64,000 nucleotides of DNA from Phreatobacter stygius (lineage in GTDB: Bacteria > Pseudomonadota > Alphaproteobacteria > Rhizobiales > Phreatobacteraceae). A program made the translations under genes and the position numbers. The stretch is from contig NZ_CP039690.1 in NCBI RefSeq assembly GCF_005144885.1, forward strand, positions 6,994,873 to 7,058,872. Reading direction: 5' to 3'. The notes under the pieces are model-generated. The model had not been told where the DNA came from and ran no database searches. It worked only from the letters and a program-made list of their open reading frames with translations. Positions 1 through 64,000 of the stretch are shown one piece after another (position 1 is the first letter of the stretch; each line of letters begins with the position of its first letter).

Positions 1-1161
1 GATGTCGATCGAGCCCAGGATCGCCGACACGTCGGCCAGCATGTGGCCCTTGCACAGGAAGTCCATGGCTTGCAGATGGGCAAAACCCGGCGCCCGGATC
101 TTGCAGCGATAGGGCTTGTTGGAGCCGTCGGCGACCAGATAGACGCCGAACTCGCCTTTCGGCGCCTCGACCGCGGCATAGACCTCGCCGGCCGGCACGT
201 GGAAGCCTTCGGTATAAAGCTTGAAGTGGTGGATCAGCGCTTCCATCGAACGCTTCATCTCGCCGCGCTTCGGCGGCACCACCTTCTGGTCCTTGGCGGA
301 GACCGGCCCCGGCGTCTCGCGCAAGAGCCTGGTCACCTGCTTCATGATCTTGACCGACTGGCGCATCTCTTCCATGCGGATGAGATAACGGTCGTAGCAG
401 TCGCCGTTCTTGCCGATCGGTATGTCGAAATCGAGCTCGGCATAACATTCATAGGGCTGCGACTTGCGCAGGTCCCAGGGCGTGCCGGACCCGCGGATCA
501 TCACGCCGGAAAAACCCCAGGCCCAGCATTCCTCGATCGACACGACGCCGATATCGACATTGCGCTGCTTGAAGATGCGGTTCGGCGTCAACAGCGCGTC
601 GAGGTCGTCGACCACCTTCAGGAACGGGTCGCACCAGGCTTCGATATCGTCGACGAGCTTCACCGGCAGGTCCTGGTGCACGCCGCCGACGCGGAAATAG
701 GCCGCGTGCATGCGCGAGCCGGAGGCGCGCTCGTAGAAGATCATCAGCTTCTCGCGCTCCTCGAAGCCCCAGAGCGGCGGCGTCAGCGCGCCGACATCCA
801 TGGCTTGCGTGGTGACGTTGAGAAGATGCGACAGGATGCGGCCGATTTCGCTGTAGAGCACCCGGATCAGCTGGGCCCGGCGCGGCACCTCGATGCCGAG
901 CATCCGCTCGATCGCCAGACAGAAGGCATGTTCCTGGTTCATTGGCGCGACATAGTCGAGCCGGTCGAAATAGGGGATCGCCTGCAGATAGGTCTTGGTC
1001 TCGATCAGCTTTTCGGTGCCGCGATGCAGCAGGCCGATATGCGGATCGACACGCTCGACCACCTCGCCGTCGAGCTCCATCACCAGGCGCAGCACGCCGT
1101 GGGCCGCCGGGTGCTGCGGGCCCCAGTTGAAGGTGAAATTACGGATATCGTGTTCGCCCAT
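1..1161 (-). CDS. nuoD: NADH-quinone oxidoreductase subunit D (3' end outside window)
   Basis: This is the 49-kDa subunit of respiratory complex I, in the peripheral arm, which helps form the ubiquinone-binding cavity next to cluster N2. The visible 387 codons start [20 protein letters not shown], the family's usual opening, and include the [13 protein letters not shown] and [13 protein letters not shown] motifs near the N terminus. The reading frame is still open at base 1, where it reads GSIDI; the family normally ends about ten residues later, so only the extreme C terminus is missing. The start follows nuoC by 12 bases, which fits one nuoABCD transcript. Identification is secure. Confidence 0.97.
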
Positions 1162-1173
1162 CTCGATCTCCGC

Positions 1174-1779
1174 TCAATTCGCCTTGGATTTCTCGTCGCC
1201 GGGCAGCACGTAATCCGTACCCTCCCATGGTGACAGGAAGTCGAACTGGCGGAATTCCTGGGCAAGCCGGACCGGCTCGTAGACGACCCGCTTCTGCTGG
1301 TCGTCGTAACGCACCTCGACGAAACCGGAGGTCGGAAAGTCCTTGCGCAGCGGATGGCCGTCGAAGCCGTAATCGGTCAACAGCCGGCGCAGGTCCGGGT
1401 GCCCGGTGAACAGCACGCCGTAGAGATCGTAGGTCTCGCGCTCGAACCAGACGGCGCCGGGGAAAACCGGCGTGATCGAGGCGACCGGCGTGGTTTCGTC
1501 GGTCTGCACCTTCACGCGGACGCGCGTGTTCTGCTTCGGCGACAGGAAGTGGTAGACCACGTCGAAACGTCTGGCCCGGCCGGGATAGTCGACGCCGCAG
1601 ACGTCGATGATGTTCCAGAACTGGCAGCGCGCGTCGTCGCGCAGGAAGGTCACCACCTTGGTGATCTCGCTGGCTTCCGCCGTCAGCGTCAGTTCGCCAT
1701 AGGCCACCGTCGCGCCGGTGACGGCGCCAGCAAGGGCCTTGGCGATGTAGTCGCCGAGATCGTTCAGCGTCCCGTCCAT
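1174..1779 (-). CDS. nuoC: NADH-quinone oxidoreductase subunit C
   Basis: This is the 30-kDa subunit of complex I in the cytoplasmic peripheral arm; it packs against NuoD and NuoB and carries no cofactor of its own. The 201-residue length is typical for alphaproteobacteria, where nuoC and nuoD are separate genes rather than the fused form of E. coli. The signature [20 protein letters not shown] lies in the middle and is followed by a [14 protein letters not shown] segment, both hallmarks of the family. It lies 18 bases after nuoB and 12 before nuoD. Confidence 0.97.
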
Positions 1780-1797
1780 TCGATACCCCTGCCCGTC

Positions 1798-2379
1798 TCA
1801 GCGCTCGATCGTGCCGGTGCGGCGGATCTTCTTTTGCAGAAGCAGCACACCATAAAGCAGCGCTTCCGCGGTCGGCGGGCAGCCCGGCACATAGATGTCG
1901 ACCGGCACGATGCGGTCGCAGCCGCGCACCACCGCGTAGGAATAGTGGTAATAGCCGCCGCCATTGGCGCAGGAGCCCATCGAGATGACGTAGCGCGGCT
2001 CGGGCATCTGGTCGTAGACCTTGCGCAGCGCCGGCGCCATCTTGTTGGTCAGCGTGCCGGCGACGATCATCACGTCCGACTGGCGCGGCGAGGCGCGCGG
2101 CGCGAAGCCGAAGCGCTCGACGTCGTAGCGCGGCATTGACAGCTGCATCATCTCCACCGCACAGCAGGCCAGCCCGAAGGTCATCCACATGAGCGAGCCG
2201 GTGCGCGCCCAGTTGATCAGGTCGTCGGTGGCGGTGACGATGAAGCCCTTGTCGGCGAGCTCGTTATTGATGCCGGAGAAGAACGGATCGGCCGAACCGA
2301 TGGGCTTGCCATCGAGGCCGAGCAGGCCTTTGGGTGCCGGAGCAACGATCGGATCGCCGCGGTCGAGGGCGGTTGCCAT
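1798..2379 (-). CDS. nuoB: NADH-quinone oxidoreductase subunit B
   Basis: This is the PSST-type subunit of complex I, which holds the terminal 4Fe-4S cluster N2 that passes electrons to quinone. The 193-residue protein shows the expected cluster ligands: the tandem cysteines in [11 protein letters not shown], the cysteine in [15 protein letters not shown] and the cysteine in [12 protein letters not shown]. About 40 N-terminal residues precede the conserved core, as is common in alphaproteobacteria. It lies 41 bases downstream of nuoA on the same strand. Confidence 0.98.
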
Positions 2380-2420
2380 GGATCAGAACCTCAATCCCAA
2401 ACGTCTCAAGTCCGAGCGCC

Positions 2421-2786
2421 TCAATCCCATTCCAACGCGCCCTTCTTCCACTCGTAGACGAAACCGATCGTCAGGACGGCGAGGAAGGACATCATCGACC
2501 AGAAACCGAACCAGCCGACCGATTTGAAAGCCACGGCCCAGGGGAACAGGAAGGCGACTTCCAGGTCGAAGATGATGAACAGGATGGCGACGAGATAGAA
2601 GCGCACATCGAACTTCATGCGCGCGTCGGCGAAGGCGTTGAAGCCGCACTCATAGGCCGACAGCTTTTCCGGGTCGGGATTCGAATAGGCGATCAGGAAC
2701 GGGGCAACCAGCAGCGCCAGCCCGATGACGGTGGCAAGGGCGATGAAAATAACGAGCGGCAGATAGTCGTTCAGAAGCTCGTTCAC
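2421..2786 (-). CDS. nuoA: NADH-quinone oxidoreductase subunit A
   Basis: This is the small membrane-arm subunit (ND3 homologue) of complex I. At 121 residues it has the expected three transmembrane helices, roughly at residues 9-31, 62-84 and 90-110. The family loop motif [10 protein letters not shown], containing the conserved cysteine, lies between helices one and two; in mitochondria this loop moves during the active/deactive switch. It is the first gene of the nuo block and is preceded by a 147-base gap with a possible promoter. Confidence 0.97.
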
Positions 2787-2845
2787 TGGCTGCTCTCCAC
2801 GCCTCGATCGCAGGTTTGCCGGCCCGCGTGCGACATTTGCCCCGT

Positions 2846-2874
2846 GCCTTACTCCCTCGCTTGTTGCGGTGCAA
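2846..2874 (-). promoter_or_regulatory. Possible sigma70-type promoter for nuoABCD
   Basis: Read on the minus strand, TTGCAC (2869-2874) is followed after 17 bases by TAAGGC (2846-2851). The match is only moderate, but the position, about 60 bases before the nuoA start in a gene-free gap, is right. Activity is inferred. Confidence 0.35.
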
Positions 2875-2933
2875 GCAGCCGAGGCCGCAGAGGGATCACA
2901 TTCCTTAGAAACGTTATGAGGAAAACGCAGAGC

Positions 2934-3689
2934 TCAGAAATCAGCGCGCAAACCAAGCTGCGGAACGATCAGCCAGCGCGAATATCGCACCTCCGGCGCG
3001 CTCGACCAGCGATTCTCGTAGGCCAGGAATGCCGAGACCTGCATGCCCTTGCGGATCTCGTAACGAGCGCCGACCGAGACATTGGCGACCACGTCGTTGC
3101 GTGTCGTGGTCCAATGCGGCACGTGGCGGTGGTCGATCCTTGACACGAAGACCAGGTCGAGTTGGGGGTTGATCCGGTAATACAAGGGCAGCGCGATCTG
3201 AACCTTCGAGCGTTCCTTCTCGGAATCGGTCGAGAACCGGTAAGCCAGCATGATCCGCGGCGATATCGACCAGGGCGTGCCCTCGAACACATAGCTGCGC
3301 GACAGCTGGGTCTGAAATTCCAGCCCGGTCGACGAATAGCTGTTGAACAGCCCGTCCCAGGACGGTGTCGCCTCCATGGTCCCGGACCATGAGATGTCGC
3401 CGAAATTCCTGGAAATGCTGATGCCGCCGGAAAAGCCGGATGCGCCGATGACGAAGGGACGACCGGCAAGCCCCAATTGCGTCAGCACGTAGGATTCGAC
3501 CGACGTATCGGCGTCGATCTGCCGGCGCATCGCGAGGCGTATGCCGGGAACCACCACAAAATTCGGCGGCCGCCCGTCAAAAGTGTCGATGTCGGGGAAA
3601 TCGAACTCGGCGGCCGACGCCGGCGATACCGTCATGATCGCGAGAATCGCCCATGCGGCGACGCGGCAAATGCCCTTCAGGTCTCGCAT
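2934..3689 (-). CDS. Exported protein, probable outer-membrane beta-barrel
   Basis: The 251-residue product starts with a signal peptide (basic MRDLKGICR, a hydrophobic stretch, and SPASAAEF as likely cleavage site). The mature part is rich in alternating aromatic and polar residues, with blocks such as SWSGTMEATPSWDGL and ISPRIMLAYRF, and it ends in phenylalanine (LGLRADF), the usual last residue of outer-membrane barrels. No specific family is recognised, so the function is unknown; a porin-like or structural outer-membrane role is inferred. An upstream in-frame ATG at 3761 would add 24 residues before the signal peptide, so the internal ATG at 3689 is preferred. A good promoter lies about 180 bases upstream. 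Confidence 0.7.
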   Translation of the reverse strand: MRDLKGICRVAAWAILAIMTVSPASAAEFDFPDIDTFDGRPPNFVVVPGIRLAMRRQIDADTSVESYVLTQLGLAGRPFVIGASGFSGGISISRNFGDISWSGTMEATPSWDGLFNSYSSTGLEFQTQLSRSYVFEGTPWSISPRIMLAYRFSTDSEKERSKVQIALPLYYRINPQLDLVFVSRIDHRHVPHWTTTRNDVVANVSVGARYEIRKGMQVSAFLAYENRWSSAPEVRYSRWLIVPQLGLRADF

Positions 3690-4038
3690 GATGCCGCGCC
3701 CCCTTGGCCCAACGCAGCCCGACGAAGACCCGAAACTGGCCGAGTTGGGCGCGCCGCTCAAGCGCTCGCCGCTGCCATCCCACAGGTTCCTGGCCGCGTC
3801 AGTGCGCGAGCCGCCGGCCAGCGCCCGGCGCCATCAGGATCAAAGCGAGAACGTGAAACAGAAGCGGTACCATATTAAGGACAATTGTGCGGATTGTCAG
3901 ACAAGGCGCGCGGCGCGGCACTTTTGATCCGCCGGAGCAGGTCGCAGGTTGCCCTGGCACGTAAGCTCGACGGCAAACGGTTGCGCCACCCCTCCCCGAG
4001 GCAGCACAGGCAAAATCCAGTGATTTCAAGGGGAAGAG
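3690..4038. other. Gene-free stretch with one promoter
   Basis: About 350 bases between the barrel-like gene and tRNA-Asp. It holds the promoter at 3872-3900 and otherwise only short open frames with no family features. Confidence 0.5.
3872..3900 (-). promoter_or_regulatory. Sigma70-type promoter for the barrel-like gene
   Basis: On the minus strand CTGACA (3895-3900), a 17-base spacer and TAATAT (3872-3877) form a good match to a housekeeping promoter. The spacer contains the 8-base palindrome ACAATTGT (3881-3888), a possible regulator half-site. The start codon at 3689 is about 180 bases downstream, implying a long 5' leader. Confidence 0.5.
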
Positions 4039-4115
4039 TGGCGCGGGCGACGGGACTCGAACCCGCGACCTCCGGCGTGACAGGCCGGCACTCTAACCAA
4101 CTGAGCTACGCCCGC
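4039..4115 (-). tRNA. tRNA-Asp (GTC)
   Basis: On the minus strand the 77 bases fold as a full cloverleaf: acceptor 5' GCGGGCG pairs with CGCCCGC, followed by discriminator G and an encoded CCA. The D arm has GCTCAGTTGGTTAGAGT and the T arm has GGTTCGAGTC. The anticodon loop reads CTGTCAC, giving anticodon GTC (complement at 4079-4081), which decodes aspartate GAC/GAU. Confidence 0.97.
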
Positions 4116-4444
4116 GCGGTCTCGGCGGTTTGTGCCGCCGAGGTCGCGGTGGATAAGGGAGCACCCGGACCATGTCAAGGCGGATCGACGCCATCCTGTG
4201 CACATAGTTTGCCGCCGGCCCCGTCTGCCCCCGGCCGGCAGTGTAGGCGACGGCGCGAGCAAGCCCATGTGCCGCCTGCCGGACCGGCCTTGGCGGCGGC
4301 TGAACACGCCAGCGCACAACGCCCTGCGAACCCGCCACGAAGAATAAAATTCTCCGCCAATGAACTGATTGTTAACTGCAAATCCGCGTCATTGGCCCGG
4401 GGATGAAATGCAGGCGCCGCCTGACGGCGCGGGGGTTGGGGTCC
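4116..4444. other. Intergenic region between divergent tRNA-Asp and chemoreceptor gene
   Basis: About 330 bases. The tRNA promoter lies at 4150-4178 (minus). No convincing plus-strand promoter for the chemoreceptor gene was seen, and no other gene. Confidence 0.5.
4150..4178 (-). promoter_or_regulatory. Sigma70-type promoter for tRNA-Asp
   Basis: On the minus strand a perfect TTGACA (4173-4178), a 17-base spacer and TATCCA (4150-4155) lie about 35 bases before the tRNA 5' end. This is the clearest promoter in the window by consensus. Confidence 0.75.
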
Positions 4445-6424
4445 ATGGCTTTGAGCGACGTTTTCAAGCTCCGCACGATCGGGGCGAAACTGATGCTGTC
4501 GATGACGGCGACCGCCCTGCTGGCGGCCGCCGCGGTTGGCTTCGCCGGCTATAAGCAGCAGCAGTCGCTGAGCAAGCTGGCGATCGAGGCCGCACTCATC
4601 CAGCGCTACGAGGCCATTGTCGCGGCCATGGCCGAACAGGGCCAGCGGGCGCTCGGCACCGCCTTGTCGATCGCCAACGACCCGCGCGTCGGCGAGGCCT
4701 TCAGCAAGGACGACCGCCCGGCCCTGCTCAACCGCTTCAAGACGCTGTCGACGTCGCTGCGCGGCGATCTCGGCCTGGCGCTGATCTCGTTCCAGAAGAC
4801 CGACGGGGCGAATCTCGCACGCGTCCATGCCCCGGACGCCCATGGCGACAACGTGCTCGCCCGCCGGCTGATGATTCGCGACGCGATCCGGTCCGGCCGC
4901 ACGCTGGTCGGCATCGAGCCGGGCCGCGACAATATCAGCATCTTCGCCAGCGTCCCGACGCTGCACGAGGGCGCGGTGGTCGGCATTACCGATATCGGCG
5001 CCGTGCTCGGTGCGCAGTTTCTCGACGATCTCAAGCGCCGCTTCAATGTCGACGTCGCCATGCACCTGGTCCAGGACGGCAAGGTCAATACGCTCGGCGC
5101 GACCTTCACCGACAAGACGCTGCTGGACGCAGGCGCCCATCAGGCGGCGCTCGCCCGCCCGACCGAATGGCGCGAGGCGACGCTCGGCGGCCATCCGGCG
5201 GCGGTCCTCGCCGGCCCCCTGAAGAACTATTCGGGCACGCCGATCGGCACGGTGGAGGTGGCCCTCGACACCAGTGCCTTCGTCGCCGCCCGCGATCAGG
5301 CCATGATGGTGCTGCTCGCCGTGCTCGGCGCCGTGGCGGCCGCCGGCGTGGGGGTCGCGCTCATGCTGACCCGCCATCTCGGCCAGCCGATCCGGGCGCT
5401 CAACCAGACCATGCTGGCGCTGGCCGGCGGTGACCACGGCCGCGCGGTGCCCTCGACCGGCCGCAGCGACGAGATCGGCGCCATGGCCCGCTCCGTCGAG
5501 GTGTTTCGCACCAATGCCATCGAGCGCGAGCGGCTCGAGGCCGATACGCTGAGCGATGCCGCGGCGCGCCGGGCGCGCCAGGTCAAGGTCGACGCGCTGG
5601 TCCGCGACTTCAGCGATTCGATCGGCGCGGTGCTGCAGGGCGTCGGCGACAATGCCCGGCAGATGGAGGCGACCGCCCGCACCCTCACCGGCATTGCCGC
5701 CTCCGCCTCGGGCCAGGCCAATGACGCCGCCGGCGCGTCCAAGCAGGCTTCCGCCAATGTCCAGTCGGTGGCGGCGGCTTCCGAAGAGCTGTCGGCCTCG
5801 ATCAACGAGATCGCCGCCCAGATCGCCCAGACCAACGACGTGGTGGTCCGGGCCAGCCGGGAGGCCGAAGGCGCCAACGAGCGGGTCAAGGCGCTGGCCG
5901 ATGCCGCCGGCCGGATCGGCCAGGTGCTCGGCCTGATCCGCGACATCGCCGAACAGACCAATCTGCTCGCCCTCAACGCCACCATCGAGGCGGCGCGCGC
6001 GGGTGAAGCCGGCCGCGGCTTTGCCGTGGTCGCCAGCGAAGTGAAGTCGCTCGCCGGCCAGACCGCCAAGGCGACCGAAGAGATCGCCGCGCAGATCAAT
6101 TCGGTGCAGCAGGAGACCGGCACGGCGGTGAAGACCATCGAGGCGATCGCCGGCACCATGGGCGAAGTGGCAAGTTATGCCGCGGCGGTTGCGGCAGCGA
6201 TCGAGCAGCAGCGCGCCGCCACCGGCGAGATCTCGCAGAACGTCCAGGCCGCCGCCACCGGAACCGCCCAGGTGGTCGACAATATCACCGGCGTCACCGA
6301 GGCCTCGGGCGAGACCAACCAGTCGGCCGAGCAGGTGCTGGTGGCCGCCCGCAGCCTGTCGGAGCAGGCCGGCTCGCTCGGCCGCTCGATCGAGAACTTC
6401 CTGAGCGAAGTGCGGGCCGCCTGA
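4445..6424 (+). CDS. Methyl-accepting chemotaxis protein
   Basis: This is an inner-membrane chemoreceptor that would signal to the CheW/CheA complex. The order is: a short basic N terminus, transmembrane helix 1 at about residues 16-36, a periplasmic sensor of about 245 residues of unrecognised ligand type, helix 2 at about 286-308, a HAMP linker, then the long cytoplasmic signalling coiled coil. The hairpin tip carries the hallmark [20 protein letters not shown] followed by [13 protein letters not shown]. There is no C-terminal NWETF-like CheR tether. An in-frame ATG at 4403 would add 14 residues but has no spaced ribosome site; the start at 4445 is preceded by a G-rich stretch. No other chemotaxis genes are nearby, so it is an orphan receptor. 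Confidence 0.93.
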
Positions 6425-6456
6425 GCCGGCGCGCCCTGCCCCGACCAGTCAGGCGA

Positions 6457-8235
6457 TCAGCCCGCGCCGTTTGCCCGGAGCGGCTCGCCAACGGCCCGGC
6501 GGATCGCGTCTTGCAGGAGATCGGGCGCCAGCGGCTTGTGCAAAAGGACATGGCCGCTCGCCGCCAGATCGCGCAGCCGCTCCGGCGAGGTGTCGCCGGT
6601 GACGATCAGCGCCGGCGCGTGGTAGCCGAGATGGCCGATCAGGCTCTCGATGGCGGCGGCCCCGGTCATGCCGCCGGCCAGGCGATGGTCGGCGATGATC
6701 AGGTCAACCGGCGGCGCACCGGCCTCGTCGTGGCGGCGGCAAAGCGCGTCGACGCTCGGCGCGGCGTAGCTCCGATGGCCCCAGCTCGCCATCAGCGCGG
6801 TGATGGCGTCGAGCACCTGGAGGTCGTCGTCCACCACCATGATGCCCAGCCCTTCGGAAACATGCTGCGGCGCCGGGGCGGGCTGAACCGCGGGCGCGGC
6901 AACGAGCGGCACGGTGAGTGAGAAGGTCGAACCTTTGCCGGGCAACGAACTGAGCGCGATCGGATGGCCGAGCAGGCCCGCCAGGCGCCGCACGATGGCC
7001 AGGCCGAGGCCGAGGCCCTCCTGGCGGTCGCGATGCGGATTGTGCAGCTGGGTGAACTCTTCGAACACGGCCGCGTGCTGGTCGGCCGGGATGCCCGGCC
7101 CGGTATCGACCACCTGGATCTCCACCCTGTCGCCGCGCCGGCGGCAGCCGATGAGGACACGGCCGCCCGGCGCGTAGCGCAGGGCATTGGACAGGAAATT
7201 GTCCAGGATGCGCTTCAGGAGCGCCGGATCGCTCTCGACCCAGGCATTGGACGGCACGGCGCGCAAGGTGATGCCGCGATCCCGCGCCTGGCCGCCGAAC
7301 TCTTCGCGCAGGCCCTGGATCAGCCGCATCAGCGCGATCGGCCGACGCTCCACCGAGACCAGCCCGGCGTCGAGCCGCGATACGTCGATCAGGCCATGCA
7401 GGAGCCCGCCCAGCGAAGCGATGACCGCCTGCTGCTTTTCAGCCAGGCCCTGCGCATCGCTGGCGCGGACATCGCCCTTCCGGGCAAGGGCCGCCAGGGC
7501 CGCCGCGAACAGGCCGAGGGCATGGATCGGCTGGCGCAGATCGTGGTTGGCGGCGGCAAGGAACCGGGTCTTGGCGTGATTGGCCGCGGTCGCCCGGTCG
7601 CGCTCGTGCTTGAGCCCGTCGATCAGTGCCGCATTCTCGAAGCGCAGTCCCACCGTCTCCTTCAGCGACCGGTAGTTGACCCGGCAATAATAGAGACTGA
7701 CGACGATCAAGCAGGCTTGCAGGACGAGATAGAGATCGAAGACCGGATCGTCCTGCATCAGGCAGCGCAGGGCGAAGGGCGCATGCATCGCCAGCAGCAC
7801 CCGGGCATGAGCCGGCGGATGGGCCGCCACCGACGACACGCCGCCGCCCGACATGCCGGTCAGCACGATGCAGACGAAGGCGACGAGGTGAGCCTGGGTG
7901 GGAACGAAGCCGATCCAGCCGAGCGCGCCCCAGGCCAGGCTCCAGAGAATCGACAGCAGCGTGAAGCGGCGGGCCCAGACCGCGAAGCCCGGACTGTCGC
8001 TCGCGCGCTGAAAATAGCGGCGGGACAGGAGCCAGCGGGCCCCGGTCAGCGCATAGATCGCGGCGGCCCAGGTCAACAGCAGCGGGCCCGCCACGGTGCC
8101 CCACAGCACATAGACGACCGGCCAGGGCACGACGATGCTGGCGATCATCGCCCCATAGGACTGGCGATAGAGAAGGTCGACCAAAGCCGCCTGCAAACGC
8201 GCTTCGCCGTTTGCCTCTGTCTGCGACATGGTCAT
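6457..8235 (-). CDS. Membrane hybrid sensor histidine kinase with C-terminal receiver
   Basis: The 592-residue protein has about six transmembrane helices (residues about 30-185), a short coiled coil, a HisKA dimerisation domain with the phospho-accepting His near residue 231 in AANHDLRQPIHAL, an HATPase_c domain (DNFLSNALRYAPGG; DTGPGIP; GLGLGLAIVRR), and a receiver domain from about residue 460 with acceptor Asp near 517 (IIADHRL) and conserved Lys in LLHKPL. The stimulus is unknown; the membrane part has no large periplasmic loop. The frame continues upstream to 8949, but that part lies antisense to the AbrB gene, so the start is set at the ATG at 8235, with an alternative at 8229. No partner regulator is adjacent. 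Confidence 0.9.
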   Translation of the reverse strand: MTMSQTEANGEARLQAALVDLLYRQSYGAMIASIVVPWPVVYVLWGTVAGPLLLTWAAAIYALTGARWLLSRRYFQRASDSPGFAVWARRFTLLSILWSLAWGALGWIGFVPTQAHLVAFVCIVLTGMSGGGVSSVAAHPPAHARVLLAMHAPFALRCLMQDDPVFDLYLVLQACLIVVSLYYCRVNYRSLKETVGLRFENAALIDGLKHERDRATAANHAKTRFLAAANHDLRQPIHALGLFAAALAALARKGDVRASDAQGLAEKQQAVIASLGGLLHGLIDVSRLDAGLVSVERRPIALMRLIQGLREEFGGQARDRGITLRAVPSNAWVESDPALLKRILDNFLSNALRYAPGGRVLIGCRRRGDRVEIQVVDTGPGIPADQHAAVFEEFTQLHNPHRDRQEGLGLGLAIVRRLAGLLGHPIALSSLPGKGSTFSLTVPLVAAPAVQPAPAPQHVSEGLGIMVVDDDLQVLDAITALMASWGHRSYAAPSVDALCRRHDEAGAPPVDLIIADHRLAGGMTGAAAIESLIGHLGYHAPALIVTGDTSPERLRDLAASGHVLLHKPLAPDLLQDAIRRAVGEPLRANGAG

Positions 8236-8357
8236 CGTCCTGATGCGACCGGGCGTTTGCCCGGGCCATTCGTGCGACCGCACGGGCTTTGAGTCTAAGG
8301 CTGTCCTATGTGAGTCGGAACCGGCCGACGCGCACGGGTGGCCTGAACCGGCGCGCC

Positions 8358-9482
8358 CTACTCGGCCGGCTGGCGTGCCGGCCGTTGTTCCGGGCCGAGC
8401 AGCCGGTTGGCGATCCGGAACGCCAGCGGCGCGGAAATCATCACCAGGAAGACCCTGATGATGTGATGGGCCGCGACGAAAGCCACCTCGGCATGCAGGG
8501 CGACCGCGATCAGGCTCATTTCGGCGAGCCCGCCCGGTGAATAGGCCAGCGCCAGGGTCACCACGCCGAAATCCGACAGGCGCGAGACGATGACCGCGAA
8601 GACCGTCATCCAGAACAGCAGGATGACGGTCGAGCCGACCGACAGCGCCAGGATGCGCATGACCGTCCGGCTCGCCGTGCCGGCGAAGCGGCAGCCGATC
8701 GCCACGCCGAGGATCAGCTGGGCCGCGTTGACGATCTCGAACGGCGGCTTGAAATCGCTCCAGCCCATGAGATGCACGCAGGCGCTCACCAGCATGGGAC
8801 CGAGCAGGGTCTTGGCCGGCAGGTTCAGGAGATGGCCCAGGAGTGCGCCGGCAAGCCCGCAGCCGACCAGCCAGGCTTCGCTGACCAGCGGCGTATCGAA
8901 CATCGAGACCGAACCGGCGGCACGGTTGAGCGAAACGCCCTCGATCCATTGGATGGCGAAAGGCAAGGTCATCACGATCATCAGGATGCGGGCCGAATGG
9001 ACCAGTGCGATCACCCGGGCGTCGCCGCCGCGCTCCTCGCCATAGGTGATCATCTCGACCAGGCCGCCCGGCATGCCGGAAAAGAACGCCGTGGTGCGGT
9101 CAAAGCCGCCGATCCGGCGGAAATACCAGACCACCGTCAGGCCGCAGGCGACCATGAAGACGACGAGGCCGAGGATGGTCGGCAACCACTGAGGGATCTG
9201 CGCGATCACCGAAGGGCTGAAGCCCGAGCCGAGCATGACGCCGATCACCGCCGACATCGGCGGCCGGATCACCGCGGGTGCGGCGACCGGCGCCCGGGTC
9301 AGCGCGGCGACCGTGCAGAACATCATGGCGCCGAGCATCCAGGGCAGCGGCAGCTTCAGGATCGAGAAGATATAGCCGCCGGCAAGGCCGAGCAGCAGCG
9401 CCAGCGCGAACCGTGGATAGGGAAACCGCGACGGCGCCAATTGCGCGATGCCGTAGCGGATCTCGGCGAACCAACCGTTCAC
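8358..9482 (-). CDS. AbrB-family membrane protein (duplicated AbrB domain)
   Basis: A highly hydrophobic protein of about 374 residues with around ten predicted membrane helices in two similar halves. The segment GYIFSILKLPLPWMLGAM in the first half, and LPAKTLLGPMLVSACVHL in the second, are typical of the membrane AbrB duplication family, often labelled ammonia monooxygenase or transcriptional regulator by mistake. The transported substrate is not known. I place the start at a GTG (9482) with a GAGGAG ribosome site 5' of it; an ATG at 9602 in the same frame would add 40 residues of non-membrane, low-complexity sequence. It lies about 120 bases upstream of the histidine kinase on the same strand. 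Confidence 0.82.
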   Translation of the reverse strand: MNGWFAEIRYGIAQLAPSRFPYPRFALALLLGLAGGYIFSILKLPLPWMLGAMMFCTVAALTRAPVAAPAVIRPPMSAVIGVMLGSGFSPSVIAQIPQWLPTILGLVVFMVACGLTVVWYFRRIGGFDRTTAFFSGMPGGLVEMITYGEERGGDARVIALVHSARILMIVMTLPFAIQWIEGVSLNRAAGSVSMFDTPLVSEAWLVGCGLAGALLGHLLNLPAKTLLGPMLVSACVHLMGWSDFKPPFEIVNAAQLILGVAIGCRFAGTASRTVMRILALSVGSTVILLFWMTVFAVIVSRLSDFGVVTLALAYSPGGLAEMSLIAVALHAEVAFVAAHHIIRVFLVMISAPLAFRIANRLLGPEQRPARQPAE

Positions 9483-9637
9483 GCCCTGCTCCTCTGCTGC
9501 CCCGGCAGCCGGTGCCCTCGGCCGGACTCCGGCTCTTGGCCCAGGCTGGGCGAGCGCATAGCATCTTCGCCAAAGCCCGCGCCAGCTGGACTTATCCACC
9601 ATGACGCCGGCCGGAAATAGCGGGTCTCACGGGTCGC

Positions 9638-9666
9638 TTTCCATCCGTCACGGCCCGGCCTATAAG
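9638..9666 (+). promoter_or_regulatory. Probable promoter for aroQ-accB-accC
   Basis: TTTCCA (9638-9643), a 17-base spacer and TATAAG (9661-9666) match a sigma70 promoter. The -10 hexamer is exactly framed by CCGGCC (9655-9660) and GGCCGG (9667-9672), a dyad that could be an operator or a coincidence of GC-rich sequence. Confidence 0.5.
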
Positions 9667-9758
9667 GGCCGGCCCGGAGGGTTGCGATTTTCCGGGACCG
9701 CCTCGATTCCGCACCGGATCGATCGCGGAGCGGCCCCATCTGGACCCGACGCCCCCGC

Positions 9759-10214
9759 ATGAGCACCGTCCTCGTCCTCAACGGACCCAATCTCAACCTT
9801 CTCGGCACGCGTGAACCGGCGATCTACGGCGCCACCACGCTGGCCGACGTCGATGCACTTTGCCGCACCGCGGCTGCCGGGCACGGCCTCACCGCCGATT
9901 GCCGGCAGTCCAACCATGAGGGCGTGCTGGTCGATTGGATCCACGAGGCCGGCAAGGCCTATGCCGCGGGCGACTTGAAAGGCGTCGTGCTCAATGCCGG
10001 CGCCTATACCCACACTTCGCTCGCGATCGCCGATGCGATCCGGGGCACCGGCGTGCCGGTGATCGAGGTCCACATCACCAATGTGCACGCCCGCGAGGCG
10101 TTCCGTCATCATTCCTATCTCTCACCCGTCGCGCGCGGGATCATTGTCGGGCTCGGCCCCAATGGTTACGTGCTCGCCATCGCCGCACTCGCCGGACTTC
10201 CGCCGAAGGCCTGA
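9759..10214 (+). CDS. aroQ: Type II 3-dehydroquinate dehydratase
   Basis: This cytoplasmic enzyme catalyses the third shikimate-pathway step, 3-dehydroquinate to 3-dehydroshikimate, by the anti-elimination type II mechanism. The 151-residue product has the expected opening [17 protein letters not shown], with the catalytic loop arginine (R18) and tyrosine (Y23) in TREPAIYG, the NAGAYTHTS substrate loop and the conserved histidine in VIEVHITN. It is followed 35 bases later by accB, an arrangement common in alpha- and gammaproteobacteria. Confidence 0.97.
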
Positions 10215-10249
10215 GGCCGACGGCGAAGCGATCGGCCAAAGAGGGCCCC

Positions 10250-10723
10250 ATGCTCAAGAACAAATACCCCATCGATCCCGCGCTCATTCGCGAACTCGCG
10301 CAGGTGCTGACCGATACCGACCTGACCGAGATCGAGGTCGCCCATGACGACCTGAAGATCCGCGTGGCGCGCCAGATCACCGTCCACACCACGGTGGCGG
10401 CGCCGGTCGCGGCGCATGCACCGGCCGCCGCGCCGGTCGCAGCAGCTGCGGCGGCCGCGCCCGTGGTCGTCGACGACCCGCGCAAACATCCAGGCGTGGT
10501 CACCTCGCCCATGGTCGGCACCGCCTATCGCCGGCCCTCGCCCGACGCCAAGCCGCTGGTCGAGCTCGGCACGGTGGTGAAGGAGGGCGACCGGCTCTGC
10601 CTGATCGAAGCCATGAAGACCTTCAACGATATCGCCGCGCCGCGCAGCGGCACGGTCACGCGCATCTTCTTCGAAGACGGTCGGCCGGTCGAATACGGCG
10701 AGCCGCTCATGATCGTCGAATGA
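10250..10723 (+). CDS. accB: Acetyl-CoA carboxylase biotin carboxyl carrier protein
   Basis: This protein carries biotin between the biotin carboxylase and carboxyltransferase of acetyl-CoA carboxylase, the first step of fatty-acid synthesis. The 157-residue sequence has a conserved N-terminal domain, an Ala/Pro/Val-rich flexible linker (about residues 46-74), and a C-terminal biotinyl domain with the acceptor lysine K123 in [10 protein letters not shown]. The stop codon overlaps an upstream ATG of accC (ATGA at 10720-10723), suggesting coupled translation. A frame reading into it from 9935 is only an antiparallel-frame extension across aroQ; the family start is at 10250. Confidence 0.97.
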
Positions 10724-10737
10724 GCGGACAGGTGCCC

Positions 10738-12090
10738 ATGTTCCACAAGGTCCTGATCGCCAATCGCGGTGAGATCGCGCTCAGGGTGCTGCGCGCCTGC
10801 AAGGAGCTCGACATCGCAACCGTCGCCGTGCATTCGACGGCCGATTCCGATGCCATGCATGTGAAGCTCGCCGACGAGAGCGTCTGCATTGGCCCGCCGC
10901 CGGCACGCGACAGCTATCTCAACATTCCCCAGCTCTTGGCGGCCTGCGAGATCACCGGCGCCGACGCGGTCCATCCCGGCTACGGCTTCCTGTCGGAAAA
11001 CGCCCGTTTCGCCGAGATCCTGGAAAGCCACGGCATCACCTTCATTGGCCCCAAGGCCGAACACATCAGGGTGATGGGCGACAAGATCGAGGCCAAGCGC
11101 ACCGCCAAGCGCCTGGGCATTCCGACCGTTCCCGGCTCCGAAGGCGGCATCGACAATGACGAGGATGCCCGCCGCGTCGCCAAGGAGATCGGCTTTCCCG
11201 TCATCATCAAGGCCGCCGCCGGCGGCGGCGGCCGCGGCATGAAGGTGGCGCGCACCGCCGACGAACTCGACGTCGCGCTGCAGACCGCCAAGACCGAAGC
11301 CAAGGCGGCGTTCGGCGACGATGCCGTCTATATCGAGAAATATCTCGGCAAGCCGCGCCATATCGAAATCCAGATCCTCGGCGACGGCCAGGGCAGCGCC
11401 ATCCATCTCGGCGAACGCGACTGTTCGCTGCAGCGCCGGCACCAGAAGGTCTGGGAGGAAGGCCCCTCGCCGATCATCACGCCGGCCCAGCGCGCCGAAA
11501 TCGGCGGCGTCTGCGCCAAGGCCATGGCCGATCTCGGCTATGTCGGCGCCGGCACGATCGAGTTCCTCTACGAGGACGGCCAGTTCTTCTTCATCGAGAT
11601 GAACACCCGCATCCAGGTCGAACATCCCGTCACCGAGATGATCACCGGCATCGACCTGGTCAACGAGCAGATCAAGATCGCCGCCGGCCAGAAGCTGTCG
11701 ATGAAGCAGTCGGACATCGTCATCGAGGGCCACGCCATCGAATGCCGGGTCAATGCCGAGAACCCCTCGACCTTCCGCCCCTCGCCCGGCAAGCTCGGCC
11801 TGTTCCACGTGCCGGGTGGCCTCGGCGTGCGCGTCGACAGCCATGCGTATCAGGGCTACACGATCCCGCCTTATTATGATTCACTGGTCGGCAAGTTGAT
11901 CGTCCACGGCCGCACGCGCGCCGAATGTCTCGCCCGCCTGAAGCGCGCGCTGGATGAATTCGTCGTCGACGGCATCGAAACCACTATCCCGCTGTTCCGG
12001 ACGCTGGTTCGCAATCCGGAAATCGCAGCTGGCAATTACGATATCCATTGGCTGGAAAAGTTCCTGGCCACCAACGAGATCGCGGCCTGA
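10738..12090 (+). CDS. accC: Acetyl-CoA carboxylase biotin carboxylase subunit
   Basis: This ATP-grasp enzyme carboxylates the biotin on AccB using bicarbonate and ATP. The 450-residue length is normal. The N terminus reads [20 protein letters not shown]; the glycine-rich nucleotide loop [12 protein letters not shown] and the catalytic [12 protein letters not shown] follow. I chose the ATG at 10738 because it gives the family's usual start; the ATG at 10720, overlapping the accB stop, would add six residues and could serve translational coupling. Confidence 0.97.
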
Positions 12091-12138
12091 GGCCGCGGTT
12101 CGCGGCCAGGCCAGTCCGAGACTGGAGGAGCCGCGACC

Positions 12139-12741
12139 ATGTCCCGCGACAGGACCCAAATCGACAGACGCCTGCTGATCGCCGCCGCTGCGGCCGTGGT
12201 TGCAGGCCCTGCCCTCGCCCAGAGCTCCGCCCCGGGATCGGGTCGGGTCTCGAGCCGGATCTCCAATTCGGCCTATGCCTTCACCTTCGACGGACTGGAA
12301 GGCGAGCCGGTCAGGCTCGCCGATCATGCCGGCCGGGTCCTGCTGGTGGTCAACACCGCCTCGTCCTGCGGCTTCACGCCGCAATATAACGACCTGCAGA
12401 CCATGTGGGACCGCTATCGCGCGCGTGGCCTGGTGGTGGTTGGCGTGCCGTCCGACGATTTCAACCAGGAGCGCGGCTCGAATCAGGAGATCGCCGAGGT
12501 CTGTCACGGGCAATATGGCGTGTCCTTCCCGATGACCGGCAAACAGGTGGTGCGTGGCTCGGCGGCCCATCCGTTCTACCGCTGGGCCGCCGCGCAGCGG
12601 CCGGCCGACATCCCCACCTGGAACTTCCACAAGTTCGTCATTGGCCGCACCGGGCTCATCGCCGGCGCCTTTCCGGCACGCGTCCGGCCGACCGATCCGC
12701 GCATCGTCGCCCTCGTCGAGACACAACTTGCAGGCGTCTGA
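12139..12741 (+). CDS. Exported glutathione peroxidase family protein
   Basis: A thiol peroxidase of the glutathione peroxidase fold, 200 residues. The active-site motif VNTASSCGFTPQY carries cysteine rather than selenocysteine, and WNFHKFVIGRTG holds the tryptophan/asparagine pair of the catalytic tetrad. Unlike cytoplasmic homologues it begins with an export signal: DRRLLIAAAAAVVAGPALAQ contains twin arginines before a hydrophobic core and an ALA-Q type cleavage site, so Tat or Sec export to the periplasm is likely. It lies 48 bases after accC with the same orientation. Bacterial members usually use thioredoxin or similar thiols rather than glutathione. Confidence 0.9.
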   Translation: MSRDRTQIDRRLLIAAAAAVVAGPALAQSSAPGSGRVSSRISNSAYAFTFDGLEGEPVRLADHAGRVLLVVNTASSCGFTPQYNDLQTMWDRYRARGLVVVGVPSDDFNQERGSNQEIAEVCHGQYGVSFPMTGKQVVRGSAAHPFYRWAAAQRPADIPTWNFHKFVIGRTGLIAGAFPARVRPTDPRIVALVETQLAGV

Positions 12742-12784
12742 AACCGCTTCGCAATCGCGGCCCGACTCCTGTATGTAAGGCGAG

Positions 12785-13939
12785 ATGTTAGTCACTTCTC
12801 CGTCCGACCTCGCCGCGATCTGTGCGCGCCTCGCCAAACACCCTTTCGTCACGGTGGACACCGAATTCCTCCGTGAGACGACTTTCTGGCCGAAACTTTG
12901 CGTCATCCAGCTCGCCAGCCCGGATGAGGCAGTGGCGATCGATGCGCTCGCGCCGGGCATGGACCTGGCGCCGTTTTTCGACCTGATGACCAATCCGGCG
13001 GTGATCAAGGTGTTCCACGCCGCCCGCCAGGACGTCGAGATCGTCTGGCATCTGTCGGAGCGCATTCCGGCGCCGCTGTTCGACAGCCAGGTCGCCGCCA
13101 TGGTGCTCGGTTATGGCGACAGCATTTCTTACGATCAGCTGGTCCAGCGCACCAATGGCACCATGCTCGACAAGACCAGCCGCTTCACCGACTGGTCGAA
13201 GCGGCCGCTGAGCGAGGCGCAGATCACCTACGCCATCGCCGATGTCACCCATCTGCGCGATATCTACGTCAAGCTGACCGCCGAGCTCGAGAAGCGCGGC
13301 CGGGCCGAGTGGGTTGCCGAGGAAATGGGCGTGCTGACCTCGCCCGAGACCTATCGCCAGGAACCGGAGCGTGCCTGGGAGCGTTTTCGCAACCGCGTGC
13401 GCAAGCCGCGCGAACTGGCCGTGCTGATGGATGTCGCCGCCTGGCGCGAGCGCGAGGCCCAGGCCCGCGACGTGCCGCGCTCGCGGGTGTTGAAGGACGA
13501 CAGCCTGATCGACGTGGCGATGACCGGCCCGAAGACCGTCGAGGCGCTCGGCGCCATGCGCTCGATCCCCAAGGGCTGGGAGCGGTCGCGCGACGGTATC
13601 GCGATCGTCGAGGCGGTGCAGAGCGGGCTGGCGCGCGATCCGAAGAGCTTGCCGGCGATCGACAAGCACCGCCCGCCGAGCCACGCCCAGTCGGCGACTG
13701 TCGAGCTGCTCAAGGTGCTGTTGAAAATGGTCGCCGAAAAGCACCATGTCGCCGCCAAGGTGGTGGCAACCTCCGACGACCTCGACAAGATCGCCGAGAA
13801 CGACGAGGCCGATGTCGGTGCGCTGAAAGGCTGGCGGCGCGAGCTGTTCGGCGAGAATGCCCTGGCCATCAAGCACGGCAAGCTGGCGCTGGCCATCGAC
13901 CGCGGCCGGGTGGTGACGGTCGAGCGCGACACCGCCTGA
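12785..13939 (+). CDS. rnd: Ribonuclease D
   Basis: A 3'-5' exoribonuclease of the DEDD family that trims the 3' ends of tRNA precursors and other small RNAs. The first exonuclease motif [20 protein letters not shown] is near the N terminus (residues about 20-40), with the second motif around [15 protein letters not shown] and the third in SYDQLVQ to [13 protein letters not shown]. An HRDC domain follows from about residue 205 ([17 protein letters not shown]). The 384-residue length is normal. It is 43 bases downstream of the peroxidase gene. Confidence 0.95.
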
Positions 13940-14050
13940 TCCGCGCCGCGCGACCAGCCGCCATGCGCGCGCGGGCGGCGCGGCGGCGCGCGCCGAGAGC
14001 CATAGTCAGGCGCGCCGCAGCACCGCGGCACGCGCAGCGAGAGAGCCGTT

Positions 14051-15286
14051 ATGACGAAGTCGGATCCGGCCCTGGACAAGGCCCTTGAACTGCTCGGCAG
14101 GTTTCCGCTGTTCGACGGGCACAACGACCTGCCCTTCACCATCCGCCGCGACCGCGCAGCCCTTGGCGATGTCGCCGCCTATGGCCTCGACCGGGTCCAT
14201 CAGGAAAGCGATACCGACATTCCCAGGATGCGCGAAGGCCGGGTCGCGGCCCAGGTCTTCGCCGCCTTCGTGCCGACCTCGGTACCAAGGCCCGCCCGCT
14301 TCACCCTGGAACAGCTGGCCATTTGCCTCGACATCGAGGCGGTGCACCCGGATGTCTTCCTGCCGGCCCGGCGCGCCGCCGATGTCGGGCGCGCCCGCAG
14401 GGCCGGCAAGATCGCCTCGGTCATCTCGGTCGAGAGCGGCGTCGGCCTGGAGAATTCGCTGAGCCCGTTGCGGGTCTGGCATGCCGCCGGCATGCGCATC
14501 CTGACGCTCTGCCACAACGAGACGCTCGACTGGATCGATTCGGCCACCGACGCGCCGCGCCATGACGGGCTGACCGATTTCGGCCGCGCCGTGATCGCCG
14601 AATGCAACCGGCTCGGCGTCATGGTCGATCTCGCCCATGCCTCGCCCAAGGCCCAGCACGACGCGCTCGACCATGCCCGGGCGCCGCTCATCTGGTCGCA
14701 TTCCAACGCCTTCGCGCTGTGCGACCACCCGCGCAACGTCACCGATGACGTGCTCGACCGGGTCAAGGCCAATGGCGGCATGGTCATGGCGACCTTCGTG
14801 CCGAATTTCATCTCGCGAAAGAGCCGCGAATGGATGACGCCGTTCCAGATCCACGGCAAGACCAGGCCGGGGCTCGATATCGACGCGGCGGTGACCGAAA
14901 AGGCCAAGGCCGAAGGCCCCTGGCCAAAAGGCTCGATCGCGGAGCTGTGCGACCATATCGACTATATCGTCGGCCGGACCGGCCTGAACCATATCGGCAT
15001 CGGCTCCGACTTCTATGGCGGTCCCAATCCCGACGACCTCGCCAATGTCTCGCGCTTTCCGCACCTGATCGCCGCCCTGATCCGGCGCGGCTGGTCGGAC
15101 GCGGCGATCGGCAAGATCGCCTCGGGCAATATCCTCAGGCTCTGGAAGACCGTCGAGCGCAAGGCCGCCGAACGCGCCAAGACCGAAACCCCTGGCATCG
15201 CCCAGGTCGCCGCCGAGGCGATCAACCTCAAGCCGCGCGCCAAGACCGAAGCGAGCAAGAGCCAGAGTTCGAGCGCTTCAGACTGA
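14051..15286 (+). CDS. Membrane-dipeptidase-type M19 peptidase
   Basis: A 411-residue zinc dipeptidase of the renal-dipeptidase family. The dinuclear metal ligands are recognisable: FDGHNDLPF (His and Asp), SVESGVGLE (bridging Glu), MVDLAHASPKA (His) and IWSHSNAFALCDHPRN (His), with HIGIGSDFYGG near the end. There is no signal peptide, so it is probably cytoplasmic; natural substrates may be dipeptides or cell-wall-derived dipeptides. The C-terminal 30 residues are Lys/Ala/Ser-rich and not conserved in the family. It is followed by a perfect 15-bp inverted repeat. Confidence 0.92.
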   Translation: MTKSDPALDKALELLGRFPLFDGHNDLPFTIRRDRAALGDVAAYGLDRVHQESDTDIPRMREGRVAAQVFAAFVPTSVPRPARFTLEQLAICLDIEAVHPDVFLPARRAADVGRARRAGKIASVISVESGVGLENSLSPLRVWHAAGMRILTLCHNETLDWIDSATDAPRHDGLTDFGRAVIAECNRLGVMVDLAHASPKAQHDALDHARAPLIWSHSNAFALCDHPRNVTDDVLDRVKANGGMVMATFVPNFISRKSREWMTPFQIHGKTRPGLDIDAAVTEKAKAEGPWPKGSIAELCDHIDYIVGRTGLNHIGIGSDFYGGPNPDDLANVSRFPHLIAALIRRGWSDAAIGKIASGNILRLWKTVERKAAERAKTETPGIAQVAAEAINLKPRAKTEASKSQSSSASD

Positions 15287-15311
15287 GGCGCCCTGCACCA
15301 AGATGAGTAAG

Positions 15312-15345
15312 ATCACGAAGGCCTGAGATTTCAGGCCTTCGTGAT
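15312..15345. terminator. Perfect 15-bp inverted repeat between convergent genes
   Basis: Arms 15312-15326 and 15331-15345 are exact reverse complements around a 4-base loop GATT. It lies between the convergent M19 peptidase and DUF1062 genes (six bases from the DUF1062 stop), where a bidirectional terminator is expected. There is no T-run on either side, so intrinsic termination may be weak; it may instead protect 3' ends. Confidence 0.55.
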
Positions 15346-15350
15346 ACCGG

Positions 15351-15986
15351 TTACAGTGGACGACCGGTCGCTAAAGGTCTCCACGATTGGTCTCGGTCGG
15401 CCTCGGTGGCGAGGTCGGTTATGACCTGCGTGCCGGTTTTGATACGCCGCCGCAAAATGTCGGCGCGGTCCGAATTGGTCCGAAGCGTGCCGCCGTCGTG
15501 AAGCGTCTGGAGCCGTGCACGCGAAACTCTCAGCTCGGACGCCAGCAGACGGTCAAGGCGTGTGCTGATCGGAAACGGGACCATCAGCTCGATTGCCAGT
15601 TTCGTCCAATTGCGCGTTTCGTGCAGGATCTCTTTTTCGATATCAAACTCGGAAAATTCATCGACGCGCTGCGACCTGCGCCGCAATGCTTCGAGGTTGA
15701 ACGTTTCTGTCCGGATCCATTGCGGATCGTTGGACTGCAGCGCTTCCAGGACGATCGGATCGATATCGCGGACATTCTGCCGCTCAAAGATCGGACGGTT
15801 CCATGTCCTTTCGCAGATCAGGCACTTGTAGATAAGCCACGCATCAAGCTTGCGACCGTTGGCGTTGAGCCGGATTTTGCCGCTGGATTGGAAGGCCCTC
15901 AGGCCGCCACATCCGCTGCACGCAATCCAAGGCTGGGGAGCTGTTTGGGCAACGATGGTCCATCGGACCCGAAGTATATTGCACAT
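15351..15986 (-). CDS. DUF1062 domain-containing protein
   Basis: A 211-residue cytoplasmic protein that matches the DUF1062 pattern as I know it: an N-terminal RWTIVAQ strand, a CSGCGG motif (first cysteine pair), the block SGKIRLNANGRKLDAWLIYK, then CLICERTWN (second pair) and IFERQNV. The two CxxC pairs suggest a zinc ribbon. The C-terminal half is helical and charged (LDRLLASELRVSRARLQTL resembles a small nucleic-acid-binding module, an inference). Function is unknown. The frame is open to 16142, but the ATG at 15986 gives the family start. The DNA is less GC-rich than its neighbours and the gene stands alone. Confidence 0.78.
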   Translation of the reverse strand: MCNILRVRWTIVAQTAPQPWIACSGCGGLRAFQSSGKIRLNANGRKLDAWLIYKCLICERTWNRPIFERQNVRDIDPIVLEALQSNDPQWIRTETFNLEALRRRSQRVDEFSEFDIEKEILHETRNWTKLAIELMVPFPISTRLDRLLASELRVSRARLQTLHDGGTLRTNSDRADILRRRIKTGTQVITDLATEADRDQSWRPLATGRPL

Positions 15987-16495
15987 ACCGTCTTGGTCTT
16001 CCGTTCGGAAGTCCACCAAGATGGTGCATGAGAAAACCCCTTGCGGGCGCGGTGTGGCGATGTTTTGGGCGGCTGAAGAGCTGAGACAGCGGAGCTGCAC
16101 ATGGCACATTTTAACAATGCCAAACCGGTCTCTAGCCACCACCCGATGGACATGGTCATACGCCGGCAGCGTGTTGCTATCCGGCAGTACGGGTGAAACG
16201 GGATTGAGACCGGTATTTACTTAGGCAAAGCTGACCTCGATGCGCCAAACGCTCTTCGCCCCCAGCGATAGCAAATCATCGGTTCGAAATGGAGTCCTCG
16301 GGCGCGTCCGGAGGTCGAAAACGGCGGCGTTGCGGCTTTGATGCAACTCTTTGACGAGGCCAGGTGAGGTTTGGCGCCTGGCTGGTCGTTGCAGACCCGG
16401 CCAGCGCATGTCCCGATCGACGGTGGAGCGCCCAAGCCCAAGCTGTCGGGCTGGCTCGTCAACGACATCAGGACCAACGAAATCCTGAAACCCCG
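15987..16495. other. About 500 bases with no recognisable gene
   Basis: Between DUF1062 and the universal stress gene. Short open frames exist (for example minus 16221-16409, 62 codons, ending SVWRIEVSFA) but show no family signature or good ribosome site. The first half is lower in GC than the surroundings. It may be a decayed gene or transferred sequence; I can name nothing in it. Confidence 0.4.
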
Positions 16496-17329
16496 TCAGT
16501 GCGACATCAGCACCGGCACCGACGAATATTGCAGCATGGTCGTCGTGGTGCCGCCGAGCACCATTTGCCGCAGCCGCGAATGGGCATAACCGCCCATCAC
16601 CACCATCTGGGCGCGGACGCTCGCCGCGTGGTCGGCGATCGCCTTGCCGGTGCCGCGCGTATAGGGCAGATCGGTCACCGACACCTTGACGCCGTGATGG
16701 GCCAGCATCGGCGCCAGCGCCGCGCCGGCGATCCGGTCCTCGGCATGCCTGTCGCCAAGCACCGATACGATCTCCACCTGCCCTGCCCGGTCGATGAACG
16801 GCGTGGCGCCGCCAACCGCGCGGGCTGCCACCGCCGAACCGTCCCAGGCCACGATCACGGTGTTGGACGCCCGCTCGGGATCGAAGCCGTCGGGCACCAC
16901 GATGACCGGCCGCCCACTGGACAGGAGCAGCGTCTCGGCGAGTTCGGTCGACCAGATATCGGCGGTCCGGGGACGGCCGCAGATCGCCAGGTCATGCAGG
17001 CGGGCGCGCTTGCCGATCCGGCTGAACAAGGGATCGATCGCGTCGCTGACCACTTCGACCGCCGCCGCCACGCCGTTGATCTGCGCACTCCGGCCGATCG
17101 ATTCGGCGAGTTCGTCGGCATCCCGGCCGCGGAAGTCGTTGTCGTCGGTGACGATCGCCTGCACCTCGGCGACGCCGGAATAGACCACCACCGGCACCTT
17201 GATGGCGCCGACCACCACCGAGAGATGGGCCTTGTGGTCGGCGGCCAGCGAGATCGCGTAATTGATGGCGCCGCTCGGGCGCTCACCGTCACCGGCGACA
17301 AGAGCGAGGAGAACTGTCTTGATCGACAT
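16496..17329 (-). CDS. Universal stress protein (UspA family)
   Basis: A 277-residue, two-part Usp protein. The N-terminal half keeps the Usp-like strand-helix pattern (IKTVLLALVAGDGERPSGAI) but no ATP loop. The C-terminal half has a clear Usp domain with VIVAWDGSAVAARAV and the nucleotide-binding signature MGGYAHSRLRQMVLGGTT (G-x2-G-x9-G-T/S-like). Such proteins bind ATP or AMP and aid survival under stress; the exact role is not predictable. It stands alone, upstream of nothing on the same strand, with pccB 103 bases behind it. Confidence 0.9.
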   Translation of the reverse strand: MSIKTVLLALVAGDGERPSGAINYAISLAADHKAHLSVVVGAIKVPVVVYSGVAEVQAIVTDDNDFRGRDADELAESIGRSAQINGVAAAVEVVSDAIDPLFSRIGKRARLHDLAICGRPRTADIWSTELAETLLLSSGRPVIVVPDGFDPERASNTVIVAWDGSAVAARAVGGATPFIDRAGQVEIVSVLGDRHAEDRIAGAALAPMLAHHGVKVSVTDLPYTRGTGKAIADHAASVRAQMVVMGGYAHSRLRQMVLGGTTTTMLQYSSVPVLMSH

Positions 17330-17432
17330 GGCACGACCTCCGCTGCGTGTACCGCTTCACTTGATCTAAGCGGTGCCAGCCATCCTCGGTAGTACGTCGG
17401 CCCGACGCAAGCGGACCGTTGGTCCGGATGTC

Positions 17433-18965
17433 TCACAGCGGAATGTTGTCGTGTTTCTTCCACGGAATCTCGCTGGCCTTGTGCCGCAGCAGGGCCAGCG
17501 CCCGCGCCACGCGCCGGCGGGTCGAGTGCGGCATGATCACCTCGTCGATATAACCACGCTCGGCGGCGACGAAAGGCGACAGGAACCGCTCCTCATATTC
17601 CTTGGTGCGCGCGGCGATCTTGGCCGTGTCGTTCATGTCGGCACGGAAGATGATCTCGACGGCGCCCTTGGCGCCCATCACGGCGACCTGCGCGCTCGGC
17701 CAGGCATAGTTGACGTCGCCGCCAATATGTTTGGACGCCATCACGTCATAGGCGCCGCCAAAGGCCTTGCGGGTGATGACGGTGACCAGCGGCACGGTGG
17801 CCTGGGCATAAGCGAACAGGAGCTTGGCGCCGTGTTTGATCAGGCCGCCATATTCCTGGGCGGTGCCGGGCAGGAAGCCGGGCACGTCGACAAAGGTGAC
17901 GATCGGGATCGAGAAGGCGTCGCAGAAGCGGACGAAACGGGCGGCTTTCCGGCTGGCGTCAGAATCGAGCACGCCGGCCAGCACCATGGGCTGATTGGCG
18001 ACGATGCCGACGCTGCGGCCCTCGAGCCGGCCGAAACCGGTGATGATATTCTGGGCAAACTTGGCCTGGATCTCGAAGAAGTCGCCCTCGTCGACCATTT
18101 TCGAGATCAGTTCCTTCATGTCGTAGGGCTTGTTCGGATTGTCCGGCACCAGGGTGTCGAGCGACAGGTCGATCCGATCAGGCGTGTCGAAGGACGGCAG
18201 TTCCGGCGCGCCCTCGGTATTGTTGGCGGGCAGGAAGTCGATCAGCCGGCGCATCTGCAGCAGCGCCTCGACATCGTTCTCATAGGCGCCATCGGCGACC
18301 GATGATTTCACCGCATGGATGGAGGCGCCGCCGAGCTCTTCCGAGGTGACGATCTCGTTGGTCACCGTCTTCACCACATCCGGGCCGGTGACGAACATGT
18401 AGCTGGTATCCTTCACCATGAAGATGAAGTCGGTCATGGCCGGCGAATAGACATCGCCGCCGGCGCAGGGCCCCATGATCAGCGAGATCTGCGGAATCAC
18501 TCCGGACGCGATGACATTTCGCCTGAAGACTTCGCCGTAACCCCCGAGCGCATCGACACCTTCCTGGATTCGTGCGCCGCCGGCATCGAACAGGCCGATG
18601 ACCGGCGCGCGCGCCTTCAGCGCCATGTCCTGGACCTTGGTGATCTTGGCGGCGTGGGCGCCCGACAGCGAGCCGCCGAACACCGTGAAGTCCTTGGAGA
18701 AGACGAACACGGTACGGCCATTGACCGTGCCCCAGCCGGTGATCACGCCGTCGCCGGGGATATGCGACTTCTCCATGCCGAAATCCGCGCAGCGATGCTG
18801 CACGAACATGTCGAACTCCTCGAAGGAGCCACGGTCGAGCAGCAGTTCGACGCGCTCGCGGGCGGTCAGCTTGCCCTTGGCATGCTGCGCGTCGATGCGC
18901 TTCTGGCCACCGCCGAGTCGGGCCTCGGCCCGCCGCTCTTCGAGCCTTTCCAGAACGTCCTTCAT
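17433..18965 (-). CDS. pccB: Propionyl-CoA carboxylase beta subunit
   Basis: The carboxyltransferase subunit of a biotin-dependent acyl-CoA carboxylase, 510 residues, the usual PccB length. It starts [19 protein letters not shown] and carries two crotonase-like halves. The oxyanion-hole glycine pairs are visible in [20 protein letters not shown] (N half) and [16 protein letters not shown] (C half). It converts propionyl-CoA to methylmalonyl-CoA together with a biotin subunit (PccA), which is not in this window. The frame extends to 19082, but the ATG at 18965 gives the family start. Confidence 0.93.
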
Positions 18966-19171
18966 GCGCACCAAGGGGCTAAGCGCCCCCCTCCGAGGGG
19001 TTGAGACCAGTCGCTTGCGATAGCATGCCAGCAATAAGCCGGCCAATCGGACGGACGGGGGATGTGGCGGCCGCGCGAACATCGGTCATCTGGGAGCTTT
19101 GCCGCGACGGCGCGCGGCGCACGCCGCGTCACCTGCCCGGACCGGCCGGGCGCGCGGCCTGTCGCCGGCGC

Positions 19172-19549
19172 TCACGCCGCCGGCGCTTGCTCGACCTGTG
19201 CCAAGGGCTGCTCGCAGCCGCCGCGCAGCACCGCGACGATGGTCGCCAGCGCCTGGTCGATGGCTGGCCGCGGCATCTGCGGCCGGGTCTCGGCCAGCTT
19301 CTGCTCGAGCGCGAGAATCAGCCTGTCGCGGTCCGCGGCCTTCTCCGTGCAGAGCTCGTCGAGCGCATAGGCCACGGCACGAACCACGCCGATGACCAGG
19401 TTGGTGAGGGTCTTTTCGCTGGCATTCAGGGCGCCGTTCATGCCGGAATTCATGCCGGTCAAGATGACCTGTTGCCGGCCGATGGCTTCATTGAGGAGTC
19501 TGACGGCCTGTTCGAGCCTGCCGACTCGGTCGTCAATCGGATCGGACAT
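19172..19549 (-). CDS. Hypothetical protein, helical
   Basis: A 125-residue soluble protein of unknown function. It starts MSDPIDDRVGRLEQAVRLLN, a coiled-coil-like heptad pattern, and has a central segment LTNLVIGVVRAVAYALDEL that is mildly hydrophobic, then a further helix EQKLAETRPQMPRPAIDQ. It has one cysteine pair at different positions (CTEK, GGCEQ) and no known motif. Codon use resembles the neighbours. It stands alone between pccB and the membrane protein, both on the same strand. Confidence 0.6.
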   Translation of the reverse strand: MSDPIDDRVGRLEQAVRLLNEAIGRQQVILTGMNSGMNGALNASEKTLTNLVIGVVRAVAYALDELCTEKAADRDRLILALEQKLAETRPQMPRPAIDQALATIVAVLRGGCEQPLAQVEQAPAA

Positions 19550-19696
19550 TCATATCCCCCCGGTTGTCCCTGAGTCGGTATCCAACCATTGCCATCCGGG
19601 AAAGTCGATAGATTCCCCGCGTTCGACCTGTCCTTAACCAAGGCCCAGGAGCCACCGGCAGGGTCAGAGGTCGGATGCGGCGCCCATGCCGTAACG

Positions 19697-20635
19697 TCAA
19701 CCAGCAGAGGTGCCCGACCTGTTGTATCGCCAGATGCCGACCGCCAGCGCCAGCGTGACGACACCCGCGACCAGGATCGACAGCGGGTTGGGCCCGAGCC
19801 GCTCGAACCACTGGGTATAGAAATGGATCGCGCCGAAGACCGCCGCGAGGCCAAGGACCCAGGAGCGCCCGCTGCGCGCGGCCCAGGCGCCGGTGCCGAT
19901 GATCGCGACGGCCCAGGCGATGGTGAAGGTCCAGGCGGGCACGCCGACCAGGCTTCCGCCGGAGGGGTCACCGCCGAGCCAGCGCAGCCGGTCGCCCCAG
20001 AGCGAACCCACCCAGAAGCCGAAATTGACCAGCAGCAGCGAGGTTCGCGCCGCGATGATGGCGAGCCGCGCCTGATCGGCGGCGAGCCGCTTCGAGGCCT
20101 GGTAGGCCGCGATCGCGAGCGCAGAAAACACCAGGACGGTGAGCAGCGGCCGCTCGATGCCGAGGAAATAGGAGGCGTGGGCATAACCGGTGCGGGCGCC
20201 AACGGTTGCCGAAAGGGTGAGCACGGCAAGCCCGATCAGCAGGCCCGAGCGGGCGACGACCGCGACCCCGGCCAGCACGATCGTCACCGCCAGCAGGGTG
20301 GTGGCGGAGCCCTTGGTGGCGAAGACCAGCCCGCCGGTGGCGAGCAGCGCGCCGGCAACGAGGCCGATATTGGCGAGAAGGCCCCAGGCGCCGCTGCCGG
20401 ACAGGATGAAGCCGAGCCCGGCCGCCGCCATGACGGCGCCGATGACGATCGCCGTGGCCGGCTCCGGCACCAGGCCAATGGCACCGAGCGCAACCGCCAC
20501 CACACCGAAGCCGATCAGGATATTGATCGCGGCCGACCCCGCGCCTTCGGTGGCATACCCCTTCAGCCGGTCGAATTCGGCCGGGGTGATCCGGCCGTCC
20601 TCGAGCAGCTTGGCGAGATCGAGTGTCACTCTCAC
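19697..20635 (-). CDS. Multi-pass membrane protein, DUF2157-like
   Basis: A 312-residue integral membrane protein. A soluble N-terminal helix pair (LAKLLEDGRITPAEFDRLKG, like a short-oligomerisation or SHOCT-type segment) is followed by about ten transmembrane helices, matching the layout of DUF2157 membrane proteins, though I am not certain of the family. The function is unknown. I start it at a GTG (20635) preceded by a strong GGGAGG ribosome site; an ATG at 20692 would add 19 residues of Pro/Gly-rich sequence. It is 81 bases from the ATP12 gene on the same strand. Confidence 0.7.
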   Translation of the reverse strand: MRVTLDLAKLLEDGRITPAEFDRLKGYATEGAGSAAINILIGFGVVAVALGAIGLVPEPATAIVIGAVMAAAGLGFILSGSGAWGLLANIGLVAGALLATGGLVFATKGSATTLLAVTIVLAGVAVVARSGLLIGLAVLTLSATVGARTGYAHASYFLGIERPLLTVLVFSALAIAAYQASKRLAADQARLAIIAARTSLLLVNFGFWVGSLWGDRLRWLGGDPSGGSLVGVPAWTFTIAWAVAIIGTGAWAARSGRSWVLGLAAVFGAIHFYTQWFERLGPNPLSILVAGVVTLALAVGIWRYNRSGTSAG

Positions 20636-20716
20636 GGTCGGGAGCCTCCCTGGCGCGGCACCTTGGGCGGGGCCTCGGCATGGCTGCATCAACGACCGCC
20701 ACGTTTCATGCCGATG

Positions 20717-21502
20717 TCACAGCGAGGCGAGCACCGTTGCCGCTGCCATCATCTCGCGTTCGCGCGCCCGCCGCCGCTCGGCGGCGTCTTCGTCATGGCC
20801 CCAGAGTTCGGTCTGGAAATCCTCGTCGACATGCGCCGCCGACCAGACCTCGGCCGGCGTCAGGCGGCCCATCTGCAGCGCCACGGCAAGCAGCGCCGAG
20901 CCGGTCAGCGTCGTCACCACATGCATGGCGCCGAGCCGCCAGGCGTCATCGGGCAGCGCCGCCCTGAGCGCGGCGAGCGCGCGCTCCGGCTGGGTCACAT
21001 GCACGATGCCCTCGGACAGGATGAAACGGGCGCCGAGCGCGTCGCGCGCCCAGGCCAGCACCGGATCCCAGGCGGCGGCGTGACGCGCAACCAGGCTTGC
21101 CGGCGTGGCGGCGCGATAACACAGGAGGTCGGAGGCCGAATAGCGCACGATATCGTCGGCGACCGGCGCCGGATCCGGCACGACCCCTTCGATAATGGCG
21201 TTGACGATGCGCGTCAGCGGCATGGTCGCGGGGTCGATGACTTGCCTTTGCGCGGCCCACTCGGCGGCCACCGCCTCGGCCAGGCGCCGGGTTGGGACGG
21301 CGAGCGGATGGCGCGACGGCGTCTTGGCCGAGCGGCCGTCGAGCAGAAGCCGGAACGCGCCGTCAGCCTCGCCGACGCCGGCCTCGGCATAAAAGCGCTT
21401 GGGCAACTGGGTTTTCATCGACAGCCGGGCGGCGGCGGTCGGATCATAGGCCGCCGGATCCATGCCCTTGGCGAACCAGTCGTCGAACACTGAGCGGGTC
21501 AT
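20717..21502 (-). CDS. ATP12 family ATPase assembly chaperone
   Basis: A 261-residue homologue of mitochondrial Atp12, which binds the F1 alpha subunit during ATP synthase assembly; alphaproteobacterial versions are thought to act similarly. The conserved block DGRSAKTPSRHPLAVPT near residues 55-70, the EWAAQRQVIDPATMPLTRI segment and the C-terminal WGHDEDAAERR are family features. The start overlaps the HAD gene stop by four bases (21499-21502, ATGA), so the two are translationally coupled. Confidence 0.92.
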   Translation of the reverse strand: MTRSVFDDWFAKGMDPAAYDPTAAARLSMKTQLPKRFYAEAGVGEADGAFRLLLDGRSAKTPSRHPLAVPTRRLAEAVAAEWAAQRQVIDPATMPLTRIVNAIIEGVVPDPAPVADDIVRYSASDLLCYRAATPASLVARHAAAWDPVLAWARDALGARFILSEGIVHVTQPERALAALRAALPDDAWRLGAMHVVTTLTGSALLAVALQMGRLTPAEVWSAAHVDEDFQTELWGHDEDAAERRRAREREMMAAATVLASL

Positions 21503-22188
21503 GGCCTCGCCTTACCACCCTGCCCGGCCGGATGCCAGATTTGCGCAAGCGCCGCCGGCAATTCGGCGAAACGGTCGAGCACCACCCGGGCGCCGGCGCC
21601 TTTCAGCGCCTCGACCGGATGATAACCCCAGGCGACGCCGATCGGGGTCACCCCGGCGGCCTGCGCCATGTCGATGTCGAATGTCGTATCGCCGATCATG
21701 ACGGTCGCCGCGGGCGTGGCGCCGACCGCGGCCATGGCCTGCTCGATCATCGCCGGATGCGGCTTGGACGGCGCGTCATCGGCGGTCTGGATGGTGGCGA
21801 AATGCTGGAAAATACCGTGATGGCCGAGCACCAGCCGGACGCCGCGCTGCGACTTGCCGGTGGCGATGCCGAGCACCACGTCGCTGTCGCCGGCGAGCGC
21901 CTCGACCACCGCGAGCGCGCCCTCGTAGAGCGGTTCGGTATGGCTCGCATCGGCACGCAGGTCGTGGAAGGCGTTCTTATAGGCTTCGATCAGCGCGGGA
22001 ATGTCGCTGTCGTCGGCGCGCGTCAGCCGCACGAAAGCTTCGTGCAGCGACAGGCCGACGATCGACAGGGTCGCCTCGCGCGTCGGTGCCGGCCGGTCGA
22101 GCGCGGCAAAGGCGCCGTTCATCGCCGCAACGATCATATGCTGGCTGTCGACGAGCGTGCCGTCGCAGTCGAAAATGACAAGCTTCAA
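21499..22188 (-). CDS. HAD-IA family phosphatase, phosphoglycolate-phosphatase-like
   Basis: A 229-residue haloacid-dehalogenase-type phosphatase. Motif I IFDCDGTLVDSQ carries the nucleophile aspartate and acid/base aspartate, motif II is IATGKSQRG (Thr), the lysine motif is GKSQRG/PSKPHP, and motif IV MIGDTTFDIDMAQ binds Mg2+. A helical cap follows motif I. The substrate cannot be named. Its position between an RluC-type synthase and ATP12 is a known alphaproteobacterial arrangement. Confidence 0.92.
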   Translation of the reverse strand: MKLVIFDCDGTLVDSQHMIVAAMNGAFAALDRPAPTREATLSIVGLSLHEAFVRLTRADDSDIPALIEAYKNAFHDLRADASHTEPLYEGALAVVEALAGDSDVVLGIATGKSQRGVRLVLGHHGIFQHFATIQTADDAPSKPHPAMIEQAMAAVGATPAATVMIGDTTFDIDMAQAAGVTPIGVAWGYHPVEALKGAGARVVLDRFAELPAALAQIWHPAGQGGKARP

Positions 22189-22246
22189 GGATAGATGCTC
22201 CGGGAGATCAGGCCCGGAGCGCTTTCAGGCCTCGGCGCCCCCCTTG

Positions 22247-22729
22247 TCAAGCGCCGCGCCGGCAGGCCTGGACCGTGGCGCGGAATTCCGGCGTACGCGG
22301 GATCAGGCCCTGGGCGCGGGCGCCCCGGCGGCATTCGACGATGCGGGCGAGATCCGGCCGGCGGGCGCGCAGGCATTCCAGCACGGCCGCGCGCACCTCC
22401 GGGCCGCGCGCGCCGCGCGATCGCGCCTCCTGGCGGCAAGCCATGCGTTCGGCCCGCAGTTCGGGATTGCCGCCGCGGCCGGCGAGTTCGGGAAAGCGGG
22501 CCCGCATGCAGGCCCTGACCGCATCGCGCAGCTCCGGGCCGAAGACACCCCGGGCCCGCGCGTCCTGCCGGCATTCCATGCGGGCAGCCCGGCGCTCGGG
22601 ATCCGGCCCCCGGCCGTCAGGCATGGGCTGGGCCGTGAGCGGGCCGGCCGACACAAGAACGGATGCGGCGATCATCGCCAGGCGCTTGACCGCCAAATGT
22701 TTGGTGAAGCGTTTCATGAAGCGTTTCAT
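22247..22729 (-). CDS. Exported Arg/Cys-rich protein with three repeats (PsiF-like)
   Basis: A 160-residue protein with a signal peptide (LAMIAASVLVSAGPLTAQ). The mature part is three tandem units of about 43 residues, each with an RMxCRQxARxRG-like start, a GPEhRxAVxxC helix and a Pro-Asp/Glu-Leu turn. Cysteines are at 53/74, 98/119 and 133/156, i.e. paired 21, 21 and 23 residues apart, so probably three disulphides. The unit resembles the PsiF repeat of enterobacteria, which I infer from pattern only. Function unknown. It starts at the ATG with a GAGGGA site; a second in-frame ATG four codons later repeats the same sequence. Confidence 0.68.
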   Translation of the reverse strand: MKRFMKRFTKHLAVKRLAMIAASVLVSAGPLTAQPMPDGRGPDPERRAARMECRQDARARGVFGPELRDAVRACMRARFPELAGRGGNPELRAERMACRQEARSRGARGPEVRAAVLECLRARRPDLARIVECRRGARAQGLIPRTPEFRATVQACRRGA

Positions 22730-22794
22730 GGAGCATCCCTCGGTGAGCGACCGAGGCTCGGCCAGGCCGCCTGAACCGGCGCTGAACCCGCGGT

Positions 22795-23037
22795 TCAGCC
22801 GGTGCGCGGCACCGATCCGCCATGTTCCAGCGCATCGACGCGCTTTTCCAAGGCATCGATGCGCTGCTCGGCCAGATCATTGGCGCGCTTGATCTCGCCG
22901 GCGAGCTGAGCCACCGCCCGCGCGTCGGCACCGCCGCCCGGCACCGTGCGGATCACCCGGCGCGTCACCATCACGATCAGCACCAGAACGACGGCGAGCA
23001 CCGCCGTGGTGATGTAGATGACCGTGGTCAAGGACAT
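22795..23037 (-). CDS. Small membrane protein with C-terminal coiled coil
   Basis: An 80-residue protein: an N-terminal transmembrane helix (TVIYITTAVLAVVLVLIVMV), a basic stretch, a Gly-rich linker, and a C-terminal heptad-type coiled coil (IKRANDLAEQRIDALEKRV). The layout recalls PspB-like proteins, but I claim no family. It starts four bases after the RluC-family gene ends, so it is probably translated from the same mRNA. Confidence 0.65.
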   Translation of the reverse strand: MSLTTVIYITTAVLAVVLVLIVMVTRRVIRTVPGGGADARAVAQLAGEIKRANDLAEQRIDALEKRVDALEHGGSVPRTG

Positions 23038-23041
23038 GGCC

Positions 23042-24640
23042 TCACTCTTCCGGGGCTTCGACGATCGGATCGTAATGCGACACGTCCCAGCCGAGCAGAT
23101 TGAAGGTCTGCTGCATATGGGGCGGCAGCGGCGCCGAGACGTCGATCGTGCCCTTGCCACGCGGATGCGGCACCACCAGCCGGCGGGCATGCAGGTGCAG
23201 CTTGTGCTGCACGCCGCCCGGGATCTCCCAGTTCTCCACGTCGAAATATTTGGGATCGCCAATGATCGGATTGCCGATCTCGGCGGCGTGGACGCGCAGC
23301 TGATGGGTCCGGCCGGTGACCGGTTTCATCGACAGCCAGGACAGTTTCTGCGCCATGGTGTCGATCACGGCATAATAGCTGACCGCGTGGCTCGCGCCCT
23401 TCTCGCCATGCTTGGCGAGCCGCATGCGGCTTTCGTCCTCGCGCTCTTCCTTGGCCAGGAAGGTCGAGACCCGGCCTTGCCGGGGCTTCGGCACGCCGGC
23501 GACCACGGCCCAATAGATCTTGCGCGCCGAGCGGGTGCGGAACGTCTTGGCGAGCGCGGCGGCGGCGAAACGGCTCTTGGCGACCAGGATGCAGCCCGAC
23601 GTGTCCTTGTCCAGCCGGTGCACCAGCCGCGGACGCTGGCCGTCCTCGTCGGTCAGCACGGCCAGCATACCGTCGAGATGTTTCTTGGTGCCCGAACCGC
23701 CCTGCACGGCGAGCCCCGCCGGCTTGGCGAAGACCAGCACGTCATTGTCCTCGTAGAGCGTGATCGAGGTGAGAAAGCCCTTGATGTCCTCGCCGACCTT
23801 GGCGGTCATCGGCCGGGCCTGCTCGAGTTTCAGCGGCGGCACGCGCACCGCCTGGCCCTCTTCCAGCCGGTCCTTGGTCTCGACACGCTTGCCGTTGACC
23901 CGCAGTTCACCCTTGCGGACGATGCGCTGGATATAGCTGAACGACAGCTGCGGAAAGCGCGCGGCCAGGAACCGGTCGACCCGCATGCCGTCCTCGTCGG
24001 CGGTGATGGCGAGCGTCTGGACCCCGGTCTGCAGCGTCTCGGTGGCGGCGGCCTTCATCTCGGCCTTGGTCGGGCCGGCCGGCGGCGGCGCGGGCGCGCG
24101 CTCGTCGCGCGACGCACGCGGCGGCGGACGCCGTCCTTCGTCGTCGCGACTGCCTGGCGATGCGGCCCCGCGGCCGCCGCGGCTCTCGCGGCGTGGTTCG
24201 TCGCGGCGTGGTTCATCCCGGCGCGGTTCGTCGCGTCTTTCGGGCCTGCCATGCACCGGACGGCGCGGCTCCTCGATGCCGGCAATATCCAGATCGGCTT
24301 CCGGCGCCCAGCCGGTTTCGTCGCGCACATCCCAGTCGCTGTCGCGCCGGCGCCGCGGCGAGCCGTCGAACGAGCGCGATTCGCTCTCCTCGGCCTCCGG
24401 CCTGCGGCCGCGCGGCGGCCGGCGATCCTCGGCGCCCTGACGCTCCGGCCGCTCGGCAGCACCGGCACCAAACGGCCGCTTGCGCTCCGGTGCGGACCGC
24501 TGCTCGGCGAACCGCGGAGCCCCTGGACGCGAGGCGCCCGGGCGAGATGTGGCTGGACGCGAACCGGCCGGACGCGGCGGCCCCTTGCGCGGCGGCCTGC
24601 CGCTGCCGGAGCCCGGCGGCCGTCCTCCCTTGCCCTTCAT
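23042..24640 (-). CDS. rluC: RluA-family 23S rRNA pseudouridine synthase with long N-terminal extension
   Basis: An enzyme that isomerises uridines in 23S rRNA to pseudouridine. The C-terminal half is standard: an S4 domain from about residue 218 (MRVDRFLAARFPQLSFSYIQ) and the synthase domain with catalytic Asp in VHRLDKDTSGCIL (about residue 340) and GRTHQLRVHAAEIG. The N-terminal about 210 residues are an unstructured, Arg/Pro/Gly-rich extension, including three perfect-type five-residue repeats (RRDEP). The gene symbol is the closest functional analogue, not proven. It heads a minus-strand run with the small membrane protein, the repeat protein, HAD and ATP12 genes. Confidence 0.88.
   Translation of the reverse strand: MKGKGGRPPGSGSGRPPRKGPPRPAGSRPATSRPGASRPGAPRFAEQRSAPERKRPFGAGAAERPERQGAEDRRPPRGRRPEAEESESRSFDGSPRRRRDSDWDVRDETGWAPEADLDIAGIEEPRRPVHGRPERRDEPRRDEPRRDEPRRESRGGRGAASPGSRDDEGRRPPPRASRDERAPAPPPAGPTKAEMKAAATETLQTGVQTLAITADEDGMRVDRFLAARFPQLSFSYIQRIVRKGELRVNGKRVETKDRLEEGQAVRVPPLKLEQARPMTAKVGEDIKGFLTSITLYEDNDVLVFAKPAGLAVQGGSGTKKHLDGMLAVLTDEDGQRPRLVHRLDKDTSGCILVAKSRFAAAALAKTFRTRSARKIYWAVVAGVPKPRQGRVSTFLAKEEREDESRMRLAKHGEKGASHAVSYYAVIDTMAQKLSWLSMKPVTGRTHQLRVHAAEIGNPIIGDPKYFDVENWEIPGGVQHKLHLHARRLVVPHPRGKGTIDVSAPLPPHMQQTFNLLGWDVSHYDPIVEAPEE
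24189..24233. repeat. Three tandem 15-base repeats within the RluC-like gene
   Basis: Three copies of a 15-base unit (24189-24203, 24204-24218, 24219-24233), differing at a few bases, encode the repeated RRDEP pentapeptide of the basic extension. It is in-frame and could expand or contract without frameshift. Confidence 0.85.
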
Positions 24641-24904
24641 GCGAAACTCCTCACAGGGGCGAGCCCGGACGCGAAAGCCGCCATCGACAGGATCACCAAA
24701 CCCTTCACATAGAGCGCCACGGCGCCATAGTCACCCCGCGCGATCGGCAAGTGACGCCTCAGTTGGGTTTCGGCTCCGGCCAGGACCGGCGTTCCCGGTC
24801 CAATCACCCCCCTTGTCCGTACAAGAAAACACCTGATTGACGGCGGCAGATTTTGCGCCGCTCAATACAGCGAGCGACTTGGCTCTTGCGCCAGGAGTGT
24901 TGTC

Positions 24905-25378
24905 ATGACCGCATCGCCTCACCCTGCTGCTTCGCATCATCTGCCGGCCTTCATCACCGCTCCCAATGAGACCGATTATCTCATGGTGGCGATGGCAGTG
25001 CTCTTGGTCGTGGCCGTGCTGGCGATCGGTTTGCTCTTTCTGCGACTACACACCTTGCCCGAGCGTATGGCGCACAGGGCACACAAGCTGCAGTTCGAGA
25101 TCGTCGCCGTGTTGGGCCTTCTCGCCCTCTTTACCCACATTCACCTGTTCTGGGTGATCGGCTTGCTGCTCGCATTGATCGACATTCCCGACTTCTCGGG
25201 AATGTTCGGCAGGATGGCGGGCGCGCTGGAGAAGATTGCCCATATGGCACCCGGCACGGGCGCCGACCGGGTGCCCGAAGAAGCGATCGCCCCGGCCTCA
25301 CCGGACGACGGCCCGACGGATTCGCCGGCCGAGACCAACGTCACCACGGTCAAACCCGAGGTGTTGAGCCATGCTTGA
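24905..25378 (+). CDS. DUF3302-like small membrane protein
   Basis: A 157-residue protein with two transmembrane helices (about residues 25-47 and 64-92) separated by a LHTLPERMAHRAHK loop, and ALIDIPDF after the second helix, features that match the DUF3302 (YiaW/YibI) family. The C-terminal 50 residues are acidic and Pro/Thr-rich and probably cytoplasmic. Homologues are encoded beside an HlyD-type adaptor, as here; the eight-base overlap with the next gene supports joint synthesis. The function is unknown. AGGAG precedes the start with eight bases between. Confidence 0.7.
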   Translation: MTASPHPAASHHLPAFITAPNETDYLMVAMAVLLVVAVLAIGLLFLRLHTLPERMAHRAHKLQFEIVAVLGLLALFTHIHLFWVIGLLLALIDIPDFSGMFGRMAGALEKIAHMAPGTGADRVPEEAIAPASPDDGPTDSPAETNVTTVKPEVLSHA

Positions 25379-26603
25379 GATCCTCGTCTGCTCCTTGGTG
25401 ACGATACTTCCCGACTATCTTTTTCGCCGATACGTACAAGGAAAGCGGTTCGGCAAAGAAATCACCTTCTTTTCGGTATGGTTCGAGTTACGGTGGGGTA
25501 TCGTTACGTGTTTCATGCTTACCGTGGCACTGATAACGGTCATCTTCTACAATCATCCGTCGACGACCAGCGCCACATTGTACTTTCGGACTGTCGCGAT
25601 CGTGCCGGAGACGAACGGACGTGTCGCGGAGATCTATGTCGGCTTCAGTGATCGTATTGCAAAAGGGGCACCGATCTTCCGCCTGGACAGCACGAAGCAG
25701 GAGGCGGCCGTGGAGGCGGCCCGGCGCAAGATCACCGAGGTCGAAGCAGGCGTGGTCGTCGCGCGGGCCGAACTCCTGGCCGACGAAGGCAAGATCCAGG
25801 AGGCCAGGAGCGCCCTTGAGCAAGCACAGGATGAATTGCGGACGAAGCAGGAACTGAGGCGACGCAACGAGGCGACCGTCGCGGCCCGCGAGATCGAGAG
25901 GCTGGAGAACACCCTGGCCGGTCGCGAGGCCGCGCTATCGTCCGCCACTGCCGCGAAAGAAGCTGCCCAGGTCCGGATCTCCACGCTTCTCCCGGCCGAA
26001 AGGGCAAGCGCCGAAGCTGCCCTCGCCCAGGCCCAGGTGGAATTGGACAAGACGGTCATCCGGGCAGGTGTCACCGGCCGCGTCGAGCAGTTCACGCTGC
26101 GGGTCGGCGACATCGTGAACCCGTTCATGCGGCCCGCGGGAATTCTGATTCCCGAGGAAGCCGGGCGGCGAGGCCTGCAGGCCGGCTTCGGGCAGATCGA
26201 AGCGCAGGTCATAAAAGTCGGCATGACCGCCGAGGTGGCGTGTGCATCGAAGCCCTGGACGATCATTCCCATGGTGGTGGTGGGGGTGCAGGATTTCATC
26301 GCCGCCGGCCAGATCCGCGGCGGCGAGCAACTGGTCGAGGCTCAGCAGGCGGTCCGGCCAGGAACCATCCTGACCTTTCTCGAACCCCTCTATGCCGGCG
26401 GGCTCGACGGCGTGACGCCCGGCAGCAGCTGTATCGCCAATGCCTATACCAGCAATCATGACTTGATCGCCTCAGGCAACATCGGCACGACAAGACGTGT
26501 CGCCCTGCACGCCATCGATGCTGTCGGGATCGTCCACGCCATGATCCTCCGCTTGCAGGCGCTGGCGTTTCCGATCAAGACCCTCGTATTCGGCGGCCAT
26601 TGA
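25371..26603 (+). CDS. HlyD family membrane-fusion protein, YibH/YiaV-like
   Basis: A 410-residue periplasmic adaptor anchored in the inner membrane. N-terminal hydrophobic segments are at 1-14 and about 43-60 (GIVTCFMLTVALITVIFY). The NHPSTTSATL segment that follows resembles the start of the periplasmic part of E. coli YibH. Next come a lipoyl half-motif, a long coiled-coil hairpin (about residues 105-230), the second lipoyl half (DKTVIRAGVTGRVEQ) and a beta-barrel end. No transporter or outer-membrane channel gene is adjacent, so it may work with the upstream small protein only or with unlinked partners. The first 200 bases are notably less GC-rich. Confidence 0.85.
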   Translation: MLEILVCSLVTILPDYLFRRYVQGKRFGKEITFFSVWFELRWGIVTCFMLTVALITVIFYNHPSTTSATLYFRTVAIVPETNGRVAEIYVGFSDRIAKGAPIFRLDSTKQEAAVEAARRKITEVEAGVVVARAELLADEGKIQEARSALEQAQDELRTKQELRRRNEATVAAREIERLENTLAGREAALSSATAAKEAAQVRISTLLPAERASAEAALAQAQVELDKTVIRAGVTGRVEQFTLRVGDIVNPFMRPAGILIPEEAGRRGLQAGFGQIEAQVIKVGMTAEVACASKPWTIIPMVVVGVQDFIAAGQIRGGEQLVEAQQAVRPGTILTFLEPLYAGGLDGVTPGSSCIANAYTSNHDLIASGNIGTTRRVALHAIDAVGIVHAMILRLQALAFPIKTLVFGGH

Positions 26604-26624
26604 TCCCGCGTGAGGCATCCAGGC

Positions 26625-27926
26625 TCATCCGCGCTCGCGGCGGAGCTTGTCCCACCATTCCATGCGCTTGCGGATCTCGCGCTCGAAACCGCGCTCGACC
26701 GGCTCGTAGAGGGTCTGGCGACCGATCGCCTCGGGCCAATAGTTCTGGCCGGAAAAGGCATCCGGCTCGTCATGGTCGTAGCGGTAACCGTCGCCGTAAC
26801 CCTCGGTCTTCATCAGCTTGGTCGGCGCGTTCAGGATGGTTTTCGGCGGCATCACGCTGCCGCGCTCCTTGGCCAGCTGCGAGGCGGCTTTCCAGGCCAT
26901 GTAGGCGGCATTCGACTTCGGCGCGGTCGCCACATAGATGACCGCATTGGCCAGCGCCAGCTCGCCCTCGGGACTGCCGAGAAAATCATAGGCATCCTTG
27001 GCGGCATTGGCGACGACCAGCGCCTGCGGGTCGGCCAGGCCAATATCCTCGACCGCCATGCGCACCACGCGGCGGGCAATGAACAGCGGGTTCTCGCCGG
27101 CATCCAGCATGCGCGCGAGATAATAGAGCGCCGCGTCCGGGTCCGAGCCGCGCACCGTCTTATGCAAGGCCGAGATCAGGTTGTAGTGGCCTTCCTGCGC
27201 CTTGTCGTAGATCGGCGCGCGCCGCTGCACCACCTCCGACAGGCCGGCGGTATCGAACACCTCGTCCGGCGCGGCAGCACGCCAGACCTCTTCGGCCAAC
27301 GTCAGCACCGCCCGGCCGTCGCCATCGGCCATCCTGACCAGCGCCGCGCGGGCATCGTCATCGAGCGGCAGCGGCCGGTCCTCTTCGGCCTCGGCGCGCT
27401 TGAGGAGCTTCTCCAGCGCCTGCTCGTCGAGCGCCTTGAAGGTCAGCACACGCGCCCGCGACAGCAACGCGGCGTTCAGCTCGAAGGACGGATTTTCGGT
27501 GGTCGCGCCGACCAGCGTCACCGTGCCGTCCTCGACGACAGGCAGGAAAGCGTCCTGCTGCGACCGGTTGAAGCGATGGATCTCGTCGACGAAGAGCAGC
27601 GTGCCCCGGCCCTGGATGCGCCGCGAGCGCGCTTGTTCGAACACTTTCTTCAGGTCGGCGACACCGGTGAAGATCGCCGAGATCTGCTCGAAGGCGAGAT
27701 CCGTCTCGCCCGCCAGCAGCCGCGCGACCGTGGTCTTGCCGGTGCCCGGCGGCCCCCAGAAGATCAGCGAGCCGAGCGAGCGCGTGCGCAACAGCCGGGT
27801 CAGGGCGCCGTCCGGACCGGTCAGGTGGTCCTGTCCCGCGACCTCGGCCAGCGTCTTCGGCCTCAACCGGTCGGCGAGCGGGCGCGGCGCCTTCGGATCC
27901 GGTCCGGCGGCCTCGAACAGGTCCAC
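26625..27926 (-). CDS. rarA: Replication-associated recombination protein A (RarA/MgsA)
   Basis: A 433-residue AAA+ ATPase that acts at stalled replication forks. Walker A is FWGPPGTGKTTVARLLAGE (about residues 53-72), Walker B is LLFVDEIHRFN, sensor 1 is VGATTENPSFELN, followed by the helical C-terminal tetramerisation domain with SDPDAALYYLARML. It begins one base after the protease gene ends, so the two form an operon, an arrangement conserved in rhizobia. Confidence 0.96.
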   Translation of the reverse strand: MDLFEAAGPDPKAPRPLADRLRPKTLAEVAGQDHLTGPDGALTRLLRTRSLGSLIFWGPPGTGKTTVARLLAGETDLAFEQISAIFTGVADLKKVFEQARSRRIQGRGTLLFVDEIHRFNRSQQDAFLPVVEDGTVTLVGATTENPSFELNAALLSRARVLTFKALDEQALEKLLKRAEAEEDRPLPLDDDARAALVRMADGDGRAVLTLAEEVWRAAAPDEVFDTAGLSEVVQRRAPIYDKAQEGHYNLISALHKTVRGSDPDAALYYLARMLDAGENPLFIARRVVRMAVEDIGLADPQALVVANAAKDAYDFLGSPEGELALANAVIYVATAPKSNAAYMAWKAASQLAKERGSVMPPKTILNAPTKLMKTEGYGDGYRYDHDEPDAFSGQNYWPEAIGRQTLYEPVERGFEREIRKRMEWWDKLRRERG

Positions 27927-27927
27927 C

Positions 27928-29352
27928 TCAACCGCCCGTCATCGAATTGATCACCTGGCCCTGCCGGTCGATCTGGAAACGCCAGAGCCTGGCGCGCTGG
28001 GCGGTCGCCTGCTGCAGCTCGCGCGGCGTCTTGATCTCGGCGCCATTGACGCCGAGCACGACGTCGCCCGGCCTGAGGCCGATCTGCTGGGCCGGCGAAC
28101 CCGGCTCGACGATCGTCACCACCACGCCCTCGGAGCGGTGCGGCACACGAACCTCTTCGGCCAGCGCGGGCGACAGGGTGGCCACCGTCGCGCCCTGGAA
28201 CGGCGACGGGCCGGTCATCTTCTCGGCATCGCGCGGGCCTTCCGGCGCGCGCTCCAGCGGCACCGACACGGTCATCGAGCGGCGCTCGCGGGTGATCGTC
28301 AGGCTGGCCGCGCCGCCGAGCGGACGAATGCCGAAGCGATAACCGAAACTGTCGGGCTCATCGACCGCCTGGCCGTCGACGGCGGTGACCAGGTCGCCGG
28401 GTTTCAGGCCGGCTCTGGCCGCAGGTGAATTGGCCACCGTGCTGACGATCAGCGCGCCGGCCGGCCGCGTCAGGCCAAGGCTCTCGACCAGTTCGGCGGT
28501 GACCGGCTGCAGGGTCGCGCCGAACCACGGCCGGCGCACCACCTGGCTGCCGTTGCGGGCCGAATCGAGCACCAGCCGCACCATGGCGGTCGGAATGGCG
28601 AAACCGATGCCGTGGCTGCCGCCGGAGCGCGAGAAGATCGCCGTGTTGATGCCGACCAGCCGGCCGGCCATGTCGACCAGCGCGCCGCCGGAATTGCCCG
28701 GATTGATCGCGGCATCGGTCTGCACGAAGGACTGGTAATCGGACACGCCGACCTGGGTGCGCGCCAGCGCCGAGACGATGCCCTGGGTGACCGTCTGGCC
28801 GACGCCGAAGGGATTGCCGATGGCCAGCACCAGGTCGCCGACCTCGAGCCCGTCGGAATCGCCGAGGGCGAGCACGGCCAGATCGCGCGGCGGCTCCTTG
28901 ATCTTCAGCACGGCGAGATCGGTGCGCGGGTCGCGCAGCAGGATCTCGACCTCGAACTCGCGCCGGTCGGCGAAGGCGATCTTCACCTCGGTCATGCCGT
29001 CGATGACGTGATTGTTGGTGATCACCAGGCCGGAGGCGTCGGCGATCACGCCGGACCCCAGCGACCGGGCGACCTCTTCGCGGCGCGGGCCGGAACCGCC
29101 GCCGCGATCGCCGAAGAAGCGGCGGAAGATCGGATCCTCGAAGAACGGATTGCGCACCTGTTCGACGCGCGCGCCATAGACGTTGACGACGGCGGGCGCG
29201 GCGCGCCGGACCACCGGGGCGAAGGACAGCTGGACCTCGGCGCGGGTGACCGGCGCCTGCCTTGGCGCGGCCTGGCCGAAGGCCGGCGGGGCGGCAAGCC
29301 CGAGGATCGAGACAAAAGCGGTGGCGAGGGCAATGGGAGCAAGCTTGGTCAT
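27928..29352 (-). CDS. degP: DegP/DegQ-family periplasmic serine endoprotease
   Basis: A 474-residue periplasmic protease and chaperone. A signal peptide (LAPIALATAFVSILGLAAPP) precedes a trypsin-like domain. The catalytic triad is His near 112 (TNNHVIDGM), Asp near 145 (DPRTDLAVLK) and Ser near 220 (NPGNSGGAL). Two PDZ domains follow (first around RPWFGATLQPVTAEL; second ending EPGSPAQQIGLRPGDVVLGV). The frame continues upstream to 29493, but the ATG at 29352 starts directly at the signal peptide. It is the first gene of the degP-rarA pair. Confidence 0.94.
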   Translation of the reverse strand: MTKLAPIALATAFVSILGLAAPPAFGQAAPRQAPVTRAEVQLSFAPVVRRAAPAVVNVYGARVEQVRNPFFEDPIFRRFFGDRGGGSGPRREEVARSLGSGVIADASGLVITNNHVIDGMTEVKIAFADRREFEVEILLRDPRTDLAVLKIKEPPRDLAVLALGDSDGLEVGDLVLAIGNPFGVGQTVTQGIVSALARTQVGVSDYQSFVQTDAAINPGNSGGALVDMAGRLVGINTAIFSRSGGSHGIGFAIPTAMVRLVLDSARNGSQVVRRPWFGATLQPVTAELVESLGLTRPAGALIVSTVANSPAARAGLKPGDLVTAVDGQAVDEPDSFGYRFGIRPLGGAASLTITRERRSMTVSVPLERAPEGPRDAEKMTGPSPFQGATVATLSPALAEEVRVPHRSEGVVVTIVEPGSPAQQIGLRPGDVVLGVNGAEIKTPRELQQATAQRARLWRFQIDRQGQVINSMTGG

Positions 29353-29529
29353 GGCACAGATATAGCGCCCACGACCGCCGCCCGGAAGAGAAGCGGTGAC
29401 GTTCCAGCGCTTGTCCGGCACCGATCCGGAGCAGTGGTCGAATGCGTTGGCGTCGGTTGACCGGCGGCAGCCGAGCCGCGACGCTCGCGCCATCGAGGAA
29501 CGTTCAAGAGACCGAAAGATCCAGGCGCC

Positions 29530-30276
29530 ATGACATCAACGGATTTCGCAGCCGGCAATTACCGTTTCATCCCGAGCGTGTTCCAATATTCGGCCGGGGC
29601 CGCCGCCCATCCCGGCTACCACGTCGAACGCGTGACCTTTCGCGCGCCGGTGCCGCTCAAGGAGGGCTTCCAGCAGATCGCCGCGATCATCCGCGCCGCC
29701 GGCCGGCCGCTGACCGCGTTTTGTGCCTGCGAGCTGCGCTCGCCGGCACCGTTCTCCGATCAGGGCTTCCGCTCGTTCAACGAGGTCTATGTCGAGACGC
29801 TCCGCGACTGGGGCCTTTATGACGGAAAAACCAACCCGGTCGCCCGCTCCAATGTCTGTCCCGAGCTGGCGCCGCCGGCCGAGCCGTCGTTCCACGCCTT
29901 TTCCTTCGTCGCCGAAGGCGATGCCGGCGCCCCCTCCTTCGTGATTTCAGGCGGTGCCGAAGCGCGCGGCGGCAATGCCCCTTATGCCGAGCGCATCGTG
30001 CGCTACCAGGAAACCGGCGCCGAGGCGCTGCGCGACAAGGCCGCCTTCGTGCTGGACGAGATGGAAAGCCGCATGGCCGCCCTCGGCCATGGCTGGGCCG
30101 ACACCACGGGCACTCAGGTCTATTGCGTCCACGACATCCATCCGTTCCTGGCCGATGAAATCGTCAAGCGCGGCGCCGCCCGGGCCGGCCTGACCTGGCA
30201 CTTCAACCGGCCGCCGGTGATCGGCCTCGAATATGAGATGGACTGCCGCGGCGTCGCGGTCGAGCGGGTGCTGTGA
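29530..30276 (+). CDS. CnbZ-like (2-amino-5-chloromuconate deaminase family) protein
   Basis: A 248-residue cytoplasmic protein. The pattern YRFIPSVFQYSAGAAAHPGY, RPLTAFCACELRSPAPFS, NPVARSNVCPELAPP and the C-terminal HDIHPFLADEIV with GLEYEMDCRGV resembles proteins often annotated as CnbZ, which deaminates 2-amino-5-chloromuconate in chloronitrobenzene degradation and has a YjgF/RidA-type fold. Without other degradation genes here, this label may only mark the family; the true substrate is unknown. It is followed 31 bases later by an MFS transporter, suggesting a catabolic or detoxifying pair. Confidence 0.72.
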   Translation: MTSTDFAAGNYRFIPSVFQYSAGAAAHPGYHVERVTFRAPVPLKEGFQQIAAIIRAAGRPLTAFCACELRSPAPFSDQGFRSFNEVYVETLRDWGLYDGKTNPVARSNVCPELAPPAEPSFHAFSFVAEGDAGAPSFVISGGAEARGGNAPYAERIVRYQETGAEALRDKAAFVLDEMESRMAALGHGWADTTGTQVYCVHDIHPFLADEIVKRGAARAGLTWHFNRPPVIGLEYEMDCRGVAVERVL

Positions 30277-30307
30277 CGGCGACGCCTCCCCCCTTCGGGA
30301 CAGGCCC

Positions 30308-31513
30308 ATGACCGATGTCATGACCAGCGCGCCGTCCCGCCGCCTCCTCGGCCCCGCGCTCGCCGGCTTTTGCGGCATGCTTGTTGGTGTCGGGCTCGGC
30401 CGTTTCGGCTATCCGCCGCTGATTCCGGTCATGGTCGAGGCCGGCTGGGCCAGCCCGACGGCGCTCCGGCTCGCCGGCGCCTTCAATCTCGCCGGTTATG
30501 TCGTCGGTGCGGTCAGCGCCATCGGCTTCGCCCGATGGCTCGGCCTGCGCCGCGCGGCGCTGGTCGCCGCGGTGTTGTCGGTGCTCGCCTTCGCGCTGTC
30601 GGCGGTGCCCTTGCCCGAATGGGCCTTCATCGGACTGCGCGCCGTGTCCGGCATGACCGGCGGCATCTTCATGATCGTCGTGCCACCGGTCATTGCCAGC
30701 GTGGTCGCGCCCAGCCACCGCGGCCGCGCCGGCGGCATCACCTTTGCCGGTGTCGGCATCGGCTTCGTCCTCTCGGGCATTGCCGTGCCACTGCTCGCCG
30801 GCTCCGGCCCGGCCGGCGCCTGGCTCGGCCTTGCCGCCGTGCTGACACTTGCCAGCAGCGTCATGATGATCCTCCTGCCCCGCTCGCCGCCGCCGGAAGC
30901 GCCGCAAGCCTCGGCCGCCGCGGCTTCGGTCGCCTGGCGCAGGTCGGCACCGTTCCTTGGCCTCGCCGCGGCCTATGGCGGGGCCTCCATCGGTTATGTC
31001 CCGCACACCCTGTTCTTCGTCGACCATGTCGCCCGCGATCTCGGCTACGGCCTGGCGGCCGGTGGCTGGATCTGGATCGCCTCGGGTGCCACCGCCGTTG
31101 CCGCTCCGCTGGTGGCCGGCGTCGCCGCCGACCGCTTCGGTTATGCCGCGGCGCTACGCATCGTCGTGGCGCTGATGGCGGTCGGCGCGGCGCTGCCGGC
31201 GCTGACCAGCAATTTTGCGCTTTTGATGCTCTCCGGCATGCTCTGCGGCGGCCTGATGATCGGGCTCGGCTCGCTCACCGCCGGCCGGACCCGCGAAATC
31301 GTCGGCGCCGGTGCCCATACCGAGGCCTGGGCGCTCCAGACCATCCTGTTCGCGGTGCTGCAGACGCTCGGCGCCTATGGCTTCACCGCCCTGCTTGCCA
31401 CCACCGGCAGCCACGAACTGGTCTTCGCCGCAGCCGGCGGCATCCTGGCGGCCGGCCTGGCGATCGAATTGCTGGCGAGCCAGCTTGGCCGCTCCGCGCC
31501 CACCCAGCCATAG
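30308..31513 (+). CDS. YbfB/YjiJ-type MFS transporter
   Basis: A 401-residue secondary transporter with twelve predicted transmembrane helices. GMLVGVGLGRFGYPPLIPVM in helix one is typical of the YbfB/YjiJ subgroup of the major facilitator superfamily; GLRRAALVAAVLSVLAFALS and RGRAGGITFAGVGIGFVLSG follow in the N-terminal half. The substrate is unknown. I start it at the ATG at 30308 since the upstream in-frame ATG at 30233 overlaps the CnbZ-like gene. Confidence 0.87.
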   Translation: MTDVMTSAPSRRLLGPALAGFCGMLVGVGLGRFGYPPLIPVMVEAGWASPTALRLAGAFNLAGYVVGAVSAIGFARWLGLRRAALVAAVLSVLAFALSAVPLPEWAFIGLRAVSGMTGGIFMIVVPPVIASVVAPSHRGRAGGITFAGVGIGFVLSGIAVPLLAGSGPAGAWLGLAAVLTLASSVMMILLPRSPPPEAPQASAAAASVAWRRSAPFLGLAAAYGGASIGYVPHTLFFVDHVARDLGYGLAAGGWIWIASGATAVAAPLVAGVAADRFGYAAALRIVVALMAVGAALPALTSNFALLMLSGMLCGGLMIGLGSLTAGRTREIVGAGAHTEAWALQTILFAVLQTLGAYGFTALLATTGSHELVFAAAGGILAAGLAIELLASQLGRSAPTQP

Positions 31514-31593
31514 CCTTCGCATCTTGCATGAAAGACCGCGATGCCAAACGCCAAGTACGAGCCGCCCCATCACAGCCCCAAACTACCGCCCCG

Positions 31594-31623
31594 AAAGAAA
31601 AAGGGCGACCCGAAGGCCGCCCT
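31594..31623 (-). terminator. Rho-independent terminator of the rplQ end of the ribosomal cluster
   Basis: On the minus strand a 9-bp stem (arms 31615-31623 and 31602-31610, one G-T pair) closes a TTCG loop and runs into a T-rich tract (complement of 31594-31602). It lies 54 bases after rplQ. Confidence 0.85.
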
Positions 31624-31676
31624 GTACCAGCCCGCGCCTGAGCGCGAGCCTCACTTTCCTTAAGACGCGCCGTCGA

Positions 31677-32105
31677 TCAGGCCGCGGCCTGCTCGCTCTC
31701 GGTCGCCTTCGCCTGCACCGGACCGGAGTCCTGGCCCTTGGCGTTGACGTCGCGGTCGACGAACTCGATGACCGCCACCGGCGCATTGTCGCCGTAGCGG
31801 AACCCGGCCTTCAGCACGCGGGTATAGCCACCCTGGCGCGCCTGGTAGCGCGGTCCGAGCACGTCGAACAGCTTCTTGACCATGGTCTCGTCGCGCAGCT
31901 GCGAGATCGCCTGGCGACGGGCATGCAGGTCACCCCGCTTGCCGAGCGTCACGAGCTTCTCGACGATCGGACGCAGGTCCTTCGCCTTCGGCAGCGTGGT
32001 GACGATCTGCTCGTGCTTGATGAGCGCGGCGCACATATTGGCGAACATCGCCTTGCGATGTTCGGCCGTCCGGTTGAATTTGCGGTGGGCTTTGCCGTGG
32101 CGCAT
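31677..32105 (-). CDS. rplQ: 50S ribosomal protein L17
   Basis: A 142-residue 50S subunit protein at the exit-tunnel side. The start [20 protein letters not shown] and the [20 protein letters not shown] block are family signatures. It is the last gene of the alpha operon, 48 bases after rpoA, and is followed by a strong terminator. Confidence 0.98.
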
Positions 32106-32153
32106 CCCATGTCCTCCGATGACCCGCGGACCTCACGGTCGGCGGGAGTGTGA

Positions 32154-33170
32154 TCAGTAATGGTCCTCGAAGCGCTTGGCCAGCTCTTCGATATTCTCCG
32201 GCGGCCAACCCGAAACCTCCATACCGAGATGAAGGCCCATCTGGGCAAGCACTTCCTTGATTTCGTTCAGCGACTTGCGGCCGAAGTTCGGAGTGCGGAG
32301 CATTTCCGCCTCGGTCTTCTGGATCAGGTCGCCGATATAGACGATGTTGTCGTTCTTCAGGCAGTTGGCCGAGCGGACCGACAGTTCCAGCTCGTCGACC
32401 TTCTTCAAGAGCGCCGGGTTGAAGGCGAGATCCGGGATCTGCTCCTGGACGACTTCCTTGCGCGGCTCCTCGAAGTTCACGAAGATTTCGAGCTGGTCCT
32501 GCAGGATGCGCGCCGCATAGGCGATCGCGTCATCCGGCGTCACCGAGCCGTTGGTTTCCACCGTCAGCGTCAGCTTGTCGTAGTCGAGCACCTGGCCTTC
32601 GCGGGTCGGCGAGACCTGGTAGGACACCTTCTTGACCGGCGAGTAGAGGCTGTCGACCGGGATCAGACCGATCGGCGCATCCTCGGCGCGGTTCTTCTCG
32701 GCGGGCACGTAGCCCTTGCCGGTGTTGACGGTGAACTCCATGCGGATCGCCGCGCCCTCGTCGAGGGTGCAGATCACCAGCTCGGGGTTCAGCACCACCA
32801 CGTCGCCGACCGTCTGGATATCGCCGGCCACCACGGTGCCCGGGCCGTCCTTGCGCAGAACCATGCGCTTCGGTCCGTCGCCCTGCATCTTGATGGCGAT
32901 GTCTTTGATGTTCAGGATGATGTCGGTGACGTCTTCACGCACGCCGGCAATCGACGAGAACTCGTGCAGAACGCCGTCGATCTGCACCGCCGACACGGCG
33001 GCGCCCTGGAGCGACGACATCAGGATGCGCCGGAGCGCATTGCCGAGCGTCACGCCGAAGCCACGCTCGAGCGGCTCCGCCGTCGCGGTGGCGAAGCGCT
33101 TGGCATCGTCACCCCCGACAATCTGGAGCTTTTCCGGCTTGATCAGTTCTTGCCAGTTCTTCTGGATCAC
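32154..33170 (-). CDS. rpoA: RNA polymerase alpha subunit
   Basis: The 338-residue alpha subunit that nucleates polymerase assembly and contacts promoter UP elements and activators. The N-terminal domain reads [19 protein letters not shown]; the C-terminal domain carries [20 protein letters not shown] and ends [20 protein letters not shown]. Length is normal. It lies 130 bases after rpsK, a wider gap than usual in this cluster. Confidence 0.98.
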
Positions 33171-33301
33171 AGGATCACCTTCGCTGATATCGGGCAGCTG
33201 TCTCGTCCCCTGCAGGACCTTGACGCCCGGTTCCCCTGGTTAAGGGGCATGGAACCACCGACGGCTGCAGGGCGCGCCGGCGATTGCGAGACGAGATGGA
33301 T

Positions 33302-33691
33302 TTAGACGCGACGGCGCTTGCGCGGGCGGCAGCCGTTGTGCGGGATCGGCGTCACGTCACGGATCGAGGTGACGGTGAAGCCGGCGGCCTGCAGGGCGCG
33401 AAGCGCCGATTCGCGGCCCGAACCCGGACCGGAAACCTCGACTTCGACCGTGCGCATGCCGTGCTCGGTGGCCTTGCGGGCGGCGTCCTCGGCGGCGACC
33501 TGCGCCGCATAGGGGGTCGACTTGCGCGAGCCCTTGAAACCCATGGTGCCGGCCGACGACCAGGCAATGGTATTGCCCTGCGCGTCGGTGATCGTGATCA
33601 TCGTGTTGTTGAACGACGCGTTCACGTGGCAGACGCCGGAGGCGATGTTCTTGCGCTCGCGACGGCGGACGCGATTGGCTTCCTTGGCCAT
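33302..33691 (-). CDS. rpsK: 30S ribosomal protein S11
   Basis: A 129-residue protein of the 30S platform near the mRNA exit. [20 protein letters not shown] and the C-terminal [16 protein letters not shown] are diagnostic. It is 90 bases from rpsM and 130 from rpoA. Confidence 0.98.
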
Positions 33692-33781
33692 AGTTCTCTT
33701 CCTTGTCCTTCAGGCGCGCCCGTGATGCCAGGCGCTCGGGAAAATCGAGCCGGGAGCGGCGAAGCCGTCCCGGCCGGATTG

Positions 33782-34150
33782 TTACTTCTTCTTGCCGGCG
33801 ATCGCCTTGGAAGGCCCCTTGCGGGTGCGGGCATTGGTGTGCGTGCGCTGGCCGCGGACCGGCAGGCCCTTGCGGTGACGCAGGCCGCGATAGCAGCCGA
33901 GGTCCATCAGGCGCTTGATATTCATCGACACTTCGCGACGCAGATCGCCTTCGACCATATAGTCGCGGTCGATCACTTCGCGGATCTGCAGCACTTCCTG
34001 GTCGGTCAGCTGATTGACGCGACGCTCGGCCGGGATCTTGACCTTTTCGCAGATCTCGCCGGCGAACTTGGCGCCGATGCCGTGAATGTACTGAAGCGCG
34101 ATCACGGTGCGCTTGTTCGTCGGGATATTGACACCCGCTATACGAGCCAT
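33782..34150 (-). CDS. rpsM: 30S ribosomal protein S13
   Basis: A 122-residue protein of the 30S head that forms bridges to the 50S subunit. It starts [20 protein letters not shown] and has the [20 protein letters not shown] tRNA/rRNA contact segment. The frame is open to 34288, but the ATG at 34150 gives the family start. A promoter and a leader hairpin precede it, making it the first gene of a separately transcribed alpha operon. Confidence 0.98.
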
Positions 34151-34197
34151 CTCTCGTCTCCATGTCGGCCACGCCTGAGCGCGGCGGTTCAGAAAAA

Positions 34198-34229
34198 CCA
34201 TGCGCCGGTGGAGGCCGGCCTCTGCATGG
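34198..34229 (-). promoter_or_regulatory. Inverted repeat in the rpsM 5' leader
   Basis: CCATGC (34198-34203) and GCATGG (34224-34229) pair around an inner 12-base palindrome (34211-34222). In E. coli the alpha operon leader binds S4 for feedback; whether this element is the counterpart is inference. Confidence 0.4.
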
Positions 34230-34303
34230 GTGTTCGACAAATGAAAAAGGCGCCGCCTGCTCACGCAAACGGAGCCGTCTTCCGTCAATCGAACGAGGCG
34301 TGC

Positions 34304-34332
34304 GACATAGCCGCTAAGCGCCCGTTCGTCAA
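34304..34332 (-). promoter_or_regulatory. Internal sigma70-type promoter of the alpha operon
   Basis: On the minus strand TTGACG (34327-34332), exactly 17 bases, then TATGTC (34304-34309). It lies between adk and rpsM, giving a leader of about 150 bases, and would let rpsM-rpsK-rpoA-rplQ be transcribed apart from the upstream spc genes. Confidence 0.65.
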
Positions 34333-34351
34333 CCCAAATCCGCCAGCGGCT

Positions 34352-34933
34352 TCAGGCTTCCAGGATCGCGGCGACGTCGCTGGTCACCTGATCGATCGGC
34401 GCCATGCCGTCAACCGAGTGCAAGGCGCCCTTCGACGCGTAATAGCCGGCGACCGGAGCGGTCTGGGCGCGGTAGGCCTCGAGCCGCTTGTGCAGGGCCG
34501 CCGCATTGTCGTCGGGGCGGATCGCCTCGCCGCGCGCCTTCATCTCGGCGACGCGCGTCTCGATCCGCTGAATCAGGATGTCCTCGTCGACCTTCAGCTC
34601 GATGACCGCGTCGAGCTTCAGGCCGTGCCGGCCGAGCATGGCGTCCAGCGCCTCGGCCTGGGCGACCGTGCGCGGAAAGCCGTCGAGAATGAAGCCGTTG
34701 ACGCAATCCGGCTCGGCGATGCGATCTTCGATGATGCCGACCACGATCTCGTCGGAGACGAGTTCACCGCGCGCCATCACGTCCTTGGCCTTCATCCCGA
34801 CCGGCGAACCGGCCTTCACCGCCGCCCGCAGCATGTCACCGGTCGACAGCTGCACGATGCCGTGCTTGTCGACCAGTCGCTGTGCTTGGGTCCCCTTCCC
34901 CGCTCCGGGAGGCCCGAGCAGTATGAGTTTCAT
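34352..34933 (-). CDS. adk: Adenylate kinase, short-LID type
   Basis: A 193-residue nucleotide kinase that interconverts ATP + AMP and 2 ADP. The P-loop [17 protein letters not shown] opens the protein and [17 protein letters not shown] binds AMP. The region after [14 protein letters not shown] is only a short loop, so the about 30-residue LID domain of the E. coli enzyme is absent and there are no zinc cysteines; this is the short variant. The start overlaps the secY stop by four bases (ATGA). Confidence 0.97.
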
Positions 34934-36261
34934 CGACGCTTCCCCCGCAATTGCGATTTCTTCACCAGCCCCTCGTACTGGTGAGCCAGCAGATAGCCCT
35001 GCACCTGGGCGACCGTATCCATGGTGACGGTGACGACGATCAGGAGCGACGTGCCGCCGAGCAGATAGAAGCTCTGGCCGAGCTGCGCGATCATCAATTC
35101 CGGAATGAGGCAGACCAGGGCGATATAGCCGGCGCCGATCACCGTGATGCGGGTCAGCACATAGTCGATATAGCTGGCGGTCTTTTCGCCCGGACGGATG
35201 CCCGGGATGAACCCGCCATATTTGCGCAGGTTGTCGGCGGTCTCCTGCGGGTTGAACACGATCGCCGTGTAGAAGAAGCAGAAGAACACGATCAGCAGCA
35301 GATAGAGCGCCAGGAACAGCGGCTGGCCATGGCCGAGCAGCTGCGCGGTCAGCCGCAGCCATTCCGCCGGATTGGTCTGGAACGACAGCGCGGTGGTCGG
35401 CAGCAGCAGCAGCGACGAGGCGAAGATCGGCGGAATCACGCCGGCGGTGTTGAGCTTCAGCGGCAGGTGCGAGGAATTGCCCTCGAACACCTTGTTACCG
35501 ACCTGGCGCTTCGGATACTGGATCAACAGCCGGCGCTGGGCCCGCTCGCAGAACACGATCACGCCCACGGTGACGACGATCAGCACCAGAAGGCCGAGCA
35601 GCAGCGGCGTCGACAGCACGCCCTGGCGGCCGAGCTCGAAGGCCTGGGCCAGCACGCTCGGCAGTTCCGCGACGATGCCGGCGAAGATGATCAGCGAGAT
35701 GCCGTTGCCGATGCCGCGCTGGGTGATCTGCTCGCCGAGCCACATCATGAACATGGTGCCGCCGGTCAGCGTGATCACCGTGGTGACCATGAAGAACAGG
35801 CCGGGATTGGCGACGATCGTGCCCGACGACTGCAGGCCGGCCGAAATGCCCCAGGACTGGAACAGCGCCAGCACCACCGTCAGGTAGCGGGTATATTGGT
35901 TCAGCTGCTTGCGGCCCATCTCGCCTTCCTTCTTGAGCTTTTCGAGCTCAGGAACGACGGCGGTCAGTAGCTGGATGATGATCGAGGCGGAGATATAAGG
36001 CATGATGTTCAAGGCGAAGATCGCCATGCGGCCGACCGCGCCGCCGGCGAACACGTTGAACATGGCCAAGACGCCGCCCTGCGACGACGTGAAGATCTGG
36101 CGCAGCGCTTCCGGATCGATTCCCGGCAGCGGGATATAGGTGCCGACCCGGTAGACCAGCAAGGCGCCGAGCGTGAACCAGATCCGTTTCTTCAGGTCCT
36201 CGGCCTTGGCCAGGGCGCCGAAATTCAGATTGGCTGCCAATTGTTCCGCTGCCGATGCCAT
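34930..36261 (-). CDS. secY: Protein translocase subunit SecY
   Basis: The 443-residue central channel of the Sec translocon, with ten predicted transmembrane helices. It starts [20 protein letters not shown], then [20 protein letters not shown]; the plug-region [18 protein letters not shown] and the cytoplasmic loop [13 protein letters not shown] are as expected. The start is chosen at 36261 rather than 36321. Its coding end overlaps adk. A terminator-like hairpin separates it from rplO. Confidence 0.97.
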
Positions 36262-36403
36262 GGTGGCTCCGATGCAAATGGTCGAGGGGCTGGCCAAGGC
36301 CGCGCCCGTCAGAGGTTGCACTCACTTAGCGGCCTGAAGCCGCCAGCGCCAGTCCCCGGAAGGACCGGTACCCGAATTCTCGGGCGCCTTGTCGTCGCAG
36401 ACG

Positions 36404-36435
36404 AAAAGGGGCCGGTCCTTGCGAACCGACCCCTT
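36404..36435 (-). terminator. Terminator-like hairpin between rplO and secY
   Basis: On the minus strand arms 36425-36435 and 36406-36416 form a stem of 11 positions with one mismatch and an 8-base loop, followed by TTTT then CGT. It lies 35 bases after the rplO stop, in the 208-base gap before secY. Partial termination or processing is inferred. Confidence 0.55.
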
Positions 36436-36469
36436 CCGCTTATGTCGTTCAGGCGCAGGTGGCAGCCGG

Positions 36470-36946
36470 TCAGGCCGCGGCCACGGCCTTCGGCTTCACG
36501 AGGGTGATCGATCCGCCGGCCTTCTCGACCGCGGCGACCGCGCCCGACGACGCGCCGTGGACCGTCAGCTGCACCGCAGCCTTGATCTCGCCGGTGGCGA
36601 TCACCCGGATGCCGTCACGCGAGCGCCGGACGACGCCGGCGGCAACCAGGCCAGCCGCGTCGATGGCGCCGGCCTTCAGCTTGCCCGAATCGATGGCGCG
36701 CTGGAGACGCGCGAGCGTCACCTCGACGAAATCGAGCCGGAAGATGTTGGTGAAGCCACGTTTCGGCAGGCGCCGATGCAGCGGCATCTGGCCGCCCTCG
36801 AAGCCGTTGATCGCGACGCCCGAGCGGGACTTCTGACCCTTGACGCCACGGCCGCCGGTCTTGCCCTTACCCGAACCGATGCCGCGGCCGATGCGCATCT
36901 TGCGCTTTACGGCCCCGTCATTGTCCTTCAAGTCGATGAGTTTCAT
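36470..36946 (-). CDS. rplO: 50S ribosomal protein L15
   Basis: A 158-residue 50S protein needed late in large-subunit assembly. [20 protein letters not shown] and [20 protein letters not shown] are diagnostic, with [17 protein letters not shown] in the middle. It follows rpmD by four bases. The 208-base gap to secY contains the hairpin at 36404-36435. Confidence 0.98.
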
Positions 36947-36950
36947 CGTC

Positions 36951-37136
36951 TCAGCCCTCGACCACTTTCACGAGGTGAGCCACCTTCGCGATCATGCCGC
37001 GTACGGCCGGAGTATCCTCCAGCGTGGAACGGCGGTGCAGTTTGTTCAGCTTGAGCCCGATCAGGGTTGCCTGCTGCGATTCCTCGCGGCGGATGGCTGA
37101 TCCGATCTGCTCCAACGTGACGGTCTTCTTGCTCAT
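36951..37136 (-). CDS. rpmD: 50S ribosomal protein L30
   Basis: A 61-residue protein. [20 protein letters not shown] and the [20 protein letters not shown] block match L30. The ATG at 37136 lies 10 bases after the rpsE stop. Confidence 0.96.
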
Positions 37137-37146
37137 CGTCTGATCC

Positions 37147-37695
37147 TCACGCGTCGCCTTCGCCCTCCTCACGGCGACGGCCCTGGAGGGCAGACACCTT
37201 GAGGCCGCGGCGCGCTGCAACGGAGCGCGGGCTATCCTGGTTCTTGAGCGCGTCGAACGTGGCGCGCACCATGTTGTAGGGGTTCGACGAGCCCATCGAC
37301 TTGGCGACAACGTCAGCCATGCCGAGCGTCTCGAAGACGGCGCGCATCGGGCCGCCGGCGATGATGCCGGTACCGGCCGGAGCCGCCCGCAGGATCACCT
37401 TGCCGGCGCCGTGGCGACCGTTGACGTCATGATGCAGGGTCCGGCCTTCGCGCAGCGCCACGCGGATGAAACCGCGCTTGGCCGCTTCGGTCGCCTTGCG
37501 GATCGCTTCCGGCACTTCGCGCGCCTTGCCATGGCCGAAGCCGACCCGGCCCTTCTGATCGCCGACCACGACGAGTGCTGCGAAGCCGAAACGCTTGCCG
37601 CCCTTCACCGTCTTCGACACGCGGTTGATGTGCACCAGCTTGTCAGTGAATTCGCTGTCCCGCTCCTCGCGGTCCCGTTCACGTTCACGAGCCAT
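37147..37695 (-). CDS. rpsE: 30S ribosomal protein S5
   Basis: A 182-residue protein at the 30S body, part of the mRNA entry channel. The double-stranded RNA-binding motif reads [20 protein letters not shown] and is followed by [20 protein letters not shown]; the C-terminal extension is highly charged. Residues around VSKTVKGG, where spectinomycin-resistance changes occur in other bacteria, look wild-type. Confidence 0.98.
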
Positions 37696-37731
37696 GATTT
37701 GTCCTTTCGGCGGAAAACCGCCCGTGTTCGC

Positions 37732-38094
37732 TTAGAAGCTCAGGCCGCCCTCGCGGGCGCCTTCGGCGAGTGACTTGACACGCCCGTGATAGTGATAGGC
37801 GCCGCGGTCGAACACGACCTCGGTGACGCCGGCCTTCACCGCACGCTCGGCCAGGAGCTTGCCGACGGCACTTGCCGCGGCAACATCCGCACCGGTCTTC
37901 AGCGAAGACTTCATATCCTTCTCGAGCGAGGAGGCACTCGCGACGGTCACGCCCTTCAGGTCGTCGATGACTTGAGCATAGATATGCTTCGACGACCGGA
38001 ACACGCTAAGCCGCGGACGCCCATTTGCCGCCGCGCGCAGTGCACGGCGGACACGCGCCTTACGACGCTCCGTTGCATCCTTCGTATTGGCCAT
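37732..38094 (-). CDS. rplR: 50S ribosomal protein L18
   Basis: A 120-residue 5S rRNA-binding protein. [20 protein letters not shown] and [20 protein letters not shown] are typical, and [20 protein letters not shown] is the conserved C-terminal segment. It lies between rplF and rpsE. Confidence 0.98.
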
Positions 38095-38142
38095 GATCGG
38101 CTCCTCTTCGATGGATCAGCCCCGCGAGCGGGGCTGTTGCCA

Positions 38143-38676
38143 TCACTTCTTCTTGCCTTCCTTGCGGAAGATGAACTCGCCTTCGTACTTGACGCCCTTG
38201 CCCTTGTAGGGCTCCGGACCGCGGAAATCGCGGATCTCGGCGGCGACCTGTCCGACCTGCTGCTTGTCGATGCCGACGACCAGAATTTCGGTCGGCTTCG
38301 GCGTCGTGATGGTGATGCCGTTCGGCACCGGGTAGTTGATGTCGTGGCTATATCCAAGGGAGAGGTTAAGAACCTTGCCCTGGGCCGCCGCCTTGTAACC
38401 GACGCCGGTGATCTCGAGCTTCTTTTCGAAGCCCTTGGTCACGCCGACGAACAGGTTCGACACGCGGGTCCGCGACATGCCCCACATGGAGCGCGCGCGC
38501 TTGGTCTGGTCGCGCGGCGTGACCTTGAGGGCATCGCCCTCAAGAGCCACGATGACGTCCTCCGGGCAGGTGAACGCGAGTTCACCCTTCGGACCCTTGA
38601 CCTTGACGGTCTGGCCGGCGACCTGGGCATTGACACCCGCGGGCACGGCGACCGGTTTCTTACCGATACGAGACAT
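38143..38676 (-). CDS. rplF: 50S ribosomal protein L6
   Basis: A 177-residue two-domain protein near the factor-binding site. [20 protein letters not shown] and the C-terminal [20 protein letters not shown] are the standard ends. It follows rpsH by 35 bases. Confidence 0.98.
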
Positions 38677-38711
38677 TGGAAATCGTCCTCGTCCTGAGAG
38701 CGCTCCGCCGG

Positions 38712-39110
38712 TCAGAAGACCGTGCAGAGCACCTCCCCGCCCACGTTCTGGTCGCGTGCCTCATGGTCGGCCATCACGCCCTTCGGGGTCGAAATGATCG
38801 TGATGCCGAGACCGTTGGACACGCGCGGCGTGTTGCCGACGCCGGCATAGACCCGGCGGCCCGGCTTCGAGACGCGGGCGATCCGACGGATCACCGGCTC
38901 GCCGTCGAAATATTTGAGCTCGATTTCGAACTCGGAGCGGCCATTCGGATGCGTCACCGTCAGATAGTCACGGATATAGCCTTCCGACTTGAGCACTTCG
39001 AGGACGCGAGCACGCAGCTTCGAACCCGGCGTCGAAACGCGGTTCTTGCGGCGCATCTGCGCGTTGCGGATGCGGGTCAGCATATCGCCGAGCGGATCGT
39101 TGAGAGCCAT
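38712..39110 (-). CDS. rpsH: 30S ribosomal protein S8
   Basis: A 132-residue protein that binds the central domain of 16S r[23 protein letters not shown] and the C-terminal [20 protein letters not shown] are diagnostic. In E. coli S8 also represses its own operon by binding the rplE start region; an equivalent site was not identified here. Confidence 0.98.
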
Positions 39111-39123
39111 TTGTCCCCTCCTC

Positions 39124-39429
39124 TCACCAGCTCGACTTCACGAGGCCCGGAACGAGCCCCTTGTTGCCGAGTTCACGCAGAGCCACGCGGCTCATGCCAA
39201 GTTTGCGATAAAACGCCCGGGGACGACCGGTCACTTCGCAGCGGTTCTTGATGCGGACCTTGGCGCCGTTGCGCGGCAGGCTCGCAAGCTTCACAGTCGC
39301 AGCGAAACGCTCCTCGATCGGGAGCGACTGGTTCATCACGACGTCCTTCAGCGCGGCGCGCTTCTTGGCATCGCGCGCAACCAGGGCGCGGCGGCGGTTG
39401 TTCTTCTCGATGGAGCTAGTCTTCGCCAT
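39124..39429 (-). CDS. rpsN: 30S ribosomal protein S14, zinc-independent form
   Basis: A 101-residue protein of the 30S head. [20 protein letters not shown] opens it, and [20 protein letters not shown] is the conserved end. It lacks the CxxC pairs of the short zinc-binding form. Confidence 0.97.
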
Positions 39430-39489
39430 CTGAAGGTGTCTCCTAGTTTCCGCGTCTGAGACGGGCTTCTGTTGGATAAGAAACCCGGC

Positions 39490-40047
39490 TCACTGCCGGA
39501 ACGGGAAGTTGAAGGCCGCAAGGAGGGCACGAGCCTCCTCGTCGGTCTTGGCGGTGGTGCACACGATGATGTCCATACCCCACATCTGATCGACCTTGTC
39601 ATAGGCGATCTCGGGGAACACGACGTGCTCCTTCAGGCCCATGGCGAAGTTGCCGTGGCCGTCGAAGCTCTTCGGGTTCAGGCCGCGGAAATCTCGAACG
39701 CGCGGCAGCGCGATCGTGACCAGGCGGTCCAGGAACTCATACATGCGCTGCTTGCGCAGGGTGACCTTGCACCCGAGCGGCATGTTCTCGCGAACCTTGA
39801 AGTTCGAGATGGCCTGGCGGGCGCGGGTGATGATGGGCTTCTGGCCCGTGATCAGCGCGAGATCCGCGGCGGCAACCGTCGCCTTCTTGGAATCGGCCGT
39901 CGACTCGCCGACGCCCATGTTCACGACGATCTTGTCGATCGACGGGATTTCCATGGCGTTCTTGTAGCCGAACTGTTCGATCAGCTTCGGCCGGACGACG
40001 GTCTCGTAATGCGCCTTCAGGCGCGGGGTCTCAGCGGCCTCAGCCAT
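39490..40047 (-). CDS. rplE: 50S ribosomal protein L5
   Basis: A 185-residue protein that binds 5S rRNA and contacts the P-site t[23 protein letters not shown] and [20 protein letters not shown] are characteristic. Its start overlaps the rplX stop by eight bases. Confidence 0.98.
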
Positions 40048-40357
40048 TGATCGTCTCCCCGGATTTCTTGGCCACGCGCACCTTCTTGCCGTCGGCCAGG
40101 ACCTTGAAGCCGACGCGGGTCGGCTTGTTGTCCTTCGGATCGGCGATCGCCAGATTGGACAGGTGGATGGGAGCCTCCTTGGAGATGATCCCGCCCTCCT
40201 GGTTCTGCGTCTGGCGCTGGTGGCGCTTGACGATGTTGACGCCGCGCACGAGAGCCCGGCTCTCGGTCGGCATGACCTTGATCACTTCGCCGGTGCGACC
40301 CTTGTCGCGCCCGGTAATGACCACAACCTTGTCACCCTTGCGGATCTTGGCGGCCAT
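40040..40357 (-). CDS. rplX: 50S ribosomal protein L24
   Basis: A 105-residue KOW-domain protein that starts 50S assembly. [20 protein letters not shown] carries the KOW motif; [20 protein letters not shown] follows. Its ATG at 40357 shares a base with the rplN stop, and its end overlaps rplE. The frame is open upstream to 40666 but this would cover rplN. Confidence 0.97.
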
Positions 40358-40725
40358 TACAGCACCTCCGGGGCAAGCGAGATGATCTTCATGTGGTTCT
40401 TGGCGCGCAGCTCGCGCGGAACCGGCCCGAAGATACGGGTGCCGATCGGCTCTTTCTGGTTGTTGATCAGCACGGCCGCATTGCGGTCGAAACGGATCAC
40501 CGAGCCATCGAGGCGGCGAATGTCCTTGGCGGTGCGAACGACGACCGCCTTCATGACGTCGCCCTTCTTCACGCGGCCGCGCGGGATAGCCTCCTTCACC
40601 GACACCACGATGATGTCGCCGACATGGGCGTACCGGCGCTTTGCGCCCCCAAGCACTTTGATGCACATGACGCGGCGCGCGCCTGAATTATCCGCCACAT
40701 CAAGATTGGTTTGCATCTGGATCAT
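40357..40725 (-). CDS. rplN: 50S ribosomal protein L14
   Basis: A 122-residue protein at the subunit interface. [20 protein letters not shown] and the [20 protein letters not shown] block are diagnostic. The next gene, rplX, starts in the overlapping TAATG. Confidence 0.98.
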
Positions 40726-40800
40726 GACGCAACCTCTTCCTTTCGCGCCCGTCTCGGATCAATCCGACGGCGGCGCGCTGTTCTGAACGAAACCGAAAGC

Positions 40801-41034
40801 TCAGGCCTTCGGCAGCACGACCCAACGCTTGAGCTTCGAGATGGGCTTAGTTTCCTCGATGCTCACCAAGTCACCCGTCTTGAAGGCTTTGCCTTCATCG
40901 TGGGCGTGATAGTTCTTGGACCGGCGCACGGTCTTCTTCAGCAGCGGATGGGTGAAGCGACGCTCCACCTTCACCACTACGGTCTTTTCCTGCTTGTCGC
41001 TGACGACAACGCCCTGGAGCACACGCTTCGGCAT
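40801..41034 (-). CDS. rpsQ: 30S ribosomal protein S17
   Basis: A 77-residue OB-fold protein. [20 protein letters not shown] and [20 protein letters not shown] match the family. It follows rpmC by 10 bases. Confidence 0.98.
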
Positions 41035-41044
41035 GTCGCTCTCC

Positions 41045-41242
41045 TTACTTCTTAGCGTCGCGCTTTTGCGCGGCGATGGTCTTGACGCGGGCGATATCGC
41101 GGCGGACCTGACGGACCCGCGCGACGTTTTCCAACTGACCGGTGGCCTTCTGGAAGCGCAGGTTGAACTGCTCCTTCTTCAGGTCACCAAGCTGGCCCTC
41201 GAGCTCGTCGAGGGTCTTGGTCCGGACTTCTTCGGCCTTCAT
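41045..41242 (-). CDS. rpmC: 50S ribosomal protein L29
   Basis: A 65-residue helical protein near the tunnel exit, where signal recognition particle and trigger factor dock. [20 protein letters not shown] and [20 protein letters not shown] are typical. The ATG at 41242 is 13 bases after the rplP stop. Confidence 0.97.
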
Positions 41243-41255
41243 GATCCTCGTTTCC

Positions 41256-41669
41256 TCACTCGGCGATGCGCTGAACGAAGCGCGTCTTGATGGGGAGCTT
41301 GGCGGCGGCGAGTTCGAGCGCCTTCTTGGCGACATCGACCGGCACGCCGTCGATCTCGAACATGATGCGACCCGGGGCCACCTTGGCGGCCCAGAACTCC
41401 GGTGCGCCCTTGCCTTTGCCCATGCGGACTTCGGCGGGCTTCTTGGACACCGGCACGTCGGGGAAGATTCGGATCCAGACGCGGCCGGCACGCTTCATCT
41501 CGCGGGTCATCGCGCGGCGAGCCGCCTCGATCTGACGCGCGGTGATGCGCTCCGGTGCCATCGCCTTGAGGCCGAACTGGCCGAAGTTCAGGTCCGTGCC
41601 ACCCTTCGAGGCGCCGGAAATCCGGCCCTTGAACTGCTTGCGGAATTTGGTTTTCTTGGGCTGAAGCAT
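41256..41669 (-). CDS. rplP: 50S ribosomal protein L16
   Basis: A 137-residue protein at the A-site tRNA elbow. [40 protein letters not shown] and [20 protein letters not shown] are diagnostic. The arginine hydroxylated in some bacteria lies in the PEFW/RMGKGKG region. Confidence 0.98.
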
Positions 41670-41686
41670 GGCTCAGACCTTCCCTA

Positions 41687-42409
41687 TCAAGCCGCGTCGC
41701 GGTCGCGGTCACCACCGCGTGGGCCACGACGGGTCGAGCCTTCACCCTCGGCCAGGCGCCTGTCCTGGGCCATCGGGTCATGCTCCATGATCTCGCCCTT
41801 GAAGATCCACACCTTCACGCCGCACGTCCCGTAGGTCGTGAAAGCGGTGGCGACGCCGTAGTCGACATCCGCGCGCAGGGTGTGCAGCGGCACGCGACCT
41901 TCGCGATACCACTCGAGGCGAGCGATTTCGGCGCCGCCGAGGCGGCCCGAGCAGTTGATCCGGATGCCTTCGGCACCGAGACGCATGGCCGACTGCACGG
42001 CGCGCTTCATGGCGCGCCGGAAGGCGACACGACGCTCGAGCTGCTGCGCGATCGACTCGGCGACCAGCGTCGCGTCGGTCTCGGGCTTGCGGATCTCGAC
42101 GATGTTGATGACGACCTCGGCGGAGGTCAGCTTCGCGACCGCCTTCTTCAGCTTCTCGATGTCGGCGCCCTTCTTGCCGATCACGATGCCCGGACGTGCC
42201 GAGTGGATCGTGACGCGGCACTTGCGGTGCGGACGCTCGATGATGATCTTCGACACCGCCGCCTGCTTCAGGAGCTTCATCAGCTCACGACGGATCTTGA
42301 GATCCTCGTGCAACAGCCTGCCGTACTCGCCCTTGTTCGCGAACCAGCGCGAGTCCCAGGTGCGGTTGATGCCGAGGCGGAAGCCGATCGGATTGATCTT
42401 CTGACCCAT
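41687..42409 (-). CDS. rpsC: 30S ribosomal protein S3
   Basis: A 240-residue protein of the mRNA entry channel. [20 protein letters not shown] opens it; the KH domain has [20 protein letters not shown]; the C-terminal half has [20 protein letters not shown]. The last about 25 residues are a charged tail. Confidence 0.98.
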
Positions 42410-42419
42410 GGTCTTCTCC

Positions 42420-42803
42420 TCAGGCCTTGGCTTCTTCGATCTGACGAACCACGATCGTCAGATGCGAAAACGGCTTTTCGATCCGTGCGCCGCGCCCGCG
42501 GGCACGGGCGTGGAAGCGCTTCAGCACCATGGCCTTGCCCACATGGGCTTCGGCCACGACGAGATCGTCGACGTCGAGATCATGGTTGTTCTCGGCATTG
42601 GCGATGGCGCTCTCGAGGCATTTCCTCACGGCACCGGCGATGCGTTTGCGCGAGAACTCGAGGTCGGCGAGCGCGGTGTCGACCGGCTTGCCGCGGATCA
42701 GCGCGGCAACCAGGTTGAGCTTGCGCGGGCTGACGCGCAGCATGCGCGCGATCGCCTTTGCCTCATTGTCTTTTAGTGCACGCGGAGTGGCGGTCTTACC
42801 CAT
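42420..42803 (-). CDS. rplV: 50S ribosomal protein L22
   Basis: A 127-residue protein lining the exit tunnel. [20 protein letters not shown] and the tunnel hairpin region [20 protein letters not shown] are the family features; no macrolide-resistance type insertion is seen in the hairpin. Confidence 0.98.
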
Positions 42804-42811
42804 GGCTCACC

Positions 42812-43090
42812 TCACTTCCGCTTTGCTTTTTTATCGGCCGCATGGCCGTAAAAAGTGCGGGTCGGCGAGAATTCGCCAAACTTGTGGCCGACCATCTCCT
42901 CGGTGACCTGCACCGGGACATGCTTCTGACCGTTATAGACGCCAAAGGTCAGCCCCACGAAATGGGGCAGGATCGTGGAACGTCGGCTCCAGATCTTAAT
43001 GACATCATGCCGACCCGACGTACGGGCGGTATCGGCCTTCTTCAGGAGGTATCCGTCGACGAACGGACCTTTCCAGACGGAACGTGCCAT
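42812..43090 (-). CDS. rpsS: 30S ribosomal protein S19
   Basis: A 92-residue protein of the 30S head. [20 protein letters not shown] and [20 protein letters not shown] are diagnostic. It lies 12 bases after rplB and 8 before rplV. Confidence 0.98.
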
Positions 43091-43102
43091 GACGGGCCTC
43101 GA

Positions 43103-43936
43103 TTACTTCTTCTTCGAATGACGGCTCGACACGATAAACTTGTCGGTCCGTTTATTCGAACGAGTCTTCTTGCCCTTGGTGGGGAAACCCCAGGGCGTGA
43201 CGGGATGACGGCCACCGGACGTGCGGCCTTCGCCGCCGCCATGCGGATGGTCAACCGGGTTCATGGCCACGCCGCGATTGTGCGGACGAAGGCCCTTCCA
43301 ACGGTTACGGCCGGCTTTGCCGATCGCGACGTTCATATGGTCCGGGTTGGACACGGCGCCGATAGAAGCCAGGCACCGGCCGTGAACCAGACGCTGTTCA
43401 CCCGAGTTGAGACGCAGGATCACGTAGCCCTCGTCGCGACCGACGATCTGGGCATAGGTCCCGGCCGAACGGGCAACCGCGCCGCCCTTGCCGATCTTCA
43501 TCTCGACATTGTGGACGATCGTGCCGACCGGAATATTGGCGGTCGGCATGCAATTGCCCGGCTTCACGTCGACGCTTTCACCCGCCACCACGCTGTCGCC
43601 GACAGCAAGCCGCTGCGGTGCCAGGATGTAGGAGAGCTCGCCATCCGCATATTTGATCAGCGCGATGAAGGCCGAACGGTTCGGATCATATTCGATCCGC
43701 TCGACGACAGCCGCGACGTCCATCTTGCGCCGCTTGAAGTCGACCAGGCGGTACGACTTCTTGTGGCCGCCGCCGCGGAACCGCGACGTGATGCGGCCAA
43801 GGTTGTTGCGGCCGCCGGTCGACGACTTGCCCTCGGTCAGCGACTTGACCGGCTTGCCCTTGTAGAGCGCCGACCGGTCGACCAGGACCAGCTGGCGAAG
43901 GCCTGGCGTGATCGGTTTGAAGGTCTTGAGTGCCAT
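43103..43936 (-). CDS. rplB: 50S ribosomal protein L2
   Basis: A 277-residue protein next to the peptidyl-transferase centre. [20 protein letters not shown] and the hallmark [20 protein letters not shown], with the conserved histidine needed for activity in E. coli, are present. Length is normal. Confidence 0.98.
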
Positions 43937-43952
43937 GGTTAGATCCCTCGCC

Positions 43953-44252
43953 TCACAGACCGGTCGTGATGTCGATCGAGTGGCCCTCGGCGAGGGTCAC
44001 GACCGCTTTTTTCACGTCCGAGCGCCGGCCGAGCATGCCCTTGAAGCGCTTGGTCTTGCCCTTTTGGACGAGCGTGTTCACGCTCTTGACCTTCACGTCG
44101 AACAGCTTCTCCACCGCCGCCTTGATCTGCGGCTTGGTGGCGTCGCTGGCGACCTTGAAGATCACCTGGTTCTGCTCCGCGACCAACGAGCCCTTCTCGG
44201 TGATCAGCGGCGACTTGATAACGTCGTAATGACGCGGATCGACGGTGCTCAT
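43953..44252 (-). CDS. rplW: 50S ribosomal protein L23
   Basis: A 99-residue protein at the tunnel exit, the trigger-factor and SRP docking site. [20 protein letters not shown] and the helix [20 protein letters not shown] are typical. Its start overlaps the rplD stop by four bases. Confidence 0.98.
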
Positions 44253-44869
44253 TTGAAGCGCGCCTCCAGCGCATCGACGGCCGCTTTGGTCAACACGAGC
44301 GTATTGCGGCGCATGATGTCGTAGACGTTGATGCCCTGGATCGGCAGGACGTCGACGAGCGGGATGTTGCGGGCGGCCAGCGCGAAGTTCTTGTCGACCT
44401 GCGCGCCGTCGATGATCAGCACGCTCGCGAAGCCGAGCTTCTCGAACTGCGCCTTCAGCGACTTGGTCTTCGTTTCGGTCGCCATGGCGTTTTCCAGCAC
44501 GACGATCGAGCCGGCCTTCACCTTGGCCGAGAGCGCATGGCGGAGCCCGAGCGCGCGGACCTTCTTCGGCAGCGCGTGCTCATGCGAGCGCGGTGTCGGA
44601 CCGAAGGAGCGGCCACCACCGCGGAACAGATTGGCCCTGGCCGAGGAGTGACGGGCCGAACCGCCGCCCTTCTGCTTGTAGAGCTTCTTGCCCGTGCGGT
44701 GGATTTCCGCGCGGTTCTTGACGTCATGCGTACCGGCGCGGCGCTTGGCGAGCTGCCAGCGCACGACCCGATGCAGGATGTCGGCACGCGGCTCGAGACC
44801 GAAGATCTCGTCCGACAGGTCGACCGAACCGGCATCGGCGCCGTCGAGGGTTTTGACCACGAATTTCAT
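44249..44869 (-). CDS. rplD: 50S ribosomal protein L4
   Basis: A 206-residue protein with a long loop into the exit tunnel. The loop region is [20 protein letters not shown] and [20 protein letters not shown]. In E. coli L4 also represses the S10 operon. The start is set at 44869, one base after the rplC stop; the frame extends upstream to 44989 inside rplC. Confidence 0.97.
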
Positions 44870-44870
44870 C

Positions 44871-45584
44871 TCAACCCTCCGTCGACTGTGCGGCGGGAGC
44901 GTCAGCGCCCGGCAGCGTGAAGCTACCCGGAACCGGCACGTCCTTCGGCAGCGGCTTCTTGACGGCGTCGCGAACGAGGATCCAGCCACCCTTGGAACCG
45001 GGGACCGCGCCCTCGACCAGAATGATGCCGCGCTCCACGTCGGTGCGCACCACCTTCAGGTTCTGCGTCGTCACGCGCACGTCGCCCATATGGCCGGCCA
45101 TGCGCTTGTTCTTGAACACCCGGCCCGGATCCTGACGCATACCCGTCGAACCGTGGGACCGGTGCGACACCGACACACCGTGAGTGGCGCGCAGGCCGCC
45201 GAAGTTGTGGCGCTTCATCGCGCCGGCGAAGCCCTTACCCACCGTCGTGCCCGTCACGTCGACGAACTGACCGGCCAGGAAGTGGTCCGCCGAGAAGCGC
45301 GCGCCGACCGGCACGACTTCCGTGGTCCCAACGCGGAACTCGACGATCTCATGCTTCGGCTCGACCTTCGCAATGGCGAAGTGGCCGCGCTGGGCTTTCG
45401 TCGTGTTCTTCACCTTGGCAAGACCGGCACCGAGCTGAAGCGCGGTATAGCCGTCCTTGTCCTCCGTGCGATGGGCGACGACCTGACAGTCGTCCAGCAA
45501 CAACACCGTCACTGGGACGTGCTCGCCGCCATCGGTGAAGATGCGGGTCATCCCCATCTTCTTTGCAATCACACCGGAACGCAT
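44871..45584 (-). CDS. rplC: 50S ribosomal protein L3
   Basis: A 237-residue protein with an extension toward the peptidyl-transferase centre. [20 protein letters not shown] is the family start, and [20 protein letters not shown] with [20 protein letters not shown] is the central loop. The ATG at 45584 is preferred on family grounds; the ATG at 45593 would add MRA and has an equally good purine-rich site. Confidence 0.96.
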
Positions 45585-45686
45585 CGCGCGCATTCCTCTG
45601 TCCTTGGGGTCATCCGAAAAGTCCTGGTTAGGACCGGAGAGGACCCGGGTTCAACGAGACGCACCGTCATCGGTGCGTCATGCGAC

Positions 45687-45995
<309 letters not shown>

Positions 45996-46027
45996 AGGTT
46001 CAGCCCCTTCAGGCAAAGCGACCAGGG

Positions 46028-46045
46028 TGCGCGGCGAGCCGCGCA
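46028..46045 (-). promoter_or_regulatory. 8-bp perfect hairpin between tuf and rpsJ
   Basis: Arms 46028-46035 and 46038-46045 are exact reverse complements with a 2-base centre (really a 7-bp stem with a 4-base loop). It is the only structure in this 64-base gap and lacks a T-run. In E. coli the S10 leader is longer and is the L4 target; a role here is inferred. Confidence 0.4.
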
Positions 46046-46059
46046 ACCCCGAAAATGAT

Positions 46060-47250
<1,191 letters not shown>

Positions 47251-47318
47251 GACGGCCTCCTTCAATCTTCGCTCCGACGTCGGGTCCAGTGACCCAAGTC
47301 GATAGGTGCGACCAACGC

Positions 47319-49394
47319 TTACGCGTATTTGGCCTGGACTTCGGCGGCGACGTTGGACGGCGCCTGTTCATAGTGGCTGAACTGCATGGTGTAGTTGGCA
47401 CGCCCCTGGCTGAACGAACGCAGCTGGTTGACGTAGCCGAACATGTTCATCAGCGGCACCTGAGCGTGAACGACATTGGCGTTGCCGCGCATGTCCTGAC
47501 CCTGGATCTGGCCACGTCGGGAGTTCAGATCGCCGATGACCGAGCCGGTATATTCTTCCGGCGTCACGACTTCGACGCTCATGATCGGCTCGAGCAGAAC
47601 CGAGCCGCACTTCTGCAGGGCTTCACGCATGGCGGCACGCGAGGCGATTTCGAAGGCGAGAGCCGACGAGTCGACTTCGTGATAGGCGCCGTCGATCAGC
47701 GTCACCTTGATGTCGACCACCGGGAAGCCGGCGATGATGCCCGCGCCCATGACCGAGTTGAGGCCCTTTTCGACGCCAGGCAGGTATTCCTTGGGCACCG
47801 AACCACCGATGACCTTGGACTCGAACTCGAAGCCCTTGCCCGGCTCGTTCGGCTCGACGACGAACTTCACCCGGGCGAACTGGCCGGTACCACCGGTCTG
47901 CTTCTTGTGGGTGTAGTCGATCTCGGCCTTCTTGGTGATCTTCTCGCGGAAGGCCACCTGCGGCGCGCCGACGGAGACATCGACCTTGTGGGTGCGGCGC
48001 AGAATGTCGACCTTGATGTCGAGATGCAGCTCGCCCATGCCCTTGATGCGGGTCTGGCCGGATTCCTGATCGGTGGAGACGCGGAAGGACGGATCCTCGC
48101 TCGCCAGTTTGATCAGCGCGAGCGCCATCTTTTCCTGGTCGGCCTTGGTCTTCGGCTCGATCGCCATCTCGATGACCGGCTCGGGGAACTCCATCCGCTC
48201 CAGGATCACCGGCTTGTTGGGATCGCAGAGCGTGTCGCCGGTGCGGGTGTCCTTCAGGCCAACCAGCGCGACGATGTCACCGGCATAGGCCTCGGCGATC
48301 TCTTCGCGGTTGTTGGCATGCATGAGCACCATGCGGCCGACGCGCTCGGTCTTCTCGCGGCTGGAATTGAGCAGGCTGGTGCCCTTCTCCAGCTTGCCCG
48401 AATAGATCCGGCAGAAGGTCAGGACGCCGTACTGGTCGTCCATGATCTTGAAGCCGAGCAGCGACAGCGGCTCGCTGTCCGACGACTTGCGCTCGATCTC
48501 GGCGTCGTTGCGCGGATCGATGCCCTTGATCGCGGGAACGTCGACCGGCGACGGCAGGTAATCGACGACCGCGTCGAGCAGCGTCTGGACGCCCTTGTTC
48601 TTGAAGGCGGAGCCGGCGAGAACCGGGAAGAAGGCCGAGGTCAGAACCGCCTTGCGGATCAGGCGCTTCAGCGTCGGCTCGTCCGGCTCGGTGCCGTCGA
48701 GATAAGCGGCCATGGCGTCATCGTCGAGTTCGACGGCGGCTTCGACCAGCTCGTTGCGGTATTTGGCGGCCTTTTCCTTGAGATCGTCCGGGATCTCGAG
48801 ATCGCTCTTGAACTCGGCGCCGAGCGCTTCGCCCGACCAGATCACGGCCTTCATGCGAACGAGATCGACGATGCCCTTGAAATTGGCTTCGGCGCCGATC
48901 GGCAGCTGGATCGGGATCGGCTTGGCACCCAGGCGCTTCTTGATGTCGTCCAGGCACATGTAGAAGTCGGCGCCGGTCTTATCCATCTTGTTGGCGAAGA
49001 CGATGCGCGGAACCTTGTACTTGTCGCCCTGGCGCCAGACGGTCTCGGTCTGCGGCTCGACGCCCTGGTTGGAATCGAGCACGCAAACGGCGCCGTCGAG
49101 CACGCGCAGCGAACGCTCGACTTCAATGGTGAAGTCGACGTGGCCGGGGGTGTCGATGATGTTCAGGCGCTTACCCGCCCAGTGAGCGGTCGTCGCGGCC
49201 GACGTGATCGTGATGCCGCGCTCCTGCTCCTGCTCCATGAAGTCCATGGTCGCGGCGCCGTCATGGACTTCGCCGATCTTATGAGACTTGCCGGTATAAT
49301 AGAGGATCCGCTCGGTCGTCGTCGTCTTGCCCGCATCGATGTGGGCCATGATGCCGAAGTTGCGGTAGTCCTCGATCGCGTGGGTGCGCGCCAT
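47319..49394 (-). CDS. fusA: Elongation factor G
   Basis: The 691-residue translocase GTPase. It starts [20 protein letters not shown], with the P-loop [20 protein letters not shown], switch segment [17 protein letters not shown], and [11 protein letters not shown]. All five domains appear present. It lies 39 bases after rpsG and 68 before tuf. Confidence 0.98.
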
Positions 49395-49433
49395 GATCGT
49401 AATCCTTCAGGTCCGTCGGGGGCCTGGGTTTCG

Positions 49434-49904
49434 TTACCAGCGGTAGTGCGAGAAGGCGCGATTGGCTTCCGCCATCTTGTGCGTGTCTTCGCGCTTCTTC
49501 ACCGCGTTGCCGCGGTTGTTTGAGGCATCGAGAAGCTCAGCCGAGAGCTTGTCGACCATGGTCTTGTCGTTGCGCGACCGCGCAGCCTGGATCAGCCAGC
49601 GGATCGCCAGCGCCTGACGGCGATCGGGGCGAACCTCGACCGGCACCTGATAGGTGGCGCCGCCGACACGCCGCGACCGAACCTCGATCGCCGGCATGAC
49701 GTTCTCGAGAGCCGACTGAAACACCGTCAGCGGCTCCTGCTTCGTCTTGGCTTCGATGATATCGAAAGCGCCATAGACGATCTGTTCGGCGGCGGACTTC
49801 TTGCCTTCGTACATGACCGAGTTCATGAACTTGGTCAGCACGACGTTCCCGTACTTGGCGTCCGGGATGATTTCCCGCTTCTCTGCCCGGTGACGACGCG
49901 ACAT
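49434..49904 (-). CDS. rpsG: 30S ribosomal protein S7
   Basis: A 156-residue protein that nucleates the 30S head. [20 protein letters not shown] and the [20 protein letters not shown] block are diagnostic. In E. coli S7 represses its own synthesis by binding the rpsL-rpsG gap; a strong hairpin occupies that gap here (49935-49976). Confidence 0.98.
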
Positions 49905-49934
49905 CGTTCTCTCCGTAAACTTTTAGAGCCACCA

Positions 49935-49976
49935 GCTGCCCCGGCCCGACGCAAAACGCGTCTCGGCCGAAGCAGC
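49935..49976 (-). promoter_or_regulatory. Long hairpin in the rpsL-rpsG gap, candidate S7 site
   Basis: Three nested perfect 5-bp arms (49935-49939/49972-49976; 49942-49946/49965-49969; 49948-49952/49958-49962) separated by small internal loops make a 15-bp rod with a 5-base loop. It fills about half of the 82-base gap and ends 31 bases before the rpsG start. S7 autoregulation through this gap is established in E. coli; its conservation here is inference. Confidence 0.55.
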
Positions 49977-49986
49977 CAGCGGAAAC

Positions 49987-50358
49987 TCACTTCGGACGCT
50001 TGGCGCCGTATTTCGAACGGCGCTGCTTGCGGTTCTTCACGCCCTGCGTATCGAGCACACCGCGCAGGATGTGATAGCGGACGCCGGGAAGATCCTTGAC
50101 GCGACCGCCACGGATCATGACGACCGAGTGTTCCTGAAGGTTGTGGCCTTCACCCGGAATATAACCAATGACCTCGAAGCCGTTGGTAAGACGCACCTTG
50201 GCGACCTTGCGGAGCGCCGAGTTCGGCTTCTTCGGGGTCGTCGTATAGACGCGTGTGCAAACACCACGCTTCTGCGGGCAGCCCTCCATGTGGCGGGACT
50301 TCTCGCGGTAGGTGCGCGGCTGACGCGGCTTGCGGATCAGCTGGTTGACGGTCGGCAT
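49987..50358 (-). CDS. rpsL: 30S ribosomal protein S12
   Basis: The 123-residue decoding-centre protein. [20 protein letters not shown] opens it. The lysines whose change gives streptomycin resistance are wild-type: in [13 protein letters not shown] and in [14 protein letters not shown]. It is the first gene of the str operon, about 280 bases downstream of a strong promoter. Confidence 0.98.
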
Positions 50359-50641
50359 CGGCGGCCTTGTCCTTAAACCTTACGAGGTCCGGTTACCCGG
50401 TCCCCACCAAAGCGTGCGAACGTTCGTCTCATTTGCGAAACGAACAACCGGACGCTCAGCCTGCCTGTGAAGGCAAACGGCGCCCGGCGAAAACAGAGGA
50501 TCACCGCGCGGTGAGGCGAGGCGATCATGCAATCGGATCTGACTGACGTCAGGCGGCGTAGTCTCGGTTTGCTTCGGTCAGGGGGCGGTGAACCGCCACG
50601 GGACCGGGTGTGCAACCGACGTACGCCGGAAGAGTGAGCGG

Positions 50642-50670
50642 GCATTACACGCTGACTCGCGGTCCGTCAA
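50642..50670 (-). promoter_or_regulatory. Sigma70-type promoter of the str operon (rpsL-rpsG-fusA-tuf)
   Basis: On the minus strand TTGACG (50665-50670), exactly 17 bases, then TAATGC (50642-50647). It is the best promoter match in the 670-base gap upstream of rpsL. Confidence 0.7.
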
Positions 50671-50850
50671 GCGTTTGAGCATGCAAACCCGGCCAACGAC
50701 GCGATGTTTCGTTTACCAGCCCCCCTGCGAAAGGAATGGTTTGTCCTCGGCCCGGCGCGCCGGTCCCGTGCTCCCGCCGGCGCCCTCCGCTGGGCGATCG
50801 GCGAGCCCCGGCAGAATCGGTTGCATAGGTATATCCACGGCACCTGCCTC

Positions 50851-50879
50851 TTGGCATTCCGCCCTTATTGCCCTATCGG
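50851..50879 (+). promoter_or_regulatory. Promoter for the exported protein at 51030
   Basis: TTGGCA (50851-50856), a 17-base spacer and TATCGG (50874-50879), about 150 bases before the gene. The match is moderate. Confidence 0.45.
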
Positions 50880-51029
50880 AAGGTTCTCCGGCAGCGCTTT
50901 TTCAGTGCCTTGCCTGGGCGCCGAAGGGGGAATTGGCCGGTATTTTGGCCGAAACGGCGACGAAGCGATCAATCTTCGGCTCTTGGCATGCATGAGTGCC
51001 GAGACCTTTTTGGAGAGGAAAGACCTATC

Positions 51030-51422
51030 ATGGCATTTAAGAACGCGTTGTTTGCTGCATTTGCGGCCATTGCGATGGCGGGCTCCATCGCCTCGTCCGC
51101 GCCCGCCATGGCGCAGACCGACCGGGATGGCCTGCAGCGCTGGATCAATGTCGTCAACCAGACCGGTGTCGAGATCCGCGAATTCTACATGACCGATGTC
51201 GACACCCGCGGCTGGGGCGACGACCGGCTCGGCCAGGACACGATCGATTCCGGTGATTCCATGCGTGTCATGCCGACCCGCCGGCAGCGCGAGCGCGGCT
51301 ATTGCCAGTTCGACATGCTGGTGGTGTTTTCCAACAATGCCCGTGTCGAGCGGCGCGGCGTCAACCTGTGCTCGACGACCAATCTCGTCTGCGTCTCGAC
51401 CAGGCAGTGCCGCGCCCAGTGA
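51030..51422 (+). CDS. Small exported cysteine-containing protein of unknown function
   Basis: A 130-residue protein with a signal peptide (LFAAFAAIAMAGSIASSAPA) and likely cleavage after AMA at residue 28. The mature domain begins RWINVVNQTGVEIREFYMTD and has RGWGDDRLGQDTIDSGDSM, then four cysteines at 92, 114, 121 and 127, probably two disulphides. The NQTG...FY...WG.D.LG pattern is one I associate with small conserved rhizobial periplasmic proteins, without known function. A GGAGAGGAAAG stretch precedes the start. It is the only gene on the opposite strand inside the ribosomal/rpo cluster and has its own promoter and terminator. Confidence 0.75.
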   Translation: MAFKNALFAAFAAIAMAGSIASSAPAMAQTDRDGLQRWINVVNQTGVEIREFYMTDVDTRGWGDDRLGQDTIDSGDSMRVMPTRRQRERGYCQFDMLVVFSNNARVERRGVNLCSTTNLVCVSTRQCRAQ

Positions 51423-51445
51423 GCCCGGCCTCCAACTGAACCAGC

Positions 51446-51470
51446 AAGGGCCGCCTCGGCGGCCCTTTTT
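51446..51470 (+). terminator. Rho-independent terminator of the exported protein gene
   Basis: A perfect 10-bp arm pair (51446-51455 / 51458-51467), in effect a 9-bp stem with a 4-base loop, running straight into a T-run, 24 bases after the stop codon. Confidence 0.85.
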
Positions 51471-51567
51471 ACTTTCAGGCCCCGGCTGGCGCGGGACGAG
51501 CACGGTGGTCTGCACCTCGTGCAGAACCCGCCGCGTGCAATGACCTGCGGGTCAAACGAGGCCAAGC

Positions 51568-51602
51568 AAAAGGGCCGCCCCGAGGGGCGGCCCTTTTTTT
51601 TT
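51568..51602. terminator. Strong bidirectional terminator after rpoC
   Basis: Arms 51568-51581 and 51584-51597 are exact complements (14 positions); the plus side continues as a ten-base T-run, and the minus side ends TTTTGC. It lies 41 bases after the rpoC stop and can end both rpoBC and any plus-strand read-through. Confidence 0.85.
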
Positions 51603-51642
51603 CCGTGGTCGAGCGAGGGGGCTGACGCCCCCTGCCCCGCCA

Positions 51643-55854
<4,212 letters not shown>

Positions 55855-55934
55855 CGCCGTCTCCAAAGCCCGGGTTTACCGGGAGAAAATCCGGGCCGGG
55901 GCGAAACGCTCCCGACCGATGTGAACATCTTGTG

Positions 55935-55960
55935 GCGGGACCGGGCGAACCCGATCCCGC
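55935..55960 (-). promoter_or_regulatory. 11-bp hairpin with TTCG loop between rpoB and rpoC
   Basis: Arms 55950-55960 and 55935-55945 pair over 11 positions (one G-T pair in RNA) around a TTCG loop, 17 bases after the rpoB stop. No T-run follows, so it is more likely a stabilising or processing element than a terminator. Confidence 0.55.
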
Positions 55961-55976
55961 AAAAAGCGTCGAACGA

Positions 55977-60110
<4,134 letters not shown>

Positions 60111-60202
60111 GTCGCTCCCTCGCTTGGGCCGCTCGGCGTCGGCGGCGGCCCTGGTCCCAGCGGCAGAGACGGTCATGAGTGAACCATCTCTCCGCAGACG
60201 CC

Positions 60203-60255
60203 TGACCGGACGGTCCAAAACGGGTCGGATTTCACGACCCTGGACCGTCCGGTCA
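60203..60255 (-). repeat. Nested 15-bp and 6-bp inverted repeats in the rpoB leader
   Basis: Arms 60203-60217 and 60241-60255 are exact reverse complements. Inside them GGGTCG (60222-60227) and CGACCC (60235-60240) pair as well, joined to the outer stem by a 4-base bulge. The 53-base element lies 93 bases before the rpoB start. In E. coli the rplL-rpoB gap has an attenuator and an RNase III site; a similar role is inferred. Confidence 0.75.
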
Positions 60256-60360
60256 AGCGTTCGACACCTGTTGCACTGCGCGGGGGCAAACCCGCGGATC
60301 GAAATCTCGCCGCGATGCGGCGCCTAAACCCGCCGCGGTCGCCCGCGACGGGGGAAACCT

Positions 60361-60386
60361 GCGGGCGGCCCCGAAGGACCGCCCGC
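60361..60386 (-). terminator. 11-bp hairpin with TTCG loop after rplL (attenuator-like)
   Basis: Arms 60376-60386 and 60361-60371 pair over 11 positions (one G-T pair) around a TTCG loop, eight bases after the rplL stop. It lacks a T-run, so complete termination is unlikely. Confidence 0.55.
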
Positions 60387-60394
60387 ACGTCACA

Positions 60395-60769
60395 TCACTT
60401 CAATTCGACTTTGGCGCCGGCGGCTTCCAGCTGCTTCTTCAGCTTTTCGCCTTCGTCCTTGGTCACGCCTTCCTTGACGGCCTTCGGAGCGGCTTCGACC
60501 AGGTCCTTGGCTTCCTTCAGGCCGAGGCCCGTGATGGCGCGGACTTCCTTGATCACCTCGATCTTCTTGTCGCCGACGGCGGCAAGAAGCACGGTGAACT
60601 CGGTCTGCTCTTCGACGGCGGCGGCAGCGCCACCAGCCGGAGCAGCGGCAACCGCAACGGCGGCGGCGGCCGAGACGCCCCACTTTTCTTCGAGCATCTT
60701 GGCGAGGTCAGCCGCCTCGAGGACGGTCAGCGACGAGAGTTCTTCGACGATTTTGGCGAGATCAGCCAT
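60395..60769 (-). CDS. rplL: 50S ribosomal protein L7/L12
   Basis: The 124-residue stalk protein, present in several copies, that recruits elongation factors. The N-terminal dimer domain [20 protein letters not shown] is followed by an Ala/Gly-rich hinge and the factor-binding C-terminal domain ([20 protein letters not shown]). It lies 51 bases after rplJ. Confidence 0.98.
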
Positions 60770-60820
60770 TTCAAATCTTCCTTATTGATCGGTTCGAACC
60801 GTTAGAGTGTGAGAGGAGCC

Positions 60821-61339
60821 TCACGCAGCCTTGTCTCGATTGGCATAAGCGCCGAACACACGCGCAAGCTTGGCAGCAGGCGCGGTCGAGAGCTGGGCGA
60901 TCTTGGTCGCGGGAGCCTGGATGAGGCCCACGATCTTGGCGCGCAGTTCGTCGAGCGACGGCAGTGTGGCGAGCGCCTTCACTGCGTCGGGGTTCAGAGC
61001 GGTCTTACCCATCGCACCACCGAGGACCACGAACTTGTCGTGAGCCTTGGCGAATTCGACGGCGACCTTCGGTGCCGCGACCGGATCATGGCTGACCGCC
61101 AGGATCGTGGGGCCCGTCAACAGGGCTCCAATGGACGCGACGTCCGTGCCTTCGAGAGCGATCTTCGCGAGGCGGTTTTTTGCGACCTTCACCGACGCGC
61201 CCTGGGCCTTCATCTTGCGACGGAGGTCCTGCATCTGCGCGACTGTGAGGCCGGAATAGTGAGCGACGACGACAACGCTCGAGGTCTGGAAGACCTCCTT
61301 GAGCGAGCCGACGAGCTCTTTCTTTTCCGCGCGATCCAC
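60821..61339 (-). CDS. rplJ: 50S ribosomal protein L10
   Basis: The 172-residue stalk base that carries L7/L12. [20 protein letters not shown] and [20 protein letters not shown] are typical. The mRNA leader upstream is unusually long (about 490 bases from the predicted promoter), in keeping with L10-L12 feedback known in E. coli. Confidence 0.98.
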
Positions 61340-61833
61340 TTTGTGCTCTCTCTGGGTCGAGGTGCCCTCGCGGGCCCCTCGGGTTGCACCTGCCGATGAT
61401 CGGCTTCCGGTTTCGAGCCGGACACCGAACGATCGACGTTCGGCCCTGTCCCCTCAGGACACCGCCGGATGTCGCCATCCGTCGGCCGAGGTGCATTGAG
61501 TTCGAACCGGTCCTTCGGCGTTGCCGCCGGTGAAACGGTCTTCACCCGTCTGTGCAGGCTTGGCGATTAAGAAGGGGAAGCCCCCCCTCGCCTGCAGTCT
61601 CGGACAGGACATTCCAGCCGCCTCTTCTCCTGACCCTTCGGCGCGGAGACAAATTCGGCTGGCCTTGCCGCCCGGGTTGCCCCGAACGGAAGCTTGTTAA
61701 ATTCGTATCGGACTCTGATCGAGGTCCCGGATCACTCCGCCGTCAGATCCTCGCTGATGACCGCCGCAAAACTCCACAGCGATCCATGGCCCAAACGGAA
61801 TCGGGGCGCGGTCACCCACACCCCAGGTCGGCT

Positions 61834-61862
61834 CATCTAGCAAAGGCTGTTCCACTTGCCAA
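61834..61862 (-). promoter_or_regulatory. Promoter for rplJL-rpoBC, overlapping a palindrome
   Basis: On the minus strand TTGGCA (61857-61862), 17 bases, TAGATG (61834-61839). A 15-base palindrome with 7-bp arms (61852-61858 and 61860-61866) covers the whole -35 box. Confidence 0.55.
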
Positions 61863-61919
61863 GTGGCGAATACAATTTTTTCATTGACAATCGCGCGACA
61901 GCTCCCGGAAGACCCGGAG

Positions 61920-61948
61920 GGCGCACCACGGCAGATAAGTGGTGCGCC
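61920..61948 (-). terminator. 10-bp hairpin after rplA
   Basis: Arms 61920-61929 and 61939-61948 are exact complements around a 9-base loop, 28 bases after the rplA stop. The minus-strand side has no T-run, so it may be a weak terminator or 3'-end stabiliser. Confidence 0.5.
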
Positions 61949-61976
61949 GTCCGTTTTCAACGCCTCAGGGCTGAAA

Positions 61977-62669
<693 letters not shown>

Positions 62670-62673
62670 GATC

Positions 62674-63102
62674 TTACCCCACGACCTCGAGGCCCATGGA
62701 ACGGGCCGAGCCTTCGATCATCGACGAGGCCGAGTCGACCGTGTCGCAGTTCATGTCGACCATCTTCGCCTTGGCGATCTCGGCGATCTGGGCGCGCGTG
62801 ATCTTGCCGGCGAAACCCTTGCCGGTGGTCGGATGGCCCTTGTCGATCTTGGCCGCCTTCTTGATGAAGTAGCTCACCGGGGGCTGCTTCATTTCGAAGG
62901 TGAAGGAACGGTCCTGATACGCGGTGATGATCACCGGGATCGGCACGCCCTTTTCCATCTGCTGGGTCTTCGCATTGAAGGCCTTGCAGAATTCCATGAT
63001 GTTCAGACCGCGCTGGCCGAGCGCGGGACCGATCGGCGGCGACGGGTTAGCGGCACCCGCCGGCACCTGCAGCTTGATAAAGCCGACGATTTTCTTCGCC
63101 AT
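62674..63102 (-). CDS. rplK: 50S ribosomal protein L11
   Basis: A 142-residue protein of the GTPase-associated centre, also needed for RelA activation in E. coli. [20 protein letters not shown] and the C-terminal [10 protein letters not shown] are diagnostic. The ribosome site TTAGGAGGTCATC is near perfect, and a 14-base palindrome (63119-63132) lies just upstream of it. Confidence 0.98.
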
Positions 63103-63118
63103 GATGACCTCCTAACAG

Positions 63119-63132
63119 ACCCCTCGAGGGGT
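63119..63132. promoter_or_regulatory. 14-base palindrome just upstream of the rplK ribosome site
   Basis: ACCCCTCGAGGGGT lies 17 bases before the rplK start. It could form a short hairpin abutting the Shine-Dalgarno sequence. In E. coli L1 binds this part of the rplK leader; correspondence is unproven. Confidence 0.4.
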
Positions 63133-63265
63133 CGTCGGGTTGGGTTTCGTGGTCGGGTTCGGAGCGCTGGCGGACCGCCGCTCCTCGCCTCCCACGGGTG
63201 AACGGAACGGCTTGACCGCTCCGGCATGCCGGCCGCCCGGGCGAAAAGCCCGGCCGGCCGATTGG

Positions 63266-63796
63266 TCAGAGCTTGTCGACCTGACCGAATTCCAGTTCGA
63301 CCGGCGTCGGCCGGCCGAAGATCGAGACCGCGACCTTGACCCGGGCGCGGGCGTCGTCGACCTCTTCGACGAAGCCTTCGAACGAAGCGAAGGGACCGTC
63401 ATTGACCTTGACCTTCTCGCCGACCTCGAAGGACACGGTGGCCTTCGGACGGTCGACGCCTTCCTGGACCTGCTGGGCGATGCGCATCGCCTCGGCTTCC
63501 GGGATCGGCATGGGCTTCTTGTCGGCGCCGAGGAAGCCGGTCACCTTCGGGGTGTTCTTGATCAGGTGATAGGCCTGATCGGTCATGTCCATCTTCACCA
63601 GGACATAGCCGGGGAAGAACTTGCGCTCGGTGTCGACCTTGCGGCCGCGGCGCACCTCAACCACCCGCTCCTTGGGCACCAGGATGTCCTCGAACAGTTC
63701 GGACAGGCCGCGCTGGGCCGCACCCTCGCGGATCGCCTCGGCGACCTTGTTCTCGAAGTTCGAATAGGCGTGAACGACGTACCACTGCTTGGCCAT
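63266..63796 (-). CDS. nusG: Transcription termination/antitermination protein NusG
   Basis: A 176-residue elongation factor that links RNA polymerase with Rho or the ribosome. The N-terminal domain starts MAKQWYVVHAYSNFENKVAE and has FFPGYVLVKMDMTDQAYHLI; the KOW domain has VKVNDGPFASFEGFVEEVDD. The start at 63796 lies 13 bases after the secE stop. The 163-base gap to rplK contains a GC-rich hairpin (about 63231-63259). Confidence 0.98.
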   Translation of the reverse strand: MAKQWYVVHAYSNFENKVAEAIREGAAQRGLSELFEDILVPKERVVEVRRGRKVDTERKFFPGYVLVKMDMTDQAYHLIKNTPKVTGFLGADKKPMPIPEAEAMRIAQQVQEGVDRPKATVSFEVGEKVKVNDGPFASFEGFVEEVDDARARVKVAVSIFGRPTPVELEFGQVDKL

Positions 63797-63809
63797 GACG
63801 TCCTCCCGA

Positions 63810-64000
63810 TCAGCTGCCGACCGAAAGGAGCGCCTGGACGCCCCAGCGAATGACCGAATCAGCGGCAAAGAAGAAGATCGCCGACACGACCATGAAGATG
63901 AAGACCATCAACGTGGTGATCCCGACTTCCTTGCGGGACGGCCAGGTGACCTTGTTGGCCTCCTGGCGCACCTGCTGCATGAACTCGAACGGGTTGGTCT
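63810..64000 (-). CDS. secE: Protein translocase subunit SecE (5' end outside window)
   Basis: The small essential subunit of the Sec channel. The 62 visible codons read NPFEFMQQVRQEANKVTWPS, the amphipathic-helix signature, followed by RKEVGITT and one transmembrane helix (LMVFIFMVVSAIFFFAADSV), ending in GS and a stop. Only a few N-terminal residues are likely missing. It is followed by nusG, the universal order. Confidence 0.95.
   Translation of the reverse strand, partial: TNPFEFMQQVRQEANKVTWPSRKEVGITTLMVFIFMVVSAIFFFAADSVIRWGVQALLSVGS

Follow-up and report, generated by a model that had tools for sequence, protein, structure and literature searches.

A DUF3302-HlyD gene pair in Phreatobacter stygius with no exporter match in its surroundings

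We analysed a 64,000-nucleotide stretch of Phreatobacter stygius DNA (NZ_CP039690.1, positions 6,994,873 to 7,058,872; hereafter the window) that carries two overlapping forward-strand genes, encoding a DUF3302-like small membrane protein and an EmrA-type HlyD adaptor. The genes, their predicted structural elements and the flanking genes are listed below in window coordinates.

23042..24640, minus strand: left flank, pseudouridine synthase gene (S4 and PseudoU_synth_2 domain matches), outside the module
24641..24904, plus strand: upstream intergenic region, 264 bp, with a single weak promoter-like match at 24704-24731
24905..25378, plus strand: DUF3302-like small membrane protein gene, 157 aa (ORF, Pfam, hhalign, AlphaFold2, hydropathy)
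24977..25069, plus strand: small protein, residues 25-55, predicted as its first long helix (AlphaFold2; hydropathy peak at 28-46, 3.15)
25088..25183, plus strand: small protein, residues 62-93, predicted as its second long helix and bearing the invariant E65, H78, H80 and W83 (AlphaFold2, hydropathy)
25371..25378, plus strand: 8-base overlap of the two genes (ORF coordinates)
25371..26603, plus strand: EmrA-type HlyD/membrane-fusion adaptor gene, 410 aa (NCBIfam, hhalign, AlphaFold2, Foldseek, VIA-align)
25371..25436, plus strand: predicted N-terminal hydrophobic segment of the adaptor, residues 1-22, two short helices followed by a basic linker (AlphaFold2, hydropathy)
25467..25553, plus strand: predicted anchor helix of the adaptor, residues 33-61, transmembrane by hydropathy (AlphaFold2, hydropathy)
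25692..26048, plus strand: predicted alpha-helical hairpin of the adaptor, residues 108-226, with helices 108-165 and 172-226 (AlphaFold2, alignment)
26487..26591, plus strand: predicted C-terminal helix of the adaptor, residues 373-407, hydropathy peak at 377-395 (AlphaFold2, hydropathy)
26625..27926, minus strand: right flank, RarA/MgsA-type AAA+ ATPase gene, outside the module (its 97%-identical orthologue in the congener G006 matches MgsA_C)

Both genes read as intact open frames, and the coordinates, frames and eight-base overlap reported by an earlier reading of these letters (the sequence-only reading) proved exact. The same -8 spacing occurs in 57 of 79 named loci from other genomes (defined below), the remaining 22 having a gap of 2-19 bases, and the overlap suggests that translation of the two genes is coupled. 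We established no conserved motif in the upstream region. FixK/FNR control was considered and rejected as a general feature of the pair: a TTGA-N6-TCAA site is present in 3 of 80 upstream regions (the window and 79 others), and the window has none. No tRNA adjoins the pair, the sole tRNA of the window lying at 4039-4115. A co-directional gene follows within 300 bp in 17 of the 80 named loci, with six further loci stopping at a contig edge; ten of these 17 genes, searched against Pfam, comprise an ion channel, a DUF2092 protein, a sulfate permease, two cyclases, an NMT1-like protein, a TctC-like protein, an amidohydrolase and two genes without hits.

Residues 28-96 of the small protein match DUF3302 (PF11742) with an E-value of 5.9e-5 and 23.6 bits (25 bits in the genome search), short of the 32-bit Pfam gathering score. 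We built an alignment of 75 small proteins, from which six loci (L055, L066, L078, L100, L104 and L111) are absent owing to an unassigned start or a broken frame, and picked 50 rows by hand for spread as a profile. PF11742 was matched by 47 of these 50 at E <= 0.1 (best 5.9e-6), and any other family by at most 11. Comparison of the profile with 26 canonical DUF3302 sequences in hhalign gave a probability of 92 and an E-value of 6.2e-7 over 69 columns, and H49, P52, G71, T77, H80 and W83 (window numbering) are conserved in both profiles. By these sequence comparisons the window protein is a divergent DUF3302 homologue outside the curated family; the sequence-only reading had called it DUF3302 outright, and the homology behind that call stands.

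Nine residues of the small protein (D24, H49, E53, H57, K61, E65, H78, H80 and W83) are identical in all 75 aligned sequences. The AlphaFold2 model has low overall confidence (pTM 0.37); its two long helices, 25-55 and 62-93, probably form a membrane hairpin, and a short helix (97-111) and a low-confidence tail are predicted to follow. A Foldseek search with this model returned no match under an E-value of 8. Sequence matches to designed coiled coils in the PDB (best E 8e-5) were rejected as a clue to the fold, being compositional and confined to the helical and tail part.

For the HlyD protein, Pfam returned nothing better than an E-value of 0.012, and the best NCBIfam matches, MdtN (6e-22) and EmrA/EmrK (3.6e-20), lie below their family cut-offs (77.9 versus 376 bits and 72.2 versus 390.8 bits). 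A profile of window-clade adaptors (56 of 81 rows, picked by hand for spread) aligned with YiaV, YibH and their relatives over 312 columns (hhalign E 8.9e-36), covering residues 42-363 and leaving residues 1-41 and 364-410 outside. The AlphaFold2 model (mean pLDDT 78.9, pTM 0.47) found EmrA as its best PDB match (Foldseek E 1.6e-17; VIA-align 2 to 8zar_D, Z 17.8, rmsd 4.9, 315 aligned), and by comparison with PDB structures it is predicted to contain the lipoyl/barrel domains and helical hairpin of the adaptor fold. The window adaptor thus appears to share an anchor, a lipoyl/barrel part and a hairpin with EmrA, but has an extra N-terminal hydrophobic segment and a C-terminal helix, E. coli EmrA showing a single hydrophobic peak. 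The canonical adaptor class likewise has a conserved stretch at its end.

All 81 adaptors of the clade, the window's included, are 402-415 aa long (the 402-aa copy stops at a contig end), and their hairpin tip is conserved around RNxxxVxxREIERLE. YiaV and YibH are shorter (378 aa, versus 410 aa in the window) and contain no cysteine, whereas cysteines 7, 47, 291 and 354 are invariant in 81 of 81 clade sequences; C291 and C354 could form a disulfide. One canonical adaptor of the window's own genome has a single cysteine. The adaptor match of the canonical pairs is 957-993 nt long in eight of 30 loci and 1095-1143 nt long in the other 22, and in the three of the eight that we aligned the missing part is the hairpin. 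The shortened adaptors (L152, L155, L170, L172-L175 and L177) are some 140-180 nt shorter.

In a scan of genome contigs we kept the best 80 of 251 relatives as named loci. An open small partner lies directly upstream of HlyD on the same strand in 79 of the 80, and in the 80th, a metagenome assembly (L111), the partner is present with a broken frame; this count kept all 80 named loci and left out other searched loci with a minus-strand HlyD. An HlyD gene is likewise adjacent to canonical DUF3302 in all 30 loci fetched. The sequence-only reading had likened the pair to YiaW/YiaV or YibI/YibH of E. coli K-12 and proposed co-occurrence as the check, and both the likeness and the conservation hold: gene order and pairing are as in the window, YiaW and YibI are homologous to the window small protein over the DUF3302 core, and YiaV and YibH to the adaptor over the profile-aligned region. 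The two genes make up a conserved unit of the YiaW/YiaV kind that recurs in soil-dwelling and symbiotic bacteria. Within it the window's copy belongs to a separate, divergent clade, whose members occur as pairs both on chromosomes and on large plasmids.

Of 398 genomes sampled across the phylum, 50 have a DUF3302 match at E <= 0.001, over the cut-off in 44, and 18 match the clade HlyD profile at E <= 1e-80, one of these 18 lying outside the class. Within the order, the window HlyD has matches at E <= 1e-30 in 70 of 397 genomes, with 64 places at 50-100% identity (its own included) and 17 at 30-36%; the latter represent a further HlyD class that co-resides with the main class in several genomes. 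Three of 12 genomes of the genus carry the clade, including the window's own, which has two more DUF3302 pairs at about 6.53 Mb. In this genome, a more divergent DUF3302-HlyD pair (L002:1465-2732) has a short adaptor of 297 aa and lies next to a gene that looks by eye like a response regulator, and a DUF1254/DUF1214 protein gene stands immediately downstream of a canonical YiaV-type gene (L135:8085-9674, minus strand).

We searched for exporters by phmmer with EmrB, a Microvirga MFS protein, MacB, MsbA, an RND permease, AaeB and TolC as queries (E <= 1e-5, coverage >= 50%). None of the seven matched in the 64-kb window, in agreement with the earlier statement that no ABC or MFS exporter or outer-membrane channel lies nearby, within the reach of single-sequence searches, which distant transporters could escape. 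A cognate inner-membrane pump gene, the mark of a tripartite efflux locus, was not found in the window. In the fetched flanks of the named loci (at most 8 kb per side, with certain contigs shorter), an exporter-like gene is present at 13 of 80: six RND, six MFS and one MsbA-like. The other 67 of 80 are an upper estimate of loci without an exporter, single-sequence searches missing distant relatives. TolC- or AaeB-like genes were found in the fetched flanks of none of the 80 loci. The 25-kb stretch of K-12 that holds both of its pairs has no exporter among 25 annotated features, as in the window. Across the window's whole genome, four open frames have OEP/TolC-type matches over the cut-off, and FUSC (PF04632) has no match.

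The lack of an exporter in cis, together with the sub-threshold DUF3302 score, is what one would expect if the locus were a relic or a chance arrangement: an adaptor left behind when its pump was lost, preceded by a small ORF to which it is unrelated. This explanation is contradicted by the conservation we found: both genes are intact, the 80 named HlyD sequences are all distinct and 66-77% identical to the window's, and the nine invariant positions of the small protein are charged or aromatic. We give it almost no credence.

No neighbour is common to most of the 80 named loci, and we therefore set aside conserved neighbours as a functional clue. MscS-type channels lie near five of the 80 loci and on four of five plasmid regions that we chose by hand (plasmid and chromosomal cases are L130, L131, L133, L134, L057 and L067). 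DUF2950 genes occur near three of the 80 and on three of the five hand-chosen plasmid regions, a Bosea-type cyclase near four of the 80, and an RND pump on one of the five hand-chosen regions. Certain other loci have ion or sulfate transporters, or sensor kinases with LuxR regulators. At the Microvirga loci a phosphotransacetylase gene was assigned by Pfam, and acetate kinase, phosphoketolase and FabI were named by eye from their first residues.

The clade is matched by 109 plasmid records, mainly from Sinorhizobium and Rhizobium, of which 66 are typed as conjugative. In a phylogenetic tree that included a row read in the wrong frame (L026, end branch about 10), the window HlyD falls within a Bosea-type set of 12 rows with 99% SH-aLRT support, and the copies of two congeners, 59-60% identical to the window's, cluster with Rhizobiaceae plasmid copies. 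When we repeated the tree with 33 rows and without L026, Bosea was again nearest to the window, and no supported set contained the window. A 33-row tree forcing the window and the two congeners together was rejected (AU p 3e-6); this group is taxonomic and was set after the first tree was known.

The position of the pair, between a pseudouridine synthase gene and rarA that both lie on the opposite strand, bears on the same question. In 10 of 11 congeners the sole crcB lies within 1 kb of rarA. Of seven congeners that we inspected closely, six have a CrcB-type frame in the gap that separates rarA from the synthase gene, and the seventh (G008) has a profile match there. CrcB proteins are a family of fluoride channels. 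The window's genome has no crcB match at the rarA-synthase slot and two adjacent crcB matches at 4.82 Mb; the nearest congener, G006 (rarA 97% identical), also has no match at the slot and two adjacent ones elsewhere. Beside rarA, G006 carries a 2857-aa ORF with cadherin repeats (L180:142-8715, plus strand), and no pseudouridine synthase match was found within 8.9 kb on that side of rarA. The tree placement and the replaced crcB slot support insertion of the pair into a labile slot, and thus transfer or relocation of the window's pair; its direction and donor we infer.

The sequence-only reading had also taken the low GC content at the start of HlyD as a hint of transfer. Codons 1-75 of the gene have 48.9% GC versus 65.4% in the remainder, and the two genes of the pair are the third and fourth lowest in GC3 among 54 window genes. 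A drop at the HlyD start is seen in 81 of 81 sequences, the window's being the largest in GC and the second largest in GC3. Transfer finds its support mainly in the tree and the crcB slot; the drop largely reflects a trait shared by the whole family, and we rejected it as a sole sign of transfer. Base composition agrees weakly with transfer.

In the parts of the literature available to us, DUF3302, YiaV, YiaW, YibH and YibI appear without an assigned function for the pair, the mention of DUF3302 carries no function, and we found no substrate or phenotype for the window's clade. The excerpts seen report that deletion of yibI in UTI89 lowers fitness in urine (CI 0.33) and adherence (PMC5404293), and that deletion of yibH in K. 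pneumoniae reduces plaque formation by several evolved phages (PMC11796411). YiaU is proposed to be the LPS regulator LpsR in a text whose available part does not name yiaV or yiaW (PMC9068703); yiaU adjoins yiaV in E. coli K-12. As far as the sources were accessible, yiaV or yibH also appears in a biofilm-response list (1.50-fold; PMC3646849), an association study of Vibrio vulnificus (PMC10485832), two reports on knockout collections (PMC10971958, PMC9405208) and a screen of transposon mutants (PMC11960076), in each case with no mechanism given, and the yibH locus merely as an insertion site (PMC5852967). Induction of DUF2950 in root-nodule bacteria is reported from transcriptome studies (PMC4653623).

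The yibI and yibH phenotypes, to the extent that these partly seen reports describe them, could be of an envelope type. They would fit a complex of the inner membrane and periplasm that exports nothing and helps to keep the envelope intact, for instance through upkeep of lipid, LPS or peptidoglycan or under osmotic stress, with the adaptor fold as a scaffold. That 8 of 30 canonical pairs have a shortened adaptor agrees with such a role, as do the MscS-type channels at five of 80 loci and four of five plasmid regions and the ion or sulfate transporters and sensor kinases at others. Those five plasmid regions were, however, hand-picked, and the uniform length and conserved hairpin tip of all 81 clade adaptors suggest a partner at the tip. 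We consider a purely non-export complex rather unlikely.

Known tripartite systems offer a comparison. EmrAB-TolC has the EmrB pump, whereas the window has no EmrB-like match and a small partner gene instead. In AaeX-AaeA, a small membrane-protein gene precedes the adaptor gene, as in the window's pair, and MdtN of MdtNOP is the best NCBIfam match of the window adaptor. In both AaeXAB and MdtNOP the adaptor works with a pump of the FUSC type, and AcrZ is a small helper subunit of the sort to which DUF3302 might be compared. Unlike AaeXAB and MdtNOP, the window's genome yielded no FUSC match, and the flanks of the 80 loci no AaeB-like gene. Kinship of DUF3302 with AaeX received no support from a weak test, the profile aligning with a single AaeX sequence at E 0.33 over one column.

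It is a realistic possibility that the window encodes an ordinary EmrA/MdtN-type adaptor. Such an adaptor would serve a pump, or several, whose genes lie elsewhere in the genome, and DUF3302 would be a small helper like AaeX or AcrZ. The NCBIfam matches, the predicted complete fold with its hairpin and the TolC-type genes elsewhere in the genome all agree with this, and the six RND and six MFS genes flanking named loci, joined by the RND pump on one of five plasmid regions, fit an accessory adaptor equally well. Against it stand the 67 of 80 loci with no exporter in their fetched flanks, the genome's lack of a FUSC match, the weak AaeX comparison, and the spread of the pair, including onto plasmids, with no fixed pump.

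The reading that we prefer, and to which we give close to an even chance, is an inner-membrane/adaptor module without its own pump, in which DUF3302 takes the place of the pump or helper and which works autonomously or uses pumps in trans. It draws on the pairing (79 of 80 and 30 of 30), the -8 spacing, the EmrA-like predicted fold and the 67 of 80 loci without an exporter; on the mobility of the clade, as seen in the plasmid records and the Bosea grouping; on a genome with four OEP/TolC-type frames and no FUSC; and on the envelope hints from the partly seen reports on yibI, yibH and LpsR (PMC5404293, PMC11796411, PMC9068703). The coupled genes would yield the two proteins jointly, and these would assemble into a single inner-membrane complex. 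There the small protein would be a membrane hairpin bearing the conserved His and Glu residues, and the adaptor would be anchored beside it through its N-terminal hydrophobic segments, oligomerising like its EmrA relatives and reaching with its helical hairpin toward the outer membrane. DUF3302 would stand in for the pump subunit of ordinary tripartite systems, or for a helper of the AaeX sort; we place it there on the ground that no dedicated pump accompanies the pair from one replicon to another, and we keep any pore or pump role conditional because the model of the small protein is weak. The module might act alone at the inner membrane with a borrowed TolC-type channel, or join pumps encoded elsewhere. 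Given the shortened canonical adaptors, reach to an outer-membrane channel would not be general to the wider family.

A more far-reaching version of this module would be a complete new transporter, and we think it unlikely. A two-helix DUF3302 oligomer would form a His/Glu-lined passage through the inner membrane under an EmrA-like adaptor ring, replacing the pump, and C7, C47, C291 and C354, which lie in the adaptor's N-terminal helices and barrel, would be sensitive to redox state or metal.

The proposal of the sequence-only reading, a two-component envelope machine, is possible. For the role of the pump-free module, envelope homeostasis or stress export is likely, rather than that of a pathway-specific pump.

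The kind of gene pair to which the window's belongs is known but functionally uncharacterised, and the window's is a divergent and mobile variant of it. With DUF3302 in 50 of 398 genomes of the phylum, HlyD adjacent in 30 of 30 loci and two pairs in E. coli K-12 alone, the family is widespread. A mobile clade that has no pump of its own, and that combines invariant cysteines with membrane histidines, would allow the question of whether an adaptor functions without a dedicated pump to be tested in a small system.
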